From a virus, in IMG/VR virus record IMGVR_UViG_3300036790_000196, positions 1 to 64,000 of that record: 64,000 nt of DNA; one strand, given 5' to 3'. Below the pieces are notes generated by a model, which saw nothing but the letters and a program-made list of their open reading frames with translations, did no database searches and had not been told where the DNA came from. Every line of letters starts with the position of its first letter. Position 1 is the first letter of the stretch. The translations under genes were made by a program, and so were the position numbers. Shown in pieces: positions 1 to 64,000 of the stretch.

Positions 1-41
1 ACGACTTGCGAAGCGAAAGCGGGCCGGTCTCAATTCAGGTC

Positions 42-446
42 TCACTTCACCGCCGCCCTCTCTGCCCGCTCCAGCCGCTTGCGCATGGCCTCCCTGAGCG
101 CGGGGCTTGCCGCCATCGCTGCGTCAAACGCGGCCTCCTGGTCGTCGCCCACCAGCCGGCCGCCCGACCCCGAGCCGCGCGGCGTCTTCACGATCAGCGT
201 CTGACCCGGCATGCCCTCGAGGTACGCGGCGAGCTTGGAGGCGTTCTCTCCACGCAGCTTGTGGTCAGGCTCCACAACCTTCTTCTTCGATTCAAGGTCG
301 TAGGCCCATTTGGTTGCGCCGAGCCCGTCAATCCACGCCTGCGCGATCTTGCGCCGCACGTCGGGCAGCGATTCAAGCAGCTCGGTGAGTGTCATTGCGC
401 CGTTGGTTGTCCGGGTCTCCGGCTCTAGAAGTTCAAGGGTGGGCAT
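42..446 (-). CDS. Possible terminase small subunit-like protein
   Basis: A 134-residue protein with a helical N-terminal half, then a segment beginning EPDHKLRGENASKLAAYLEG and a basic, Ala-rich C-terminus. The pattern 'xPDHxxRxxAxxxLAxxLEG' resembles the helix that follows the DNA-binding part of some phage small terminases; that role is inference. It reads out of the first regulatory gap, away from the early genes. An internal Met at residue 17 is an alternative start, since neither start has a clear ribosome-binding site. It lies far from the large terminase in this window, although a circular genome could bring it nearer. It could equally be an unrelated helical DNA-binding protein. Confidence 0.5.
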   Translation of the reverse strand: MPTLELLEPETRTTNGAMTLTELLESLPDVRRKIAQAWIDGLGATKWAYDLESKKKVVEPDHKLRGENASKLAAYLEGMPGQTLIVKTPRGSGSGGRLVGDDQEAAFDAAMAASPALREAMRKRLERAERAAVK

Positions 447-747
447 CGGTATGCGCGCCAGCCTGCGCGCGGACCAAGAATAAAAAAGGTATCCCCTTGC
501 TGGTCAAGCGCAACGGCGAAGCCGTTGAACGTGCAATCTCAATAAGCTGCGCGGGTCAAGTCAACCCGTCCCGCAAACTCACCAAATCTCACCCATCTGC
601 GCAAAACTCGTTTAATTTTATTTCGCGGCGCCCCAAGGTGTTGCCATTGGACACGCACAATTATTCCCTTCCGGCTTGACCGGAAACGCATTCTCCCTTT
701 CGCTGTCCCCGTCGAAGGGCAATTCAGCCCCAGACAACTCCGACTAA
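447..747. promoter_or_regulatory. Divergent control region with two GCTTGACC elements and a hairpin
   Basis: This 301-base gap separates the minus gene ending at 446 from the plus genes starting at 748. At 511-527 there is a perfect 7-bp hairpin, CAACGGC-gaa-GCCGTTG. At 499-509 GCTGGTCAAGC (GCTTGACCAGC on the minus strand) points toward 446. At 669-685 the palindrome TTCCGGCTTGACCGGAA contains the same core on the plus strand, pointing toward 748. Around 545-561 a third related sequence, CGGGTCAAGTCAACCCG, is seen. No good sigma70 -10 box follows the elements, so promoter function is inferred from placement. Confidence 0.5.
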
Positions 748-963
748 ATGAAAACGTACACACCCGCAGCCAAGGCGCTCTTTGCGAAGAACGCCGCTAG
801 CTTGAACCGTATGGCCGAAAAGGCCGCAGCAACCGGACGCAAGGTGAATGGCTACACCCAGCGCGAACTGGAAAACATGGCCGATGAGGCTTTGGCCCGT
901 TCCAAGCAGGGCGACCACTCTTACCGCGAGCCTATGTCTGAACGCTCCTCGGCCTACTGCTAA
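748..963 (+). CDS. Small hypothetical protein, first gene of the plus-strand early run
   Basis: A 71-residue, basic, Ala-rich, probably helical protein (MKTYTPAAKALFAKNAASLN...). I do not recognise a family. The start is preceded directly by TCCGACTAA and has no Shine-Dalgarno. The same 17 bases occur at the start of the gene at 1250, so the context seems to be a reused start signal. It is the first gene downstream of the palindromic element at 669-685, which suggests early expression. A second short gene follows 35 bases later. Confidence 0.6.
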   Translation: MKTYTPAAKALFAKNAASLNRMAEKAAATGRKVNGYTQRELENMADEALARSKQGDHSYREPMSERSSAYC

Positions 964-998
964 CCGCCCCGGTTGAAACGAAACAACATCCTGACAAA

Positions 999-1166
999 AT
1001 GAATCCTGAACAACTCCGGGCATACGCCCTACTTGAAAGCATTGTGAGCAGCGTCGCTGACATCCAGAAGTATGTGCGCACGCCCAACGCGGACATTGAT
1101 CCGCAATTGCTGGCCCTCTTGGTCAGCATGGACAACCAACTCGCCGCCGTCGCCGAGACGACCTAA
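999..1166 (+). CDS. Short hypothetical protein (55 aa)
   Basis: An open frame from ATG 999 to TAA 1166 coding 55 residues (MNPEQLRAYALLESIVSSVA...), acidic and helical, ending in LVSMDNQLAAVAETT. Similar short acidic helical proteins are common next to RecT or early genes in phages, but I cannot name a family. Its start context, GACAAAATGAA, resembles GACTAAATGAA at 743 and 1245. It lies between two genes of similar size on the same strand, which supports it as a real gene. Confidence 0.5.
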   Translation: MNPEQLRAYALLESIVSSVADIQKYVRTPNADIDPQLLALLVSMDNQLAAVAETT

Positions 1167-1249
1167 CCCCTTCCTTCGTCGGAACGCGCTTCGGAACGCT
1201 GGCAAGCGGGCGCGGGAGACGAACCAAACCAACGATAGATTCCGACTAA

Positions 1250-1546
1250 ATGAAAACAGAATATCAGACGCCCGGGCAGGCTCTTTTGGGCCGCCTTCGC
1301 CACCATGTTACCGGAGCGATTGAACGCGGGGAGGGTGTCGCCATTATCGGCGTTCCCGTCCGCACCCCAATCGGCATGTCCGAGTTCTTCGCCTTGGAGC
1401 GCGTGAAGGATTTGCAGCGTATGCAGTCGCGCAACCCTTACGGCTCAAAGAATCACCGGTGGGCCAGTGAGCAGATGCGTGCCCTCGCGGATCAATACTG
1501 TGACGACAAGGGCGAAAGCTGCGTGTCGCATTTTGGAGATTACTAA
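1250..1546 (+). CDS. Hypothetical protein (98 aa)
   Basis: A 98-residue protein with a hydrophobic core segment (EGVAIIGVPV) and a charged helical C-terminus. No family is recognised. Its start shares TCCGACTAAATGAAAAC with the gene at 748. The stop codon TAA at 1544-1546 is followed after one base by the next ATG at 1548, so translation is probably coupled. Confidence 0.6.
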   Translation: MKTEYQTPGQALLGRLRHHVTGAIERGEGVAIIGVPVRTPIGMSEFFALERVKDLQRMQSRNPYGSKNHRWASEQMRALADQYCDDKGESCVSHFGDY

Positions 1547-1547
1547 C

Positions 1548-1913
1548 ATGCACCCTTCAAACCAAACGCCCGCCCCGAACGCGAACACGCCGGGGCCATG
1601 GATTATGAACGGGACCTTCACTCAAAGCGATAAGCACGAAGGAATAGGAGTTGGCACTCGTGAATTGAACGTCGCTGAAGTGTTGGGCGGGACATTTATT
1701 CCCGTATCCGAGCGAGACGCCAACGCCCGCCTTATAGCCGCCGCGCCTGAGTTGCTGGAGTCGCTCAAGGCGATTCGCACAATGATGGAGTCCATGAATC
1801 GCACGCCTGAGCTTAACGCGCTGATCCGCACAACCTGCTTTGATAACGACTTTGCAACGCGATTTCAGAAGGCCCGCGCCGCCATCGCCAAGGCCACGGG
1901 AGGCACGCCATGA
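1548..1913 (+). CDS. Phage hypothetical protein with NARLIAAAPELLESL motif
   Basis: This 121-residue protein carries 'PGPW' near the N-terminus and the block DANARLIAAAPELLESLKAI at about residues 58-77. That block is a hallmark of a widespread family of small phage and prophage proteins of unknown function. The start at 1548 is chosen because it follows the upstream TAA by one base; an earlier in-frame ATG at 1467 would overlap the previous gene by 80 bases. Its stop overlaps the next start in an ATGA. Confidence 0.75.
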   Translation: MHPSNQTPAPNANTPGPWIMNGTFTQSDKHEGIGVGTRELNVAEVLGGTFIPVSERDANARLIAAAPELLESLKAIRTMMESMNRTPELNALIRTTCFDNDFATRFQKARAAIAKATGGTP

Positions 1914-2086
1914 GCGCCGCACACGCCCGCATCGCCGCCAGGAACCGCGCCGAGCGCGAATCGCTCACCGCCCTGGCCCTTCGCCTGCCTCCCCGCCAGC
2001 TTGCGACCTCGGACAGCCTGCTCGCCCAGATGGAGCGCGCGACGGCGCGTTGGAGGTGGATGCAAAGGAAGGGGAACACACCGTGA
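1910..2086 (+). CDS. Small helical protein sharing a 27-base segment with the 63.8-kb gene
   Basis: A 58-residue Arg/Ala-rich helical protein ending in SLLAQMERATARWRWMQRKG. It begins in an ATGA overlap with the previous gene and ends in a GTGA overlap with the next, which supports both ends. Bases 2016-2042 recur exactly at 63782-63808 and are read in the same frame there, giving LLAQMERA in both proteins. The function is unknown. Confidence 0.6.
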   Translation: MSAAHARIAARNRAERESLTALALRLPPRQLATSDSLLAQMERATARWRWMQRKGNTP

Positions 2087-2418
2087 AATCCCCCTGCAAA
2101 TACATCCAAGGCCGTCGCTTCGGCTCGTTCGGAGAGTACCTGCGCCACATCACGGTCGGCGGCTACGTCTGGACGTACCACAAGGCGATCCACGGGCACG
2201 TGGCGCTCAACATGCCGCTCAAGGGCGCGCTCCTCGGCGTGGCATCGGGGGCCATCCGCTACGCCGATGTGAGCGTGGAGTGGCAGCTATGGCGGCGGGA
2301 CTGTCCGGAGGCCGACGAGACCGAGGCCCGCACCTTCGAGCGCCAGCGCAACCGCGAGAACATGCGCGAAATTCGCAGGCTTCTGGACGTCACGCTTCCC
2401 GACTCACTGACGGGATGA
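2083..2418 (+). CDS. Hypothetical protein (111 aa)
   Basis: Starts at GTG 2083 inside a GTGA overlap and encodes 111 residues. The N-terminal half is rich in Gly, Tyr and Trp (RRFGSFGEYLRHITVGGYVW) and suggests a small folded domain. The C-terminal half is a charged helix. I do not recognise it. The frame stays open upstream to 1840, but only this start removes the long overlap with two neighbours. Confidence 0.6.
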   Translation: MKSPCKYIQGRRFGSFGEYLRHITVGGYVWTYHKAIHGHVALNMPLKGALLGVASGAIRYADVSVEWQLWRRDCPEADETEARTFERQRNRENMREIRRLLDVTLPDSLTG

Positions 2419-2431
2419 AGGCACATTCTTT

Positions 2432-2782
2432 ATGGACATATCAAAACTAACGAAAGGCGAGGCGCGAGAAATCGCGGCTCTGTTCGGAAAGACAACGGCG
2501 TGCGGCTCGCAGTCCTCCCACCCATTCGAGGTTGGTGAGAACTACTTTATCCGCACGGTTACCCACCATTTCACGGGCAAGCTGGTGGCGGTTCACCCGA
2601 CGGAGCTTGTGCTCAAGAAGGCCGCCTGGATTCCCGACGATGGCCGCTTCGCCGACGCCGTCGCCACCGGATCATTCAAGGAGGTCGAGCCGTTTCCGGC
2701 TGACGCCGAGGTGATCGTCAACCGCGCATCACTCGTGGACGCGCTCAAGATCGGCTTCAAACTGCCGGTATCCCAGAAGTGA
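2432..2782 (+). CDS. Conserved phage protein of ENYFIRTVTHHFTGKLVAV family
   Basis: A 116-residue protein with the conserved pattern GENYFIRTVTHHFTGKLVAV, then VLKKAAWIPDDGRFADAV and EVEPFP. This set of motifs defines a small protein family found widely in tailed phages and metagenomes; its role is not known to me. The fold is probably a small beta barrel, judging from alternating hydrophobic residues. Its stop overlaps a GTG start at 2779. Confidence 0.7.
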   Translation: MDISKLTKGEAREIAALFGKTTACGSQSSHPFEVGENYFIRTVTHHFTGKLVAVHPTELVLKKAAWIPDDGRFADAVATGSFKEVEPFPADAEVIVNRASLVDALKIGFKLPVSQK

Positions 2783-3024
2783 ACGCCATGGGAACGAATG
2801 CAACAGTTCTGGCAACTGGCTGGCTTTGGAGCAAGAGCTGGAGCGGGAGCGGGAGCAGGAGCAAGAGCAAGAGCTGGAGCAGGAGCGGGAGCGGGAGCAC
2901 GAGCAAGAGCTGGAGCGGGAGCGGGAGCAGGAGCAAGAGCTGGAGCGGGAGCTGGAGCTGGAGCGGGAGCGGGAGCGGGAGCTGGAGCGGGAGCAGGAGC
3001 AGGAGCGGGAGGGGGAGCGGGTAA
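2779..3024 (+). CDS. Low-complexity Ser/Gly/Arg/Trp repeat protein (uncertain frame)
   Basis: From GTG 2779, in a GTGA overlap with the previous stop, an 81-residue frame runs through the hexamer repeat and reads SWSGSGSRSKSWS repeats, ending at TAA 3024. A second frame from ATG 2798 reads Ala-Gly-Ala-Arg repeats and continues to 3109. A third reads Glu-Arg-Glu-Gln. All three plus frames are open because of the repeat, so the coding frame is uncertain. The overlap with the upstream gene favours this one. Confidence 0.35.
   Translation: MNAMGTNATVLATGWLWSKSWSGSGSRSKSKSWSRSGSGSTSKSWSGSGSRSKSWSGSWSWSGSGSGSWSGSRSRSGRGSG
2829..3020. repeat. Hexanucleotide minisatellite, 32 units of GAGCNG
   Basis: Thirty-two tandem 6-base units fill 192 bases. 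Each unit is GAGC followed by A, G or T and then usually A or G, with a few exceptions (one GAGCAC and one GAGGGG). The tract is open in all forward frames. Hexamer tracts can gain or lose units without frameshift, so the length of any encoded repeat protein could vary between isolates. Confidence 0.95.
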
Positions 3025-3028
3025 TCCC

Positions 3029-3109
3029 ATGAAAAACCGCCTCATTGACCTGGCAATCTGCTGCCTCTGCGGCGCCCTTATCGGCGCGGCGATGGCGTGG
3101 GGGTTCTGA
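3029..3109 (+). CDS. 26-residue single-span membrane peptide
   Basis: ATG 3029 lies four bases after the TAA of the repeat gene and behind a purine-rich stretch (GGAGGGGGAGCGGG). It encodes two short basic residues and then one hydrophobic helix (LIDLAICCLCGALIGAAMAW) ending at TGA 3109. It could also be the C-terminal anchor of the Ala-Gly frame that starts at 2798. As a free peptide it would sit in the inner membrane; its role is unknown. Confidence 0.45.
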   Translation: MKNRLIDLAICCLCGALIGAAMAWGF

Positions 3110-3110
3110 C

Positions 3111-3356
3111 ATGAGCAGGCCCGACACGGAATCCCTCATGGCGCGTCTGGGCGACGCCGTGGAAGCGCAGCTTCCCGCCGGGGCCTTCGCGGTCGTCTGC
3201 GTGGCGACGCCCGCCAAAGGCGGCTACGAGGCCATGACCGTCGCCGTCCGCTGCCGCGACCGGGTGGCGATGGCATCCTTCATTGAGCACGCTGCGGCGA
3301 TGCTGATGGCGGCGGACCCCGAGACGAAGATCCACACGGATGAGGACCGCCCATGA
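3111..3356 (+). CDS. Hypothetical protein (81 aa)
   Basis: An 81-residue protein beginning one base after the previous TGA. It has a hydrophobic beta-strand segment (LPAGAFAVVCVATPA) followed by a helix rich in Ala and Met. The layout, 'LPxGxxFxxxxxP' then a helix, resembles the small gene at 7811 and may reflect a shared fold. The stop overlaps the next start in ATGA. Confidence 0.65.
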   Translation: MSRPDTESLMARLGDAVEAQLPAGAFAVVCVATPAKGGYEAMTVAVRCRDRVAMASFIEHAAAMLMAADPETKIHTDEDRP

Positions 3357-3565
3357 GCCCCATGGCTGCCGCCTTCCTCGGCTACAAGTTCTCCCACGGG
3401 ACGCTCCTCATCCGCGTGTGCAGCGCCTGCCCCGGCCGCGCCGAGGTCGAGGCGTTCGCGGCGAGGGAGCCGGCCGTCCCCGTGACGCACGGGCTGTGCC
3501 CGGCGTGCTGCCAGAAGGCGATGGCGGAGCTCCTGGGGGAGCCCGCGGAATCCGATTGCCACTAG
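3353..3565 (+). CDS. Small zinc-ribbon-like protein
   Basis: A 70-residue protein with CSACPG at about residues 23-28 and HGLCPACC at about residues 46-53. The two Cys pairs and the intervening His match a zinc-binding knuckle; 'SHGxCPxC' is a common zinc motif in small phage and regulatory proteins. Zinc binding is inferred. It begins in an ATGA overlap. Confidence 0.65.
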   Translation: MSPMAAAFLGYKFSHGTLLIRVCSACPGRAEVEAFAAREPAVPVTHGLCPACCQKAMAELLGEPAESDCH

Positions 3566-3592
3566 CCAAAAGCTGGCCAAATACTGCCCCAC

Positions 3593-3757
3593 ATGAGCAA
3601 ATACCGTATCGCCCTTACCAGGGAAAACCAAAAGGCGCTGGCCATTTCCGCGAACGTGAACGGGCGCAGCCTGGTGAAGCAGCTTAACCACATCCTCGGC
3701 GACCACTTCAAGGCGTCCGGGATCGCGCAGCCGGCAGCGGCGGCCAGGAAGCCGTGA
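3593..3757 (+). CDS. Ribbon-helix-helix (Arc-like) DNA-binding protein
   Basis: A 54-residue protein. An N-terminal strand (KYRIALT) is followed by a helix (RENQKALAISANVN), the turn NGRS, and a second helix (LVKQLNHILGDHF). This is the layout of Arc/MetJ regulators, in which 'NGRSxxxx' begins the second helix. It probably binds DNA as a dimer. The short gap upstream holds repeated GCCA(A/C) steps that could be an operator. The stop overlaps the GTG of the next gene. Confidence 0.6.
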   Translation: MSKYRIALTRENQKALAISANVNGRSLVKQLNHILGDHFKASGIAQPAAAARKP

Positions 3758-3888
3758 CCCGCGCCCACCGCCGCTTCCTCATCGCCGCCCGCCTCGTCCT
3801 AGCGGAGGCCGAGAGCCTGCGGGAGATGCTGGCGGGGCTGCAAGTTTCTCGCACAATCAATCACGGCACTAAAAAGACCCGTCGATGA
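3754..3888 (+). CDS. 44-residue basic helical peptide
   Basis: Begins at GTG 3754 in a GTGA overlap and ends at TGA 3888 in an ATGA overlap with the next gene; these two overlaps are the main support. The product is Arg/Ala/Leu-rich and probably one long helix followed by a basic tail (KKTRR). No family is recognised. Confidence 0.5.
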   Translation: MTRAHRRFLIAARLVLAEAESLREMLAGLQVSRTINHGTKKTRR

Positions 3889-4409
3889 TTCTCAAAAACT
3901 ACACCTCCGGCGTTGCCAGCGGCATCACCATCAACCGCATCCAGAACTTTCTAATCAAGGCTGGCGTGGCCCAACTGTCCATGGACTACGGCCTAAGCGG
4001 TGAGATTGTCGCCCTGACATTCCATATCCAGATTGAGGCGAACAAGCGCCCTGTGGCCGTTCGCCTTCCAGCAAACGTGGAGGGAGCGCACGAAGCCCTT
4101 TGGCTGGATTACGTGGGACTGGACAAGGTTCGTGACCTTCAGAACGGCGACAAGGAAACCGCCTATCCCTCCAAGAAAAGGTTGAGGCGCTCCCAGTTCA
4201 GAGACCAGGCCGAGAGAGCCGCTTGGAAGCTGACGCAGGACTGGGTTGAGGTTCAGCTTTCGATGATCGCCCTGAAACAGGCCGACTTCATGCAGGTATT
4301 CCTGCCCTACGCATGGGACGGGAAACAGAGCTATTACCAGCGCATAAAGGCTGGCGGATTTATGGCACTAGAAGCACCTAAAGAGCGAATGGAGGCGATT
4401 GAAGCATGA
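3885..4409 (+). CDS. Conserved phage protein (174 aa)
   Basis: This protein has the conserved C-terminal signature FRDQAERAAWKLTQDWVEVQ, then QADFMQVFLPYAWDGKQSYY. The same pattern marks a family found in many phage genomes and metagenomes. The function is unknown; the Trp-rich helices suggest a single alpha/beta domain. Both ends are fixed by ATGA overlaps. Confidence 0.75.
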   Translation: MILKNYTSGVASGITINRIQNFLIKAGVAQLSMDYGLSGEIVALTFHIQIEANKRPVAVRLPANVEGAHEALWLDYVGLDKVRDLQNGDKETAYPSKKRLRRSQFRDQAERAAWKLTQDWVEVQLSMIALKQADFMQVFLPYAWDGKQSYYQRIKAGGFMALEAPKERMEAIEA

Positions 4410-5464
4410 CCACCCCCACCCCCCCGCCAGCGGCGACGGACGCCGATAGGGCGTATGTCGTCATTAAGCGTGGCCTTTTCTGGAGGCCCGAGGATCGGGG
4501 TTACACCAGCGACATTGACGACGCGGGCAGATATACCCGCGAGGAGGCCCTTGAGCGCGTGCACGGCGGCGAGGAGCCCGTCACGATGGAACTTGCCAGC
4601 AAATACGAGGACACGCCGGATGCCGGTACGTGGATGTTCACGGAACGCAAAGGCAATGAGTGCTACGGCAAGAACGCGATAGAGTGCCTGATCCATGAGG
4701 CCCCACAAAGTAATACTGTTGCCATAGTGGCCCTTGGCGGTCCGCACGGCACCAGCGCAGCCCCCGAGGCAGTGAGGGCGCAGGCGCAGACGATATGCGA
4801 CGCACTAAACAGGGCCGCCCACACCCGCGAAGCGGTGTCGCAGGCGGTGGGGGCGTTGGAGGCGAGGATCATAGGCCAAGAAGAACAGCTCAAGGCCCTA
4901 GTCAAAACCGACTGCGGATTCGGCGGCTACGTCGATGCGCTTATGAGCGACAAGCTAAAGGCCGACTCCGACCGCGAATCGCTTAGGGCGCTGGTCGTGA
5001 GGCTCAAGGAGGCAATCAAGGATGCTTCGTTGATGGCAAGGAGCCTCCGTGTTCAGGCGCAGCAACAGGGTCGGCGGGCGCATATCGAAGCTCATTACGA
5101 GATAAAGGAGACGGTATTTAAAGAAGCCCTCTCCCTCGTCCCCGCCGACCTCTCGGATTGCGTCGTCGTCAAGCGGAGCGAGTGGGAGAAGACCATCACG
5201 GCCCATGCCAACCTTGGGCACGCCGACGAGAAGATAGCCGAGTTGCAGAAGAACTACGCCGCGCTGGAGTCGGAGAACTGGCGGCTCCGCGCTATTTGGG
5301 CCGTCACGCTCTGCGGCAAGACTCTCTATCACGATGACGGCGAGTTGCAGGACTCTTCGATGTGCCCGTTCATAGACTTTAAACGGGATTCGATAGACGA
5401 TATTCGGAGTAAATTGTTGGAGCGTCGCAAAGCCCTCTCGCCCGAAGGAAGGGACGCCGGATGA
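4406..5464 (+). CDS. Phage protein with N-terminal VIKRGLFWRPEDRGYTSD domain and coiled coil
   Basis: A 352-residue protein. Residues about 15-60 carry AYVVIKRGLFWRPEDRGYTS and GRYTREEAL, a short domain common in phage proteins of unknown role. Residues about 145-220 form a helical, coiled-coil-like segment, and a second one lies near 265-300. The block DCVVVKRSEWE at about 250 is also frequent in phage coiled-coil proteins. It overlaps both neighbours by four bases. Confidence 0.7.
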   Translation: MTTPTPPPAATDADRAYVVIKRGLFWRPEDRGYTSDIDDAGRYTREEALERVHGGEEPVTMELASKYEDTPDAGTWMFTERKGNECYGKNAIECLIHEAPQSNTVAIVALGGPHGTSAAPEAVRAQAQTICDALNRAAHTREAVSQAVGALEARIIGQEEQLKALVKTDCGFGGYVDALMSDKLKADSDRESLRALVVRLKEAIKDASLMARSLRVQAQQQGRRAHIEAHYEIKETVFKEALSLVPADLSDCVVVKRSEWEKTITAHANLGHADEKIAELQKNYAALESENWRLRAIWAVTLCGKTLYHDDGELQDSSMCPFIDFKRDSIDDIRSKLLERRKALSPEGRDAG

Positions 5465-6174
5465 GCCTACAGCCGGAACACGAACACCACTTAGTCTCCA
5501 AGGATTTTGTGGCCTCAACAGTCTTGGAGAACTTGGCGTCTATCCGCACCCGAATGATCGACAAGCAGGAATTTGAGTGCGCCTATGCAGCGAAGGCTGG
5601 AATTGACCTGATAACGGCACTAAGAGCCGACCTCGCAGCGGCGCGGGCAGATGCAGAGTGGGCGAAGGCGGACGCTATTGATGCCGATTCGAGCCGAGCA
5701 GCGTTCGAGGCGAGAAACCTAGATCTGACAGCCAAACTCGGCGAAGCACTCGAAGAAACAGAGCTGGCAAGGAAAGTGTCGGACGAAACCTCTGCTGACT
5801 GTATAAAGAATTACAATGCCGCCGTAGCCCTCTTGAAAGAGAACGCGGCACTCAGGGCTCACGTATATGCAGATTGTGAAGCCCAGCTCGCCGCCCTTTC
5901 GAGCGAGACGCGGGCCGCAAAGGAAATCTGGCTCAAATCGCACCCCGACGCGATGGACGGCGAGTTCATCCACTGGCTGGAGGACTTGGTGCGCGAGTCC
6001 GAGGCGCGCAAGTCGGACATTAAACGCCTCTTGGATATCATCGAGTCCGTGAATTGCCATGATGGATACTTGGATGGCTGTCTGGAAGATGAGCAATGGG
6101 AGGTGATCGAATCCCTGGAGAAGAAATTCGACGACGCCGCACGCTCCGCCGGGACTGGAGGGAGCAAGGCATGA
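5461..6174 (+). CDS. Coiled-coil hypothetical protein (237 aa)
   Basis: An acidic, mostly helical protein with heptad-like repeats of Ala, Leu and Glu through residues about 45-180. The ribosome-binding region GAAGGGA lies a few bases upstream of ATG 5461. It may pair with the preceding coiled-coil protein, since the genes are translationally coupled; that is inference. No family is recognised. Confidence 0.7.
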   Translation: MSLQPEHEHHLVSKDFVASTVLENLASIRTRMIDKQEFECAYAAKAGIDLITALRADLAAARADAEWAKADAIDADSSRAAFEARNLDLTAKLGEALEETELARKVSDETSADCIKNYNAAVALLKENAALRAHVYADCEAQLAALSSETRAAKEIWLKSHPDAMDGEFIHWLEDLVRESEARKSDIKRLLDIIESVNCHDGYLDGCLEDEQWEVIESLEKKFDDAARSAGTGGSKA

Positions 6175-6488
6175 GCGGCTACATAGGCGGTCGGGAAGGT
6201 GTTAAGGCTCGCAAGCCACACCGCTGCGAGTTGTGCGGGGAGCCCATCAAGGTAGGCGACCTCTACGACAAGCGCACGGGTGTTCAGGAGGGCGAGGGAT
6301 TTTGGACGATGCACATGCACCCAGAGTGCCATAAATATGAGCAGAGGCCAGGGCACCCGCGCACTGTCGATTTCGACTGGTATGAGGATATCTCAGAGCC
6401 CGCCTTTGAGCGATCCGAGGCCATTGCGTACGCGGAAACCCTCCGCGCCGCCATCGACGCCGCCAAAAACGCGGGGAAGGGCGCATGA
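6171..6488 (+). CDS. Zinc-finger-like phage protein (105 aa)
   Basis: Residues about 11-45 read ARKPHRCELCGEPIKVGDLY and MHMHPECH. The CxxC pair followed by HPEC is a zinc-binding arrangement seen in a common phage family ('KPHxCxxCGxxI'). The C-terminal half is an Ala-rich helix. It starts at an ATGA overlap behind a strong GGAGGG, which settles the start against the in-frame ATG at 6096. Confidence 0.7.
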   Translation: MSGYIGGREGVKARKPHRCELCGEPIKVGDLYDKRTGVQEGEGFWTMHMHPECHKYEQRPGHPRTVDFDWYEDISEPAFERSEAIAYAETLRAAIDAAKNAGKGA

Positions 6489-7135
6489 ACGTCCTGGTTG
6501 CATGTGAGTTTTCCGGTGCTGTGCGGCGAGCATTTCGCGCAAAGGGACACAACGCCTGGAGCTGCGACCTGTTGCCCAGCGAGGATGATACGCCGTACCA
6601 CATACACGATGATGCCATAAAGGTGGTCAAAGACGGCATGCAGGACCGGCCTTGGGACTTGGTAATCGCCCATCCCCCATGCACATTTCTGGCAAATAGC
6701 GGGGTGCGTTGGCTATACAACAAGGATGGCTCTCGAAACAACGAGAGGTGGGATAACATGAGAGAGGGCTGCAAATTCTTTGCCGACCTGTGGAACGCTT
6801 GCGGCTCACGGCGATGCTTTGAGAATCCGGTAATGCACGGCCACGCGCAGACTCTGATATGCGATATGGCCCCTAGCTGCCCGATGGGAGGGCGTGCCTA
6901 CCGCATACAGCCATGGGAGCACGGACACCCCGAGAAGAAGGCTACCACGCTTTACACCCTTCGACTTCCACGGTTGAAGCCCAGCAACGTCGTCTTTGCC
7001 CAGATGCAGGAGCTAAGCAAGGGCGACCAGAACCGCGTCCACTACGCCAGCCCAGGGCCAGACCGCTGGAAAGAACGCAGCCGCACGCTTCCTGGAATAG
7101 CCGCAGCAATGGCTGAACAGTGGGGGAATCTATGA
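6485..7135 (+). CDS. Phage DNA cytosine (C5) methyltransferase-like protein
   Basis: A 216-residue protein that begins MNVLVACEFSGAVRRAF, an AdoMet-binding motif I-like start. AHPPCTFLANSG at residues 62-73 carries the PPC catalytic motif, and CFENP near residue 110 corresponds to the ENV motif. The family is a short phage-type relative of C5 methylases with a reduced target-recognition region. It may modify phage DNA against host restriction. The substrate sequence cannot be read from this. Confidence 0.75.
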   Translation: MNVLVACEFSGAVRRAFRAKGHNAWSCDLLPSEDDTPYHIHDDAIKVVKDGMQDRPWDLVIAHPPCTFLANSGVRWLYNKDGSRNNERWDNMREGCKFFADLWNACGSRRCFENPVMHGHAQTLICDMAPSCPMGGRAYRIQPWEHGHPEKKATTLYTLRLPRLKPSNVVFAQMQELSKGDQNRVHYASPGPDRWKERSRTLPGIAAAMAEQWGNL

Positions 7136-7446
7136 CCACAATAAAACTGAGCGACAAGGATTTGAAGGGTATAACGGCGATGATCCGAACCGGTCACCCG
7201 ATTACAGCCATTAAAGAAGTTCGGCGCATGGCCGGTTGCGACCTCAAGGAGGCGAAAGATTATGTCGAACTTCTCATGCATCCGGGTGCTCTCACGCCGG
7301 AACCATCCTGTCATTTGGCGGCGCAACCAGAGATAACAATTACCGGAAATCCTTCACCTAAAGCGGCCAAGGCCATCGTTGCTATGGTAAAGAGGCTTAT
7401 TAAAAACGGAACGATCAAAAGCGCAGGATACGTATGGAAGCCATGA
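7132..7446 (+). CDS. Protein with ribosomal L7/L12 C-terminal-like motif
   Basis: A 104-residue protein. Residues about 26-46 (AIKEVRRMAGCDLKEAKDYVE) closely resemble the C-terminal domain of ribosomal protein bL12 (IKxVRxxTGLGLKEAKDLVE), the factor-binding part. A second basic helical segment ends the protein. Phage-encoded bL12-like domains are known; here a role in modulating host ribosomes is inference. Start at the ATGA overlap at 7132. Confidence 0.6.
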   Translation: MTTIKLSDKDLKGITAMIRTGHPITAIKEVRRMAGCDLKEAKDYVELLMHPGALTPEPSCHLAAQPEITITGNPSPKAAKAIVAMVKRLIKNGTIKSAGYVWKP

Positions 7447-7814
7447 CCACCGACGCCCAACTCGAAGTGCTGTGTGCGCAGCATGTGGCGGGGTGCGTCC
7501 CTTGCGACAACTGGAAGCCGCTCATGGCTGACAGCATGATCCGTATCGACGCATCGTGTGGTCATTCCAACTGCTGCCCTCGCTCGTTGTGGCCGCCTCG
7601 CTACCTCTCCGACCCCGCCGCCGTTTTGGCGCTGCTGGAGAAGGAAGCCGGTAAGATAGAAATTCACAGAACGGAAGACGCGATCCAAAGGCCATATTGG
7701 CAGGTTCATATTTGGACTCCGAAAAGGAGTTTTATTAGCGAAGAACAATCCTTCGCCAAAGCAGTATGCCTCGCGGTACTCCGCGCACACGGCGTGCAGC
7801 CGATTGAATTATGA
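7443..7814 (+). CDS. Hypothetical protein, paralogue of the 9602 gene
   Basis: A 123-residue protein sharing its N-terminus (MTTDAQLExxCAQHVAG) and C-terminus (AxxLALLRAxGV-like) with the product at 9602; the middle differs. The first ~50 bases of the two genes are almost identical. The family is unknown. Several Cys residues (CVPC, CGHSNCC) could bind metal. The start at 7443 lies in an ATGA overlap; ATG 7434 is an alternative. Confidence 0.7.
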   Translation: MTTDAQLEVLCAQHVAGCVPCDNWKPLMADSMIRIDASCGHSNCCPRSLWPPRYLSDPAAVLALLEKEAGKIEIHRTEDAIQRPYWQVHIWTPKRSFISEEQSFAKAVCLAVLRAHGVQPIEL

Positions 7815-8029
7815 GCAACGACAAACAATACATCCGCGACATGTGCGACGTTCTAAAGTCGAAGCTGCCCGACAATCACGGCTTCATTTTGCTGACGTTC
7901 CCCTTTGGTGGCGAACCAGGGCGACTAACTTACGCCGCGACTGGCGAGCGCAAGGACTGCATCAACGCTATGAAAGAGTTTCTGATCCGAAACGATTCCG
8001 CCGAGGATTGGATGAAGCACATCAAATGA
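7811..8029 (+). CDS. Small conserved phage protein (72 aa)
   Basis: Residues about 19-45 read KLPDNHGFILLTFPFGGEPG and LTYAATGERKDCINAMKEFL. The 'LPxxHGFxLLxFPFGxxPGRxxYxSN' pattern is common among small phage proteins of unknown function. Overlaps with both neighbours by four bases. Confidence 0.7.
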   Translation: MSNDKQYIRDMCDVLKSKLPDNHGFILLTFPFGGEPGRLTYAATGERKDCINAMKEFLIRNDSAEDWMKHIK

Positions 8030-8352
8030 GCAGCTTCTCAGCACCCAATGACCTATCACTACGGACCCGAATCGCTCACCGCCTTGTCCCAGCCAAGTAC
8101 GTCTCCGTGCCTGAGCCTGATGATAAGGTGAAGGGCCACGGCGACGTGATCGTGACGCACATCATGCACGAGTTCTCGTTCATCGACCGCTTGAGGCTGC
8201 TCGTCACTGGCTGCATGGCCATGGAGGTGAAGACCGCTACCGAGAACTGCGTGGGGGCGACAAAGACCAACGCCGAGGGCTACGTGATCGGGCCGAAGTG
8301 GATGCTCGCCGCCCGCGCCACCCCGCCCGCAGGCGACGGAGGGAAGGGATGA
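8026..8352 (+). CDS. Small conserved phage protein (108 aa)
   Basis: The central block FSFIDRLRLLVTGCMAMEVKTATENC matches a common phage family with a short amphipathic hairpin, 'DRLRxLxxGxxxVxxxTxTE'. A membrane-surface role is possible but unproven. The start at 8026 is given by the ATGA overlap. The C-terminal tail RATPPAGDGGKG resembles the tail of the 9928 product. Confidence 0.65.
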   Translation: MSSFSAPNDLSLRTRIAHRLVPAKYVSVPEPDDKVKGHGDVIVTHIMHEFSFIDRLRLLVTGCMAMEVKTATENCVGATKTNAEGYVIGPKWMLAARATPPAGDGGKG

Positions 8353-8687
8353 ACATCCTTTATTTCGGCTGCATGCACGAGGCGGGTCATTACTTGTGTG
8401 ACAAGACCGACTATCTCCGCCGGTACGAATCGACTCCGTGGGGAACGGGCCTCGATGATTGCCCACAAGGACACAACGGCGTCGCCCGCGTGTTGCGGAA
8501 GGACGGCTGGACCTCTGTCGGATTTACCGACAACAGCGTAGATACAAGGCCAGGCTCTCACAGCGTCTTTCTAGTCGATAAGGACATCCCGGCCGCAGAA
8601 CTATTGGAGGCCGCGAAGATCGTGTGGCCCGAGGTGTTCGCGCGGTTCAGGTTCAAGATAGTACTGCCCGAGGAGCCGAAGCCATGA
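8349..8687 (+). CDS. Conserved phage protein (112 aa) with PGSHSVFLV motif
   Basis: Residues begin MNILYFGCMHEAGHYL and later read DGWTSVGFTDNSVDTRPGSHSVF. These elements (AGHxL, DGWTxxxFxDxSxDxRPGSxS) define a frequent phage family of unknown function. Cys and His residues are present near the N-terminus. Both ends are fixed by ATGA overlaps. Confidence 0.7.
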   Translation: MNILYFGCMHEAGHYLCDKTDYLRRYESTPWGTGLDDCPQGHNGVARVLRKDGWTSVGFTDNSVDTRPGSHSVFLVDKDIPAAELLEAAKIVWPEVFARFRFKIVLPEEPKP

Positions 8688-8938
8688 AGCCTCCCCGACG
8701 CGCAGGAGTAAGGACCGTACGCAGGATGTGGGCTTGGATTGTGCGAGACGGTTCAAAGCCTGAACTGGTTCCGTGGGGAGAAGGCGGCTACTGGCAGATG
8801 CCCATTTTCCATACTAGGAAAGATGCCCGTGCGTGGAGAGTGGAGCACCCAGACTGGAGCGAAACTACCCGTCTCGTTAGGGCCAAAGTCTCCCTGTTCG
8901 GCAAACTCCCGCTCGGCAGGCGCAAGGGGGGCGGATGA
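8684..8938 (+). CDS. Small basic hypothetical protein (84 aa)
   Basis: A basic protein with the pattern WAWIVRDGSKPELVPWG and MPIFHTRKDARAWRVEHP. The 'MPxFxTRKxAR' element is common in small phage proteins. Its C-terminus is strongly basic (GRRKGGG). Stop overlaps the ATG of a 15-codon reading frame at 8935. Confidence 0.65.
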   Translation: MKPPRRAGVRTVRRMWAWIVRDGSKPELVPWGEGGYWQMPIFHTRKDARAWRVEHPDWSETTRLVRAKVSLFGKLPLGRRKGGG

Positions 8939-8982
8939 TAGCCATGACCGCCCCGCGCCAGCCCAGCCCTCCACGCGAATGA
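8935..8982 (+). CDS. 15-codon relay reading frame linking two genes
   Basis: ATG 8935 lies in an ATGA overlap with the upstream stop. The frame encodes MIAMTAPRQPSPPRE and its TGA at 8980-8982 overlaps the ATG of the next gene, again as ATGA. The next gene has no other link to its neighbour. It probably acts by carrying ribosomes across a 40-base gap, rather than by its peptide. Confidence 0.4.
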   Translation: MIAMTAPRQPSPPRE

Positions 8983-9605
8983 GCGAGAAGCCGATTTTGT
9001 TCAGCGGTCCGATGATCCGCGCCCTGCTCGACGGGAGCAAGACGCAGACCAGGCGGATCATTCGATTCGATGATCCAATGCCCACAGGAACGCCCACCTT
9101 AATGGACAATGAAGATCTGATTTATTGGGCTTGGGGGCCAGATCACTATATTTGCCCTTACGGCGTGCCCGGCGACCGGCTCTGGGTGCGCGAGACATTT
9201 CGCGACGAGAATCCCGAAGGATCAAAAAACCCCTCACTTGTTGAGTTTGCCGCAGAGTGTAGGTCTGATTGCATGGGTTGGCGCCCGTCGATCTTCATGC
9301 CCCGCTGGGCATGCCGCCTGCACCTCGAAATCACGGAGGTCCGTGTTGAGCGGTTGCAGGACATCAGCGAGTCAGGCGCGATGGCCGAGGGTGTTGAGAA
9401 AACCCCCGATGCCGAGAATCTAGCCGTAGATCCGTTCCGAAATAAGCCCTCATGGCGCGGCTACCTTAACGGTGGGCGTGCCTACAGGGACAGCGCCCGC
9501 GATTCGTATGCCTCACTCTGGGACAGCCTGAACGCAAAGCGCGGCTTCGGGTGGGATACGAATCCCTGGGTGTGGGTAATGTCGTTTAGGAGGGTAGAGC
9601 CATGA
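8979..9605 (+). CDS. ASCH-like phage protein
   Basis: A 208-residue protein with KPILFSGPMIRALLDGSKTQ, TRRI, GDRLWVRETF, then MPRWACRLHLEITEVRVERL, and DTNPWVWVMSFRR at the end. These motifs define a common phage protein family related to ASCH domains, a beta-barrel thought to bind RNA or modified nucleosides. The start at 8979 removes an upstream overlap. Phage copies have no assigned role. Confidence 0.75.
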   Translation: MSEKPILFSGPMIRALLDGSKTQTRRIIRFDDPMPTGTPTLMDNEDLIYWAWGPDHYICPYGVPGDRLWVRETFRDENPEGSKNPSLVEFAAECRSDCMGWRPSIFMPRWACRLHLEITEVRVERLQDISESGAMAEGVEKTPDAENLAVDPFRNKPSWRGYLNGGRAYRDSARDSYASLWDSLNAKRGFGWDTNPWVWVMSFRRVEP

Positions 9606-9931
9606 CCACCGACGCCCAACTCGAAGCGATGTGTGCGCAGCATGTGGCGGGGTGGCGCGATTGCCACACAACTGCGGGCGTTGCCTGCGGGCTGCACCCC
9701 GACGACAAGCGCGGTGAACACATGCCGTGTCCCCGCTACTGCTCCGATCCCGCCGCCGTAATCGAGCTGCTGGAGAAGGAAGGCGTGTACATTGACACCC
9801 AGTACGACCACCGCAAATGGTCGGTGTGCATTTGGTTGCCGGACACACTTTGCAGAGGAACAGCCCCCACGCTCGCCAAGGCAGGCGTTTTGGCCTTGCT
9901 TAGGGCCAGAGGGGTGGAGGTGGAGGGGTGA
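9602..9931 (+). CDS. Hypothetical protein, paralogue of the 7443 gene
   Basis: A 109-residue protein starting MTTDAQLEAMCAQHVAG, nearly identical to the 7443 product in its first 17 residues and similar at the end (LLRARGVEVE). A His/Cys-rich middle replaces that of the paralogue. It has one of the strongest ribosome-binding sites here (AGGAGGG before an ATGA start). Function unknown. Confidence 0.7.
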   Translation: MTTDAQLEAMCAQHVAGWRDCHTTAGVACGLHPDDKRGEHMPCPRYCSDPAAVIELLEKEGVYIDTQYDHRKWSVCIWLPDTLCRGTAPTLAKAGVLALLRARGVEVEG

Positions 9932-10254
9932 GCGCGAAAATGCATAAAGTACGGATCGCCCCTATGGGCAAAGAGGTTTCCGGTTCTCATCCTTTTGAGC
10001 ACTTCGGCTTCAAATGGTGGGTTACGCCGGGGCAGAATAGATCCATCATCTTTGGACCGGGAAGGTACTTCACGGCAACAGAGGAAACCACTGGACAGGC
10101 GATTCCCGGCCTATGGTGCAAGAAGCGTTCCGAGGTAAAGGACCGCGCCATTGTGAAACTAAACCTCGTGGGCGAATCGACGGTTAAGAAGGCCGTTAAC
10201 GGCGTACCGAAGTTACTAGCCACCCGCACCACCCCCGCAGGCGAACCGAAGTGA
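9928..10254 (+). CDS. Hypothetical protein (108 aa)
   Basis: Begins at GTG 9928 in a GTGA overlap and encodes a 108-residue basic protein, mixed alpha/beta by eye, ending TRTTPAGEPK. The segment FEHFGFKWWVTPGQ is Trp/Phe-rich. No family is recognised. Its C-terminal tail resembles that of the gene at 8026. Confidence 0.65.
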   Translation: MSAKMHKVRIAPMGKEVSGSHPFEHFGFKWWVTPGQNRSIIFGPGRYFTATEETTGQAIPGLWCKKRSEVKDRAIVKLNLVGESTVKKAVNGVPKLLATRTTPAGEPK

Positions 10255-10258
10255 GTTT

Positions 10259-10438
10259 ATGAAGCTACACCACGAACCGAATGCGATGACAGAGAGAGAC
10301 CTGAAATCTGAGGAGAAAGAACTGGAGACCCTCCTAAACAACGGCGGGATGACACCAAGAGAAGCGGATCGTCTTGCCGAGGTGCGCCGCGCCCTGAAGA
10401 AGATTTCCAGCCAGAGGAGCTGGATGGCACGCGCATGA
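10259..10438 (+). CDS. 59-residue charged helical protein
   Basis: An open frame from ATG 10259, four bases after the previous TGA, to TGA 10438, which overlaps the next ATG. The product is rich in Glu, Lys and Arg (TERDLKSEEKELETLL, then READRLAEVRRALKK) and likely forms a helical hairpin. Function unknown. Confidence 0.55.
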   Translation: MKLHHEPNAMTERDLKSEEKELETLLNNGGMTPREADRLAEVRRALKKISSQRSWMARA

Positions 10439-10776
10439 GCCCCATCCCCCGAGCGGCCAGAGGCAGGAGCGTGCGGATGTGGGGCAAAGACCTCCTCAAT
10501 GGGTGGGGCGGTCGTTTCCAGATATTGCAGGTCGTCACCGTGCGGCCAAAAGGCATGCGCGGGTTAGACTATTCGCCCGTCGCCGTTCTGGACCTCCGCG
10601 CCGAGGCGGTTGAGGGGTATGTGGAGGCGATGGCGAGGGCGCTTCATGGCGGATCGTGGACGTTCGACGTTGGCGATGATTCGTCGCGGGAAATGTACTA
10701 CGACAACGCCCGCGCCGCCGTTACCGCCCTGCTCGGCCCGCTCCCCAAGCGCGGCAAGGCGAAGGGGGGCCAGTGA
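10435..10776 (+). CDS. Hypothetical protein (113 aa)
   Basis: The 113 residues comprise a basic N-terminus and a middle likely to be beta-rich (FQILQVVTVRPKGM, SPVAVLDLRAEAVEGYVEAM), then a Ser/Asp-rich loop and an Ala-rich helix. It looks like a compact domain but I recognise no family. GTGA links it to the lysozyme-like gene downstream. Confidence 0.65.
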   Translation: MSPIPRAARGRSVRMWGKDLLNGWGGRFQILQVVTVRPKGMRGLDYSPVAVLDLRAEAVEGYVEAMARALHGGSWTFDVGDDSSREMYYDNARAAVTALLGPLPKRGKAKGGQ

Positions 10777-11189
10777 CACCCGCCCCCTGCGCCATCCACG
10801 CACCGCTGACGCTGACGGCCAACGTGGACCTTGACCACTTGCTTGCCGCCATCGCGCAGGTCGAGCGTGTCCGCGGGTCGCACCGGCGGGGCAAGCACGG
10901 GGAGCGCGGCAAGTACCAGATGACACGCGCCGCATGGGACGAGGATGCCGGGGGCCTGCCGTTCGCCCACGCCGAGAACGACGCCTACTCGGACATCGTT
11001 GCCCGCGCCCGGCTGGTGCGGCTGCGCTACGAGCTCCTGGAGAGGCGCCTTGAGCCGTCGGCCTACAACCTTGCGCTCTGCTGGAACGGGGGCGAGGGCG
11101 GAGCCGTCAGGGTGATCTTGAAGAAGTGGAGCCCGCCCGAGATGCGCGACTACGCGGAGCGGGTGTCCGCACTCTACCGCTCCCCATGA
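10773..11189 (+). CDS. Lysozyme/transglycosylase-like protein, possible endolysin
   Basis: A 138-residue protein. IAQVE at residues 27-31 places Glu31 as a candidate catalytic acid; GKYQMTRAAW at 46-55 and ALCWNGG at 101-107 match the 'GxYQIxxxxW' and 'ARxWNGG' motifs of lysozyme-like transglycosylases. Order and spacing agree with that fold. It would cleave peptidoglycan, either at lysis or during entry. There is no signal peptide, so export would need a holin or another route. Identification rests on motif reading only. Confidence 0.5.
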   Translation: MTPAPCAIHAPLTLTANVDLDHLLAAIAQVERVRGSHRRGKHGERGKYQMTRAAWDEDAGGLPFAHAENDAYSDIVARARLVRLRYELLERRLEPSAYNLALCWNGGEGGAVRVILKKWSPPEMRDYAERVSALYRSP

Positions 11190-11216
11190 CTCCCCGAAAG
11201 CCCGCAGGGGAAAAGA

Positions 11217-11294
11217 GGCTTGGCCGGAAATCTATGCTTGACCACAAAACGGCACGGACGCACGGTTGAGGCTCACAAATTGGCTTACTAATAT
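11217..11294 (+). promoter_or_regulatory. Promoter region upstream of the recombination operon
   Basis: Two signals occur in this gap. GGCTTGGCCGGAAA at 11217-11230 and GCTTGACCA at 11236-11244 belong to the element also seen at 669, 38282 and 59646. A separate sigma70-like pair is TTGAGG at 11266-11271 and TAATAT at 11289-11294 with a 17-base spacer. The TAATAT touches the ATG at 11295, so a promoter there would start inside the gene; the second Met codons of the gene would then be used. Confidence 0.45.
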
Positions 11295-12404
11295 ATGAAC
11301 ACAGACTCCACACTCGCGGTCGCATCTTACGACCTGATCCCGTCAACGATGGCCGCCGCCATCGACTTCTCCGAGAGGATGGCAAACGCCAAGCTCCTCC
11401 CGGCCCACCTTCAAAAGAGCCCTGCCGACTGCCTGCGCGTCGTCCTCCAGGCCGCACGCTGGCAGATGGACCCCTTCGCCGTGGCCGACAAGACCAGCGT
11501 CATCAGCGGCAAGCTGATGTTCGAGGGGCAGCTCGTGAGTGCCGTCGTCAACGCTCGCGGCAACTTGAAGAAGCGCCTGTCCTACGACTACAAGGGCGAA
11601 GGCAGCAACCGCGTCCTCACGGTATCCGGCACGCTTCAAGGAGAGGACGAGCCGCGCACGATCGAGCTTACCCACGCCCTTGCGACGAAGATCAACCGCA
11701 ACGGCCAGGTTGCCATCAACCCCGACCAGCAGATGTCCTACATCGGTGCCCGCATCTGGGCGCGCCGCCACACGCCGGAACTGATGCTCGGTGTCTATGT
11801 GCCGGACGAGATGGAGCCGGAGCAGCCCGGCGCGGAGCCGACAAACGTCACGCCCGCCCCCGACCGCCCCGACCCGGCGACCCTTCGCAAGCGTGGTCGT
11901 CCGCCGTCCGCCCCCAAGGATGCCATCGACATCCCGGCGACACCCGCAGAGACGCCTGCCGCCGCGCAGGAGCCCGCGAAGGCCGAGAAGCCTGCCGACG
12001 CCCCTGCGCAGCCCGCAACGCCAGCCAAGGGCAAGCGCACCACGCTTGAAAAGGGCGAGAAGCTGACCATTCGCCCCGCCGCAATCGTCTCCGCAGTCGT
12101 GGACGACATTGGCGGCCCGGGCAAGCCCGGCTGCATCGCGGAAATCCGCTCCCCACTCTATGACGGCAAGGTGTACGACATGGCAGGCGCCCGCATGGTC
12201 GCCGGTCCCGACGGCGTGAAGGCCGAGCTTCTCCCCGTGTGGGCGAACGGCGCAGGCGTGGCGCTCGAGGTCGAGGGACGCGGCTCAAAGGCCCACGGCG
12301 TCATCGCCCTCGTGACCAAGGTCACGCCCATCGCGCCGCAGGAGCCCGATAAGCCCAAGGCCGAGGAGCAGGAACAGGGGGGCGGATTGGGGCTGGAGGC
12401 GTAG
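11295..12404 (+). CDS. recT: RecT-family single-strand annealing protein
   Basis: A 369-residue protein. Residues about 15-170 match the RecT-type layout: PSTMAAAIDFSERMANAKLLP, a hydrophobic QAARWQMDPFAVADK segment, and QQMSYIGARIWARRHTPELM followed by GVYVPDE. RecT anneals single strands during phage recombination. After residue 175 there is an Ala/Pro-rich linker and then a beta-rich domain of about 100 residues that I do not recognise. The next genes include an exonuclease that would be its partner. Internal Met at residues 19 and 29 are possible starts. Confidence 0.75.
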   Translation: MNTDSTLAVASYDLIPSTMAAAIDFSERMANAKLLPAHLQKSPADCLRVVLQAARWQMDPFAVADKTSVISGKLMFEGQLVSAVVNARGNLKKRLSYDYKGEGSNRVLTVSGTLQGEDEPRTIELTHALATKINRNGQVAINPDQQMSYIGARIWARRHTPELMLGVYVPDEMEPEQPGAEPTNVTPAPDRPDPATLRKRGRPPSAPKDAIDIPATPAETPAAAQEPAKAEKPADAPAQPATPAKGKRTTLEKGEKLTIRPAAIVSAVVDDIGGPGKPGCIAEIRSPLYDGKVYDMAGARMVAGPDGVKAELLPVWANGAGVALEVEGRGSKAHGVIALVTKVTPIAPQEPDKPKAEEQEQGGGLGLEA

Positions 12405-12407
12405 GCC

Positions 12408-12899
12408 ATGGACACGCCACAATACCGACCGCTCACGGCGGAGGACGGCAACTTTCAAGAGGGGGACGAGCTGCAAGAGACCGGCGGCGCATGGGTTCGC
12501 TCTTATGTCACCGGGTCGCCTATCTGGCATTTGCTCGGAAACCGCAAAGATCATACAGGCACCTACTGCGCCGCCCGCCGCCCGCTCAAGGAAGTCGAGG
12601 CCGCGCCTGCAACCGAGACCCACGCCGATCCCGGCACGCCAGAGCCCGGCGACCACCACTCAATGACGCTCACCAATGGGCCGCTCATCCCCGCCGACGC
12701 AGGCCAGAAGACCATCGAGGAATCCTTCGACCGCCGCCTGCGCGACGAGTTCGCCATGCACGCCATTTACGAGGCGTCGCAGTTTGTCGGCAGCGAGCGC
12801 GAGCCCGACGCGGTTGCAAGGCGGGCGTACAAGATAGCCGATGCCATGATGAAGGAACGCAGGCCGAAGGAACCGCTTACCCAGGAGATTCCCTTCTAA
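12408..12899 (+). CDS. Two-part phage protein (163 aa)
   Basis: The N-terminal third is a small domain with Trp and Tyr residues (YRPLTAEDGNFQEGDELQ). The C-terminal half reads LRDEFAMHAIYEASQF and VARRAYKIADAMMKER, which matches the 'LRDxFAxxAL...AYxxADAMLxER' signature of common small phage proteins. It may be a fusion of two small phage modules. Function unknown. Stop overlaps next start (TAATG). Confidence 0.65.
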   Translation: MDTPQYRPLTAEDGNFQEGDELQETGGAWVRSYVTGSPIWHLLGNRKDHTGTYCAARRPLKEVEAAPATETHADPGTPEPGDHHSMTLTNGPLIPADAGQKTIEESFDRRLRDEFAMHAIYEASQFVGSEREPDAVARRAYKIADAMMKERRPKEPLTQEIPF

Positions 12900-13801
12900 T
12901 GCCCCTCGACCTAGAACCCTCCGAGGCCGAAGGCGCATCCGGCATCGTTGCGCTTGTCCCCGCGATCCGCACCGGCAATCTGCCGCTCCTGGATGGCGGC
13001 TGGCTGGCCGCTCTGGACCGCATCGAGGAGCGCGTGTTATCCCTCAAGATCGTAGACGGTGCCTCGGCCCAGATGGCGAGCGACCTGCAAAGGCGTGTGA
13101 CGACAGCCGGGCAGGATTTGAAGAAGGCCCGCGCCGCCGCGAAGGAGCCGCACCTTGCCGCAACAAGGGCGATCGACGCTGCCCTTGCCGCGCCGGAGGA
13201 GCGGATCGAGAAGGCCAAGGCCGCGCTCGGACAGGCGCAGGTCGGCTGGATAGAGGCCGAGAGGCTGCGGGTGAGAAGGGAGCAGGAGGCGAGGGAGGCC
13301 GAGATACGCAGGCTCCGGGAGCAGGCCGAGAGGGAGGAGAGGGAGCGCCGTCTTGCCGCCGAGAAGGCCGCAAGGGAGGCGGAAGCCGCCCGCATCGCCA
13401 AGGAGCAGGCCGACGCAGCCGAGGCCGAGGAGCAGAGGAAACGCCTTGCCGCAGGGGAGTCCGTCCCTCTCACCCTGGAGGAGGACCTGCCGGAGCCCGA
13501 GATGGAGGAACCCCCGCCGCCGGCCCCGAAGTCGCAGGCGCAGGTCGCCCTTGAAGCCGCGCTTCACGCCCCCGCACCCGTGGCAGCCAAGCCGCAGGGG
13601 GTGGCCATGCGTGCGACCCTCAAGATTGCCAGCGTGGACGTCGCCAAGCTGCCGGAGCCGTTCATCACCAAGACGGCGAACATGGCGGGGATCAGGGCGA
13701 CCTTCTGCCAAGGTTGGAGGTCAGGTGATGCCATCCCCGTTTGTTCGGGCGTCGTGTTCGAGATCGAGCAGACGGCTGTATCTCTCAAGCAAAGAATATG
13801 A
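12899..13801 (+). CDS. Coiled-coil protein of the recombination operon
   Basis: A 300-residue protein with a long Ala/Glu/Arg-rich coiled coil at about residues 65-185 and a C-terminal block ATLKIASVDVAKLPEPFITK. That ending, a strand followed by 'xLPxxF', is typical of phage proteins next to RecT or host-nuclease inhibitors. A role in recombination or nuclease control is inferred from the neighbourhood alone. The start lies in a TAATG overlap; the frame stays open upstream. Confidence 0.65.
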   Translation: MPLDLEPSEAEGASGIVALVPAIRTGNLPLLDGGWLAALDRIEERVLSLKIVDGASAQMASDLQRRVTTAGQDLKKARAAAKEPHLAATRAIDAALAAPEERIEKAKAALGQAQVGWIEAERLRVRREQEAREAEIRRLREQAEREERERRLAAEKAAREAEAARIAKEQADAAEAEEQRKRLAAGESVPLTLEEDLPEPEMEEPPPPAPKSQAQVALEAALHAPAPVAAKPQGVAMRATLKIASVDVAKLPEPFITKTANMAGIRATFCQGWRSGDAIPVCSGVVFEIEQTAVSLKQRI

Positions 13802-14073
13802 GCAGCGACGGTTTCATCCCTTGCACGGTCGTCGCCCAAGCCATGCTTGACGACCTGCTAAAGGACGTTCCGCCCGTCTGCCGCTCCGACTTCATGTGGA
13901 TTAAGAACATGGCCCTGCGGTGCCGCGAGGAGAAGCAGCGCGACCCCTCCCTCTTGGCGGCCCAGCACTTCGGGCGCCAGAAATGCCACCCGGGGTACAG
14001 GCAGGTGGGGAGCAACGACGTTGGGCTGGAGGTGACACGGTATGAGCGACAAACCACGCATTCGAGCGAGTGA
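13798..14073 (+). CDS. Hypothetical protein (91 aa)
   Basis: Begins at an ATGA overlap and overlaps the next gene by 32 bases. The protein has two Cys pairs far apart (PPVC, RCREE, KCHPG) and a basic middle. No family is recognised. The long downstream overlap could mean that its final residues are not conserved. Confidence 0.55.
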   Translation: MSSDGFIPCTVVAQAMLDDLLKDVPPVCRSDFMWIKNMALRCREEKQRDPSLLAAQHFGRQKCHPGYRQVGSNDVGLEVTRYERQTTHSSE

Positions 14074-15193
14074 ATTAGATAGCCTCATCCGCTGCCCCGG
14101 CTCGCGGACGCTGCGGGCCATCGTGGAGCGCAGGGGAGGCGACGACGCCAAGGAGGGAACGGCGCTCCACTGGATGATTGCCCAGCATCTCGTGCGCGAG
14201 ATGAAGGCGACCGCGCCGGACTTGGGCGACATCGCCACCATCCTGCCAGCCTACAGGCTCACGGACAGCGTCAAATGGCTCGTTCCCTGGTGCGTCTCGC
14301 AGGTGGAGGAGCACATCCCCTCCTTCTACGCGCTTGAGGTCGAGACGGAGCTTGAGCACGAGTTCCCACGCTTTGTCCTCACCGGCCACATCGACTGCGC
14401 GGGCACGTCGCCCGACGGCGCAATCGCCCGCGACTTCGACTGGAAGTGTGGCCGCATCGCGGTGGACGCCGCAGACGAGAACTGGCAGGTGCGCGGCTAC
14501 CAAGTCCTGCGCCGCAAGGTCTATGGCATCATGGCGTCCCAGTTTCGCATCGCCCAGCCGTGGAATGACGACGACTTCGACGAGCGGGTGAGCCTGTCCG
14601 AGATCAGCGGAGCGGAGGCCCTTGACGCCCTCTGCGACGAACTGGAGAGTGCGGTCAATGCGGCCCTCGACAGGCCGATGGAGGTTGAAACGGGCGTCTC
14701 GCAATGCAAATACTGCGTGGGCCAAAACTGTCCCGCAATCCGCGAGGAGATCGAACTTATGAAAATGACGCTGACGCCCGAAGCCTTGGGCACCATCCGG
14801 GCGACCCCCGACGACGCAACGCTCGTTGACTGGGTGATGCGCGGCAGGACGCTGACGAAGCCGATAGACGACGCCGCGGCGCTGCTAAAGGAACGCATCG
14901 AGGCCAACGGACCGATCGCCTACGAGGGGGGCACCGCCCGCCTCTCCGAGGAGCCGAGCGGCTTCGACGTCGTGGACCCGGCGGGGATGTACCGCGAGAT
15001 GACGGCGGTCCTCAGCCCGGAGCAGATGGGGCCTGCGCTCTCGTACTCGGGCACGAAGATCAAGAAGGCATTGAGCGAGGCGCTCAAGATCCCGCTCGGG
15101 GGCAAGAGCGCCGTGACCGCCAAGGGCTTCTTCGAGGCCCGGTTCGCCGCGTATCTCAAGGCCAAGACGAGGAAGCTGCTGCATTTTGGATGA
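14042..15193 (+). CDS. Cas4/RecB-like PD-(D/E)XK exonuclease with four cysteines
   Basis: A 383-residue nuclease. Cys18 (IRCPGS) is followed by EGT at 38-40, GHID at 115-118, and DFDWK at 131-135, which match the RecB-family nuclease motifs. C222, C225 and C230 (QCKYCVGQNC) complete the one-plus-three Cys layout that holds an iron-sulphur cluster in Cas4 and AddB. With RecT upstream, it is the likely 5'-3' resecting exonuclease of the pair. The C-terminal 150 residues look like an accessory domain. Confidence 0.75.
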   Translation: MSDKPRIRASELDSLIRCPGSRTLRAIVERRGGDDAKEGTALHWMIAQHLVREMKATAPDLGDIATILPAYRLTDSVKWLVPWCVSQVEEHIPSFYALEVETELEHEFPRFVLTGHIDCAGTSPDGAIARDFDWKCGRIAVDAADENWQVRGYQVLRRKVYGIMASQFRIAQPWNDDDFDERVSLSEISGAEALDALCDELESAVNAALDRPMEVETGVSQCKYCVGQNCPAIREEIELMKMTLTPEALGTIRATPDDATLVDWVMRGRTLTKPIDDAAALLKERIEANGPIAYEGGTARLSEEPSGFDVVDPAGMYREMTAVLSPEQMGPALSYSGTKIKKALSEALKIPLGGKSAVTAKGFFEARFAAYLKAKTRKLLHFG

Positions 15194-15669
15194 GTGGCAA
15201 GAACCGCATATCCGCCGCCGACCTGCCCGCGCGCTACCAGGCGCAGGTTGCCGCAGAACTTGGCGCACGCGACGATCGGGCCGCAGTCAAGCGCATCTTC
15301 ACGGCGGGCACGAAGCCGATGGCGCAGGTGAAGAAGCGCCTGCGCCAGTCCACGAAGCCGCTGATGAACAAGCTGGAGACGGAGTTCATGGACTGGCTCG
15401 TCAGGACAGGGACGCCCAAGGAGAACATTTTCCCGCAGGCCATGCGCCTCGAAATTTCGAACGGCCATTGGTACAAGCCCGACTTCTTCGTGACGCCGAC
15501 CGAGAGCGACGAATGGCCGCAGGGATGGTTCTACGAATGCAAGGGGCCGCATAGTTTTAGGGGCGGCTTCGAGAACGTCAAAGACGCCGCCAGACGCTTC
15601 AAGCACTTCAAGTTCATCCTTGTCTGGCTCGACGATGGCAGATGGCAGGAGCAGACCGTGCTGCCGTGA
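15190..15669 (+). CDS. Resolvase-like PD-(D/E)XK nuclease
   Basis: A 159-residue protein that begins with RISAADLPARYQAQV and has the nuclease pattern Glu65 (ETEF), Asp98 in YKPDFFV, and Glu116/Lys118 in YECKGPHS. This is the layout of DUF1064-type phage Holliday-junction resolvases. It sits between the exonuclease and a helicase, which fits processing of branched DNA. ATGA overlap with the upstream gene. Confidence 0.7.
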   Translation: MSGKNRISAADLPARYQAQVAAELGARDDRAAVKRIFTAGTKPMAQVKKRLRQSTKPLMNKLETEFMDWLVRTGTPKENIFPQAMRLEISNGHWYKPDFFVTPTESDEWPQGWFYECKGPHSFRGGFENVKDAARRFKHFKFILVWLDDGRWQEQTVLP

Positions 15670-15678
15670 GGCCCACCC

Positions 15679-17442
15679 ATGCCCTACCTTGAACTGGAGG
15701 AGCCGGAGCCGCCGGAGCCCATTGAGGACGCCGAGGATTCGGCCCTCATGGACTTCACGCCGGGGATCGTGCTCCGCGACTATCAGGAGCGTTGCATCGC
15801 GGCGGTCGAGGCGGGCTGGAAGGAGTTCTCGCGGCAGCTTGTGGACATGCCCACGGGCTCGGGCAAGAGTTCCGTGTTCGCCGCAATCGCCAAGCGCGAG
15901 GTAGCCAAGGGCGGCAAGGTGCTGATTCTCGCCCACCGTGACCGCCTTGTGCGGCAGGCGGCCGGCAGGATCGCCAGCGAGACGGGGCTTGATGTCGATA
16001 TTGAGATGGCAGGCGACTACGCATCTGCCTCGGCCCCGGTCGTCGTCGCCTCGGTGCAAACGCTCTGCAACGAGGCGAGGCTTCTCGGCTTCGAGGACAG
16101 GCATTTCTCGCTGGTCGTCGGCGACGAGGCGCACCACTCCATAAGCCCAAGCTGGCTCAAGGTCATCCACTACTTCAACCACGGGGCGCGAAGCCTCGAC
16201 GACGGCTGGGTGCCCCCGCTTCCAGGTGTCCCCTACCAGCGCAAGGCGAACGTCCTCGGCGTCACGGCGACGCCCGACCTCATGGGCAGGCGCACCCTTG
16301 GGGAACTCTACGAGGCGCTGGCGTTCCGATACACGATCACGGAGGCCGTGCGCGACGGCTGGCTGGTGCCGCTCATAATGAAGTCGATGGCGCTGAAAAT
16401 CGACGTGCGGGGGGTGAAGGTCGGCAAGACGAGCGAGGGGAGCGACTTCACCGACCGCACGCTCGGCAAGCACATCGTCCCGGTGATCGACGCCCTTGCG
16501 GAGCAGCTCTACGTCCTGGCGCACGACCGAAAGACGATGGCCTTTGTCCCGTCCGTTGAATGCGCGGAACTTCTGGCCGACGCCGTGAACCGCCTTGGGA
16601 TGAAGGGAATATGGGTATCCGGCGACACGGAGAAGGATGACGACATCCGAACGCGAAACTTCATGGCGTCGGGGGCCGGTACGGTCCTCTGCAACGCCTC
16701 CATCTACGCCGAGGGCGTGGACTTCCCGGACGTGGACTGCATCATGCACGGGCGGGTAACGAAGTCGCGCTCGCGCTACTGCCAGCAGACCGGGCGGGGC
16801 ACGCGCACCCTCCCCGGCACCGTGGACGGCCTTCCGACGCCGGAACTGCGCCGGGCGGCGATAGCGGCCAGCGCAAAGCCCAATACGCTCCTACTGGACC
16901 CCTTGTGGCTGTCCGACCGTCTCGACATCTGCCAGCCCTACGACCTCGTGACGACCCACCCGAAGGTCCGGGCGATCATGGCCGAGATGGGCGGCGAGGG
17001 GCTGGATCTCGTCAGCATGGAGGCTGCGGCGACGCGGGACTTCATCGCCGCGCTGGAGAAGGAGGCGAAAAGACAGAAGGCGAAGGCTGCGCGAACCATC
17101 GACCCCCTTGGGTGGGCGGTTGACTTGGGGGACGAGAAGATGGCGTCGTATGAACCCGAGACGGAACTGGAGCGCAGGGCGCCCACCGAGGGCATGCTCA
17201 ACTTCCTGAGAAGGCAGCGCATCGACGTGGAGAAGGTTACGTCCTTCGGCCTCGCCAGGGAGATGATAGCCCGCATAACGAACAGGTTCAGGATGGACCT
17301 AGCGACGCCCCACCAGCTCCACTTTCTCGCGCAGCTTGGCTTTGACCGCGAGAAGGCCGTCGTCCTCTCGCAGCGGGACGCCACGGCCACCATCGACGCG
17401 CTGCTAGCCGAAAAGAAGAACCGCCATGCACAACGAAAGTAA
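15679..17442 (+). CDS. SF2 DEAD/DEAH helicase
   Basis: A 587-residue helicase. LRDYQERCI (Q-like motif) precedes the Walker A MPTGSGKSS near residue 58, GDEAHH near 148, GVTATP near 195, and QTGRGTRTLPG near 371. This set fits the superfamily-2 helicases related to UvsW and RadD-like proteins. It would unwind or remodel branched DNA in phage replication or recombination. The C-terminal 150 residues are helical and of no known domain. The next gene starts inside its last codons. Confidence 0.8.
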   Translation: MPYLELEEPEPPEPIEDAEDSALMDFTPGIVLRDYQERCIAAVEAGWKEFSRQLVDMPTGSGKSSVFAAIAKREVAKGGKVLILAHRDRLVRQAAGRIASETGLDVDIEMAGDYASASAPVVVASVQTLCNEARLLGFEDRHFSLVVGDEAHHSISPSWLKVIHYFNHGARSLDDGWVPPLPGVPYQRKANVLGVTATPDLMGRRTLGELYEALAFRYTITEAVRDGWLVPLIMKSMALKIDVRGVKVGKTSEGSDFTDRTLGKHIVPVIDALAEQLYVLAHDRKTMAFVPSVECAELLADAVNRLGMKGIWVSGDTEKDDDIRTRNFMASGAGTVLCNASIYAEGVDFPDVDCIMHGRVTKSRSRYCQQTGRGTRTLPGTVDGLPTPELRRAAIAASAKPNTLLLDPLWLSDRLDICQPYDLVTTHPKVRAIMAEMGGEGLDLVSMEAAATRDFIAALEKEAKRQKAKAARTIDPLGWAVDLGDEKMASYEPETELERRAPTEGMLNFLRRQRIDVEKVTSFGLAREMIARITNRFRMDLATPHQLHFLAQLGFDREKAVVLSQRDATATIDALLAEKKNRHAQRK

Positions 17443-18133
17443 CCTCATGCAGACCGCCGAGAACTGGTGGGTGCTGCGCCACGACACCCACCTCAGCCGA
17501 TGGATCGAGCACCACCGCCGCCTCGACATCGCGGTGGGGGAACTTCTCCCCTTCCAGAAGCACATCCCCGTCGGCGGGACCGTGATCGACGTGGGGGCCA
17601 GTCTGGGCGACCACACGGCGACCTACGCCGACTTCGTGGGGCCGACCGGCAAGGTCATCGCCTTCGAGCCCAACCCCGACAGCGCGGAGTGCCTTCGCCG
17701 CAACATGGCAGGCTACCCCAACGTGCTGGTAGTCGATGCGGGGCTCTCGGATTCGACAGGCACGGCATGGCTGGAGAGGGACGCCAACGTCGGGGCCAGC
17801 CACCTGACGCGGGCCACCGAGGGATCGGCCGGCGACGTCAGGACCGTGACGCTGGACGACTTCGTGGCAGCGAACCCCGGCTGGTTCAAGCGCCTCGACT
17901 TCGTGAAGATCGACGCCGAGGGCTTCGAGCCGTTCATCCTGGACGGGGCGACAAAGACCCTGGCCCGCTTCCGGCCGGTCCTCATGCTGGAGGTGAACCA
18001 GGGCCAGCTCCAGAAGCAGGCGATTCTCACCGAGGAGCTGCTGGCGCGGCTCTCGGGCGCGCAGTACAAGTACGCGGCGTGCAGCGGGTCCGAGGGAAGC
18101 GACCAGTGGGACGCCTTGGCTCTCCCGCGGTGA
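17426..18133 (+). CDS. FkbM-family methyltransferase
   Basis: A 235-residue protein with GGTVIDVGASLGDHTATYAD near residues 50-69 (AdoMet site), AFEPNPDSAECLRRN, and FVKIDAEGFEPFIL near 160. These are the hallmarks of FkbM methyltransferases, which often methylate sugars in glycan pathways. It overlaps the helicase gene by 17 bases; ATG 17447 is an alternative. With the many glycosyltransferases elsewhere, a role in a sugar pathway is plausible. Confidence 0.75.
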   Translation: MHNESNLMQTAENWWVLRHDTHLSRWIEHHRRLDIAVGELLPFQKHIPVGGTVIDVGASLGDHTATYADFVGPTGKVIAFEPNPDSAECLRRNMAGYPNVLVVDAGLSDSTGTAWLERDANVGASHLTRATEGSAGDVRTVTLDDFVAANPGWFKRLDFVKIDAEGFEPFILDGATKTLARFRPVLMLEVNQGQLQKQAILTEELLARLSGAQYKYAACSGSEGSDQWDALALPR

Positions 18134-18411
18134 GCCTTCGGATAGCCATAAGCCTCTACTGCGACCGCTGCGGGGCGTTCCTCTGCAAGGACTGGAGTCG
18201 CGGCTGCGGGGAGGACGGGCGCAGGCGCAGCGTGGCCGCCGTTGCCCGCAAGATGCAGGTCATGGCCCCGGGGGTGTCGGAGACCACGATCGAGCACGTG
18301 GAGCACGTCTGCGCGGACTGCCGGAAGGTCGAACAGCCGCTCCCGGAGACTCCAAGGGGCACCTTCCAGCCCAAGGGGCGCGGGTTTCCGCCGCTGCCGG
18401 GTCTTGCCTAG
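18130..18411 (+). CDS. Small zinc-ribbon-like protein (93 aa)
   Basis: Begins with GTG in a GTGA overlap. CDRCG near residue 11, C19, C26 and CADC near 64-67 form two Cys pairs typical of a zinc ribbon. The C-terminus is Pro/Gly-rich. It is the last plus-strand gene of this operon; its stop overlaps that of the convergent minus gene within CTAG at 18408-18411. Confidence 0.6.
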   Translation: MSLRIAISLYCDRCGAFLCKDWSRGCGEDGRRRSVAAVARKMQVMAPGVSETTIEHVEHVCADCRKVEQPLPETPRGTFQPKGRGFPPLPGLA

Positions 18412-18704
18412 CGGACGGGGACCAAAGCCGACGCCCCCGCTTGCGTTGGACCCACCCCTGCCGAAATCGCCCCGCTCTTCGTCTCGCTGATCCACACCGT
18501 TCGCTGGTCCAGGCGTATCAGGATGTCATGGTCTGCAGACACAATCTTGGTGAGGTCCACCAAGTCGTTATGATCGTGCGTCCGGTCGCTTTTCAGGTCG
18601 GCCCACGCGATGGCCGCTGTCCCGATGGCGAAAAGAATGACGACGAGTGTTCGCTGGTTTAGGATAACCTTCTCATTGTCACCAAGACGGAACGGTGGGC
18701 TCAT
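18408..18704 (-). CDS. Single-span membrane protein of the lysis region
   Basis: A 98-residue protein from ATG 18704 (in-frame starts also at 18719 and 18758). A basic N-terminus is followed by a hydrophobic helix (LVVILFAIGTAAIAW) and then a charged, likely coiled periplasmic part. This resembles inner-membrane spanin or accessory lysis proteins but the identity is not certain. The transcription terminator at 18845 separates it from the upstream lysis genes, so it may have its own promoter. Confidence 0.5.
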   Translation of the reverse strand: MSPPFRLGDNEKVILNQRTLVVILFAIGTAAIAWADLKSDRTHDHNDLVDLTKIVSADHDILIRLDQRTVWISETKSGAISAGVGPTQAGASALVPVR

Positions 18705-18917
18705 GGGGTGTTTTTCCATGCCAAGGTGAGAGTCCATCGGATTGTCCGCAAGTTGCAAAGCGGGTGCGGCGGTCGGCTTTGTGCTACGTAAAAAGACTTA
18801 ATATCAAAACTTGGCAAGTTGCTTTGACACCCAAAAACGCAAAAGGCCCCCTCCCGCGTCCGAGAGGGGGCCGATCGCCGGGGCGTCCCCCGGAGTCGTA
18901 GTATGGAGGAAATGTCG
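18705..18917. other. Gap between lysis genes, mostly terminator
   Basis: Apart from the hairpin at 18845-18872 the stretch is AT-rich around 18785-18840 and could hold a minus-strand promoter for the gene that follows. I find no convincing pair: TTGCCA is present with a 17-base gap, but no -10 box follows it. Confidence 0.3.
18845..18872 (-). terminator. Rho-independent terminator for the minus-strand capsid-lysis operon
   Basis: GGCCCCCTC at 18845-18853 pairs with GAGGGGGCC at 18864-18872, a perfect 9-bp stem with a 10-base loop. On the minus strand the stem is followed by TTTTGCGTTTTT. That places it 46 bases beyond the lipase stop at 18918, as expected for the end of the operon that starts at 28362. 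Confidence 0.8.
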
Positions 18918-19664
18918 TTAGGCGAGGGCTTCCATCATCCTGCGGCAATTCGTCAGGTTGTGGTTCTCCCACAGCGTGTCGGCTACAGGCGGCGTGACCG
19001 CTTTCGGGTCCAGCAGGATCTTGGGGGCGACCGGCACGAAGTTCTCGACCAGCAGGGGGGCGAACAGGTTGAAATCGTATGGGACCTGACCGATGCGGTC
19101 CCTCGGGTTCCAGTAGGAGCGGATAGCCTTCACCCGGCTGTTCACGTAGGCCGCGAAGGCGGCGTCGCCCGGGTTGGGGGACTCGATGATGATGAGCGCG
19201 TCCGTACCCGCCTCTGCGGCTATGTTGGTGGCCGCAGGACCGCCCAAGCTGTGCCCGCTGATGACCTCTATGCCCTTGTTGACCATGTAGGCCGCCAAGG
19301 GCATCCCTGTGCCCACGTAGAGGCTTTCCGAGACCGAGGCGAAGCCGCGCTCCCATCGGATGCCCGGAGCCAGCGGGCAGCGGTCCAGCCACGCATGGAA
19401 ATCGGCCAGCCATTCCTCCATCGAACCCATGGGCATCTGCGTGCCTCGGACGGTGCAAATCTTGCCCGCGGGCCCGTCCGTGATGAGGCCGAAGGGCACG
19501 ATTCCGAGCCCCGGGTCATTGCCCATCACGAGGTCGACGAGTGTGCGCCCAAGGCCCTGCGCGCCGGCCAGACCCACGCGGCCCGGGTGCAGCAGGAAGT
19601 CCGGCTCGTAGCAGACCTCCCCGAGCCTGGCGCAGAGGATGTCGAGCGGCGGGGTGGGCACCAC
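18918..19664 (-). CDS. Class 3 lipase-like protein
   Basis: A 248-residue alpha/beta hydrolase. GHSLGG at residues 137-142 gives nucleophile Ser139; Asp189 (NPRDRIGQVP) and a His near residue 235 (ENHN) complete a class 3 lipase-type triad. There is no obvious signal peptide. A phage lipase could hydrolyse host membrane or envelope lipid at lysis or entry. It starts at GTG 19664, one base after the upstream stop. The enzyme is recognised from motifs only, and the substrate is unknown. Confidence 0.7.
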   Translation of the reverse strand: MVPTPPLDILCARLGEVCYEPDFLLHPGRVGLAGAQGLGRTLVDLVMGNDPGLGIVPFGLITDGPAGKICTVRGTQMPMGSMEEWLADFHAWLDRCPLAPGIRWERGFASVSESLYVGTGMPLAAYMVNKGIEVISGHSLGGPAATNIAAEAGTDALIIIESPNPGDAAFAAYVNSRVKAIRSYWNPRDRIGQVPYDFNLFAPLLVENFVPVAPKILLDPKAVTPPVADTLWENHNLTNCRRMMEALA

Positions 19665-19665
19665 T

Positions 19666-20097
19666 CTATGAGGCCGGGGCAGGCGTCGTGTAGACGGTGA
19701 TGGCGCGCGCCATGCCGTTCACAACGGTCTGAATGATCGCGCCGGCCGCACCCTGCAGGGGTGTCGGGGCCGTGGCGTTCTGGTTGGCCAAGACCTGCTG
19801 GACGGCGCCGTCGAGAAGCGCAGCCTCGGTGGGCGTCACGCTTCCCTTGGTTGCGGCGACGATCTGCTGGAGCAGCGAAGCCTCGTCGGCGGCCGTCAGC
19901 TTGCCGCCCTGGAAGGCCGCCCAGTCGGCGACGATCGCCTTGGCGACCGGCAGCACGGACGGGTTTTTCTGGAGGATTGCCGTGGTGGCGGCTTCGGCGG
20001 CGATGTAAGCGCCCGAGGACTCGAGCTGCGCGGTATTGCAGGCGGTCAGCGCAAGGAGGCCGACGGCGAGGACTAGCGTGATGCGGGATGTTTTCAT
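19666..20097 (-). CDS. Lipoprotein (143 aa)
   Basis: Starts at ATG 20097 in an ATGA overlap. The N-terminus MKTSRITLVLAVGLLALTAC is a signal peptide with lipobox LTAC. The rest is Ala/Gln-rich and helical. It would be lipid-anchored in the outer or inner membrane. It lies next to a holin-like gene and could be an outer-membrane spanin-like or superinfection protein. Without search evidence the role is open. Confidence 0.65.
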   Translation of the reverse strand: MKTSRITLVLAVGLLALTACNTAQLESSGAYIAAEAATTAILQKNPSVLPVAKAIVADWAAFQGGKLTAADEASLLQQIVAATKGSVTPTEAALLDGAVQQVLANQNATAPTPLQGAAGAIIQTVVNGMARAITVYTTPAPAS

Positions 20098-20354
20098 GGA
20101 AGGATTTTTGGGGCCGGAGGCGGGGCGACCGGCTCTTGGTACGCTTTGAACGCTCCATATCCGAGCACGATGCTCGAGGCTGATCCGACATAGAGGGGAA
20201 CGGTGGGCTCGAACACGACCATCACCCCATGCCTGATGGACAAGAGCGCCCAGACGACCATCGGAATCAGCACGAGCAGCGGCACGCAAATCATGACGAG
20301 GAGCCGGGTGTGGCTCGGCTTGCCGTTGCAGTCCGTGAGGAAGCTGGGGCTCAT
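20094..20354 (-). CDS. Holin-like membrane protein
   Basis: An 86-residue protein with a soluble N-terminus (DCNGKPSHTRLLV) and two hydrophobic segments, LLVMICVPLLVLIPMVVWAL and YVGSASSIVLGYGAF. The 'DxxGxPSxxRL' start before a two-span membrane protein is seen in phage holin-like proteins. It would let lytic enzymes cross the inner membrane. Both ends overlap neighbours in the lysis group. Confidence 0.55.
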   Translation of the reverse strand: MSPSFLTDCNGKPSHTRLLVMICVPLLVLIPMVVWALLSIRHGVMVVFEPTVPLYVGSASSIVLGYGAFKAYQEPVAPPPAPKILP

Positions 20355-20458
20355 GGTTTCGGGGGCGCCGCGTACTGCACGGCGGGGGCCGTGGGAAGCG
20401 AGGATACGCAGCCTGATAGGCCGAGCGCGAGCAGGAATAGGATGGCGATTTTTACCAT
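20351..20458 (-). CDS. Small lipoprotein, possible outer-membrane spanin
   Basis: A 35-residue lipoprotein precursor: a basic start and hydrophobic run end at the lipobox LSGC, followed by only 18 residues, Pro/Ala-rich (LPTAPAVQYAAPPKP). Short Pro-rich lipoproteins beside a holin gene are typical of Rz1-like outer-membrane spanins. ATG 20458 overlaps the upstream stop by seven bases. The spanin identity is inference. Confidence 0.55.
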   Translation of the reverse strand: MVKIAILFLLALGLSGCVSSLPTAPAVQYAAPPKP

Positions 20459-20892
20459 CTGAAGAAGTAGATCGACGCCTTCTCGTCTGGGGTCATGGCC
20501 CATTCCTGGTCGTTCTGGGGGTCGAGGAATATGAGGCCGCCTTCGGTTATCGCCGCATTGATCGCGTGGCCGGAGCCGGGTGCCATGCCGCGGGAGGCGT
20601 CCGGCAGGAACCAGACCTCGCCAACCGCAAGGGCGTCGGCCTTGTCCGGCGTGCCCGCCGTGAGCGCATTGCAGACCTGGGCGAAGGTGGCGTAGGCGCG
20701 GGAAAAGTCGCGGCACTCCCATTTCACGGCCCATGTGTCGGTCCCGAAGTTCCAGAGCACCTTCTTCAGGTAGTCGTAGAAGGGGCCGGAAAGCCAAGCG
20801 CGGGTCGGGACAGCGTAGATCATCCCGCCGAAGTCCGGCATCCTCGGGATGCCGGCTTTTGCCACAAGGGCGATGATGTCCGCGCGGGTCAC
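20452..20892 (-). CDS. Papain-like/agglutinin C-type protein
   Basis: A 146-residue protein with KWECRDFS (Cys60), GHAINAAI (His109) and LDPQND (Asp124, Gln126). This Cys-His-Asp order and the 'WxCxDF...GHAxN...xPQ' motif set are those of a phage-borne papain-like family related to the Marasmius agglutinin C-terminal domain. It might be a protease or amidase that helps lysis. Activity is inferred; the catalytic residues are present. Confidence 0.55.
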   Translation of the reverse strand: MTRADIIALVAKAGIPRMPDFGGMIYAVPTRAWLSGPFYDYLKKVLWNFGTDTWAVKWECRDFSRAYATFAQVCNALTAGTPDKADALAVGEVWFLPDASRGMAPGSGHAINAAITEGGLIFLDPQNDQEWAMTPDEKASIYFFRW

Positions 20893-21371
20893 TTCGTCTT
20901 CAGGATGGGGCCCAGCACCCCGAACACGGCGTCATTGTCGAACTTGTTCTTGGCAAGCTGCAGATCGTCGAGGCTGATGGGCTCGAGGTCCACGCTCACG
21001 GTGGGGTGCTTCGCAACCCATTCGGTAAGCTGCTGGTTGGCCTTCACGACGGACTCATGGGAATCGTCGGCCCGGCCGGTGATGCCGTTCTGGGACTGCA
21101 CGAGGCCGCGGAAGTCGTCGTAGGCCTGCACGGCGTCCGAGAGGGCGCGCTTGTCGTGGCCGAGGGCGATCAGCGCCGGCGTCCCGATGTCGAAGGGCTC
21201 CACGGTCACGACCGGCTGCTGGTCCTTCGCCCCCTGTGTGACGACGACGTGCCCCTTCAGCACGCCGGCGACCGCATCGCGCATCGCAAGGGCGTCCTGA
21301 AGGCGGATGGTCTGGGGAACGGCAAGGGCGGGAGCGGCAAGGGCTGCGAAGAGAAGCAGGAAACGTTTCAT
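20889..21371 (-). CDS. Secreted protein (160 aa)
   Basis: Starts at ATG 21371 (alternative 21398). The N-terminus MKRFLLLFAALAAPALA is a classical signal peptide. The mature part contains a helical segment rich in Asp and Gln (DLQLAKNKFDNDAVFGV) and beta segments. It lies first in the lysis group after the fibre gene. The periplasmic function is unknown. Confidence 0.6.
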   Translation of the reverse strand: MKRFLLLFAALAAPALAVPQTIRLQDALAMRDAVAGVLKGHVVVTQGAKDQQPVVTVEPFDIGTPALIALGHDKRALSDAVQAYDDFRGLVQSQNGITGRADDSHESVVKANQQLTEWVAKHPTVSVDLEPISLDDLQLAKNKFDNDAVFGVLGPILKTK

Positions 21372-21413
21372 GGACCCCTGTATCCCTCTGGCATTCATCC
21401 CGTCAAGCGAGAA

Positions 21414-21503
21414 CTACTGGTTGACGAGGCCAAGGACGTGCTCCGGGGCCTGGGCCAGTGCCGCGAGCGGCAGGAGCAGGAGGGCGGCGAGGAGCTTTCT
21501 CAC
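21414..21503 (-). CDS. 29-residue secreted peptide
   Basis: Begins at GTG 21503 in a GTGA overlap with the upstream fibre gene and ends at TAG 21414. The whole peptide is a signal-like segment (RKLLAALLLLPLAALAQ) plus 11 residues (PEHVLGLVNQ and one Ala). The coupling and the signal-peptide character are its support. It could be a short periplasmic peptide or a leftover of a split gene. Confidence 0.45.
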   Translation of the reverse strand: MRKLLAALLLLPLAALAQAPEHVLGLVNQ

Positions 21504-22942
21504 GGGTTTGTGGCGCATGTCATCAGCGAGTACAGCGTCCCGCCAACGTCAATCTGGATGACCGTGGTGGTCGACGTGACGAGGGCCGTGCTGCTGCGGA
21601 GGGCGCCCAGCTTCCAGACGCCTGCCGCGCTCGTCACGCCGGCCGCCGTGGTGATCCCCGCCCCCGAGGTTATCTGTCCGCCCGAGATGATCGTTCCGCC
21701 GGCGTTCACATTTCCTCCGCCAATGCCGACCGAGGTGGCTGCGGTCCCTAGCGCCGATGCGAAAACCGCGAGACCGGTGATCGAGGAGGTCGCGGAGATC
21801 GAACCAACGACCTCGAGCGCGTGGCGGTTCGTTATGGTGACGTTGGTGGATGCCGATGGCCCACTGGCTATGTATACGTTCGCAGCATCCGTATATGTGG
21901 TCGCGCTCGAGGCTGAGAATGTCGGGGACTGAAACGATGTCGCTACGGCACTGGCAACCGTTCCCGACGACGTATTGTCCCTGATGACCGAGCCAAGCAC
22001 ATTAATTGAGCACCCTGAAGTTCCCCACGCTGAAGAATTTGATCCAGTCGGCGGCGATAGTTGAAGTTTCCCGTTTCCATTAACCAAAAGCACTGTGCTA
22101 TTGGTGGCTTGCCCGACTGGTGCGGCAGTTAGAAACCAGGTACTGCCATGATTGCTGGGCCCAAAGTTCTCTGCGGCTTGGTTGAACAATCCGGCCACCG
22201 ACGAGTATGAACTTCCGTCGAAAGGATGAACTGCGACCCCATACAGGATGTCGCCGCTGGCTACGGCGGACGGGGAAGCGGGCGTACCGTCCGCTCTGTT
22301 GAAATCCTGACCGGCAGTGCCCCCGTAGGAATAGACGGCCATGATGCCCACAGCGCCGCTTGGCCCTACTACTATGAAGCCCTGGGTGTCGGGCGTTATT
22401 GAGGTCCCGTTTAGGTTGGCGATGACGTTTCCGGTACCACTGGAAAGCAGGTTGACGTTCTGGTTCCCGCTCCCCGCGTTCAGCGTCAGGTCGGTCGAGG
22501 CCGTCGCGGTGATCGAGTCCAAGTTGGCCGTTGTCGTATTCGCAGGGTTGACCGTGTAGAGAACCGACCCCGAGGCCCCCGGCGTGGCCGGCGCACGCGC
22601 GTTCAGCGCAGTCTGCAGGTCCGTCTGGTTCGACAGCGTGCCTGTGATGTCGCCCCACGTCGCACCACCGGGGCTCTCCGTCGCGCTGATCACGTAGTTC
22701 GGCCCGGTCCCGCTGATCGTGAGCCCCGTTCCAAACGTGAAGTTTCCGGGGGTCTTGGTCGTGTCGAACCCCGCCAGCGAGTACGCGCTTGCCGCAGGCG
22801 TCACCGTGCGGATGGCCCAGACCGGCAGCGACCCCGACGCGCTCGTGCATTGCGACACCTGGTAGTCGCCCACGGAAACGGCGTGGAGCGTGAGCGGCAG
22901 GACGACGAGCCAAGCCAGGGCGTTCAGGATTCTGTGTTTCAT
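21500..22942 (-). CDS. Tail fibre-like structural protein with signal-like N-terminus
   Basis: A 480-residue Ser/Thr/Gly/Asn-rich, beta-structured protein. Residues about 70-115 read FGTGLTISGTGPNYVISATE and WGDITGTLSNQTDLQTAL, a well-known phage fibre and tail-fibre pattern. The N-terminus is hydrophobic (LNALAWLVVLPLTLHA), looking like a signal peptide, which is odd for a virion protein. The repetitive remainder suggests a trimeric fibre. It lies downstream of the head-tail genes. Confidence 0.65.
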   Translation of the reverse strand: MKHRILNALAWLVVLPLTLHAVSVGDYQVSQCTSASGSLPVWAIRTVTPAASAYSLAGFDTTKTPGNFTFGTGLTISGTGPNYVISATESPGGATWGDITGTLSNQTDLQTALNARAPATPGASGSVLYTVNPANTTTANLDSITATASTDLTLNAGSGNQNVNLLSSGTGNVIANLNGTSITPDTQGFIVVGPSGAVGIMAVYSYGGTAGQDFNRADGTPASPSAVASGDILYGVAVHPFDGSSYSSVAGLFNQAAENFGPSNHGSTWFLTAAPVGQATNSTVLLVNGNGKLQLSPPTGSNSSAWGTSGCSINVLGSVIRDNTSSGTVASAVATSFQSPTFSASSATTYTDAANVYIASGPSASTNVTITNRHALEVVGSISATSSITGLAVFASALGTAATSVGIGGGNVNAGGTIISGGQITSGAGITTAAGVTSAAGVWKLGALRSSTALVTSTTTVIQIDVGGTLYSLMTCATNP

Positions 22943-22943
22943 T

Positions 22944-23210
22944 TCAGAGGGTGGAGTCGTACCAGCTTCTAGGCGTTAGCGCGTTGTAGTCCGCCGGAAG
23001 CACGTTGCCGCCTCCGTCCGCGAACAGCTTCGAGACGTGCGTCAGGCCCGTAGCGGTTTCGACCCATATCTTGATGACGGGCGGCGTCAGCGCGACCGTG
23101 GACACATTGATGAGGTCCGAGATGGAATCAACGCCGGGGTCCACCGTCGGCGTGTTGTCAGACACGGCCTGTGGAGGGTTATATACGACGCTTCCCGGGC
23201 GTGTCATCAT
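22944..23210 (-). CDS. Small virion-associated hypothetical protein (88 aa)
   Basis: Starts at ATG 23210 (a second ATG follows). The sequence is acidic and beta-rich (TVALTPPVIKIWVETATGLT) and lies between the fibre gene and the next small structural gene. Function unknown; a virion role is inferred from position. Confidence 0.55.
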   Translation of the reverse strand: MMTRPGSVVYNPPQAVSDNTPTVDPGVDSISDLINVSTVALTPPVIKIWVETATGLTHVSKLFADGGGNVLPADYNALTPRSWYDSTL

Positions 23211-23214
23211 GCGC

Positions 23215-23541
23215 TTAGAGCGGATCGGTCGATGGAACTGTGCCAGTCGGAGCGTTGGACTGCGTCGGGTTGCGATAGGCGACGACGCTGCCCCCCGCGA
23301 GCTTGATGTAGCTGAAGCGCCCGGCAATGAAGACTCCCGCTGGGATGGGGACGCTGGTCACGGTGCCGCTGATGCTCCCGCCCGTGAGGTCGCAGCCCGA
23401 GACCGCAGCCGTGGCGAGGAAGCCGTACCAGCTGCCGTAGTGGACATTGGTATCGCTGATGAAGTCGGCGTCGCCCTCACCGGGGAGGTTCGTCGCCACG
23501 GTTTCCAAGGCGCGGAAGGATACTGTTTTTGGTGCTCCCAT
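23215..23541 (-). CDS. Small virion-associated hypothetical protein (108 aa)
   Basis: A 108-residue Gly/Ser/Thr-rich beta protein with a Cys-containing loop (AAVSGCDLTGGSISG). It has no recognisable family. Its place in the capsid-tail operon makes a head decoration or tail role plausible. ATG 23541 follows the upstream stop by 20 bases. Confidence 0.55.
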   Translation of the reverse strand: MGAPKTVSFRALETVATNLPGEGDADFISDTNVHYGSWYGFLATAAVSGCDLTGGSISGTVTSVPIPAGVFIAGRFSYIKLAGGSVVAYRNPTQSNAPTGTVPSTDPL

Positions 23542-23561
23542 GGTAGGTGATGATTGAGTGT

Positions 23562-24452
23562 TTAGAAACCGATCGGGCAGTAAACACCGTTTGCAGGCGC
23601 AGCCGGGTCGGCGATTTGGTCTTTCAGAAAGTACATGGCGTCCTTGTCACTCTGTATAACCATGGCATCGCTTTCCTTGGAAATCGAGTTCCAAGAGGCG
23701 GTGCCCATGAGATCCTTGACCGCCATGGGAATGAGCGCGGTCTCGAGGAACTGGTCCGGCACGGTGAGCGTCGTCGCCGCCTGAATGTCCTGCTGGAGGA
23801 GCCGAAGCGGCCAGAAGGACATGCGTATCTTGATCGGGTACGCCTGATCCGGGAAGGGCAGGAACTTGAGCACCGCCCCGGGGAGCGCCCCTTGCGAGTT
23901 GCCAAGGTACTGCATCCACCACGCGCGCGGCATGGCGGGGCCGGTGTTGAGAATCCAGTTGGCCTCCCCGTTCTGCCGGCCGATGTTCATGGGGGAGAGG
24001 GAGACCTGCCCGGTGTTCGTGTACGTGGGGTTGCCGATAACCCGGTCAAATGGGTAGGTCGTAGAATAGAGGGCGTCGCCGTAGATGGTCATCGTCGCCG
24101 CAACCCCGGTCGGCCCGTTGTAGGGGTTGCGGAGCTGGGAGGTGCCAAGCACCTGGTTGTAGGACGGGTCGCCCGCGATCAGCACCGAGCAGCCGATCTG
24201 CGACGGGCTGAAGATCCCTGTCGAGAGCGCCGTTGAGCCCGCCGTGACCGAGACGTTGGTGAGGGTGACCGGAGCCGCCAGGGTGAACCCCTGCGTCTGC
24301 TCCCGCAGGTACTCAGGGAGGGCGTTGTAGAGCCTCATCAAGGCCGCATTTGCCGCCTGAAGGACATCGTTCTGCTCCGTCAGGGAAAGGCTCGTAAGGA
24401 GCCCCTGCTTCGTCCTGCGGGCCACGCGCTCAAGGTACTGGACGGTCGTCAT
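23562..24452 (-). CDS. Head-tail connector or virion structural protein (296 aa)
   Basis: A 296-residue protein with a helical N-terminus (MTTVQYLERVARRTKQGLL) and a beta-rich centre. It ends with a helical part (LETALIPMAVKDLMGTAS). Similar size and composition are seen in head-tail adaptor proteins of podoviruses, but I see no diagnostic motif. It lies after the capsid gene, and its ATG overlaps the upstream stop. Confidence 0.5.
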   Translation of the reverse strand: MTTVQYLERVARRTKQGLLTSLSLTEQNDVLQAANAALMRLYNALPEYLREQTQGFTLAAPVTLTNVSVTAGSTALSTGIFSPSQIGCSVLIAGDPSYNQVLGTSQLRNPYNGPTGVAATMTIYGDALYSTTYPFDRVIGNPTYTNTGQVSLSPMNIGRQNGEANWILNTGPAMPRAWWMQYLGNSQGALPGAVLKFLPFPDQAYPIKIRMSFWPLRLLQQDIQAATTLTVPDQFLETALIPMAVKDLMGTASWNSISKESDAMVIQSDKDAMYFLKDQIADPAAPANGVYCPIGF

Positions 24453-25195
24453 GCCGTGACCCTCCGTTCAGGTTCGGGCTGGAGCACGTTCGGGAATCCG
24501 CCGCCCGTCCCAAGGGTCTGCATGGCAACGTCGCCGTCGGCCTCGATCTGCGCCAGCAGGTCCTTGCGGCTGAACTGGCTGCTGCGGGTGATGGCCCGTC
24601 TTGCCAAGGGGAGGAAGATGGACTCCGTGTACAGCCGGGCGATGGGCAGCACGCTCGTCGAACCGATGGAGGCCACGTCGTAGTTGGTCCATGCGTAAAC
24701 GCATTCGACAACGATGGTTCCGGGGAGCGGGACGACCGGCCCCAAGGCACCTGGCGTGGGCGCAAGGTAGATGTTGATCTGCTCAATGTCCCCCTGCCCG
24801 GCCTGATTGTTCAGGTACTCGACCCAGTAGGCGATCGGGACGCCGGTATCGGTCCCGTAGAGCGTCTCCCCAAGGAAGATGCGTGCGAACTGGTCCAGTT
24901 CCCCGCGGGAAAGCAGGGCGTTCAAGGGCACCTGCCCGTTGAGCCGAATCGGGCCCAGCACCTCCTGGATGGGCTGGGCGATGGCGTACATTCCGGTCCC
25001 CGCCGACAGGCCCACCGTGAGCATCGCCCGGGTGAAGTAATCCTGCCCGGCCCGCTGGAGCGTCTGCCCGGCCCAGTTGAGGGCGATGATGACGTCCTGC
25101 TGGGCCAGCGTAGGGGCTACGGTGGGGTCGGTCCCCTCGATCCCCAGCTTGGAGAGGAGGTCGTTTGCGGCTTGCTGTATTGTGAGGCCGGGCAT
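24449..25195 (-). CDS. Head-tail connector or virion structural protein (248 aa)
   Basis: A 248-residue protein with a helical N-terminus (LTIQQAANDLLSKLGIEG), then repeating amphipathic helices and hydrophobic strands. Phage connector proteins often begin this way. The similarity in layout to the following gene (23562) suggests the two could form part of the same structure. Assignment by neighbourhood. Confidence 0.5.
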   Translation of the reverse strand: MPGLTIQQAANDLLSKLGIEGTDPTVAPTLAQQDVIIALNWAGQTLQRAGQDYFTRAMLTVGLSAGTGMYAIAQPIQEVLGPIRLNGQVPLNALLSRGELDQFARIFLGETLYGTDTGVPIAYWVEYLNNQAGQGDIEQINIYLAPTPGALGPVVPLPGTIVVECVYAWTNYDVASIGSTSVLPIARLYTESIFLPLARRAITRSSQFSRKDLLAQIEADGDVAMQTLGTGGGFPNVLQPEPERRVTA

Positions 25196-25196
25196 T

Positions 25197-25538
25197 TCAC
25201 GCGGTCGCCAGGGCTGGCTTCGGCCCGGTCTTGGCCTTCAGGCGGTGGGGGGCAAGGCGCTCGACCAGTTCAAGGGCCTTGCCGATGTCCTCCTCCGGCT
25301 CGAGACCCAGGCCGACAGGGGGAACCTCCGGCGGATCGTCAGGGCACCGGCAGACCGTGGGCGGCAGGATCTTGCAGAGGGGGGAGCCGAAGCAGAGTTT
25401 CGAGACGGTATCGAAGTCCTTGATGTCGGTCGGCTCGCCCTTGTAGAGGAACTTCCCATATTTGGGGTTCCACGCATAGTCGCCCTTTCGCATGCCCCCG
25501 ACAACGGGGGAGCCGGGCACGGAGAATAGGAATCGCAT
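25197..25538 (-). CDS. Small protein after the capsid gene (113 aa)
   Basis: A 113-residue protein with several Cys residues (CFGSPLCKILPPTVCRCP) in the middle and Pro/Glu-rich flanks. The spacing of Cys and the Pro-rich tail do not match a family I know. It sits between the capsid and connector genes and is probably a minor virion protein. Confidence 0.55.
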   Translation of the reverse strand: MRFLFSVPGSPVVGGMRKGDYAWNPKYGKFLYKGEPTDIKDFDTVSKLCFGSPLCKILPPTVCRCPDDPPEVPPVGLGLEPEEDIGKALELVERLAPHRLKAKTGPKPALATA

Positions 25539-25565
25539 GGTTCGTATGGGCCTATGCCCTTAATG

Positions 25566-25589
25566 GAGCCCCCCTTTGCAGAGGGGCTC
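25566..25589 (-). promoter_or_regulatory. Hairpin between capsid and downstream genes
   Basis: GAGCCCC at 25566-25572 pairs with GGGGCTC at 25583-25589 with a 10-base loop. On the minus strand no T-run follows, so it is not a classical terminator. It may be an attenuator or an RNA-processing site that lets the capsid gene be expressed at a higher level than the genes below it. Confidence 0.4.
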
Positions 25590-25607
25590 GATAAGGCCAC
25601 AAGGCTC

Positions 25608-27092
25608 TTACGTGATCGCCGGCAGGCCGAGCTCCGGGTAGGAGAGGGCGTGCGTCATGCAGACGAAGCCGGGATAGGTCCCGTTCGTGTTCTGCCGCAG
25701 CTGCTGGCCGAAGACGGACGTGATGTACTTCCTGGTCTCAAAGCCGCCGTCCACGACCCACTGGGAACGCTGGTTCCTCATGGAGCCGTAGCCGCGGAGC
25801 ATGAAGCCCGAGCCGAACATGACCGTCTGGCCGATCGGCACGCCGTAGGCATTGCATTGGACGATCGTCGATCCGATGGAGTGGTTCTCGTTGCAGAGAC
25901 CCGCCCATGCGCCCGTGTTCCATGTGACGTTGCCGACCGTCTGGAGCGCGACCGGACCATTCTGCACCGCCGCGAGGCGCTGCGTGATCGTGATCGTGTT
26001 GCCGTTGTTGCCGGTCGTGTAGGCGTACATCGAGACGCCGGGGCCGAAGGGATCGCTGGGCGCGTTGATGACGAGGAAGTACTGCACGGCCGAGCCCGGC
26101 GAGTACGTGTTCAGCGACGTGAACGGGAAGGCGTAGTTGCCGAAGTACCTGAAGTACTGCGTGGTCGTGACCGCAGCAGCCGCAGCCGAGCCGCCGCCCG
26201 CCACCGCGAAGGCCGCTGTCCCCGCCGTGATGGCGGTCCCGAGGTAAGCCTTCGGGTTGAACCCGGAGCCCGCGACCGCGTAGCCGTCGGCGTCGACCGG
26301 GTTGTACTCCCGGATGGAGTGGCCGTCCAGTTCCGCGTAGCCGCCCTGAAAGAGCGGGTTCTCGTCCCACTTCTCGCGGGGGGCCGCGTTCTGGAGGATG
26401 AGCTGGTAGTTCGGGTCCTGCTTGAGCCCGTAGAGGCCCGGGGTTGTCCCGACGACGCAGTACTTGCGTACCGGCGTGCCGCGGATGGTGCCCACTTCGC
26501 AGGGGGTGCCACCCTTCGGCTTCAGGGCCTGGCCCATCATCAGGATGTCGTTGTAGGTCAGGACGTCGGCTGTCTTCAGTACGCCCACGGACGACTTGCC
26601 GTTGGAGTTGAAGTAGTTGTTCGCCTGTCCCAGGAGTCGGATGGTCATGAAGACCCTCGCCGACTTCTCGCGGCCCATCCACTTGCCAAGCTCCTCAGCC
26701 TGGCCCGAGGCGAGTTCGCCCTGCATACCGAGATACTCGTCGGTGCGCTGGGTGATCGAGGTGGCGTTCCTCAGATAGTCGGCGACCATCTGGTTGTTGT
26801 TGATGACGTCGGTCTCGAAGTCGCTCTGGACGTTGAACAGGTTGTCCCCGAGCTTGCCCGGGCCGTAGTAGCCCGCGCGCGCCGTCACGTTGAAGGTCAG
26901 GCCCTTGCCGACCGCGGTGTCATTGATGACCCAGATGGGCGAGTGCTTGCTCGTCCCCTCGAACTGCTGCCAGAAGTCCTCGGACTGCTCGAAGACATCG
27001 ACGACCTTCTGCCAGATTTGGCGCACCGAGGCCGGGCTCATGTTGGCGAGCGCCAAGCCTGTGTTCGGTGTGCCGAGTTGGAAATTTGTCAT
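25608..27092 (-). CDS. Major capsid protein, N4 gp56-like
   Basis: A 494-residue protein. The N-terminal third (GTSKHSPIWVIND, KGLTFNVTARAGYYGPGKLG, then TSITQRTDEYLGMQGELASG) has the layout of DUF4043 capsids, the N4 gp56 group. It follows a scaffold-like gene as expected. The start codon at 27092 is the end of a 17-base inverted-repeat arm, described separately. This is the best single marker for the phage type, though it has not been aligned. Confidence 0.75.
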   Translation of the reverse strand: MTNFQLGTPNTGLALANMSPASVRQIWQKVVDVFEQSEDFWQQFEGTSKHSPIWVINDTAVGKGLTFNVTARAGYYGPGKLGDNLFNVQSDFETDVINNNQMVADYLRNATSITQRTDEYLGMQGELASGQAEELGKWMGREKSARVFMTIRLLGQANNYFNSNGKSSVGVLKTADVLTYNDILMMGQALKPKGGTPCEVGTIRGTPVRKYCVVGTTPGLYGLKQDPNYQLILQNAAPREKWDENPLFQGGYAELDGHSIREYNPVDADGYAVAGSGFNPKAYLGTAITAGTAAFAVAGGGSAAAAAVTTTQYFRYFGNYAFPFTSLNTYSPGSAVQYFLVINAPSDPFGPGVSMYAYTTGNNGNTITITQRLAAVQNGPVALQTVGNVTWNTGAWAGLCNENHSIGSTIVQCNAYGVPIGQTVMFGSGFMLRGYGSMRNQRSQWVVDGGFETRKYITSVFGQQLRQNTNGTYPGFVCMTHALSYPELGLPAIT

Positions 27093-27160
27093 GGAAGTGA
27101 AACGCTGATGGATGCACGGAATCCCTCCGTGTGAGGGCCGTCTTAGCGTTCACTTCCATG
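27090..27160 (-). promoter_or_regulatory. Start-codon-sequestering stem of the capsid gene
   Basis: Bases 27090-27106 and 27145-27160 are inverted repeats (16 pairs plus one unpaired base). On the transcript the right arm comes first and the left arm ends in the capsid AUG. Inside is a second hairpin, CACGGA-atccc-TCCGTG at 27115-27131. The stem would occlude the start codon and its upstream context, or form a processing site. Confidence 0.6.
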
Positions 27161-27174
27161 CCTTAACCGGGTGA

Positions 27175-28362
27175 TTAGAACTGCCTTACACCTAGCGACT
27201 TCATGAGTTTCTGGACGTCACCCTGGGTCTTGATAGAGGAAATGGTCGCGTCAACGGGGTTGACTTGCGGGGCTGCGGCCGAGCGCGACGACCCGGAGGG
27301 GAGGACCCCCTTGGGCGGCGGGCGCGGTGCCGCGGGCTGGGCCGGCGCGGCGACTCTGGCGGCAGATGCCTTCTTGGGCGCGATGGAGTTTTCCTTCGCA
27401 ACCATCTGGGCGATGAGGAGCGGCTTGTTCGGGTCGTGGAACAGGGGGTCCGAAAGGGCCTCCAGTGATTCCTCGATCTCGATCATGCGCTGGCGAAGGG
27501 GGCTGTCCTTGTCCGAGACGAACGGGTAAAATTCTGCGGCGCGGGCTTCCGAGTCGGCGAATTGCCGGTCGTAGGCCGCTGCCTGCTGCGTTGCTCCGCG
27601 TTCCTCGGCCCTTTCAAGGGCGGTCCTCTGGCGGTCGAGCCTGCGCAATTGGACGTCGATCTCGCTGACTTTCGCCATGTCGATGTCCTTGGCTGCCTGT
27701 ACCTTATCGGCTTCCAGCTTCTCGATCGTGGAGTCAACCTCGCTGATCGTGCGCGGGAGCTTGGGGTCGCCTACGGGCGCGGGGGCCTCGGGTGCCGTGG
27801 CTGCGGGGGTGGCTGGCGATACGCCGAGCTTTTCCTTCGCCGCCGCGAGACACTGTTCGAGGGTCCAGTCGCGGTTCCGTATCTGGTAGGCTGCTGCGAG
27901 CCGACCGACCTCATCCTTCTCGTTGAGACGGATGCGCGCCCTGTCCGCCTTGACGGGTGTTACCTCGCCGGACGGTTCGGGCTCTGGGTCGGGTTCCGCT
28001 TGCGCGGATGGCTCTGCGGGCTCTGCCCCTTCCGCTGGGGCCGCTGGCTCGCCTTCCGGGGGAGTCCCCGCGTCGGGCGTGGCTGGTGCGGCTTCCGGGG
28101 CGGCTGGCGTCTCGGGTTCAACCGGGAACGTGCCGTCCTCCGGGGTCGGAGGGGGGTCCTTTCGTGGCGCCTGCTTTGTCAGGTCTTTGACGAGATCCAA
28201 AATTCCTTTCGGATTATTCGCTGACCCGAGAAGCGCCATCGTCGCCTTTTCTTGTTCTGCCTGGGATGTCTGCAATGAACTTGCCGGAGCTGCTGGAGCT
28301 GGGGCCGGTGGCTGTTCTGCCGCTGGAGCAGAACCGGAGCTAACCCGCGGTTCGGATACCAT
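27175..28362 (-). CDS. Capsid scaffold-like protein (395 aa)
   Basis: A Pro/Ala/Glu-rich, low-complexity protein with a coiled-coil centre (TISEVDSTIEKLEADK, IDVQLRRLDRQRTALERA). Gene order (directly before the capsid) and composition are those of phage scaffold or head-morphogenesis proteins. Residue blocks PKGILDLVKDLTKQAP and DVQKLMKSLG lie near the ends. ATG at 28362 is at the promoter region. Confidence 0.7.
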   Translation of the reverse strand: MVSEPRVSSGSAPAAEQPPAPAPAAPASSLQTSQAEQEKATMALLGSANNPKGILDLVKDLTKQAPRKDPPPTPEDGTFPVEPETPAAPEAAPATPDAGTPPEGEPAAPAEGAEPAEPSAQAEPDPEPEPSGEVTPVKADRARIRLNEKDEVGRLAAAYQIRNRDWTLEQCLAAAKEKLGVSPATPAATAPEAPAPVGDPKLPRTISEVDSTIEKLEADKVQAAKDIDMAKVSEIDVQLRRLDRQRTALERAEERGATQQAAAYDRQFADSEARAAEFYPFVSDKDSPLRQRMIEIEESLEALSDPLFHDPNKPLLIAQMVAKENSIAPKKASAARVAAPAQPAAPRPPPKGVLPSGSSRSAAAPQVNPVDATISSIKTQGDVQKLMKSLGVRQF

Positions 28363-28370
28363 AGTGGTTT

Positions 28371-28432
28371 CCGTTATTAACGGCGATTATCCGTTGTCAA
28401 CCAATAATCACGGATGGGAACTGATGGGAACT
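28371..28432. promoter_or_regulatory. Divergent promoter/operator between capsid operon and homing endonuclease
   Basis: On the minus strand TTGACA lies at 28400-28395 and a TAATAA -10-like sequence at 28379-28374, spaced by 15 bases; this would start the capsid operon. A palindrome CCGTTA-T-TAACGG overlaps it at 28371-28383. A tandem direct repeat of GATGGGAACT lies at 28413-28432. These look like binding sites for a regulator. No equally good promoter is visible on the plus strand. Confidence 0.55.
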
Positions 28433-28466
28433 TGTAATAACGGGCCGTTCGTGGCATGGCGGGGGC

Positions 28467-29504
28467 GTGCCAAACTACAGCGCCGAGGACCTACGCAAGA
28501 CCGGGGTTTACGCGATCACGAACAGCGTGAACGGGAAAAGGTATATCGGCAGCGCGGCCCTTAGTTTTTCAAGTCGATGGGCCAAACACAGGCACAGGCT
28601 CAGGAAGGGCACACACGAGAACAAATACCTTCAGGCGGCTTGGAATAAATACGGTGAGGATTCGTTTCTTTTCGAGGTGCTGGTGCGGTGTGATCCGGTC
28701 GAGTGTATATCGAAGGAGCAGGAACAAATCGAATCGTACGACACCTTAAACGAGGCGAGTGGATATAATTTGGCTCCCGCCGCTGGCAGCATGCTTGGGT
28801 ACAAATTTGACCCCGCTGTGGTCGAAAGGATGGCTGCGAAAAAACGCGGCAGGCCATTAACCCCGGAAGCATTGGCCGCCGTCAGGGCGGCGGCAAAACT
28901 TCGGGTCGGGTACAAACATTCGGCAGAGTCTCGGGCCAAAATGAGTGCCTCCGCAAAGGCAGCTTACACCCCCGAAAGGGGCGCATTGCAATCCGCGATC
29001 AATAAGGCGCGTTCACCAGAACTGCTGGCCGAGATAAGGCGCCGGTCTAAGACCCCTGAAGCGCGTGCAAGGCACGTCGCCGCGCTAAAGAAGGTTGTCC
29101 TATCCCCAGAAGTGCGGCAAAAGATCACCGAGGCCCGTTGGGCGGGCGATGCGAGAGAGAGGATGAGCGCGGCCCACAAAGGAAAAAAACTTTCGCCGGA
29201 GCACATAGCCAAGATGGTTGCGGCCAAGACTGGCCATAAGTTCACAGAGGAGCAAAGACGCAGGCTTAGTGAAGCGCACAAGGGGTATTTCCCTGATATG
29301 GTGCACCGCATGAATATGTCCCTTGCGATGCGCGGAAGGAAGCATAGTGAGGAGGCCAAGGCCAAAATGCGCCTCGCCGCTAGAACACCTGAAAAGCGCG
29401 AATACCAGAAGAATATTTCACGCCGACGCTGGGCCTTGGCTGGGTGGATAAAAAACCATTTGGGAATGAGCCCGAAAGACATTGATTGGGTCGTGGCCGC
29501 ATAA
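28467..29504 (+). CDS. GIY-YIG homing endonuclease with NUMOD repeats
   Basis: A 345-residue protein. GVYAITNSVNGKRYIGSA at residues 13-30 is the GIY-YIG signature, with a conserved Arg in SSRW. From about residue 125, four repeated DNA-binding helices appear, each 'R/GRPLTPEA..', 'GYKHSAESRAKM', 'GKKLSPEHIAKM' and 'GRKHSEEAKAKM', typical of NUMOD3 motifs. GTG start at 28467. Free-standing copies promote their own spread. It stands between two divergent phage operons. Confidence 0.8.
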   Translation: MPNYSAEDLRKTGVYAITNSVNGKRYIGSAALSFSSRWAKHRHRLRKGTHENKYLQAAWNKYGEDSFLFEVLVRCDPVECISKEQEQIESYDTLNEASGYNLAPAAGSMLGYKFDPAVVERMAAKKRGRPLTPEALAAVRAAAKLRVGYKHSAESRAKMSASAKAAYTPERGALQSAINKARSPELLAEIRRRSKTPEARARHVAALKKVVLSPEVRQKITEARWAGDARERMSAAHKGKKLSPEHIAKMVAAKTGHKFTEEQRRRLSEAHKGYFPDMVHRMNMSLAMRGRKHSEEAKAKMRLAARTPEKREYQKNISRRRWALAGWIKNHLGMSPKDIDWVVAA

Positions 29505-29505
29505 A

Positions 29506-31680
29506 ATGCCTGCATATAAAATTCCAGATTTACGGAATCGTGCACCTGCGGTAAAAATCTTACCCGATTTGCGACAGCAGTTGGTCCGTTCCTACGACGT
29601 ACTCGTGGAAGTTGCGAAGTCGCCCACCGCGTCAGGAAATCAGCCCGGATTATCCGCGTACCTGCTCCCATGGGGTTCAGTGGATTCCGTGCCAGCGTCG
29701 GAAGGAACCTCGTACTCGAACCTGCGCCTCATCAAGCAGGACTTCAGCGGCAGCTTCGACGAGAACGGAAACAATACCGACGACCCGACCACCAAGTTCC
29801 CGATTCTGCGGCGCGTTTACGAAACCATCCCGGCCACCAGCGAAATCATTGTAGGGGACCCCGACACGACCATCGACGAGGATGGTCTTACCGAGACAAC
29901 CGTTCACAGCCTCCAGTTCTCGGCCTCGGTTGCTGGAGTTACCCCGACATTCCTTACGCCCGGAACGTCAACATTCACGGCCGAGAACGGGGTCGTCTGT
30001 GTGCTCAAGGAGGAAATCCGCACCGACGACGGCACGCTCCAGCACATCGACCGCCATTATATTTCTCATGGCCTAATCTCGCAGACGATCACCGACAAGT
30101 TCAACGGCGCGCTGGTCCTTACGACGCTCGTCTATGTGAACGAAGTCCCGCCGACTCCGAGCGGCGCGGTTCTCATCGACGCCAAGGTGGATCACCCGGG
30201 AGGGTTGCCTGTATATTCGTACACCTTCGCCAAGGGCCTCGGCCAAATCTCGCTGCAGACGGAATACCGCCTTTCACCAGACCAAGGCACCACAGGCATA
30301 ACCGTAACCACCATCAAATACATCGCGGCCCCCGGCAGCTCTAACCCGATAACGGGTCCCGGAGGCAGCGAGGAGATCGTCATCGAATACACCGAGGACG
30401 ACGGTTTTCGCACGTGGACCGGCACCTACGCCTCCGGCCAAGGCACCATCGCAACCGAGGTCGAGATTCGCCTGAACGACAAGCTCCAGATAACGACCAT
30501 CACGGCGATCAACTCCGCGCCGTCCGCGCCGTCCCCGGCCATCGGCGGCACGCTCGCGCTCATCTCGACCGAGGTCAGGAACGGCACGCGGTTCGAGAAC
30601 GGCACCGTCATGTACACTTACAAGTGGGCCGAGTCCGCCGGGGGCGCGTCAGGGGCGCAGGTGTCGGTCGATACCGAATACATTCAATCGGTGGACACCG
30701 GGACGAACGGCGTCACGCGGACGACCTACCGCTACATCGTCTCCGCAGGGGCAACCATCCAGCCGACCTCGGGCCCCTCGGGGACGGTGCTCGTGGACAA
30801 GCAGTACGAGGATGCGGAAGGCTACGGTTTCTGGAAAACGGTATGGGTCAAGGGCGCGGGCACCGTCTTCTCCGAGGTGGACACCGTTGAGACAGCCGCC
30901 CTCGTCCGCTACCGCATCGTCGGCCTCGGCACGGCTCCGTCAACGCCGAGCGCCACCATCGGGGGCACCGTTGTCTTGGTCGAGCAGGAAACCCGCAACG
31001 AGAACGGGTGGCTCGTTTACGATTACCGCTGGGCCGAGGGCAACGGCCAGACGAACATCACGACCCGCGGGGAATCCGACGGCGCGCTCCTCTATGAGGT
31101 GACGACCAACACGGCGACGGCCACCACGCCATCCTATCCCGGAAGCGGCACGGCCTACCTCATCGATCTCCAGCAGACGCAGGGGCCGGGCTACGTCGTC
31201 AACAGGGCGACGTACAAGAAGCCGCCGGTGGGGATCGCCCTTCTTCGGCGCATCAAGTTTTCCATGCCGGGGCAGATTGAACTCACGTCCCCAAATCCCG
31301 GCTGGGTGTTCGTGCCTCCGGTCAACATGGACATCCTGGCGACGCAGACCTACACCTATCCCACGACGCAGGTCTCGACGACGCCCTTCACTGTCAAGGC
31401 GTGGGCGTCGATCAACTACGGCTACACCCCGAACGGCGGGAGTCCTGTCGGGGGCCAGCAGGGATGCACGGGCTACCTCTCCGGCGCGACCGGCGGCAGC
31501 GGGGGCAGCGCCACCTTCAACAACATCCCGGTAAGCGCCTACTCGTACACGATCAGCGCATCCACGCCGTCGGCGCCGCCCTCGGGCTCGACCACGATCG
31601 ACGTCGAGAACCGCGTGTATCTCGTCAGCACCGCGGGCGTGATCGTCTATGAGTCGATCGTGACGACCTACAGCTTCTGA
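29506..31680 (+). CDS. Large tail or virion protein with repeated beta domains (724 aa)
   Basis: A 724-residue beta-rich protein. Five related segments between about residues 230 and 520 end in a motif of an aromatic residue, two or three residues, then G-x-G or A-G (FAKGLG, YASGQG, WAESAG, WVKGAG, WAEGNG), each followed by a strand and 'xxT.Y.Y'. The C-terminal 200 residues lack repeats. The repeats suggest a multi-domain tail or fibre. ATG 29506 is preferred over the TTG upstream. Confidence 0.6.
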   Translation: MPAYKIPDLRNRAPAVKILPDLRQQLVRSYDVLVEVAKSPTASGNQPGLSAYLLPWGSVDSVPASEGTSYSNLRLIKQDFSGSFDENGNNTDDPTTKFPILRRVYETIPATSEIIVGDPDTTIDEDGLTETTVHSLQFSASVAGVTPTFLTPGTSTFTAENGVVCVLKEEIRTDDGTLQHIDRHYISHGLISQTITDKFNGALVLTTLVYVNEVPPTPSGAVLIDAKVDHPGGLPVYSYTFAKGLGQISLQTEYRLSPDQGTTGITVTTIKYIAAPGSSNPITGPGGSEEIVIEYTEDDGFRTWTGTYASGQGTIATEVEIRLNDKLQITTITAINSAPSAPSPAIGGTLALISTEVRNGTRFENGTVMYTYKWAESAGGASGAQVSVDTEYIQSVDTGTNGVTRTTYRYIVSAGATIQPTSGPSGTVLVDKQYEDAEGYGFWKTVWVKGAGTVFSEVDTVETAALVRYRIVGLGTAPSTPSATIGGTVVLVEQETRNENGWLVYDYRWAEGNGQTNITTRGESDGALLYEVTTNTATATTPSYPGSGTAYLIDLQQTQGPGYVVNRATYKKPPVGIALLRRIKFSMPGQIELTSPNPGWVFVPPVNMDILATQTYTYPTTQVSTTPFTVKAWASINYGYTPNGGSPVGGQQGCTGYLSGATGGSGGSATFNNIPVSAYSYTISASTPSAPPSGSTTIDVENRVYLVSTAGVIVYESIVTTYSF

Positions 31681-32279
31681 TGGAATCGCCGCTTGAAAGG
31701 TCGAGGAGGGAGATCGAGATGGACTTCGACTCGCTGGCGAACGACTTCGCGGTCAACCGCCTCGTCTATCCGCCCGACCGCCTGCCGACGCAGTTTGACC
31801 GCCAGATTGACCAGATACTAAGCCCCGTCTCCGGGGGCGGCGGTGGCGCGGGTGCGGCCGTCTATCCATTCGACGTAATCTCTGCCGGCACGTCGTCCTT
31901 CACCGTCCAGCCGGGGACCATGAGCGGGCTCCTGCCCTCCAATTACGCCAGCACTTTCACGCTCACGCCTTCGACGACCTATTACCTCCAGTTGGACTGC
32001 ACGGCGAGTTCTGGCCAGATTGCGAGCGCGGCCCTCAACTTCGCCTCCAGCGCGCCCGCAGCCATCCCGGTCAACATGGGCCAGCCGCCGACGTCGTTCT
32101 CGTTCCTCGTTGGCATCCTCATAACGAACGGCGCGGGAGGGGGCACTTGGTTCCGCTGCATCGCGCCGGGCAGCCTCTTCGCAATAGGGGCGCTCCAGTA
32201 CCAGACGAACAAGGCGAGCCCGGCGCCTGGAACCCTTCCGTTCGACAACTGGTACACCTGGCTGATCGAGCAGGTCTAG
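31680..32279 (+). CDS. Virion protein (199 aa)
   Basis: Starts in a TGATG overlap. An acidic, charged N-terminal segment is followed by Gly-rich and beta-structured parts (SFTVQPGTMSGLLPSNYAS, FTLTPSTTYYLQLD) and ends NWYTWLIEQV. It resembles small fibre or baseplate-like proteins. An internal Met at residue 14 is possible. The role is inferred from the operon. Confidence 0.55.
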   Translation: MESPLERSRREIEMDFDSLANDFAVNRLVYPPDRLPTQFDRQIDQILSPVSGGGGGAGAAVYPFDVISAGTSSFTVQPGTMSGLLPSNYASTFTLTPSTTYYLQLDCTASSGQIASAALNFASSAPAAIPVNMGQPPTSFSFLVGILITNGAGGGTWFRCIAPGSLFAIGALQYQTNKASPAPGTLPFDNWYTWLIEQV

Positions 32280-32283
32280 CGCC

Positions 32284-34266
32284 ATGTGGACATGGGAGAC
32301 AACGCGGGCGGCGGTCTTGGCCGGGACGTCCAGCTACAGTTCGACCGAGAGTTCGAGCGCGACCGTGAACGGTTCGACGACCGTCTTCACGGAGACCCCT
32401 GTCGGCGCGTCGCAGTCCACGGCTTCGAGCTTCATGTCGGCCACCGCCAGCGAGGCAGGCGCGACGCAGGAGTGGTCCTCCGTTCAGGACTTCGTGGTGT
32501 ACCAAAACGTGACGTTCGTCCACATCGAGAGTGGGACGGGCGTCGGCAGCAACTCGACCTCATTCGGGCCGGTCAACAGCAGCACATCCACGCACAGCGA
32601 TTCGCAGTTCAGCGCCCTCACGATCTCGAACCTCACGAACTCGGCGGGCTTCACGAATGCCACGACGGCCGTCAACGGGACCTCGACGCACACGACGTTC
32701 TTCAGCCACGCGGCACCGACGTTCACGCTGAGCTACGTCTATTCCACCCAGACCTCGACCACAAACACCCCGGTCGTCACGACTGCCTCCTCGACGGCCG
32801 GTGCAACCTATCCCAACACCTCGACGACGAGCTTCACGGAGACAACGACCGGGACGCCGACCTCGACCACCTATTCGGCGCTGACGACCGTCCTGTCGTC
32901 CAGCACCTACTCAGCTACGGTCTCCGTGACATCGACCGCCAACGTCACTACCACCGTCGGCGGCACGTCCTCGGCGGCGAACCAGTTCGTCCTCGGCGAC
33001 ACCGTTGTCCTCGCGGCCTCGACCGACTGGCTCTGGAGCCTCACGGCGGCGGGACCGGGCGACCCTACTGCTGTGGGTGTCTCGTTCACGCAGACGACCA
33101 TCAGCTTCACCTTCGGGAGCATGACCGTACCTGTCGGCAGCTACAACCCGACGGCGACCTTGGCAACCGTCACCTACACGTCGGCCTCAAGCTACCAATC
33201 GACCACCACCACCTACACGACCAGCGCCAGCACGAGTTCCACCTATGCCGTGGGCGCGGCGGCGACGACCACGACAACGACCTTCGGCAGCACGACAGGG
33301 ACGACCGTGGACGCCGCGCTGCCCCTCACAAGCACCGTCTCCGAGACGATCACGTATCTGACTGCGCAGACGACGACCCTCACCTATTGCAGCCAGCAGA
33401 CGGTCTCCAGTTCCTTCGCCTACAATGTCGGCACGAGCGTAACGGCGGTCTTCACGCAGACGGACGGGACGTTCGTGACGACGGGCGCTGGCGGCACGCT
33501 GACGACGCTTGTAACCTACACGCAGCCTTCGGCCAATGGGGCCAACCCGCAGGGGGCGGCGACTATCTCCTTAGGCGGGGGCGATTACTCGTCCTCCCAG
33601 ACGGTCCAGCTTGTGAACGGGACGTCGATCGTTACCGTGACCAACTCGACGACGCAGATTGCCTCCGGGGTGGACGTAATCGGCCAGACCAACGCCTCGG
33701 CCTCGACCTACGCCAGCGGCGCGCAGGCGGCGCAGACCTTCACCTCGGCTGTCGATCCCGGCGGGGCGACGATCACCTTTGAATCCATGCTCTCCGTCAC
33801 GGATTCGACGATCCCGCCGGGCTGGCAGCCGACGCCCTCCAGCTTCGGGGCCGACAACTCGGTGGGGACAAACATCAGCGGCCCGGCATCGATGGAGGCC
33901 ACCGGCTCGGGCTGGCCTTCCGTTTCCTTGGCCGTGCCGACGGGGACGGAGACGTACATCCTGACCGGCACGGTGCCGACGACCGATGTGAACCAGCTTT
34001 CGACGACCGCCTTTGGCGGCTTCGACTGGATCAGCACGACCTCGACCAAGGGTACGCTGACCGTGGGAATCCTGCGCATAACGACCTGCGACAGCTTCTC
34101 CAACACAGGGACGACCGAATCCACCTTTGACACCGTGCATTCGACCTATTCAATCGCCAGCGGGCAGGGGATTGCGGCCGAGACTGTTCCGGCGGTCTAT
34201 TCGGCGAGCAGCTCCATGGAGCCCAATCCCTTCGTCGCCTTCCCAGCCTTCCCCGTGACCACATGA
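32284..34266 (+). CDS. Ser/Thr-rich mucin-like virion protein (660 aa)
   Basis: A 660-residue protein in which Thr and Ser make up the majority of most 50-residue stretches (SSATVNGSTTVFTETPVGAS and similar), with few charged residues and almost no Lys. The last 200 residues are more ordinary and could be a folded tip domain. It follows virion genes and its TGA overlaps the ATG of a glycosyltransferase. It is a possible O-glycosylation target and adhesin or fibre. The function is inferred from composition and context. Confidence 0.6.
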   Translation: MWTWETTRAAVLAGTSSYSSTESSSATVNGSTTVFTETPVGASQSTASSFMSATASEAGATQEWSSVQDFVVYQNVTFVHIESGTGVGSNSTSFGPVNSSTSTHSDSQFSALTISNLTNSAGFTNATTAVNGTSTHTTFFSHAAPTFTLSYVYSTQTSTTNTPVVTTASSTAGATYPNTSTTSFTETTTGTPTSTTYSALTTVLSSSTYSATVSVTSTANVTTTVGGTSSAANQFVLGDTVVLAASTDWLWSLTAAGPGDPTAVGVSFTQTTISFTFGSMTVPVGSYNPTATLATVTYTSASSYQSTTTTYTTSASTSSTYAVGAAATTTTTTFGSTTGTTVDAALPLTSTVSETITYLTAQTTTLTYCSQQTVSSSFAYNVGTSVTAVFTQTDGTFVTTGAGGTLTTLVTYTQPSANGANPQGAATISLGGGDYSSSQTVQLVNGTSIVTVTNSTTQIASGVDVIGQTNASASTYASGAQAAQTFTSAVDPGGATITFESMLSVTDSTIPPGWQPTPSSFGADNSVGTNISGPASMEATGSGWPSVSLAVPTGTETYILTGTVPTTDVNQLSTTAFGGFDWISTTSTKGTLTVGILRITTCDSFSNTGTTESTFDTVHSTYSIASGQGIAAETVPAVYSASSSMEPNPFVAFPAFPVTT

Positions 34267-35303
34267 AGCTCGCCGTAACCGTCGCCGCGACCGCCAACTA
34301 CTGCTACGCAATGAAGACGCTGGGGCGGCGCGTGGCGGCGAACCTCAGCGCGGCGGGCTACACGGGCAGCGGGACGGCCATCATCGCGGGCGACAACAGC
34401 AGGCAGGTCAAGGATGCCGTCAAGGCGTGGAAGGACGCCCTGCCGGACCACTGGGCGGTCGTCCATCTGGACGTCGCGGAGGAGAACAAGGACGACGTGA
34501 ACTATAAGACGAAAGCCCAGGTGCTCATTGCCCGCCTGCGGGGCGCCGCGTTTTCGGAGGCCCGCAGGGTGGGCTCCGACCATTGCTGGAGCCTCGACAG
34601 CGACACGCTGCCCCCGGCGAACGCGCTTCGCTGCATGCTGGACATGCTTCGCTTCGACGCGGGCTACTACGCCGTCTCCACCTGCCCCTACCCCAACGAG
34701 GCGTTCCTCGGGGGGCGCGGCACCCCGCAGAACCCCATCGCGGAGGACTTCCTTGAGGGCGAGCGGCTGCTGACGGACGAGCTCAAGGCCGAGAAGGCGG
34801 CGCTCGAGGTCGAGATCAAGCGGTTCAACGACGAGAAGGTGACGACGCTGCCGCCGGAGTTCATCGAGCGCAGGAAGAAGTACGACGAGGCGATGAGGAA
34901 GTGCCCGCCGGACGGGAACGTCTTTCAGGTGATGGGCAAACACGGCTGGAGGCGGCGCGGCTGGCTGGACCAGGCGTACCCGGCGATCGGCAAGGGCTCG
35001 GTCGTCCCGTCGGACTGGTGCGGCTTCGGCTGCACCCTCATGGGCCGGGACGCCCTGGCGCTCGCCAACTTCGAGGGCTACGACGGGAACGGCACGGAGG
35101 ACCTGTTCGTCGTCTGGAGGCGCTGGTGGCCCGCCGGGCTTCGGATCAACGTGATCCCCCATTGCCCCTGCGATCACGTCATCTGGGGCAAGAAGAAGGG
35201 GGGCAGCGAGACGGAGTTCACGCTAATAGCATCTGGACATGAGACGCAGGGAGAGTGTATAGGACACCTAAGAACCCAAAAGACCCCTTGGGTCGAAACC
35301 TGA
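34263..35303 (+). CDS. Glycosyltransferase-like protein (GT-A)
   Basis: A 346-residue protein with CWSLDSDTLPP near residue 112, a DxD-type metal site, and WCGFGCTLMGRDAL near 255. Further motifs (VVPSDW, EDLFVVWRRWW) fit a GT-A transferase. It is coupled by ATGA to the mucin-like gene, which points to that protein as a possible acceptor. It has no signal peptide, so it would act in the cytoplasm. Confidence 0.65.
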   Translation: MKLAVTVAATANYCYAMKTLGRRVAANLSAAGYTGSGTAIIAGDNSRQVKDAVKAWKDALPDHWAVVHLDVAEENKDDVNYKTKAQVLIARLRGAAFSEARRVGSDHCWSLDSDTLPPANALRCMLDMLRFDAGYYAVSTCPYPNEAFLGGRGTPQNPIAEDFLEGERLLTDELKAEKAALEVEIKRFNDEKVTTLPPEFIERRKKYDEAMRKCPPDGNVFQVMGKHGWRRRGWLDQAYPAIGKGSVVPSDWCGFGCTLMGRDALALANFEGYDGNGTEDLFVVWRRWWPAGLRINVIPHCPCDHVIWGKKKGGSETEFTLIASGHETQGECIGHLRTQKTPWVET

Positions 35304-35304
35304 G

Positions 35305-36078
35305 ATGCCACTATTCCCCCAGACGATGCGCAGGGATGGGAGCATGATCTCCCGCAGGCTTGGGAAACCCCCGCAGCCGCAGGTGACGCTCTCCGGCATG
35401 CCCGGCGGGCCCGGGCCGGTTGGGACCGCGGCGAACCCCTCCCCGCAGGCCGTGGGCGGGGTTTCCCCCCTTCGCTCGGCCTACAAGGCCACCCCGAACT
35501 CGGGCGGCATCATCCAAGCTGGCAACAAGGGGGCCGTGCTCAAGTACGTGCCGCCCGACGCGGGCTACAAGGGACCGCAGGCGACCGGCTTCGGGCTCTC
35601 GCCGCAGCAGCTTTCGGCCCTCCAATCGGCGTCGCCGGCAAACCGGCCGGACCAGACCGAGCGGGCGAATCCCCTGACAAACGGCGGCGGCCCTCCACAG
35701 GTGGCGGGAACCAGCGTCCCGGTTGAGAAGCCCACCTTGGACCCGGGGAAGGCCATGGGTTTCAGTTCAAAGGGTAACGCAATCCCGCAGGGGCAGGACA
35801 TGGAGCCGCGCAACGAGGCGAGTCCTGCGCCGGACGGGGCCGCAGCCGACACCCCGCAGGGGGACAGCCTCACGGCGGGGGACGGGGCCTACCAGAGGAG
35901 CTTCACGAACCCGACCAGCGCCAGCCTCTACCGCAGCTTTGTCTCCAAGCTCTTTCAGGGGAGGCAGACGCCTGCCGGGAGCGTGACTGGCCTCAAGGCG
36001 TCCATGTGGCCGGGTGCCTCCAAGGGGACGATGGACCCCTCGAACGAGGACTACGATGGGCCGGACGGGGAGAACTGA
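35305..36078 (+). CDS. Pro/Gly-rich protein (257 aa)
   Basis: A 257-residue Pro/Gly/Ser/Ala-rich, probably disordered protein (GMPGGPGPVGTAANPSPQAV). The final 60 residues are more structured (TNPTSASLYRSFVSKLFQGR). It starts one base after the previous stop and its end overlaps the convergent gene by 28 bases. A minor virion role is guessed from its place. Confidence 0.5.
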   Translation: MPLFPQTMRRDGSMISRRLGKPPQPQVTLSGMPGGPGPVGTAANPSPQAVGGVSPLRSAYKATPNSGGIIQAGNKGAVLKYVPPDAGYKGPQATGFGLSPQQLSALQSASPANRPDQTERANPLTNGGGPPQVAGTSVPVEKPTLDPGKAMGFSSKGNAIPQGQDMEPRNEASPAPDGAAADTPQGDSLTAGDGAYQRSFTNPTSASLYRSFVSKLFQGRQTPAGSVTGLKASMWPGASKGTMDPSNEDYDGPDGEN

Positions 36079-36404
36079 GTCCCCGACAGGCGGGAGAGTT
36101 CGCCAAGGATCTGCTTCTCGCCTTCGTCAACGAGGTCTATCAGTTCGCGCAGGACCACGCATTGCGCGCGCAGGATTTCGCGCTCCTCCGGCGTGCAGGG
36201 CTTCTCCTTCGTGTCCGGCGCGTGGTAGATGAGGCTGGAGGGGCGGGTGTTGTACGCCTCGACCGCCTGCGCGAACCTGTCCCTAACGCGGCGCATGAAG
36301 TAGCGGTCGAAGGCTTCCGTCCGCTGGAGCGTGCGGATGTCCTCAAGGTCGCGGCGGGCGGAAATCTCCTGCGCCCGCAGGTTGTCAGCGTCCTGCTGGG
36401 TCAT
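36051..36404 (-). CDS. Helical hypothetical protein (117 aa)
   Basis: A 117-residue, mostly helical protein, rich in Arg and Glu (ARRDLEDIRTLQRTEAFDRY). It has one CxxxEERE-type turn (KEKPCTPEEREIL). It ends inside the last codons of the convergent plus gene and starts at an ATGA. Function unknown. Confidence 0.6.
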   Translation of the reverse strand: MTQQDADNLRAQEISARRDLEDIRTLQRTEAFDRYFMRRVRDRFAQAVEAYNTRPSSLIYHAPDTKEKPCTPEEREILRAQCVVLRELIDLVDEGEKQILGELSRLSGTQFSPSGPS

Positions 36405-36580
36405 GTAACCTGCGCACCTACACGCATCCTTCCCCAGCTCGGATGTTTTTTCGCCTTCTCGATTACCTCAAGGAGGCGGCGTAGTTCGATCTTAGATGCC
36501 TTGGCTCGTCGCGGGCATTCCACATTAATGAAGTGCTCGCGCTCGGCAGCCGTCATCGGCCTTGGGGTTGGTGTGTACAT
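36401..36580 (-). CDS. 59-residue basic protein
   Basis: An open frame from ATG 36580 to TGA 36401. It starts in a TGATG overlap and ends in an ATGA overlap, which is the main evidence. The product is basic and helical (RAKASKIELRRLLEVIEKAK). Family unknown. Confidence 0.55.
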   Translation of the reverse strand: MYTPTPRPMTAAEREHFINVECPRRAKASKIELRRLLEVIEKAKKHPSWGRMRVGAQVT

Positions 36581-36933
36581 CAGGAGCCTTTCATTTCAGA
36601 GAGAAATTTCTTCTCTGCCTCGACGCACCCCTTGAACCACGTTTCTATATTTACGCCTTCTTTTTCCGCTACGCAACACGGGCAATAGGGCCTGCCTGTT
36701 TCAGGGTCGTGCGCCATCATGCCGATTCCGACGTTCTCCATGACGCGGCCGAAAATCATTAGGGAGCAAGCGAGGAGCGGGTCCTCGCTTTTCAAGTTGG
36801 GTTTCTTGCCTTCCAAATCAGGCATCACCGTTTCGCGCATCAATTCTTCTCCAGACGACTTGATGAAGTCTCCTAATCCTTGCGCTATGACCTCGGCCTT
36901 CAGGCCGTCCCAATGAGCCTGACAGAAGTTCAC
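36580..36933 (-). CDS. Conserved phage protein with NFCQAHWDGLK start
   Basis: Start at GTG 36933 in a GTGA overlap, behind GGAGGG; an earlier GTG at 36948 is possible. The N-terminus NFCQAHWDGLKAEVIAQGLG and the later CPCC near residue 85 match a common phage family ('CxxHWDxLxxAIxxRGL', then CPxC). Cys and His residues suggest metal binding. Function unknown. Confidence 0.65.
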   Translation of the reverse strand: MNFCQAHWDGLKAEVIAQGLGDFIKSSGEELMRETVMPDLEGKKPNLKSEDPLLACSLMIFGRVMENVGIGMMAHDPETGRPYCPCCVAEKEGVNIETWFKGCVEAEKKFLSEMKGS

Positions 36934-37106
36934 GTACACGCCCTCCACTCGTCCGCTTCGTGCTCGGCGGCATCATTAGGGCTATCTGTTATGTCCCAAA
37001 GTTCCTCAAGCGAGGAACCCGCCATGTCCCATCCCACCAAGAATGAAACGCAAAGGAGGCGACGAACCTCCATCGTGTAACGCCATTTCCATAGCAGGGT
37101 TCTCAT
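36930..37106 (-). CDS. 58-residue protein with hydrophobic segment
   Basis: From ATG 37106, four bases after the upstream stop, this frame has a short basic N-terminus, a hydrophobic run (LLCVSFLVGWDMAG) and an acidic C-terminus. The run is too short for a firm membrane call. It overlaps the next gene's start by GTGA. Confidence 0.5.
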   Translation of the reverse strand: MRTLLWKWRYTMEVRRLLCVSFLVGWDMAGSSLEELWDITDSPNDAAEHEADEWRACT

Positions 37107-37107
37107 T

Positions 37108-38253
37108 TCATTCCCTCGCCAGCTTCTTGACCTTGGCGATGACGGTCTCGGGCTTGATGCCCGCCAGAACCTCGCAGAGGCCCTGCTCCCTTGACGGGCA
37201 GTTCTTCGGGAACTTGGCGCGCACGGCGCTCCCGCCCTTCTCGTGGAAGAAGCATGGGCTGCACTTGCCGCGCCCCTGGATGCCGAAGACCGACGGCGAA
37301 TAGACCGTCCGCAGCGACCACGGGAACGGGCCAAAGAGCCCCACGGAGGGCACGTCCAGCGCGCCTGCGATGTGGATGAAGGCCGAGTCGCTGCCAAGGA
37401 AGCAGCTTGCGCCTTGGATCACGGCGGCGGTCTTTCGGAAGGAGAGCCCATGGCTGGACAGGTTGCGCACGTTCGGGCCGTCGGGAACGCGCTCAAGGTT
37501 CTCCCTGCGTCCGATCAGATACACCTCCCACGCCGTCTCCTTCTGGAACGCCTCGACGATGGTCGCAAGCTGCTGCATGGGGTACACGCGGCAGAGGCCC
37601 GACATGGAGGCATCGACCTGGATGCAGAGGCGGCGCACGTTCGGGATGCGCGGGTACTGGACCTTGGCCCACGCGGCCTCGTCGTCGCTGACGCGGTACT
37701 CGGGCTTTCGGTCGCTGGTCTTCGGCGTCCACTCGCTCACGTCGTCCCTCGACCCCTTGAGCCACGCCTTCTTCGGGTGGGCGATGCCGATCATTTCCGC
37801 GAACACGTCGGCCATCGGGATGTCCTCGGCGCGGGGGTTGTTCTCAATCGCGTTCTCAAGGAACACCCAAGCGTCGTACTTCGCGTGCTCGGCCTTCGTG
37901 AGGGGGTAGCGCATGATCGTGTCGACGTAGGGAAGCCCTTTCATCACGTCGCCGTAGTCGCGCATGGTCGCCACCGTGAGGACGATCCCCGGCCAGCGCC
38001 GCTTCATCTCGCGCAGGGCGGCGGTGAGGTTCGTCAGGTCACCAAAGCCCCCTACGCGCACGATGACGACCGACTTCCCGTTCCAGTCGCTCTTTTCGTC
38101 GAAGGGGCGGCTCTCAACGAGCGGCGTCATTTTTCCCGCCCCGCATAGGTTGATGAGCTGCGCCCCCGTGATGTCCTCACAAAGGTATTCGCCGGGCTTG
38201 ATCGTCTGCTCTGCGTCGATGACTATTTCTTCGGGGAGGGTGACAACGTGCAT
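37108..38253 (-). CDS. GT9-like glycosyltransferase
   Basis: A 381-residue protein with VVIVRVGGFGDLTNLTAALR near residue 63, LCIQVDASMSG in the centre, and ASCFLGSDSAFIHIAGALDV followed by VGLFGPFPW near 295-320. This is the pattern of heptosyltransferase-type GT9 enzymes ('GDxxxxxxALRxLxxxxP', 'GxDSGxxHLAxAxGxPxVxLFGP'). The first gene of a short minus operon. Confidence 0.75.
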   Translation of the reverse strand: MHVVTLPEEIVIDAEQTIKPGEYLCEDITGAQLINLCGAGKMTPLVESRPFDEKSDWNGKSVVIVRVGGFGDLTNLTAALREMKRRWPGIVLTVATMRDYGDVMKGLPYVDTIMRYPLTKAEHAKYDAWVFLENAIENNPRAEDIPMADVFAEMIGIAHPKKAWLKGSRDDVSEWTPKTSDRKPEYRVSDDEAAWAKVQYPRIPNVRRLCIQVDASMSGLCRVYPMQQLATIVEAFQKETAWEVYLIGRRENLERVPDGPNVRNLSSHGLSFRKTAAVIQGASCFLGSDSAFIHIAGALDVPSVGLFGPFPWSLRTVYSPSVFGIQGRGKCSPCFFHEKGGSAVRAKFPKNCPSREQGLCEVLAGIKPETVIAKVKKLARE

Positions 38254-38344
38254 CGGGCGGCAGCGTGGTAGGGGCGGGAAGGCTGGTCAAGCCGGAAACT
38301 TTCGTTGACAGCGGCAGTCCGGCAGAGCACCTTCCCGGCGTTCT
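38254..38344. promoter_or_regulatory. Regulatory gap with 16-base element shared with 59646
   Basis: GCTGGTCAAGCCGGAA lies at 38282-38297 and is identical to 59646-59661. On the minus strand it reads GCTTGACC, 31 bases before the glycosyltransferase ATG at 38253. Just downstream on the plus strand is TTTCGTTGACAG (also near 59687), before the structured RNA at 38345. It may serve both strands. No -10 box is clear. Confidence 0.45.
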
Positions 38345-38649
38345 TTGATCCCTGAATTGAACGTAGGTGGGTAAGCGATCCTTGCCAGACGACGCAGCGC
38401 CAGAGTGGGGCGCGGCCCTCCCATGGGCGCTCTGGTTGCTACCATGTCGCTTGGCAAGGAAGTACCCGCAGCGGAGGCCAGCCCTAGGACCGGGGCGCGG
38501 CGTCTGTACAAACGTGGTACCGGTCTCAAAACTGTCTGTACGGGTGTCCGCTACGGTGGCCCCTCCAACTAGACGCAGCAGCACGCGCTGGAAATCAAGA
38601 CGTGACAGCCCGCAGGTGTAGCGCCCTGCACGTTCAATTCAGGGATCAA
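38345..38649 (+). ncRNA. Candidate structured non-coding RNA closed by a 20-bp stem
   Basis: Bases 38345-38364 and 38630-38649 are perfect inverted repeats. Inside are several paired arms: CCTTGCCA (38380-38387) with TGGCAAGG (38452-38459), CCAGAG (38400) with CTCTGG (38430), GACCGG (38488) with CCGGTC (38520), GGCCA (38476) with TGGCC (38557), and GCAGG (38612) with CCTGC (38625). Several stems extend by G-U pairs only on the plus strand. No frame is clearly coding here. It is not a tRNA, tmRNA or RNase P pattern that I can see. Confidence 0.6.
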
Positions 38650-38692
38650 CCCCATCTTGACTCGCGCCACGCGCCTGTCGTAGAACCGTCCC

Positions 38693-38908
38693 ATGGCTGA
38701 CAACTGGATTCAGGCCAGCGGGGTTTCAAAAAACAAGGGCGGCCTTCACCGCGCCCTCGGAGTGCCATCTGGCGAGAAAATCCCCTCCTCCAAGCTCTCC
38801 AGCGCCCTCAAGTCGGCCAATCCCCACCTGCGCCACATGGCCCGCTTCGCCGCGAACGTGAAGGGGCTTGGCGGCAGGAAAAAGACGAAGCGGCTGTTTG
38901 GAAGATAG
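38693..38908 (+). CDS. Small basic phage protein (71 aa)
   Basis: A Lys/Arg-rich protein with ADNWIQASGVSKNKGGLHRA, LGVPSGEKIPSSKL and HLRHMARFAANVKGL. The 'W(I)xxA...GxLHxxLGVPxGxxIPxxKL' pattern marks a small protein common in virulent phages; it may bind DNA. It stands alone on the plus strand, downstream of the structured RNA. Confidence 0.65.
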   Translation: MADNWIQASGVSKNKGGLHRALGVPSGEKIPSSKLSSALKSANPHLRHMARFAANVKGLGGRKKTKRLFGR

Positions 38909-39059
38909 CACCATGCCGGGGTCGGTACCCGGCCGCGAGGCCCGTGTGGCAGTCGGTCTGCCCTCCGATGAAACAGCGCGGCAGTTGCCTTAGAATTTGG
39001 GTTTCCCCTTCAGCTTCCTGCTGTCACGCGCCGGCGCATCCGGCGAGATGGTGAGAGTG
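38909..39059. other. Gap between convergent genes
   Basis: CCGGG-gtcggta-CCCGG near 38916 and GGCC-GCGA-GGCC near 38931 are short hairpins that could stop plus-strand transcription, but no T-run follows. A 35-codon minus-strand frame, 38990-39097, is not supported enough to list as a gene. No other feature is clear. Confidence 0.3.
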
Positions 39060-39545
39060 TCATGTTCCCGGCTCGATGTACCGGCCCTGCCCGTCACGCC
39101 ACGGCGTCTCCTTCTCGACGACCCTCCATCCCGGCGACGGCTTTGCGGGTTCGCACGGCCCGCGATCGTCCCATCGCGGCATCACCGAAAGGTCGAGGTA
39201 AGGTCCCTCGGCCCCTCGGTTCGTGAAGTGGAGCGAGTAGGCGTTACGTCCATGCGCCTTGCGCGTCGGATTCATATCCTTCCAATAGTGGTCCAACTCG
39301 GCGTGATGGATGCAGGTCCCGGTCGCCTCGCGCATCGCGGCCACCAGTTCGGCCTCCGGCGCGGCCCCCTCGGTCCACGGAACGGCCACCATGTCGAGGT
39401 CTGTGCTCATGGAGCCGTGGACAGCCAAGCAGTAGCCCTTGGCGCGGGCAACCTTCGTGAGCAGCGGCACCAGCATCGCGTAGGCCGCAGCGATACCGGA
39501 GAACGCCATGCGCGGAGGCTTCTCCAATGTGCGGTCGTCAACCAT
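39060..39545 (-). CDS. Nucleotidyltransferase-like phage protein
   Basis: A 161-residue protein with YCLAVHGSMSTDLDMVAVPW near residues 38-57 and YLDLSVMPRWDD near 115. The 'HGSMxxDxDxxAxPW' motif marks a common phage family resembling minimal nucleotidyltransferases (GS...DxD). Activity is unproven. It is the last gene of the long minus array; its ATG follows the portal stop by one base. Confidence 0.65.
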   Translation of the reverse strand: MVDDRTLEKPPRMAFSGIAAAYAMLVPLLTKVARAKGYCLAVHGSMSTDLDMVAVPWTEGAAPEAELVAAMREATGTCIHHAELDHYWKDMNPTRKAHGRNAYSLHFTNRGAEGPYLDLSVMPRWDDRGPCEPAKPSPGWRVVEKETPWRDGQGRYIEPGT

Positions 39546-39546
39546 G

Positions 39547-41796
39547 TCATGCCGCCTGCGCCCCCGCCGACAGCGCTCCGGCAGGCTTTGCCGCCTGCGT
39601 CATCTGCGCCGGGGCGACGCCGTTGCCGACGTTGCCGATGTCGCTCCCGCCCGCTGGCTGCTCTCCCGGGGGCGCGGACGGGGCCTGCTGCGGCACGATC
39701 ACCTCGTCGGCGTTCGCCTGCGGGTCCAGGATGCGAAGCTGCCTGCGGTAGAGGCTGCACAGGATGACCTGCAAGTTGGGCGGGTTGGTGTAGTAGTCCT
39801 TCACGAGCGCGACCGCCTGCGAGGATAGCTGGAGAATCTGCTGGTTCCTGTGCGTCGTTAGCTCGATGTCGCAGCGGAGGCGAAGGCCCCGAACGTCGTC
39901 CGCCGTCATCATGTCCACCCCGTCCGTCTCGCCCTCGCAGAAGATGCGGAACTCGTCGGGGTCAAGGTTCGCAAGGACGACGCTGATCTCGCGGTTGAGT
40001 ATCCCCGTGAGCGGGTCGGTCAGGTCCTCGAGTATCGGCATGAACAGCTCGTCGCCCGACTGCTCGATCTGCATGATCCCCGTCGCCAGCTTGGCCGACT
40101 GCATCCCGGCCGCCTGATTGTCGTTCGCGTTCGTGACGCCGCTCTCATTCATCGCAAGCTGCATGAAGTACTGGATCATCGTGTGGAGCGCCTCGAACTT
40201 GGTGTCGTTCAGATAGACGACCTCCACGCAGTCCTCGGCCTTCATGTTCTGCTTCTTCGTGTACGTCCCGCCGAAGTTCATCTTGAGCGAGGGGTCGCGG
40301 TCGCCCTCCAGCGTGTTCTTTGGGCTCCAGAAAAGGACGTAGCCCGCGCGGCTCTGGGAGAAGTTCCAGCGGTTCACCATGAGATCCACGATGGTCTGGT
40401 AGCAGTCGAAGTACTCCATGATCCCCTGCCCGTACCAGCGGCCCTCGATGGGCTTGATCCTCACGATCTCGATGGGGCGAAGGCCGTCGGTCGTCACGTT
40501 CGCAACGTGGTCGTAGAAGATGGGCTTCTGGGAAGCCCTGTCCGCGATCAGCATGATGTTCTCCGCGATCCCGTCGCCGTTCGCGTCCCACCAGAGGTAG
40601 AACTCGATGAACTCCGCGACGGGCCCGGGACCGCCGCCGGGGGTGGCCGGGAGCGGCGTCATGGACTCCAGCGGGCGGATGGCAAGGTCCACCGCGGCCT
40701 TGGGCTCCTGGCTGTTCTGGTCCAGCGTGCGAAGGAGCGCGATCATCTTGTGCGTCGCGCTGGCGCGGCCCTGCGGGTTGTCGTCCACCATCCCGCGCTT
40801 CACGATCAAATCCACGAACTCGGCCACCTGCTTGTCGTAGATATGGTAGCAGGTGTCGGCCTCCTGCACGCTTGCCGCCGTCTGGGGGAGGCCAAAGTCC
40901 TTGTAGTAGATGGGCTCGCTTACCGCGCCCTCGAACAGCACCTGCCTGCGGGTGAGGGGCACCTTCTGGTAAACCGGCGCGTCCGGCTGCGGGGTCACGC
41001 CGTCGGAAGCCAATACCTTCGTGCCAAGCCCGTCCTCCTTGTCCTGCCACTTGGCGTCCTCCGTGATGGTGTTGCCCTTCTGGTCGCGCATCGGCGTCAC
41101 CTTTCCGGGCTCGCTGTTGACATCCACCAGCACGCGGGCCTCGGTGTCGAATATCTGGTCGCGCACCACGTAGGTCGTCTTGACCGCGCACTCGCCAAGG
41201 ATGAGCGCCTGCGTGATGGCGCGGCCCATGTTGACCTTCGTCTTTCCCTCCTTGGCCTTCATGCGGCAGTAGCGCTCGATGAGGTCAATCTGCGCGTCCT
41301 CCAGCGGGTCGGCCTGCCCCGGCCACGGCTCGGCGGAAAACCACGGGTCGCTCCCAAAGAGCGCCTTCTTGGCGCGCGCTATCATCTGGGCGCAGATGCG
41401 CCGTGACAGGGGGACCGCGATGTTGGACGACATGAAGATGTTCTCGACGCCCATCGTGTAGGGGCGCCATGACACGTCGTTCATGAAGGTGGCGTCGAAG
41501 CGGCTCCTTTTCCCGAGGAACGTCATCGCCGGGAGAAGCCCCTGCGCCGCCGCCTGAAGGTTCGGCGTCGGCTGGAGGTTGGCCCACCACGTCGGTTGCA
41601 GCGTCTGGTCGCGGCCGAGTTCGTTGCTGATGTCCTTGAAGCGCCGGAACGCATGGTCCAGCATCTGCGTCTCCTGCTCCCGGGTGAGCTTCAGCCCCCC
41701 CTGGAACGGCACCTGCGGCTCCTTCTGGTCGGAGGGTGGCATCGGCCCTGCCGCCTTCGCGGCGTCGTGGATGAAGTCTGCGGTTGGGGAATCCAT
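39547..41796 (-). CDS. Portal protein
   Basis: A 749-residue protein. Typical portal features are a helical N-terminal part, a central EFIEFYLWWDANGDGIAENI segment, WYGQGIMEYFDCYQTIVDLM and NRWNFSQSRAG, and a Gln/Ala/Pro-rich tail. Its size and its place between the terminase group and the head genes fit a podovirus portal, through which DNA is packaged. The start follows the TAA of the giant gene by one base (TAATATG). Confidence 0.75.
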   Translation of the reverse strand: MDSPTADFIHDAAKAAGPMPPSDQKEPQVPFQGGLKLTREQETQMLDHAFRRFKDISNELGRDQTLQPTWWANLQPTPNLQAAAQGLLPAMTFLGKRSRFDATFMNDVSWRPYTMGVENIFMSSNIAVPLSRRICAQMIARAKKALFGSDPWFSAEPWPGQADPLEDAQIDLIERYCRMKAKEGKTKVNMGRAITQALILGECAVKTTYVVRDQIFDTEARVLVDVNSEPGKVTPMRDQKGNTITEDAKWQDKEDGLGTKVLASDGVTPQPDAPVYQKVPLTRRQVLFEGAVSEPIYYKDFGLPQTAASVQEADTCYHIYDKQVAEFVDLIVKRGMVDDNPQGRASATHKMIALLRTLDQNSQEPKAAVDLAIRPLESMTPLPATPGGGPGPVAEFIEFYLWWDANGDGIAENIMLIADRASQKPIFYDHVANVTTDGLRPIEIVRIKPIEGRWYGQGIMEYFDCYQTIVDLMVNRWNFSQSRAGYVLFWSPKNTLEGDRDPSLKMNFGGTYTKKQNMKAEDCVEVVYLNDTKFEALHTMIQYFMQLAMNESGVTNANDNQAAGMQSAKLATGIMQIEQSGDELFMPILEDLTDPLTGILNREISVVLANLDPDEFRIFCEGETDGVDMMTADDVRGLRLRCDIELTTHRNQQILQLSSQAVALVKDYYTNPPNLQVILCSLYRRQLRILDPQANADEVIVPQQAPSAPPGEQPAGGSDIGNVGNGVAPAQMTQAAKPAGALSAGAQAA

Positions 41797-41797
41797 A

Positions 41798-44700
41798 TTA
41801 GTGTACGCCCGCCATGCGGCCTATCTGCTCCCTCACCTTTTTCCTCTCCGTCTCCTCGACCCGGCGAACCTCGTTCTGCACGGCGGCGTCCGTCTTTCCG
41901 TAGAAGCCGGGACGCAGGGCGTCAAGCCGCGCCTTTATGAGGCGACCGCTCACGGTCTTGTAGAAGTTGAACTCCTTGTCGGTCATCGTCCGGTTGCCGA
42001 GCTTCGTCTGGCGCTCCGGCTCGGAGGGCGCGATGTTGCGGTCACTGAGGGCTTTTCGCAGCGGGTCGGCCTTCTGGGCAGAGGCGATGCGCTGCTCCGG
42101 GGAGTAGGTCACGGCGTCGCCGAGGGCGTCGGTTCGGACGGGGAGAGTCCTGCGAAGGAACGGCACCTGCGCCTTGGCGATGTCCTTCATGGACGACGCC
42201 TCGCGCTCGCGGGGGTCGAGCGCCTGATCTATCTGCCGGACCGCCGAAGGGACGACCGTAGAGGAGCCGGTTGCGGCGAGGAAGCGCCCCATCTTGGCAG
42301 CCCCGGTCTTGCCGCTCGCTATCTCGGCCAGGTTGGAAAGCCCCTCCAGCATGGGGGTGTCGACGAAGGATTTGCCAATGCCCGCAACGGCGTCCGCGAC
42401 TTTATTTCCCAGCAGCAGCTGGTCGGGGGTTTTCTCGTAGCGCAGCGCATCTGCCACATTGCCGACGATAGCCATCGGGACGGCGAGCGGAGTGTACATG
42501 CTGTTGAACCATCTCCCGTCCACGCGGAATGAGTGCGGCCTTTTACCCTGTTGCTGCAGCTCGACCCTGTGCGCCATGTCCACCGGCCCGTTTCCTGTTA
42601 TGTCAAAGCCCGTGTCGTCGCCCTTTTTCTTTGAGAGAGCTGCGTGGAGGGTCACACCCATCAGGAGGCTTCCTGCCGCCGCCTTCACCAGCAACCGATT
42701 CCTCTCGTCGGCGTCGGGCATGGAATGAACCCCCTCGGCATCCCGAGTGCCAGCCAAGGCCCGCTTTGCCCCGTATCCAGCCCAATTAACCGACTCGTTG
42801 AGCAGGTTCGTAGGGACCTTCATGAAAGGCAGGAAAGGCTTCAGGATGGGGACGCCTGCGACCTTAACCCTGTTATCCACCCCGTCCTTGATCCAGCGGT
42901 ACATGACACCCATGAGGCCAGTCGGCTCATTGGCATAGACGCTTTCCCTCGAGAACCTGTCGGCAGACGCTGCTGCAGCAGCGCCCTCCGGCGAGGACAA
43001 ACGGTGCTCCTGCATGAGTTGGGCCACGCGGAGCCCCGCGTCGGCACCCTTGAAGCCCTCGCCTTCAGCCTGCTCCTTGAAGCCGTCAAATTGCTCCCGG
43101 GTGATCCCAAGCGTCTCCTTTACCTTGCTGTCAAGGTCCTTGCCCGAGTAGTCGCCCTCCAGAAGCTTCGTCGCCGCGAGGCGGGCATAGGCTTCGCGGG
43201 CCGGGACGGCGAACATCGCCTCCAGCGCCCGGAAGGTGCGCGGCACGTACTTCATGACGCCGGGGTACACCGCGGCCTTTCCCGTGAGATCCTCCAGGTC
43301 GGACATGCGGCGCGGGTCCGGGCTCTTTGCCGTCACGTCGCCCCCCTTGGCCGCGTCGAAGTCGATTGACCCACGCCCGGACTTCATGACGGACGCGGCC
43401 CGCTCCAGCCCCTCTGGCACGCCCGAGAGCCAGCCCTTCAGGAGTTCCGGGGCCTTCGCCGGGTTGGCCGTGATCGCAGCCCCCATCTGCCCGATGCCGT
43501 TCGTGATGTCGCCAAGCGCCTTCACCGGCACCGTTAGCCCGGACAGCATGTTGGCGTACCAGAGGCTTGTGCCGGTGCGAATCGCCTTCGACAGGGTTCC
43601 GGGGTCGCGGGCCTTGTGGAGTTCCGTGGCGAGGTCCAATGTCGCCCTTGCGCGCGAGGCCACATCCGGCGCACGTTCCACGGAGTCGGCGAGGTCGCCT
43701 ATCTTTTGAACCTGCTCCGGCGTGGCCTGCGGCAAATGGAGTTCCTGCACCACGGCGTCGTGGACGTCGGCGCGGGTCATGGCACCAAGATTGGAGAGCG
43801 TCTTGGCCTTCTGGACGGCGGAGAACACCTGCTTCGCCCGCGTGCTGTTGGTGAACTTCTCCTTCAGCCTTTCCAGCGCCTTCTCGCGTTCCTGTGCGTA
43901 GATTTCCTTCGCGCGGTCGGTCAGGTCGCTGGCAAGCCGCGTCGCATCGGCCCCGCTTATCCCTGCGTCCTTCACGAGGGCGTCCGCGATGTCGCCCGCC
44001 TTGATGTCGGTCTTCGTGATGTGCTGGCGGGCAATGTCCGCCGCCTTGTCGCCCATCGCGTCATGCGCGGTCTTGATCGCCTTCGTCAGCAGGCGGTCGC
44101 TCCACGGGCGCAGTTCCAGGTTGGAAAGCTGGGTGTCAACGAGGTCAACCGGAGGTGAGCCTTCCCCGTACTTCTTCGCCATTTCGTCGCGGACGGTCGT
44201 CAGCACTTGACCGTAACGCTCACGGTTGTCCATCGCCTCCTTCATGACCTCCATCGCGGTCGGGGGCGGCTTGCCTTCGGGCCTCTCGGGGAGCAGCCCC
44301 TTGAAGCGACCCTTCATTTCCGCGATGATCCGGTCGGCGAACTCCTTCAGCGGAGCCTGCTCCTTCGGGGGCTCGGCGCTGGAATCGACCAGCTTTATCA
44401 TCTGCGCCGCTGCGTCCTCGCGGTACTTCTGCCAAGCGGACTTGCCGACCTTGAGTTTCCGCAGGCTCTTTCGCATCTCGTCCGATGCCTTGTCGATCGC
44501 GTCCTCCTTGGCCTTCTCAACGGCGTCGCTCGCCTCGTCCAGCGCCTTCTTGCCGTCGTTGCCGAGCTTCCTCTCCTGAGCCTCGGAAACGTCTGACAAG
44601 TGCTGGTCAACGGCGTGGCCGCGCTCCGACTTGCCGATTTGCTGGAACATGGAGATTCCCTGACCGACCTCCGTCGCCTGCGGGGCCTTGACGGTCGAGA

Positions 44701-47700
44701 GCGCCTGACGTGCTCGAAGGGCCGCAGCCTTTTCAGCCGGCGTCTTGGCATCGAAGAACTTCTGGTCCGCCGCCTGCGCGAGCTTCACGTAGATGGCGGT
44801 CTTGACCGGCTCCGGCACGCCGTTGTCGGCCTTGGAGGTGGAGAGACGCAGGGCCTCGTCCGGTCCCTTGGCGTCGATGATGGCCTGCGCGCTGTCGAGG
44901 TCCGGCTGCTGCCCGCGCCTCTGGTAAACCTGCCGCACGATGTCCTCGTTCGCCGTCCGCTCCGTGTCCGGCAGGCTGCGGTAGTAGTTGCCCTTGCCGG
45001 GGGCCTTCTCCGGCTTCTGCGCCTGCGCCGCCTCCTCCGGCGCGTGCTTCATGATCGCGTCGTGCAGGTCTTGCAGGTGCGGGCGAATCTTATCGCCAAA
45101 CTCCTTCACCATCTCGGCGCTCCACTTGGCGAAGTCGCGGACGCCGCGCTCGGCTATTGCGACGCCCTTGACGGCGATGGCTGCGTACTCTTGGGGCGTG
45201 CCGAGGCCGAGATTGCGCGCCTTCTTGCCGATGTCCTTGATTACGCTATCCGCCCACGCCTCGGCCTTGGAGCCTGAGACTACGCCCTTCTCCGGAGTGG
45301 TGACTCCAGCGGCCGGCAATCCGGGTCCTGGCAGCTCGCCTCGATCCCGAACTCCACCAGATCCCCCGGACCCGATTTCCTTTGGGGACAGGGTGATTGG
45401 GGATTCGCCATCCTTTTTCCGCTTGGCGTTGATAATGGACTCAGCCTCGCTGATCCGATCAAGCGCCCCCTGATGGTACTCACCTTCCTTGACATCACGG
45501 AAAGGTAGCACGGCAGGCGAAGAAACGTCAATACCCTTCGGGAGTCCCCAACTGGAGCCCTCGGCCTTCGCTGCCACATTAGCAGTCTTGGACGGGGTTG
45601 TGACTTCCGGCTCGACCTTGTGCTCCGCCAGTTCCTCTGGCGTCAGTTTCGGGATTGCCTTGGTCGGGATTGTCGGGGGCCGCAGTTCCGCGCCGCCAAA
45701 CTTCCGGTCGATCTTCTTCTGAAACGCCTCCAGCGCCTCCTTGACTTTCGGTACACGGAAAGTCCCGTCGCCCGGAACGTCGATTGTTACGGTGGCGGGG
45801 TATTTGTCGTAGAAAGCCTTCTGCGCCGCGTCCTTGTCGGCCAGCGTCTTTGCGCGTTCACCCGCCTTGCCTGCCTCGGCCAAGTCCTTCTCGAAATCGG
45901 GCGCGCTTGGTGCGTCCTTCAACGCCTCCGTGATTGCGTCCCCGATGAACGCCTTCTGCGCCTTGATCTGCTTCGGGGTGGCCAGTTTCGAGACGGCGGC
46001 CTCCGCGTGGGGCGTCGGCGTGATCTTCGTATCCTTGCCGTCCTTCTCCACGACCGCGTGCGGCTGCTCCTCCGCAGGGCGCGTCTCCTTCGGACCCTCG
46101 CCGGTCTTGGCCTTCTCGAAGGCACTGACTTCGGGGAGCAGTTTGCGGACGGGCGCGTCCAGTTGCGTGACGGGAATGTTATCCACGCCGTCCGTCTTGT
46201 CGGCCATCCACTGATGGTGCCCGTCCACGATGTAGCCGTCCTTGGAGACGAGGATCTTCCGGTCGCTCCCCTTGTGCTCACGGGCCGCCTGCACCTTCTC
46301 GGGCGAGAACTCGGCCTGCGTGGGCTTCAGGTCGGCGACCTTCATCATGCGGTTCTTGGAAGCGATGCCCTTCTCCTTGAGGGATTCGACCAGCGCGGGG
46401 CGGTCCTCGCTCTTTACCTGCGGCATCTCGCCCCTCGGCACGTCCAAGGACTTCTCGCTTGCGGGGAACTTCTGCCAGGTGGGCTCGCCTTTCGCAGGCG
46501 TCAGCCCTTCGCCGACGGCTCCGCTGTCACCCCCGGCGGGTGCGCCGGCCCCGGCGGGTTCTGCGGGACGCTCTGCACCTCGTGCATCTGCCGGTGCATT
46601 TGGAACATCCTCTCGTGGTGCGCCGCCTCGTTCCGGTGATACGCCGCCCTCTCGTGGTGCTCCTTCATCCGGCTGTGGTGCGACATTTCCGCGAGGTGGT
46701 TCGGCCTCGACGGCGGCTGCTCCTCCACTGTCCGCTTGTCGAACAGCTTGCGGGTTTTTCGGCTCACCTTGGGGGGCGGCGCCTCGGGCGTTGTCCCCGC
46801 TTTCGCTAGGGCGCTGAACAGTTTCTTGGGCATTGGTTGGTTCTCCTTGTTTGGCCGCCTCGTCGGTCGGCAGTTTGCTGACGTCGATTCCCTGCTTCTC
46901 TAATTCGCTGCGGGTCACGGTGACGCCGCGGGGCTCGCCGGGGAGCGTGACCTGCCAGTGGTCCTCCGGCTGGCCCACGCCCTTCAGCACAGGCTCCTTC
47001 TTGCCGAGGTACGTCACCTTGGCGTCTGGGGGAAGGGAGCCTTTGGCGGCTGCGGCAGGTTTCGCGGCCTCTGCCGGTTTCGTGGCCTCCGCAGGCTTCA
47101 TGCCCTCCTTGAGGATTTCGGCACGAAGGTCGTCCTCCATCTGCGGGGCGTGGGCTTCGGGCTCCGCCGTCCCCGGAGGCGCTTCCTTTGGCGGCGGACC
47201 CTTCGGCGGGGGCGCGGCAGGCTGCGGGGCGGGCTCGGTCGCGGGAGGGGCCTCGGCGGGGGCTTCCGGTGCCTCAACCGGCCCCGCGTGCGGTTCGCCC
47301 TTTGCGAGTCCCTTCGTTCCGTGCGCCGCTGCCGCCGTCATGGCTGCGGAGAGGATGGCCCCGGCGATGGCCTTCGCCTTGTCGGCGCGGGTCGCCTTGG
47401 GGTCATGAAGGGCAGCGTAGGCCGCCTGCGTCTGCTTGAGCGTGTCATGCGCCCCCTCTGCCGTGAAGCCTGCCAGAGCGCCCACCTGCGCGCCCTTTGC
47501 GACCATGGCTAGGCGTGTTCCCGCCGCAAGGTCGCCGACTATGCCAGCACCCCCCGTTGCCGCCATGAGGGCGACGTTGGCGGGCGATGTGAGCCCTGCC
47601 GCGAACTCGCTGGCTGCGTTTGCGATGCCGGGGACGGCCCCCGTGCCATGGGCTTTCGGGATCGTGTAAAGCGCGCCAGTCGTCCCTGCGGACTCGCTGC

Positions 47701-49381
47701 CGATGAGAGGCTTAGGTGATGGGGTCTTTGCATTCGCCTGCATCAAAGCCTCCAGTAATGTCCCGGGCCTCCGGCCCTGCTGCGTCTGCGCCCAGCGGTC
47801 CACGAGGGGCCCGGGGGCCGGCGGAGGGCTGGGCGTTCCTGTCTGCGTTGGAGGCGGGGCGGCAGGAGTGCCCGGCGCGGGAGCAGGGCTGGAACCGGGG
47901 GCGGGCGGCGCTCCACCTGCTGCGGGACCGGCCGGCGGAGGCTCTCCGGGCGGGGGCGTTCCGGGAAGTGCGGGGGCAACCGGCGGGTTCGCCTGCCGCT
48001 GCTGCGCACGCTGCGCGGACATGGCGACACCGGAGGCGGCGCCGCTTGCGTGGTTCGCCTGCGCTATCTGAAGTTGCTGGAGAATCGGGTCCTTCGCGGG
48101 GTCGCCGCCTGCGTTCGTGATCGCCGCCGCTCGCTGGTCGATCGCGTGCTGATAGGCCCCGTGCCTGAAAAGGTCCTGATAGATGGCGTACTGGAGCTTG
48201 GCCTCGGCGTTCGTCTCATAGAGATGGCCGCCCTTCTTCAGCGACGCCGTGAGCGCCTGCCTCTCATTCTCGATGGCTGCCTGCTGCCTTTGCAGCATGG
48301 TAAGCTGCGCCTGCGCTTTATCGGCCTTGGCTGACGGGATCGCGCCGATGCTGGTTCCGAGGATGCCGTTGTCCGTCTCGTTGAGATTCGGGTCGGCCTC
48401 GGCTGCCATCTTCGCCGTCGAAAGCTGGTCGCTCTGGCTTTGCAGGTCGGTGAGGCGTTGGTTCGCCTGCTCCTTGGCGTCCTCCGTCTTGCCCACGACC
48501 ACGGCCATGCCGGAAAGCGCCTCGTTCCACTGGTTCTTGTGGACGTTCTTAAGCGTCTCCCTGGCGGCCTTCGCCGTCTGGTAGTCGGGGCTCTTGGCCA
48601 AATCCGCCGCGTCGCCCGCGGTATGCGTGGTTCCGTCCGATGTGGTGTAATAGAGATTCGTGTCGTTGGCATCACCCGAGGAAAACAGCTTATATCCCCT
48701 GAACTGGCGCTGGCCGTACTGATCCCTTGACTCTTGCGCAGGCTTTCCGGTCTTGGGGTCCACGCTATCAGACCACGGCGTCTTGTCGTAGAGGGGCCGT
48801 CCCGTTCCGGGCTCGAGCACCGGCTGGATGTTGCCCTCGGGGTCGCGGAAGAACTTCTGTCCGTTCGCCCGCATGTCGTTTTCCCTCTGCGTCGCCGTCG
48901 CCACGCGCTGCTGCCTCTGCTGGAGGGCCTGCTGCCTCTCGGCTATCTGCGCCTGCCTCTGGGCAAGCGCGTCCTTCTGGTCCTGCGCCCGCTCCGCTGC
49001 GGCGTACCAGCTCTGCGGCGTGTCGGGCAGGTCGAAGCTGGTCTTGAACGGGTTGGCCTTGAAGAAGGCGTCGCTAAACTGCTTGTCCGCCGCGCCGTAG
49101 GCTTCCTTGTAGTGGTCCTCCGGCGATTGGACCTGCGGCGTGTCCGGTGTTCCGGGAGGGGGGAGTGGGCCGCCTGTGTAGTCTTTGGAGGGCTTCCCGT
49201 AGCCCGCTGCGGCGAAGCTCGCGTCGATGTCGGCCTGCGAACTGCCGGGGGCCTGCTGCGGACCTACCGGGACGCCGCCGCGAGGGGCCTGCGGCGCCTG
49301 CTGTGCGTCCTGCTCCTCGGGCTCCGCGACCGCTGCGGAAGCGCGCGCGTCGTTGTCGGGGTCGTCAGCCGGATCAGCCAT
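41798..49381 (-). CDS. Giant polyvalent protein (2527 aa) with ParB-like domain
   Basis: A 2527-residue protein, the largest here. The N-terminal 430 residues are Gln/Ala-rich and coiled. A Pro-rich linker (about 440-530) is followed by a hydrophobic Ala/Gly segment (about 580-700). At about 1035-1065, RKILVSKDGYIVDGHHQWMA is a ParB-like nuclease/ATPase-type motif. The last third includes WYANMLSGLTVPVKALGDIT, seen in 'large polyvalent protein' domains. Such proteins are packaged in virions and injected with DNA. Position next to portal fits. I see no RNA-polymerase motifs. An out-of-frame gene lies inside (46501-46833). Confidence 0.7.
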   Translation of the reverse strand: MADPADDPDNDARASAAVAEPEEQDAQQAPQAPRGGVPVGPQQAPGSSQADIDASFAAAGYGKPSKDYTGGPLPPPGTPDTPQVQSPEDHYKEAYGAADKQFSDAFFKANPFKTSFDLPDTPQSWYAAAERAQDQKDALAQRQAQIAERQQALQQRQQRVATATQRENDMRANGQKFFRDPEGNIQPVLEPGTGRPLYDKTPWSDSVDPKTGKPAQESRDQYGQRQFRGYKLFSSGDANDTNLYYTTSDGTTHTAGDAADLAKSPDYQTAKAARETLKNVHKNQWNEALSGMAVVVGKTEDAKEQANQRLTDLQSQSDQLSTAKMAAEADPNLNETDNGILGTSIGAIPSAKADKAQAQLTMLQRQQAAIENERQALTASLKKGGHLYETNAEAKLQYAIYQDLFRHGAYQHAIDQRAAAITNAGGDPAKDPILQQLQIAQANHASGAASGVAMSAQRAQQRQANPPVAPALPGTPPPGEPPPAGPAAGGAPPAPGSSPAPAPGTPAAPPPTQTGTPSPPPAPGPLVDRWAQTQQGRRPGTLLEALMQANAKTPSPKPLIGSESAGTTGALYTIPKAHGTGAVPGIANAASEFAAGLTSPANVALMAATGGAGIVGDLAAGTRLAMVAKGAQVGALAGFTAEGAHDTLKQTQAAYAALHDPKATRADKAKAIAGAILSAAMTAAAAHGTKGLAKGEPHAGPVEAPEAPAEAPPATEPAPQPAAPPPKGPPPKEAPPGTAEPEAHAPQMEDDLRAEILKEGMKPAEATKPAEAAKPAAAAKGSLPPDAKVTYLGKKEPVLKGVGQPEDHWQVTLPGEPRGVTVTRSELEKQGIDVSKLPTDEAAKQGEPTNAQETVQRPSESGDNARGAAPQGEPKNPQAVRQADSGGAAAVEAEPPRGNVAPQPDEGAPREGGVSPERGGAPREDVPNAPADARGAERPAEPAGAGAPAGGDSGAVGEGLTPAKGEPTWQKFPASEKSLDVPRGEMPQVKSEDRPALVESLKEKGIASKNRMMKVADLKPTQAEFSPEKVQAAREHKGSDRKILVSKDGYIVDGHHQWMADKTDGVDNIPVTQLDAPVRKLLPEVSAFEKAKTGEGPKETRPAEEQPHAVVEKDGKDTKITPTPHAEAAVSKLATPKQIKAQKAFIGDAITEALKDAPSAPDFEKDLAEAGKAGERAKTLADKDAAQKAFYDKYPATVTIDVPGDGTFRVPKVKEALEAFQKKIDRKFGGAELRPPTIPTKAIPKLTPEELAEHKVEPEVTTPSKTANVAAKAEGSSWGLPKGIDVSSPAVLPFRDVKEGEYHQGALDRISEAESIINAKRKKDGESPITLSPKEIGSGGSGGVRDRGELPGPGLPAAGVTTPEKGVVSGSKAEAWADSVIKDIGKKARNLGLGTPQEYAAIAVKGVAIAERGVRDFAKWSAEMVKEFGDKIRPHLQDLHDAIMKHAPEEAAQAQKPEKAPGKGNYYRSLPDTERTANEDIVRQVYQRRGQQPDLDSAQAIIDAKGPDEALRLSTSKADNGVPEPVKTAIYVKLAQAADQKFFDAKTPAEKAAALRARQALSTVKAPQATEVGQGISMFQQIGKSERGHAVDQHLSDVSEAQERKLGNDGKKALDEASDAVEKAKEDAIDKASDEMRKSLRKLKVGKSAWQKYREDAAAQMIKLVDSSAEPPKEQAPLKEFADRIIAEMKGRFKGLLPERPEGKPPPTAMEVMKEAMDNRERYGQVLTTVRDEMAKKYGEGSPPVDLVDTQLSNLELRPWSDRLLTKAIKTAHDAMGDKAADIARQHITKTDIKAGDIADALVKDAGISGADATRLASDLTDRAKEIYAQEREKALERLKEKFTNSTRAKQVFSAVQKAKTLSNLGAMTRADVHDAVVQELHLPQATPEQVQKIGDLADSVERAPDVASRARATLDLATELHKARDPGTLSKAIRTGTSLWYANMLSGLTVPVKALGDITNGIGQMGAAITANPAKAPELLKGWLSGVPEGLERAASVMKSGRGSIDFDAAKGGDVTAKSPDPRRMSDLEDLTGKAAVYPGVMKYVPRTFRALEAMFAVPAREAYARLAATKLLEGDYSGKDLDSKVKETLGITREQFDGFKEQAEGEGFKGADAGLRVAQLMQEHRLSSPEGAAAAASADRFSRESVYANEPTGLMGVMYRWIKDGVDNRVKVAGVPILKPFLPFMKVPTNLLNESVNWAGYGAKRALAGTRDAEGVHSMPDADERNRLLVKAAAGSLLMGVTLHAALSKKKGDDTGFDITGNGPVDMAHRVELQQQGKRPHSFRVDGRWFNSMYTPLAVPMAIVGNVADALRYEKTPDQLLLGNKVADAVAGIGKSFVDTPMLEGLSNLAEIASGKTGAAKMGRFLAATGSSTVVPSAVRQIDQALDPREREASSMKDIAKAQVPFLRRTLPVRTDALGDAVTYSPEQRIASAQKADPLRKALSDRNIAPSEPERQTKLGNRTMTDKEFNFYKTVSGRLIKARLDALRPGFYGKTDAAVQNEVRRVEETERKKVREQIGRMAGVH
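46501..46833 (-). CDS. Nested out-of-frame gene inside the polyvalent gene
   Basis: A 110-residue product from ATG 46833 to a stop at 46501, read in another frame of the same strand as the giant gene. AAGGAG lies nine bases upstream of the ATG. The product is His/Arg/Glu-rich and helical (MSHHSRMKEHHERAAYHRNE and HHERMFQMHRQMHEV), whereas the host frame there is low-complexity Ala/Pro/Gly/Glu. The His-rich helix resembles a small phage-associated family. It could be a capsid- or membrane-associated protein. Confidence 0.5.
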   Translation of the reverse strand: MPKKLFSALAKAGTTPEAPPPKVSRKTRKLFDKRTVEEQPPSRPNHLAEMSHHSRMKEHHERAAYHRNEAAHHERMFQMHRQMHEVQSVPQNPPGPAHPPGVTAEPSAKG

Positions 49382-49428
49382 GGCAGAAGCGCCTATGGCC
49401 CAAGGGCCTCAAAGTCAAATTCCTACCG

Positions 49429-49671
49429 CTAGACCGTGATCCACGAAAACCCATTCCACCAGACGAGATTAAGGAGCGAGCCGCCTCCGACGTAGGCGAG
49501 CCCCTGCCCTGAGCCCGGGGCGTAGGTGCCGTCGGTGACGAGCGTCGCCTTCAGGTTCCCCCCGGGTTGCGGGAGCGTCGCCAGCGTGAACCGCTCGATG
49601 TACGGGTAGGGATTGCCGGTGACGCCTGCGCTCGGCAAGGTTGCCTGAACCTCGATTCTTAGTTTGGCCAT
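49429..49671 (-). CDS. Small beta-rich protein (80 aa)
   Basis: An 80-residue protein from ATG 49671 (an upstream ATG at 49719 is possible). The sequence is beta-rich (AKLRIEVQATLPSAGVTGN, FTLATLPQPGGNLKATLV, then VWWNGFSWITV). It lies between terminase and the polyvalent gene, so a minor virion role is likely but unproven. Confidence 0.55.
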   Translation of the reverse strand: MAKLRIEVQATLPSAGVTGNPYPYIERFTLATLPQPGGNLKATLVTDGTYAPGSGQGLAYVGGGSLLNLVWWNGFSWITV

Positions 49672-49723
49672 GGGAGGAGTGGGTTGAGGCGTTGTAAGCG
49701 GGGGCGCCCACGCGGTCAAGTTG

Positions 49724-51562
49724 CTAACTGAACTGCCCCGGCAAGCCCTGCGCGCCGCCGATGATCGGCAGCAGGTCCGGCGGGATGTACGACATGCCCG
49801 CGTTGGGGTTGAAGATGGTCGCGTGCTCGATGAGGAGGAGGCCCAAGGCTAGGCTGAACACACTGTCGTCCTTGTGGCCCTCGGCGGCTTCGCTTCGGCC
49901 ATTGGCCTTGCGGATGAAGTTCTCGCACTCTCTGAGCGCAGTTTCGTCCCAGATGCGAACGCCCCCTCCCGGCTCGTCCCAGTCGCGTATCGCCGCCGCA
50001 AGGCACTCGATGGCCCGTTCGCGGCTCTTTTCCATCGTCAGGTAGCCGTAAGCCTTGGTGGTCTTGAACTCGGTCTGGTTGAAGACCTCCCTCATGTAGA
50101 GATCGGCCCCGCGCTGCTTCAGGAGCTCCGTCAGCCCCCGGTCCTGATTCATCTCGACCACGATCTTGCAGCCGGAACTGTCCCCGTAGTGCCGCGCCAG
50201 CCGCCAGATGGTCTCCTCTAGAACGTCGATGTCCCACCGGCAGGGGACGACGCGCGCCACCGCGGCAGGCGGGTTCCACTTGCCGGTCCCGTCCTGAAAG
50301 CCCCCCTGCATGACGAAGACGCCGTGGAAGTCGGGGTCCTTGCCGCTCGCCTGCATGGCCCCCGTCATGGGATCAACGGACAGGATATACCGGCGCATCG
50401 GCATCGGCCGCTCAAAGAGGATCACCTTCGCCTCCAAGGGGTCCGTCTGGTGGAAGACGGGCCTTCCCTGCGCCTCCTGGAGCGTGCCGTAGAGCGGCAC
50501 CCGCTCGTGCATCCGGTCGCGCCGGATACTGAGCCCGCTGCGGCTGAAGCGCATGTTGCCCGACTTCATGAAGGCGTCCTGCCAAGAGTGCGGGTAGTCG
50601 CGGTCGAAGATGAGGCGGTCCTTGCCGCACTCCTTGGCGATGGCGTAGCGCCTCCACGCCAGTTGCTCCCATGCGTCGAAGTCGGTCACGCTTTCCCCGA
50701 GGCGCTGGACGCCGGATTCGTCGATGCGCCCGTAGCGGGAGAGCAGCGTCTTCTCCCCGTCGAAGTCGGGGTCGCTGTCCAAGGTGGAGCGGACGACCTC
50801 CTTCTGGGGCTCGGTGAGGCGCATCGTGGAGTCGCCGAACTCGAACCACGGGCTGAAGACCCGCACGTAGTCGCCGGGCATGATCTCTTTCGCGCCGGAC
50901 AGGAAATCCTCGGCGTCGGTCGCCTCGATCCAACGCTCGTGGAAGGACCCACTCGCTCCCTCCGCCGACGATTCGAGGAAGACGACGCTGTTGGGGATTA
51001 GCGGCACGCACTTCAGGATGTTCGCCAAGACCGTCGGCGCGTTGGCGACGCCGTAGCTGGACCAGCGTGCAACCTCGGTCGCGTGCAGCACCTGGAAGGT
51101 GGACGAGATGCCGGCCAATTTGTCGCCCGCCGTCTCGCTCGTCAGCCTGCTTCCATTCGTCCATTCGCCGAAGGAGTCGTGGATCTTGCCAGAGTTGCCC
51201 CAGTTGAACGAGTCGTTGTCGTTGTACGTCTGGAGAATCGACCAGAGGCTGTTCGTCTGGCTGTACTGGCCGCCGATGACGCAGACGCTGGCCGCGTGGC
51301 GCCGCATCCAGTGGTAGTCCTCGGCCCCGAAGTAGGTGGTGCTCCCCTTCTGGCGGGGCTTTAGGCCGATGACGCGCAGCGGCAGGCCCAGCTCCTCCAT
51401 GCGCCCAAGGACGCGCCGGATGAGGCGCTGGAGGTGGTTCTGCGTCGGGCTTATGAGCTTCCTGTCCTTGTCCCAAATCTTCGCGCAGCCGGACTCAAAC
51501 CAGACGCCGCAGTCCTCGCGGATGGCGTGGTCGATGAGCGCGCGCTCGGCGGTTTTGGTCAT
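49724..51562 (-). CDS. terL: Terminase large subunit
   Basis: A 612-residue protein. The Walker A-like KPRQKGST at residues 68-75, Walker B VVFLES near 193-198, and nuclease residues SVDPMTG near 393, VEMNQD near 470 and HKDDSV near 561 give the full ATPase-nuclease layout of phage terminases. GGQYSQTNSLWSIL and the HATEVARW block fit a podovirus type. It packages DNA through the portal. ATGA links it to the acetyltransferase gene upstream. Confidence 0.85.
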   Translation of the reverse strand: MTKTAERALIDHAIREDCGVWFESGCAKIWDKDRKLISPTQNHLQRLIRRVLGRMEELGLPLRVIGLKPRQKGSTTYFGAEDYHWMRRHAASVCVIGGQYSQTNSLWSILQTYNDNDSFNWGNSGKIHDSFGEWTNGSRLTSETAGDKLAGISSTFQVLHATEVARWSSYGVANAPTVLANILKCVPLIPNSVVFLESSAEGASGSFHERWIEATDAEDFLSGAKEIMPGDYVRVFSPWFEFGDSTMRLTEPQKEVVRSTLDSDPDFDGEKTLLSRYGRIDESGVQRLGESVTDFDAWEQLAWRRYAIAKECGKDRLIFDRDYPHSWQDAFMKSGNMRFSRSGLSIRRDRMHERVPLYGTLQEAQGRPVFHQTDPLEAKVILFERPMPMRRYILSVDPMTGAMQASGKDPDFHGVFVMQGGFQDGTGKWNPPAAVARVVPCRWDIDVLEETIWRLARHYGDSSGCKIVVEMNQDRGLTELLKQRGADLYMREVFNQTEFKTTKAYGYLTMEKSRERAIECLAAAIRDWDEPGGGVRIWDETALRECENFIRKANGRSEAAEGHKDDSVFSLALGLLLIEHATIFNPNAGMSYIPPDLLPIIGGAQGLPGQFS

Positions 51563-52074
51563 TGCGGCGAGACGATATATCGCCTCGCAAGCTCGTCAGC
51601 GCCTTGCGTGGACTTGAATATCTTCGGCGCTGGCCGCGTCATGGAAAAGCTGCTCGTCGGCTCGAAGCCGAGCTTCAAATAGAAGCCCGTCGCCTCAAGC
51701 GCGTGGAGGACGACGTTGGTGCCCCTGACCTTCGGGTGCCCGAGGACGGCCCGCATCAGGCGCTCGCCCAAGCCCCGCCCGCGAATGCGCTCGTCGATGA
51801 CGACATCGAGGATGGCCGAGAACAGTATGCCGTCCGTGACCACGCGGGCGAAGCCGAGCTGCGGCGCGGGAGGGCCTTCCGGTCCCGGCGTCCATGCGTC
51901 CACGGGGTAGAGGCCGAAGCAGAGCGAGTTCTTGAAGGCTTCGATGACGGTCTCGCGGGGCGTATGGAGGTACACGCCCTCGATATGCATGGCTTCGAGA
52001 ATCCAGTCCCACCGCAGGCACTCGGCGTCCGTGCTGATCCATGTGGCGCTGTCGGGGAGGAGGTCAGGCGTCAC
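51559..52074 (-). CDS. GNAT-family acetyltransferase
   Basis: A 171-residue protein from GTG 52074, behind GGAAAGG. ILDVVIDERIRGRGLGERLM is the acetyl-CoA-binding motif A (R/QxxGxG/A-type), and LEATGFYLKLGFE matches motif B. It is a GNAT acetyltransferase. The acceptor is unknown; neighbouring glycosyltransferases make a sugar or a host small molecule possible. Ends in an ATGA with terminase. Confidence 0.75.
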   Translation of the reverse strand: MTPDLLPDSATWISTDAECLRWDWILEAMHIEGVYLHTPRETVIEAFKNSLCFGLYPVDAWTPGPEGPPAPQLGFARVVTDGILFSAILDVVIDERIRGRGLGERLMRAVLGHPKVRGTNVVLHALEATGFYLKLGFEPTSSFSMTRPAPKIFKSTQGADELARRYIVSPQ

Positions 52075-52780
52075 GGTAAACCTTTCCAAGTGCGGCGACG
52101 ATTTCTTTGCGCTTCTCGACCAGCCAGCGTGTCGGCGCCGTAGCCCTGTCCCCGCCGTCCAGCCCCGCCCCAGCAGGATGCCTCTCCCCTCCGTAGCCGA
52201 TGTGGTCACAATAGGAGACAGCCGAGATGCAGCACCGGTTGCCTAGGATGGAGGGGACCGTCCAGTCGAAGTGGTCCAGCGTGTCGATCACCTTCATCAC
52301 CTTCTCGACGTGCGCGTGCGTGAGGAGGTACGAGATGCCCGGCGCGACCTTCTGCCAGAGGTGGTCCTTCAGCGGATCGTTCTCCAGCACGTTGCCGACC
52401 ATCGCCGTGTGGGCCTTGGTGTTGTAGAGGCAGGTGAGCGCCCCGCCGTTCTCCTCCTGAAGCCCGAGCGCCTGCGCCCTCCAGCCGGGGTCATGGGGGG
52501 CATCACTGTCGGTTAGGTATAGGTGGGTGTATGCGTGCCTCTGCTCCCAGAAATTCTGGAAGTGGAGCCGCCGCTGGTTCTGGATGCCGATCGGCTCGTT
52601 GAACTGGCGTATCTGGTCGCCGAACTTGAACAGCCAGTCGTTCGTGAACTCCTTGGACCCGTCGTTCGAGAGCACCATGAAATCCTGCGACGCCTTGGTC
52701 TCAAAGATGGTCGGCAGACAGAGGGCGGCTATGGGCGCGCGCTCGCGGACGGGAATAGCTATGTATATGCGCGTCGTCAT
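52064..52780 (-). CDS. Glycosyltransferase-like protein (GT-A)
   Basis: A 238-residue protein starting TRIYIAIPVRERAPIAALCL with LYLTDSDAPHDPGW near 88 (DxD motif) and GNRCCISAVSYC near the C-terminus. This fits a GT-A glycosyltransferase. It follows the next GT gene (ATG 52780 directly after its TGA), which supports a joint pathway. Confidence 0.65.
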   Translation of the reverse strand: MTTRIYIAIPVRERAPIAALCLPTIFETKASQDFMVLSNDGSKEFTNDWLFKFGDQIRQFNEPIGIQNQRRLHFQNFWEQRHAYTHLYLTDSDAPHDPGWRAQALGLQEENGGALTCLYNTKAHTAMVGNVLENDPLKDHLWQKVAPGISYLLTHAHVEKVMKVIDTLDHFDWTVPSILGNRCCISAVSYCDHIGYGGERHPAGAGLDGGDRATAPTRWLVEKRKEIVAALGKVYRDA

Positions 52781-53530
52781 TCACCACGTCTTGAACCCGC
52801 GATTTATGTACCTCGCGTTCTTCTCCTCGAACAGCCGCTTGCCTGCGGTGTAGCGTTCGGGGGCGTTCTGGTCGCGGTAGGTGTCGTCCCATGGCACAAG
52901 CGCGTTCCCCTTGTCGTCCTTGACGTGGTAATGATGCTGATGCTTGAAGATGAGTTCCTTGGCGCTGATGAGAAAGCATTCACTGTCGGCGGCCTGCCCA
53001 TAAGCTCGCACCGAAAATTCGTCGTCACTGAAGACGCTTTGATAAGCGGGGTTCAGGAAGAACCCTTCATGCAGGAAGTACTCCCGAGAACAGATCGCCG
53101 TGCAGAGGAGCCCGTCCTTGCGGTATCCGTCCGAGACCGCGACGACTACCTTTTCGTCGGCCCATTCCACCCCGAGCCTGCGATCGAGGCGGTCGAGAAG
53201 CGCAACGTCCCAGCGTTCGGGCGGCTCAACGTCGTCCTGCGCCTGTATCAGGAGATCGCCGGTCGAGCGTCCCGCGCCTGCGTTCCATGCCGGGGCGCTG
53301 GCGCTGACCATCGCCGTGAAGACGAGGCTTCTCCCAAATTTCGGCGCGGGCTCGGACATGATGCGCTCGCAGTCCGGGTCGCCCGCGTTCAGGATCATGA
53401 TGTACTCCACCCGCGACGGGTCCTTGGCTTTCTCGAACCACAATCTTCGGGCCGCGAGTGCCTTCTCGGGGCGGCCCTTTGTGGCGTGGAGGACGCTGAA
53501 AACCGGCTCGAATGTATTCACCGTCGTCAT
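52781..53530 (-). CDS. Glycosyltransferase-like protein (GT-A)
   Basis: A 249-residue protein with FSVLHATKGRPEKALAARRL at the N-terminus, LIQAQDDVEPPERWD near 95 (a DDxxxP-type site) and FSDDEFSVRAYGQAADSEC near 170. The 'HATKGRPEK' start resembles GT2-type transferases in phage genomes. Second of the cluster. Confidence 0.65.
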   Translation of the reverse strand: MTTVNTFEPVFSVLHATKGRPEKALAARRLWFEKAKDPSRVEYIMILNAGDPDCERIMSEPAPKFGRSLVFTAMVSASAPAWNAGAGRSTGDLLIQAQDDVEPPERWDVALLDRLDRRLGVEWADEKVVVAVSDGYRKDGLLCTAICSREYFLHEGFFLNPAYQSVFSDDEFSVRAYGQAADSECFLISAKELIFKHQHHYHVKDDKGNALVPWDDTYRDQNAPERYTAGKRLFEEKNARYINRGFKTW

Positions 53531-54489
53531 GTGTGGTTGGCTACTTCACAGAGTTCATCCTGATCGGTTCTGCCCCGGTATCCGCCAACAGCGCACGAGC
53601 ATGGCACGTCCTGCTCGGACTCGTCCACTTGCAGGGATAATTCGGGTTGGTCTGCATCCGCGAGAAACGATGCGACGCTCTTGCGACGGTCAAACAGTCC
53701 CCCGTCTCCGGTCGTGGTGCGCTGACGAAATTCTTCCCAATTCGCCCACCACATTGCGGCCACCGGATCGGTCTTGGCTATCGCGGCCCTTTTGAATCGT
53801 GCCTTGAGGAAGCAGAAGTCGCAATTTCCTAGCAGATTAGGAATGTTCAGGCGGAATGGTTGAGCCGCCCAAAAAGCGTCAACTGTGGCCTTGTTTGTTC
53901 GCCCATCAACCAGCGGAAAGACGGGTTGCTCGAAATCGTTCGGCCTGATGTTCGCCATTATCTCGTCAACACGGTGCGCCTCGTCCTGACGGATGCCGAT
54001 GTATGAATAGAAGTCCCGTATTCCCTGCGAGTAAATGTACCTGTCGCGGGTCCTCGTTTTTAGCTGCACGCTGCACATGCGGCTGCGGACGTTGGGCAGA
54101 ACCGATGCCCACGCGAGCAGTTCGTCGAATGGACTTTGCTCGTCACCCCTGCGGGAAGCCGTGCGGAAGTTGACTACCTTCCACCAATGGGCGCGTAACC
54201 CTTCTCGCTGCGCCGTTATCAGATTGGTCTGCGTCTTACCTTCCTTGACCAAGGCCGGTGCTATTTCGATGGCGGGAACGCGGGTGTATTCGAGCCATAT
54301 TACCGGCACGTCCCATTGTGCCTCGACCTCATGGACGAAATCCAAGGTTGCTTCATGCTCGCGCCCCGTGTTCTCGAAAATGACCGTGAACCTGTCTCGG
54401 AAATCGGGGTGTGCGTTCATCAGGCAATGCAGCATATACCCTGACGTTTGGCCGCCTGAGAAGCTGACGATGTGACGCGGTTCACTCAC
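53527..54489 (-). CDS. PAPS reductase-like/PP-loop protein
   Basis: A 320-residue protein from GTG 54489. VSFSGGQTSGYML at residues 8-20 is the PP-loop (SGGxTS) of the adenine-nucleotide alpha-hydrolase group, and NRMCSVQLKTR near 145-ish plus CDFCFL near 230 are Cys-containing. Related proteins include PAPS reductases and the DNA-modification protein DndC. A function in DNA or nucleotide sulphur chemistry is possible. It sits among glycosyltransferases. Confidence 0.65.
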   Translation of the reverse strand: MSEPRHIVSFSGGQTSGYMLHCLMNAHPDFRDRFTVIFENTGREHEATLDFVHEVEAQWDVPVIWLEYTRVPAIEIAPALVKEGKTQTNLITAQREGLRAHWWKVVNFRTASRRGDEQSPFDELLAWASVLPNVRSRMCSVQLKTRTRDRYIYSQGIRDFYSYIGIRQDEAHRVDEIMANIRPNDFEQPVFPLVDGRTNKATVDAFWAAQPFRLNIPNLLGNCDFCFLKARFKRAAIAKTDPVAAMWWANWEEFRQRTTTGDGGLFDRRKSVASFLADADQPELSLQVDESEQDVPCSCAVGGYRGRTDQDELCEVANHT

Positions 54490-55199
54490 GCGCAATTCTC
54501 CATGGCGATGTTCCACGCGTCATCCGGGCAACCGTGAATCATCACCGGCGTCCGGGGATCGTCGCTGAACGGGTTCTTGAGCATGCGGTCGCGCTTCACG
54601 TTGGTTTCCCTCCAGAGGTTGTTTATCAGCGGGGTGGAGGCATAGCGCGAACCAATCTGCGAAGCAAGCGCGCTGTCCCACCCCGGCGGGTTGTCGTAGG
54701 TGGGGCAGAGCTGCACCCTCTGCGCCGTGTCCATCGCCCAGAGCGCGTTGCCGTTCACGTGCGGCACGTCCACGCCTACGCTTCGGTGGCAGCCGACGAC
54801 GATCACCTCGGGGTTCGCCAGCTTCGCCGCCTTCCACTCGTTCAGCAGGTCGTCGGCCCACGTGCGCGAGATGACGACGCAATCGGGCTCCATGAGGAGG
54901 AGGCAGTCCACGTCCTTCCACTCGCGGTGGCGGCGGTAGTTGCACGCACCAAAGAGGTCGAAGGACATGGCGTTCGGCCCCCCAGGATGCCCGGTGCCGA
55001 CCGACATGGACTTGCTGTAATATGTGCGGACGTGCTTGTGCTCTGCCGTGCCGATCTCCGACGGCGTGATGCCGCGGCAGTCGTAGCGCGCCAGCATCCA
55101 CAGGTGCGACTGGCAGGACGGCTTCGGCAGGAAGTTGGCGAGACGGATGGCCGCAGCGCGGCTTTCGTCGTGATAGGGGATAATTGTCAGGAGGGGCAT
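54486..55199 (-). CDS. Glycosyltransferase-like protein (237 aa)
   Basis: A 237-residue protein with LLLMEPDCVVISRTWADDLL near 100 (a metal-site-like acidic centre) and GWDSALASQIGSRY near 170. The N-terminus LLTIIPYHDESRAAAIRL is a GT-A start. It looks like a GT2-type transferase. Its start follows a TAA by one base (TAATATG), like the portal. Confidence 0.6.
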   Translation of the reverse strand: MPLLTIIPYHDESRAAAIRLANFLPKPSCQSHLWMLARYDCRGITPSEIGTAEHKHVRTYYSKSMSVGTGHPGGPNAMSFDLFGACNYRRHREWKDVDCLLLMEPDCVVISRTWADDLLNEWKAAKLANPEVIVVGCHRSVGVDVPHVNGNALWAMDTAQRVQLCPTYDNPPGWDSALASQIGSRYASTPLINNLWRETNVKRDRMLKNPFSDDPRTPVMIHGCPDDAWNIAMENCA

Positions 55200-55200
55200 A

Positions 55201-55449
55201 TTAGGGTTCTATTGTCTTGTCGGTTATCCCTGTGTCCGGTGCCGCGCGGCGGGTCTGCTCATCCACCGTGAGGAGCCATTCCCGAATCTGCCCGTAGCGC
55301 GTGTAGATGGAGCCGCATTGGCGGGCACCCGCGAAGGTCGAGTCCCGCGAGCCCTCGTGCTTCGTGACGAAGATATGCACGGTGTCGAAGTGCTCGGAGA
55401 GCTGGTTCACCGCGTTCTGGACGCCGGTCATGTCGGGGTCATCGCTCAT
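55201..55449 (-). CDS. Small hypothetical protein (82 aa)
   Basis: An 82-residue protein from ATG 55449 in an ATGA overlap. Residues about 22-70 (DTVHIFVTKHEGSRDSTFAG and GSIYTRYGQIREWLL) match a small protein family seen in many phages, 'ARYGQxREWL'. Function unknown. Confidence 0.65.
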   Translation of the reverse strand: MSDDPDMTGVQNAVNQLSEHFDTVHIFVTKHEGSRDSTFAGARQCGSIYTRYGQIREWLLTVDEQTRRAAPDTGITDKTIEP

Positions 55450-57098
55450 TTGATCCAGTAGGCCGGCACGCGGCCTTCCAGCCACGCGCGCATATCGGCC
55501 TCGTATCTTTGTATCCCGCCGTGCGACCATAGCTCGGCACCGACTTCCCGCCTGCGGTCGTAGACGTACTGGTAGTTCGCCTCCTTGGGCAGCCCGTGCC
55601 TCACGCCGTCCGCGTCATGGTCGTAGTCCAGCATCGTGTACTCGCCAGAGAAGTGCCGGATGGCGACCGCGCCTAGCGTGGGAAATTCCGCGAAGCCTTG
55701 CGGAAACTCGTTGCGGCAGGAAAGCACGTAATCGTCGAACGGCATCTTCGTGTGCTTCTCGACCAGCTCCCGTGTCCGCTTGTACGTGTTCGCCATGTGG
55801 ACCTGCGGGTGGCGCACCATCGTCTCCCACTCGGGAACGAGACCGCACGCCGCCGTGACCGTCCCCTTCCATATCATGCGGTTGGGGTTCCTGACGCCGC
55901 AGACGGAGTAGAGTTCGCGCACGAGGAGCGGCCTGCCTCCCGGCGCAACATCCTCCGGCGTGAAGTTCCTCCACGGCATGAAGTCCGCGTCGAGGTGCAT
56001 CACGGCGTCGCAGGTCGGCATGATCTCGTCGGCGCGGCAGACTTGGATCTCATGTGCGAGCATCCCCTTGCCCGGCGCCTCATGGAACGTCTTTAAGGTC
56101 GCCCCGTCGCCCTCGACCCACGCGAAGATTTCGCGGTCCACGTCCGGCACCATGACGGTGACGCCGGTGAAGCCCTTAGCGTACTTGCGCACCCCCTGGA
56201 GGCTGTAGCGCAGGAACTCGACGTCGCGCCGGAAGGTGACGCAGAGGATGCCGATGCGAAGCTGACGTGGGGCGAGTATCTGCGCCCCAAAGAGCGCGGC
56301 CTTCTCCGCCTCGTAGGTCGCCTCGCCTATCGGCGCGTCGAGCGGGATGGGTTTATGATTCCTTTCCTCGTCCAGCGCGTCGAAGATCGTCCCGTCCTTG
56401 CATTGGTGGAACACCCAGCAGTCATGCGGCAGCACGCGGCGCAGGTTCTCCTTCGTGAACGGCTCCGGCCGCCAGACCTGCCGGATGGCCTTCGACTGGG
56501 CGGCCTGCGGGAAGGTCTCGTGGGCGCAAAGCGAGTCCCAGCCTATCTGCACGTTCGGTCCCGGCAGCGCGGCGAGGGACGGGGCGAGGGTGCGCCAGTT
56601 GGGGGGATATACGGCGACACCCGTCATGTGCGGGGTCGTCTGGCCCTCTATCACGAGGTCTCCGAGGAAGGGCTTGCCGCAGGCGTCGTACTCCTTCCTG
56701 AGCTCGTCCATCCAGCATCCGCCGATGACGGCGCAGTCGGCCTCGAGGTAGAGGAAGGCGTGGCCGGGAAGGAACTGCTCCACGTACTCGGCCCCGGCCT
56801 TCCACATGGAGGACGGCGTGCCCCCGAAGTAGCCCTTCTCTGCCACGGCGGCGTCGCGCATGTGGCGGTTGGGGTGCCAGCGCGAGGCGTCGTTGAGCCG
56901 CCAGACCTGCGCGGGCGTGAGGTCTGAGGAGTGCAGGACGATGAGCGGGTAGTCGATATCGACCTGCGAGTACCACGTCGTCCGCCCAAGGTGGCGCAGC
57001 ATCTTGATGGCGAGATGCCAGTCCATCCGGCAGACGGGGACGACGACGGCGATGGGGGTCCGCACGGGCAGCAAAACGATGTCCTCCTCTTGGAGCAT
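55446..57098 (-). CDS. Two-domain glycosyltransferase-like protein (550 aa)
   Basis: A 550-residue protein with two GT-A-like halves. The first has VVVPVCRMDWHLAIKMLRHL at the N-terminus and AFLYLEADCAVIGGCWMDEL near 120. The second begins LRIGILCVTFRRDVEFLRYS near 290 and has AVMHLDADFMPW near 370. Each half carries an acidic metal-type site. It could transfer two sugars or add one twice. It is the largest transferase in the cluster. Confidence 0.65.
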   Translation of the reverse strand: MLQEEDIVLLPVRTPIAVVVPVCRMDWHLAIKMLRHLGRTTWYSQVDIDYPLIVLHSSDLTPAQVWRLNDASRWHPNRHMRDAAVAEKGYFGGTPSSMWKAGAEYVEQFLPGHAFLYLEADCAVIGGCWMDELRKEYDACGKPFLGDLVIEGQTTPHMTGVAVYPPNWRTLAPSLAALPGPNVQIGWDSLCAHETFPQAAQSKAIRQVWRPEPFTKENLRRVLPHDCWVFHQCKDGTIFDALDEERNHKPIPLDAPIGEATYEAEKAALFGAQILAPRQLRIGILCVTFRRDVEFLRYSLQGVRKYAKGFTGVTVMVPDVDREIFAWVEGDGATLKTFHEAPGKGMLAHEIQVCRADEIMPTCDAVMHLDADFMPWRNFTPEDVAPGGRPLLVRELYSVCGVRNPNRMIWKGTVTAACGLVPEWETMVRHPQVHMANTYKRTRELVEKHTKMPFDDYVLSCRNEFPQGFAEFPTLGAVAIRHFSGEYTMLDYDHDADGVRHGLPKEANYQYVYDRRREVGAELWSHGGIQRYEADMRAWLEGRVPAYWIK

Positions 57099-57679
57099 CA
57101 GTCGGCCTTTACGGGGACTGCCTCAAGGGCGCGTTCCACCTCCGCGAGTTCCGCTGCGGATACCGGCGTCTCGTGCGCGGCGCGGTACTCGCGGATCATC
57201 TTCGCCCACGTGCGGCAGTATTGCACCACATTGGCGGCCACTGTTTGCGGGACCACGCCCTTGAATGGTTCCTTCACGGTGCGCTTCCACCAGAGGCTTC
57301 CCTCTGTCCTTTTCGTGACCCATCCGCAGCGGGCCACGACCTCAGGGTGGGAGAGGTACTCGAGCCCACGGTAGTCCTCGTAGCGGAACCCCGCGTCATG
57401 GAGTTTGGCGAAGATTTCGTGCTCGGGGCGTCCCGTCATGGGGCACACGAGTTCCGCCATGTTGACCCACGTTGCTTCGCGCTGCGGCAGGTGCTTGCTC
57501 AGGTCGTTGATGGCGCGGGAAAGCTGCGGGCGCGTGAGGTCGGTGATGCTTCTGGCGAGCATCCCGCAGTTGCATTGGGATGGCCGCGTCCAATCGTAGT
57601 TGCCGGACTCGCGCTCGATGAAGTCGGCGCAGCGGTCAAGGTGTGTGGCGAGCGATAGGGGGCGGTCGGATACGTTCAT
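57098..57679 (-). CDS. Hypothetical protein (193 aa)
   Basis: A 193-residue protein with SQCNCGMLARSITDL near residue 34 and helical, charged remainder. Cys residues could bind metal. No family is recognised. TGATG overlap with the next gene; position among glycan genes only suggests a related role. Confidence 0.55.
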   Translation of the reverse strand: MNVSDRPLSLATHLDRCADFIERESGNYDWTRPSQCNCGMLARSITDLTRPQLSRAINDLSKHLPQREATWVNMAELVCPMTGRPEHEIFAKLHDAGFRYEDYRGLEYLSHPEVVARCGWVTKRTEGSLWWKRTVKEPFKGVVPQTVAANVVQYCRTWAKMIREYRAAHETPVSAAELAEVERALEAVPVKAD

Positions 57680-57680
57680 T

Positions 57681-58016
57681 TTATTTATGGGTTGAAATTG
57701 GTGTCAGCCTGTCCTCCCGGTACACGATTGTCCCGTCCCTGCGCGTCACGGTCAGGTTGGAGGGGGCGGCTTCGGCCAAGGAGCACAAGGCGCGAGCGCG
57801 GTTGCGCATCTTTATCGTGCGCCACCTCCCCACCTGATCCCCCGCGGGATTGTGCGCGTTGCGAAGGATCTGCTCGGCGGGGGACTGGTGCTTGGCCGCA
57901 AGATCACCAAAGGTGCTGCGCCCTATCACCCTGCCTTGCGGGTGCGCGTTCCGATACGACGCGAAGCGCCCGTTCAGCGGCATCGGCTCATCGGGGTTTA
58001 TGACGGTGCGATTCAT
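57681..58016 (-). CDS. Hypothetical basic protein (111 aa)
   Basis: A 111-residue protein from ATG 58016 (ATGA overlap). It is Arg/Asn-rich (RFASYRNAHPQGRVIGRST) with a folded-looking C-terminus (LTVTRRDGTIVYREDRLT). Family unknown. Confidence 0.55.
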   Translation of the reverse strand: MNRTVINPDEPMPLNGRFASYRNAHPQGRVIGRSTFGDLAAKHQSPAEQILRNAHNPAGDQVGRWRTIKMRNRARALCSLAEAAPSNLTVTRRDGTIVYREDRLTPISTHK

Positions 58017-58186
58017 TCGTCCTTGTCGATCGGCCTCGTCACATCCGCGATCACGACGCCGATTGCGGCGAAGACGCCCACCGGGAAGCCGAGGAGGACC
58101 GCGAAGAACGGCGCGTGGAACAGGTGCGCGATGCCGGCAACGGCTGCGACGGCGACCACGGCGATGATTGTGATGCGCAGCATCAT
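58013..58186 (-). CDS. Two-span membrane protein, holin-like (57 aa)
   Basis: A 57-residue protein from ATG 58186 (a second ATG follows). Two hydrophobic helices, VVAVAAVAGIA and VLLGFPVGVFAAIGVVI, are joined by a short HLFHAP loop, with a charged C-terminus (DVTRPIDKDE). This is a class-II-holin-like topology. It is in the late array, not in the lysis group, so it may serve another membrane function. ATGA overlaps on both sides. Confidence 0.55.
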   Translation of the reverse strand: MMLRITIIAVVAVAAVAGIAHLFHAPFFAVLLGFPVGVFAAIGVVIADVTRPIDKDE

Positions 58187-58494
58187 AGCTTCTTTTGGCT
58201 ATTAGGCGGTGACTTGATGTCGTCCAAGGCGGCTTGAGCAATGATGCCTTTGCCTATGTCGTAGGCTGAAATCAGCTTCACCAGCGCGACGGCTCGGCTG
58301 GCGTGAATAGCGCCCTGCGACCAGAGCACGCGGTCCACGGCGTTGATTACTCCCTCCAGAGACTCCTTGCGGCTTACGATTGCCTCTACCTGTGGCTCGA
58401 TATACTCCATTGCTCGGAGACAGGTCATTTCTCCAGATTGGCACTTCATCAGAAGGTTGAACAGCTCCGAACGGTTCTGGATGTCGTAGCTCAT
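58183..58494 (-). CDS. Helical hypothetical protein (103 aa)
   Basis: A 103-residue, mainly helical protein from ATG 58494 (ATGA overlap). SELFNLLMKCQSGEM and EGVINAVDRVLWSQG are its best-ordered helices. It has no recognised domain. Small size and coupling suggest a structural or regulatory partner. Confidence 0.55.
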   Translation of the reverse strand: MSYDIQNRSELFNLLMKCQSGEMTCLRAMEYIEPQVEAIVSRKESLEGVINAVDRVLWSQGAIHASRAVALVKLISAYDIGKGIIAQAALDDIKSPPNSQKKL

Positions 58495-59054
58495 AGCTTC
58501 CTGAAATAATAAGACGTGCACCACGTCACATGCGGCCTCGTGTTTATACGCTCCGCGAAGTCGAGCACGGCGTTAAGCGCGTCCGAGTTGGCGTCGCGCT
58601 GGCGGGTGTAGAAATCATGGCCGGCCAGGATTCCGCCGGGGCGCACCTTGGGCCACCATGCGGCGATGTCGGCGGAGACGGCGGCGTAGGAATGGTTGCC
58701 GTCCAGATGGACGAGGGACAGCGAAGCGTCCTCGAAAAGCGGGGCGGCCTCAAGGGAGAGCATCCGGTGAAACGTCGCGTTTGGCAGGCGGTTCTTCGCC
58801 GTCCAGTACGCGCTCTCCAGGTGGGCCTGCGCGTTCTGGCTGTCGCGGTACACGTCCGCTGGCTGCTCGTGCCATGGGTCGATCAGGTGGCAGTCGCCGC
58901 CCCATGCCCGGAAGTGCTGTTCCATTTCTGCGTGGAGCACGCCTATAAAGGCGATGGGCATATCCACGCCCACTTTACCGTAATGTAGAATCATCCATTC
59001 GGGCAGGTCGTCCCGGTGGTCGATCTCCCGCAGCGAAGGGTCGCAGGGGTTCAT
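58491..59054 (-). CDS. Class I AdoMet-dependent methyltransferase-like protein
   Basis: A 187-residue protein from ATG 59054. It contains LSLVHLDGNHSYAAVSADIA and WWPKVRPGGILAGHDFY at about 115-150; this 'DGxHxYxxvxxDixxwwpxlxxGGxxxghD' motif is the signature of Methyltransf_24-type enzymes found with surface-sugar genes. It may methylate a sugar on the same glycan as the nearby transferases. ATGA link to the upstream gene. Confidence 0.7.
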   Translation of the reverse strand: MNPCDPSLREIDHRDDLPEWMILHYGKVGVDMPIAFIGVLHAEMEQHFRAWGGDCHLIDPWHEQPADVYRDSQNAQAHLESAYWTAKNRLPNATFHRMLSLEAAPLFEDASLSLVHLDGNHSYAAVSADIAAWWPKVRPGGILAGHDFYTRQRDANSDALNAVLDFAERINTRPHVTWCTSYYFRKL

Positions 59055-59371
59055 GGCTTGCGCGTCTTGAGGACGACTCCTTGGCGCACCTCGTCGCGGT
59101 ATGAGATCAGTTCCTCCTTGCACAGATGCGTCATGACTAGATCGCTGTCCGGCAGGAAAGCCTCTCCCCCCTGGTGCTTAACGAGGGAAATGATTATGGA
59201 GAGTCCGGCGTCCCGGTCGCGCCTGACGGCCTCGGCGGTTGCGAGCGCCTGCTCAATGCGTCTCATCGGCGCTTGGTCGATCTCGGATTCTCGCATCATC
59301 CCGTCGAGGAACGCATCGCCCGCAGCGTCGTTCGAGGTCGCGGTTATGCCGCCTTTGAACGTGTGCTTCAC
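59051..59371 (-). CDS. Hypothetical protein (106 aa)
   Basis: A 106-residue protein from GTG 59371 in a GTGA overlap with the XRE-like gene. Mostly helical (APMRRIEQALATAEAVRRDR) with a hydrophobic strand (LSIIISLVKHQGG). Coupled to the regulator gene; may be a partner or co-regulator. No family is recognised. Confidence 0.55.
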   Translation of the reverse strand: MKHTFKGGITATSNDAAGDAFLDGMMRESEIDQAPMRRIEQALATAEAVRRDRDAGLSIIISLVKHQGGEAFLPDSDLVMTHLCKEELISYRDEVRQGVVLKTRKP

Positions 59372-59619
59372 AGCCCCGGCTCCCCCGCGCCGAAGAACTT
59401 GGACAGCTTCGCGTACAGCCCCATCGACGGCAGGTTCTCCCCGCACTCGATGCCGTTGATCGTCTTGACCGAGACCTCCATCGCCGCGGCAAGCTGCGTC
59501 TGGCTTATCTCGCGGCTCTCGCGGCGGATTCGCAGCTTCCTCCCGAGCCGGTTGCGGAACTTCGCAAGCTCTATCGGCGAGCGGCTGGTCCATTCGCGGC
59601 GGCGCAGGAGGGGGGACAT
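59368..59619 (-). CDS. XRE-family helix-turn-helix regulator
   Basis: An 83-residue protein from ATG 59619. The helix-turn-helix region is RESREISQTQLAAAMEVSVK followed by TINGIECGENLPSMG (residues about 35-70), the Cro/CI pattern. As the first gene of the long minus array and divergent from the plus operon at 59863, it could repress or switch either operon. Only the DNA-binding domain is present. Confidence 0.75.
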   Translation of the reverse strand: MSPLLRRREWTSRSPIELAKFRNRLGRKLRIRRESREISQTQLAAAMEVSVKTINGIECGENLPSMGLYAKLSKFFGAGEPGL

Positions 59620-59778
59620 GCGGGCCACTGTGCCGACGCGGCGACGCTGGTCAAGCCGGAATGTTTTCCGCGCGGGGTGCAACAATTTCGTTGACGGGGA
59701 AAAGTCCGCGTTGCATTCGTCGCATCAGCGCGGGCCTCCAGCCTCACAATATCGCCCGCGCTTTCTTCTAATGATTCT
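59620..59778. promoter_or_regulatory. Divergent regulatory region with 16-base element
   Basis: 59646-59661 repeats the element of 38282-38297 exactly. On the minus strand it gives GCTTGACC, 29 bases before the regulator ATG at 59619. TTTCGTTGACGG follows near 59687, matching TTTCGTTGACAG near 38301. Operators for the neighbouring XRE protein could lie here. Confidence 0.5.
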
Positions 59779-59862
59779 CCCCTGCTCCTTGGCCCTGCCT
59801 TCGGCGCGTCGCCAGAAGACTTCGTGCGCGGAGCTTTGCCTTGGGGCAGGGGACCGTTTTTT
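59779..59862 (+). promoter_or_regulatory. Terminator-like leader just before the helicase-methylase gene
   Basis: CCCCTGC at 59779-59785 pairs with GCAGGGG at 59846-59852, then ACCG and six T residues run up to ATG 59863. A nested hairpin, CTTCGGCG with CGCCaGAAG, occupies 59799-59817. A stem followed by a T-run right before a gene is the form of an attenuator. No leader peptide is evident. Confidence 0.45.
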
Positions 59863-62082
59863 ATGATCGAGCTCGACGATGCGCCACGGGACTATGACGC
59901 CTTCATAGCCTCTAAATCGAGGCGTCGGGTGGCGTCCGGCTTCGAGCCGCTGCCCATAAAAGCATCGCTTTTCGACTGGCAGAGATCGGTCGTCCGGTGG
60001 GCTGTCCGCAACGGCTGCGCCGCCCTTTTCGAGGACTGCGGGCTCGGCAAGACGCTCCAGCAACTAGAGTGGGCGCGGCAAGTCGCGGCGCACACGAAAT
60101 CTCCCGTCCTGATACTGACGCCGCTCTCGGTGGCGCACCAGACCGCCGCGGAGGCCGCTAAATTCGGCCTCAAAGCGAAGGTTGCGGCAGACCAGTCGGG
60201 GGTGAAGGGGCCGGGCATATGGATAACCAACTACGAGAAATTGGAGCACTTTGACGCCGACGAGTTTGCGGGGGTCGTCCTCGATGAGTCGTCCATCCTG
60301 AAATCCTTCACCGGAAAGACCCGCCAGGAGTTGACCCGGCTGTTCTCGCGCACCCCCTACCGCCTTTGCTGCACGGCCACCCCCAGCCCGAACGATTACA
60401 CGGAGTTTGGCCAGCACGCGGACTTCCTTGGGATATGCACGCCCGCACAGATGCTTGCGACCTTCTTCGTTAACGACACGTTCAACACGGGCGACTGGCG
60501 GCTAAAGAAGCACGCCGAGGGCAAGTTCTGGGAATGGGTGGCGTCGTGGGCGTGCTGCGTCTCGCGTCCGTCCGACATAGGCTTCCCGGACGAGGGATAC
60601 GAACTGCCGCCACTCGCAATGCACCCCGAGATCGTGCACGTCGATGAGAGCACGAACGCAGGGGACGAGCTGTTCCGCCACGCGACCCTATCGGCCACGA
60701 CCATGCACAAGGAGATGCGGGCCACCAGCGAGGCTCGCGCCAAACGGGTGTCCGAACTCGTAGCATCGAAGCCATGCGAACAGTGGCTCGTTTGGTGCAA
60801 CACGAATGACGAGGCCGACAAATTGGCCGCGCTCATGCCGGAGGCGGTCGAGGTGCGAGGGAGCGACACGGCGAACAAGAAGGAGCATGCCGTCGATGGA
60901 TTCCTCGATGGGTCGATTCGCGTACTCGTTTCCAAGCCGTCGATCGCCGGGTATGGGCTAAACCTGCAATGCTGCTCCCACATGGCTTTTGTCGGGCTCT
61001 CCTATTCGTTCGAGGACCTCTACCAAGCCCTTCGCCGGTGCTACCGCTTCGGCCAGAAGCGCCCGGTGCACGCCCACATAATACAGGCCCAAACCGAGGG
61101 GGCCATAACGCGCTCCATCGAGCGCAAGATCGAACAGCACAAGAATATGCAGACTGAAATGAAAAAGGCGTCCGCGGTATTCGCCGAGAACCGTATCAAG
61201 GAACTGTCAGTCAACACAGCGATAGGCATTGCTGAGGCGCCGGGGTGGAAGATGGCGCACGCCGACTGCGTGCGGTTCGCCCGCACGATCCCCGACGAGT
61301 CGATCGACTTCACGATCTTCTCCCCTCCATTCCCAGACCTGTTCGTCTATTCGGACGACCTGCAGGACATGGGCAACTGCGCCGGGCTGGACGAGTTCAC
61401 CCAGCACTTTGAACTCCTCGTTGCCGAGATGGCCCGCATCTGCGTGCCGGGCCGCGAGATTGCCGTCCACTGCGTGGACCTCCTCTCGACCAAGTGGAAG
61501 CATGGCAAGATCCAGTTCCAGGACTTCCCGGGCGAGATCGTGCGCGCCTTCTGGCGCAAGGGATTCCTCTTTCACTCCCGGATCACGATATGGAAGTCGC
61601 CCGTGACCGAGATGCAGCGCACCAAGGCGCACGGACTCCTGTTCAAGACCCTGAAAGCCGATTCGACGGACTCACGGGTGGGGGCGCCGGACTATCTCCT
61701 TGTGTTCCGCAAGCCCGGGGAGAACCCGAGACCCGTCACAAAGGACCCGTCGCAATTCCCTGTCGATTGGTGGCAGGAGGTGGCATCGCCCGTCTGGATG
61801 ACGGTGGACCAAGGGCGCGTCCTGAACGGAGAGGGGGCGCGGGAGCAGGCCGACGAGCGCCACATATGCCCGCTGCAGCTGGACGTGATTGACCGCGCCG
61901 TGACGCTTTGGAGCAATCCGGGCGACCTCGTATATTCTCCGTTTGCCGGGATCGGTAGCGAGGGATACGGCGCGCTGAAACTCGGGCGCAAATTCGTGGG
62001 CTCGGAACTCAAAAAAAGCTATTTTGAGCAAGCGTGCCTCAACATGAAGAACGCGCTCTCGCAGCAGGAAATGTTCACATGA
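59863..62082 (+). CDS. SF2 helicase-DNA methyltransferase fusion (739 aa)
   Basis: A 739-residue two-part protein. The N-terminal SF2/SNF2-like half has FEDCGLGKTLQ near residue 60, VVLDESSIL near 138, CTATPSPNDY near 170 and RRCYRFGQKRPVH near 390. The C-terminal half has FTIFSPPFPDLF near 486 (an SPPF-type motif IV of amino-DNA methylases) and VYSPFAGIGSEG near 690 (AdoMet motif I). Order IV then I is the beta class. It could modify and scan DNA to resist host restriction, as the P1 Dar/Hdf-type fusions do. Start ATG 59863. Confidence 0.75.
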   Translation: MIELDDAPRDYDAFIASKSRRRVASGFEPLPIKASLFDWQRSVVRWAVRNGCAALFEDCGLGKTLQQLEWARQVAAHTKSPVLILTPLSVAHQTAAEAAKFGLKAKVAADQSGVKGPGIWITNYEKLEHFDADEFAGVVLDESSILKSFTGKTRQELTRLFSRTPYRLCCTATPSPNDYTEFGQHADFLGICTPAQMLATFFVNDTFNTGDWRLKKHAEGKFWEWVASWACCVSRPSDIGFPDEGYELPPLAMHPEIVHVDESTNAGDELFRHATLSATTMHKEMRATSEARAKRVSELVASKPCEQWLVWCNTNDEADKLAALMPEAVEVRGSDTANKKEHAVDGFLDGSIRVLVSKPSIAGYGLNLQCCSHMAFVGLSYSFEDLYQALRRCYRFGQKRPVHAHIIQAQTEGAITRSIERKIEQHKNMQTEMKKASAVFAENRIKELSVNTAIGIAEAPGWKMAHADCVRFARTIPDESIDFTIFSPPFPDLFVYSDDLQDMGNCAGLDEFTQHFELLVAEMARICVPGREIAVHCVDLLSTKWKHGKIQFQDFPGEIVRAFWRKGFLFHSRITIWKSPVTEMQRTKAHGLLFKTLKADSTDSRVGAPDYLLVFRKPGENPRPVTKDPSQFPVDWWQEVASPVWMTVDQGRVLNGEGAREQADERHICPLQLDVIDRAVTLWSNPGDLVYSPFAGIGSEGYGALKLGRKFVGSELKKSYFEQACLNMKNALSQQEMFT

Positions 62083-63752
62083 TCGAGCTCGACCCTGACG
62101 ACCCCCCGCAGGCCGCGCCGGCCCCGGCGAAGGCGGTGGTGAAGGTGCCGCAGGAGCCGACGCCGCAGGAGATAGCGGAGGCGTTCCCGGAGGAGGGGGC
62201 CGTGCACGTCCCGGCGGTGCACGGGAGGAACGGGGCGGGGGATGCGCCGCAAGGGTCGGGCGCCGAGCAGAGGCTCGTCTCGTCCTGCATGACCGACATC
62301 GAGGGCAACTTCTGGCCGAGGGCGCGGCACCTGCCGCTCGAGGCGTTCCATGACCCGCACGCGAGGTCCATCTGGAAGGCGATGCAGGCCGGGCTTCGGT
62401 TCTCGGCCGACGAGGCGGCGTTCGAGAAGGCCACCGGGCTCACGGCGGACGACATCCTGCGCGTCCAGGTGTCGGGCGGGCTCGGGCTCGGCTTCAAGGA
62501 GTGGTACGCGGAGGTCGACGGGCGCTGGGCCGCGGCCGAGAAGGAGAGGCTTGGCCTGGAGCTCTCGAAATGCCCTGACGGCGCGCTTCGCGGGGTCGCC
62601 TCGAGGATCGAGGCCCTTCGCAGCCGAAATGAGGAATACCCCGCCACCCCGCTCCCGAGGTTCGGGGTCCCGGACCCGGCCGACAAGTCCGTCCTCCTTG
62701 GCGACCGGTATCTCAACCGCGGGGACGGGATGGTGCTCTCCAGCACGTCGGGGATGGGCAAGTCGTCGATCGCCCTCCAGCAGGCCGTGTGCTACGCCCT
62801 TGGCCGACCCTTCATGGGGATACGGCCCAACGGCCCCCTGCGCTCGCTCGTCGTGCAGGCCGAGGACTCGGACGGGGACATCGGCGAGGTATGGGAGTCC
62901 CTTCGCCACATGATGCATCTCTCCCCGGCGGAGGAGGCGCTGGTGGAGGAGAGGGTCCTCATCGTCACGGAGCGGGTGAGGCGCGGGCATTCGTTCATCG
63001 ACGCCCTGAGGAGATTGATCGCCCGCCACAAGCCGGACCTCGTGTGGGTGAACCCCCTCCAGGCGTACATCGAGGGGGACGTGACGGACGGTCGGGATCT
63101 CGGGGATTTCCTGCGGGCGGGACTCAACAGCCTGAATGAGCCGGCGAGCTTCGCCTTCGTCCTCGTCCACCATACGACCAAGCCCGCGACCGGCAAGGAG
63201 AGGGCCGAGCGCCTCTGGCACGAGGTCATGTACGACATGGCTGGGGGCGCAGAGATCATCAACTGGGCCCGGGCGATAATGAGCCTGCGGGCGGCGGGAC
63301 AGAAGGGGGAGTTCACGCTTGTCCTCGCCAAGCGCGGCAACAGGGCGGGGGTCACGCGCGAGGTCCCCCAGGGGGCCGGCGTCAGGGACGAGATAGTGAC
63401 CTCCATCTACCTTAAGCACTCGGAGGAGCTGATCGAGCTGCCGGGCAGGAAGAAGCGCCTTCGGGCGATCTTCTGGGAGCCGCGCACCCCCGACGCAGAG
63501 GAGACCACAAAGGCCGGCGCCGGCAAGGGTGCGGGCGCGCCGCGGCAGTTCTCCTTCGCCACCTACAAGGACGCCTTCCCGAAGGCCGAGGAGGCTGCAA
63601 CCGGGTTCCGACGCATCCACGCCGTGGCCAGGGACATGAAGCCCATAGGCGTCAGCGCCTTCTACAGCGTGATCGACGACGCGGTTCAGGCCGGGGCGCT
63701 CGGGGTGTCGAAGGACGATCGCGGCAGGCCGAGGTATTGGCTCAAGGCATGA
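62079..63752 (+). CDS. RepA/DnaB-like replicative helicase or ATPase
   Basis: A 557-residue protein. An N-terminal Pro/Ala-rich part is followed by a DnaB-N-like segment (GAEQRLVSSCMTDIEGNFWP). LSSTSGMGKSS near 221 is Walker A, VQAEDSDGDI and LVWVNPLQAY near 320 are further RecA-like motifs, and LVHHTTKP near 365 fits AAA_25/RepA-type helicases. It would be the replicative helicase. A winged-helix-like C-terminus ends the protein (IDDAVQAGALGVSKDDRGRP). It starts at ATGA with the fusion gene; both begin ATGATCGAGCTCGAC. Confidence 0.7.
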   Translation: MIELDPDDPPQAAPAPAKAVVKVPQEPTPQEIAEAFPEEGAVHVPAVHGRNGAGDAPQGSGAEQRLVSSCMTDIEGNFWPRARHLPLEAFHDPHARSIWKAMQAGLRFSADEAAFEKATGLTADDILRVQVSGGLGLGFKEWYAEVDGRWAAAEKERLGLELSKCPDGALRGVASRIEALRSRNEEYPATPLPRFGVPDPADKSVLLGDRYLNRGDGMVLSSTSGMGKSSIALQQAVCYALGRPFMGIRPNGPLRSLVVQAEDSDGDIGEVWESLRHMMHLSPAEEALVEERVLIVTERVRRGHSFIDALRRLIARHKPDLVWVNPLQAYIEGDVTDGRDLGDFLRAGLNSLNEPASFAFVLVHHTTKPATGKERAERLWHEVMYDMAGGAEIINWARAIMSLRAAGQKGEFTLVLAKRGNRAGVTREVPQGAGVRDEIVTSIYLKHSEELIELPGRKKRLRAIFWEPRTPDAEETTKAGAGKGAGAPRQFSFATYKDAFPKAEEAATGFRRIHAVARDMKPIGVSAFYSVIDDAVQAGALGVSKDDRGRPRYWLKA

Positions 63753-63774
63753 TGGCAGGCGGGATAACGATCAG

Positions 63775-63942
63775 GTGCGTCGCCTGCTCGCCCAGATGGA
63801 GCGCGCGAAGTCGAACATCGACCCGGTGGGGACAAGGACAGTCCTCATGACCTGCGCAAGGTGCACGACGAAGAAGGCGACGGTGTACGACATGACGTTC
63901 CTGGACGGCGCCGGAAATGATCTTGAGGCGCCGGCATCCTAG
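63775..63942 (+). CDS. Small zinc-binding-like protein (55 aa), relative of the 1910 gene
   Basis: A frame from GTG 63775 to TAG 63942. It reads RRLLAQMERAKSNIDPVGTR, then MTCARCTTKKATVYDMTFLD. Part of the DNA (63782-63808) is identical to 2016-2042 in the gene at 1910. CARC is one Cys pair. ATG 63796 or an upstream start are also possible. A competing 33-codon frame from ATG 63749 covers the same bases; the CARC-containing one looks more like protein. Confidence 0.45.
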   Translation: MRRLLAQMERAKSNIDPVGTRTVLMTCARCTTKKATVYDMTFLDGAGNDLEAPAS

Positions 63943-64000
63943 GCCCTACGGGACCGACGCACCCCGCCACTTCCTCGTCTCGCGGTCGAAGACAATCGCC
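63943..64000. other. Window end, no feature seen
   Basis: The last 58 bases are GC-rich and carry no complete gene in view. A further gene may begin beyond the window. Confidence 0.4.

Follow-up and report, generated by a model that had tools for sequence, protein, structure and literature searches.

We find that a 110-codon open reading frame in the window, the whole stretch of viral DNA analysed here (one virus record of 64,974 bases), lies wholly inside a giant polyvalent virion gene in the +1 frame, and we are confident that it is a genuine small gene with independent internal initiation. Its standing as a gene is very likely, judging from its conserved start, stop and frame, the selection acting on it, the read-through of the host frame and the recurrence of such genes in other phages; its translation, its origin by capture and its function we infer. 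The window gene very probably belongs to a recurrent class of unannotated genes.

A nested open reading frame and its host gene

The frame is complete from start to stop within the host gene, on the same strand and in another register (Table 1). The sequence-only reading had described an ATG at 46833, preceded nine bases upstream by AAGGAG and opening a 110-codon frame; the sequence bears out each of these points, gives the offset as +1 and ends the TGA stop codon at 46501. The minus-strand sequence reads ...AAACAAGGAGAACCAACCAATGCCC..., and the arrangement AAGGAG-9 nt-ATG is conserved in the window and its relatives. Across the window's ATG the host codons are AAT-GCC, so that a change at the third codon position leaves the host protein unaltered. 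Structure prediction leaves the SD-ATG segment unpaired. The product of 110 amino acids (MPKKLFSALAKAG...HHERAAYHRNEAAHHERM...AEPSAKG) had been read as having a helical part rich in His, Glu and Arg, against a disordered Ala/Pro/Gly/Glu host frame, and this description of the two frames was right: an AlphaFold2 model from an alignment of only 3 sequences predicts a single long helix at residues 52-87 (pLDDT ~83-90). The product contains no Cys and no hydrophobic signal, and so has neither the signal peptide nor the lipobox of an Rz1-type o-spanin. A search for homologues, proposed in the same reading, returned this HHER-type product in two very close contigs, L003 and L004, and in none beyond them; comparison with cultured phages, Pfam and PHROGs gave no significant match.

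Table 1. Coordinates of the nested gene, its host gene and the neighbouring genes in the window.
Feature	Position	Strand	Description
Nested gene	46501..46833	-	110 codons, +1 relative to the host frame; start and stop kept in L003 and L004
Translation initiation region	46834..46850	-	AAGGAG at 46843-46848, 9-nt spacer AACCAACCA, then ATG
Host-frame stretch over the nested gene	46501..46834	-	Low-complexity Ala/Pro/Gly/Glu linker with atypical codon composition (GC3 0.48)
Giant polyvalent ORF (host gene)	41798..49381	-	2527 codons, between terminase and portal; matches to phrog_2859, phrog_11358 and phrog_6651
Large terminase subunit	49724..51562	-	Upstream of the giant gene; query for finding relatives
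Portal protein	39547..41796	-	Directly downstream of the giant gene

The host gene has the features of a polyvalent/DarB-like gene, being a giant multidomain ORF related to DarB-like/PLxRFG proteins with a ParB-like segment just downstream of the nested gene and a C-terminal part that resembles internal virion proteins. By profile search it is not a spanin. Its parts other than the nested stretch are widely conserved. About 300 bp of the giant gene (window 45307-45603) form an in-frame insertion that is missing from L003 and L004. The terminase of L004 (L004:3245-6103) has 952 amino acids, compared with 612, and carries an intein-like insert that starts CFDDTTEILTDKGWRLF and is absent in the window and L003.

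We rejected ORF length together with an SD as evidence for a nested gene, since this is too weak: synonymous shuffling of the host gene yields an SD-ATG ORF of at least the observed length in 223 of 1000 cases (22%). Length, SD and the observed switch in coding composition were together matched by none (0/1000). At codon positions 1, 2 and 3 the G+C content of the nested frame is 0.66/0.48/0.89. Over these bases the host frame has 0.88/0.66/0.48, while outside them it has the normal pattern (0.71/0.54/0.80 upstream, 0.65/0.45/0.83 downstream). GC3 over the nested ORF is therefore 0.89 in the nested frame versus 0.48 in the host frame, and the switch coincides exactly with the ORF. Scored by the phage's own codon usage, the nested frame has +0.07 bits/codon and the host frame -1.02, compared with 0.06 and 0.48 bits/codon for the host frame on the two sides of the nested ORF. 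Over this stretch the normal coding signature belongs to the nested frame, while the giant frame is abnormal in composition and changes faster.

Selection on the nested frame in close relatives

The nested orthologue is identical at the amino acid level in L004 (100%) and 88-90% identical in L003, where it has an in-frame 3-base deletion; start and stop are kept in both. The host gene holds eight +1 ORFs of at least 40 codons, and the nested ORF is the only one whose ATG and stop are both kept in both relatives. Between the window and L003, host-synonymous codon changes number 2/110 over the nested ORF and 273/1912 elsewhere (p=2e-5), alongside 18 host-frame amino-acid changes over the nested ORF; host changes within it fall on positions 1 and 2 rather than on position 3 (odds 0.14, p=1.7e-6). 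For L004 the corresponding counts are 0/111 and 256/1360 (p=3e-10), and all four differences aligned in the nested reading frame are at nested third positions; in the window clade the conserved block reaches ~130 bp upstream of the nested ATG, and host constraint or recent exchange may therefore account for some of the low divergence. The sequence-only reading had claimed a real overprinted gene and pointed to a synonymous-site comparison over 46501-46833. Host-synonymous change is strongly reduced there relative to L003 and L004 and the start, stop and frame are kept, which supports the claim of a real gene. Selection on the nested frame is found in this group and in other groups.

Nested genes in the wider clade

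Terminase-based searches for relatives yielded 33 loci, and a terminase-alignment scan of bacterial and archaeal genomes found no relative. Where the giant ORF is covered, a nested ORF with an SD and an ATG, always +1, occurs in L009, L012, L017/L018, L020 and L050, whose terminases are 54-59% identical. In six clade phages the giant ORF that follows the terminase contains a nested gene whose SD-ATG is similar; the frame is always +1, and the products differ. Start regions of the form GGAGAA-x-CCAATG, similar to that of the window, are present in L009, L017, L020 and L050. Residues 783-868 of the window host protein align with 1099-1181 of the L050 host protein (37%), each segment running up to the nested start, and between L009 and L017 the alignment spans the nested start. 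Because these host alignments reach or cross the nested start, the slot is homologous in the window, L050, L009 and L017; for L012 and L020 its correspondence is suggested by the SD-ATG context and by position.

The nested proteins of L009, L017 and L050 are 57-77% identical in aligned columns. That of L012 has 60 residues and that of L020 has 50, with a C-terminal part in common with the L009 protein. The motif [VIT][RK][RKH]LF is present in all nested products of the clade, including that of the window; this short link between the window product and the others is suggestive only and could be due to chance. The family and function of the window product would have to be read from the slot and this motif.

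Differences between L017 and L050 number 19, 8 and 40 at nested positions 1, 2 and 3 (p=3e-6), and those between L009 and L017 number 26, 17 and 47 (p=2e-4). In the same columns, identity is 77% in the nested frame versus 48% in the host frame for L017/L050, and 61% versus 28% for L009/L017. In both pairs the nested frame is the constrained one. The giant gene of L016, which continues in L045, has no recognisable nested gene, indicating that the nested gene is dispensable or replaceable. Among the distant giant genes (L021, L027, L028, L032 and L038), several of them cut by contig ends, we mostly found no clear nested gene. The coding strand of the giant ORF in L012 contains a complete tRNA-Met gene (L012:15400-15474; anticodon CAT, Rfam 63 bits) that is translated through.

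The host frame, too, is kept open by selection. The chance of its being stop-free over the required length is 0.31 in the window, a value uninformative by itself, 0.10 in L009, 0.22 in L012 and 0.23 in L020, and in L017 the host frame is stop-free compared with 0/3686 control windows. Multiplied over these five lineages, the chance is ~4e-7, a product that treats overlapping windows and lineages as independent.

A gene family that fills the slot and also occurs elsewhere

The N-terminal parts of three nested products match phrog_2423 (L009, E 2.7e-8; L017, 3.5e-9; L050, 2.9e-8), a family to which they are related at some divergence. These slot genes of relatives also match Pfam DUF6496, only below its cut-off. 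No match to the phrog_2423/DUF6496-like profile was obtained for the window product, and a Foldseek search with a low-confidence model of the L017 protein returned none. Elsewhere, phrog_2423 genes stand alone near portal or coat genes or supply the N-terminal leader of head maturation proteases. For instance, such proteases of Acinetobacter phages LZ35 and AP22 and of a Plectonema phage (L085, L086 and L087) begin with this module, which makes up their first ~38 residues. In L081, an unrelated phage, a phrog_2423 gene (E 1.9e-15) is nested at +1 in a long ORF, and the stretch examined has no terminase or portal similarity to the window. An overlap in L084 was dropped as a nested case, being an ordinary stand-alone gene. 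The window thus resembles this family in that its members fill the corresponding slot in L009, L017 and L050 and one is nested in L081; it differs in that its own product lacks a family match and in that the family elsewhere stands alone or leads a protease.

Nested genes in other phages, including cultured ones

Giant ORFs with other nested genes also occur in phages whose terminases are 31% identical. L030 and G017 have one in common (45-48% identity), and L031 and G018 have another (89%). The ORF of G018 (L100), of at least 5210 codons, contains three nested ORFs with a composition switch (reverse complement 10204-10404, 12355-12696 and 16024-16179), and one of these candidates has a strong AAGGAG site.

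When cultured phages were scanned under one fixed rule, nested ORFs emerged within the DarB-like gene of Burkholderia phage BcepMigl and the giant ORF of Pseudomonas phage Itty13. The same scan gave one weak match in 92 kb of control genes of the clade, and none in the giant genes of Klebsiella phage ZX1 and Pseudomonas phage LKA5. Matches on antisense ORFs of Itty13 were discarded. The public record of this phage has three long antisense CDS over an evident giant ORF of 4108 codons (L110, + strand, from 11818). The BcepMigl nested protein is kept in BcepIL02, DC1, CSP3 and JC1, and in this group both frames change at similar rates. The Itty13 nested protein is kept at about 45-57% in Klebsiella phages LASTA, SJM3 and SopranoGao, Erwinia phages Pavtok, PEp14 and Stean, Vibrio phage VvAW1, Agrobacterium phage Atu_ph08 and others; for the +1 nested homologues of LASTA, Pavtok, VvAW1, Atu_ph08 and Itty13 identity is 41-59%. 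Where the frame was checked (DC1, JC1, LASTA, Pavtok, VvAW1 and Atu_ph08), the match lies at +1 relative to the annotated giant CDS and is itself unannotated, as are the nested genes of BcepMigl and Itty13. The SD-ATG at the nested start is weak in LASTA and Pavtok. In Sinorhizobium phage PBC5 (L115:2767-9309), a shorter DarB-like protein ends in a C-terminal tail that corresponds, in frame, to the nested protein of Itty13, LASTA and Pavtok. This is either a real fusion or an old sequencing error; an SD-like stretch and an ATG are also present at the point of the nested start.

Discussion

Several explanations other than a captured gene could account for these observations. That the frame is a chance opening in a GC-rich gene, conserved only through conservation of the host protein, is suggested by the abundance of long alternative ORFs here and by the shuffles that yield an SD-ATG ORF of such length. 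Host-frame conservation, however, can produce neither the composition switch, nor the loss of host-synonymous change while host non-synonymous change goes on, nor the conserved start and stop, and we give this explanation almost no credence. We judge equally improbable a relic, that is, a former domain of the giant protein now out of frame through compensating indels. PBC5, where the sequence is in frame, speaks for it, but relics decay, and the nested-frame amino acids remain 41-77% identical between distant phages with changes commonest at nested third positions. The in-frame tail in PBC5 would equally fit programmed frameshifting in the giant gene, yielding a truncated polyvalent protein with a tail from the nested frame. 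Yet ribosomes would have to shift by +1 (or -2) to enter the nested frame, which in L017 and L020 offers only ~10-12 open codons ahead of the ATG, and the SD-ATG, weak as it is in LASTA and Pavtok, is kept at the start across lineages; PBC5 itself has such a start, and its old sequence may hold frame errors. We therefore consider frameshifting very unlikely, if a little less so than the preceding two.

The most serious alternative, though still an unlikely one, is classical overprinting, in which the giant frame is older and acquisition of an SD and an ATG created the nested gene de novo within it, as is usually assumed for Rz1-like genes. The orphan status of the HHER-type product and the wide conservation of the other parts of the giant gene speak for it. 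Against it, codon composition is normal in the nested frame and abnormal in the host frame, the slot gene of L009, L017 and L050 comes from a family with stand-alone members, and the giant frame of L012 likewise reads through a complete tRNA-Met gene.

We propose instead that the small gene was captured, or engulfed, by the giant reading frame rather than born within it, an origin that we infer because of the composition, the stand-alone occurrence of phrog_2423 elsewhere and the tRNA-Met gene read through in L012. Small genes would occupy disordered linkers of giant phage genes, and the stop-free giant frame would read through them as filler. The +1 register may follow from base composition: the first codon position of the giant frame is the G/C-rich third position of the nested frame, where T would be rare, and because every stop codon needs a T, stops should be rare in the giant frame and this register is expected. 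Stop-free control frequencies fit this idea in the window (0.31 vs 0.05) and L030 (0.21 vs 0.005), but not in L009 and L020. A ribosome would start at the predicted unpaired internal SD-ATG on the head-gene mRNA and make the small protein independently of the giant one. Since phrog_2423-like genes lie by portal or coat genes or begin proteases, and the host genes belong to the virion module or border it, the likeliest role for the product is that of a small helical accessory, produced alongside the giant protein and serving either head assembly or the giant protein that is ejected. More broadly, there is perhaps an even chance that linkers of giant genes serve as landing pads across tailed phages, for cassettes (mostly protein genes, once a tRNA) that are captured in the register where stops are rare, interchanged at a homologous slot and expressed as accessories from the giant gene's own mRNA, by engulfment and not by de novo overprinting.

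In the Rz/Rz1 spanins of lambdoid phages, Rz1 is complete within Rz on the same strand, in another frame and with its own ribosome-binding site. The sequence-only reading had likened the window gene to this pair, and the likeness holds for the layout: strand, complete enclosure, different frame and own SD. It does not extend to the direction of overprinting, which appears reversed, since here the nested frame and not the host frame has the normal coding signature; in addition, the product is neither a lipoprotein nor a spanin, the gene around it is a giant virion/polyvalent one and the content of the slot varies between phages. The host gene resembles the polyvalent/DarB-like PLxRFG proteins (PMC5512222) in being giant and multidomain, with a ParB-like segment and a virion-associated region. 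A text search of that paper (Iyer et al. 2017) gave no description of out-of-frame genes within polyvalent genes. Ms6 lysA (PMC3111421) and RpnS in RpnL (PMC10327210) also give a second product of one gene by internal initiation; however, their internal starts are in frame, so that the product shares the host-protein sequence, whereas the window gene is out of frame and unrelated to the host protein. In the open-access literature searched, we found no description of out-of-frame genes inside these giant genes.

Small genes appear to hide regularly inside giant phage genes. Because gene callers tend to suppress such nested ORFs, the class lacks annotation even in phages whose sequences are years old (BcepMigl, LASTA, Pavtok and VvAW1). 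Overlapping genes are usually explained as new genes born within old ones, but several independent cases here point in the opposite direction, to small genes with a normal coding signature and a giant frame running over them. The slot keeps its position while its content changes, and so behaves as a cargo site inside coding sequence. As the class is present in cultured phages, the expression, necessity and location of its products are directly testable. If the landing-pad reading is true, phages would possess a hidden layer of genes, systematically missed by annotation, whose origin was engulfment and not de novo overprinting.
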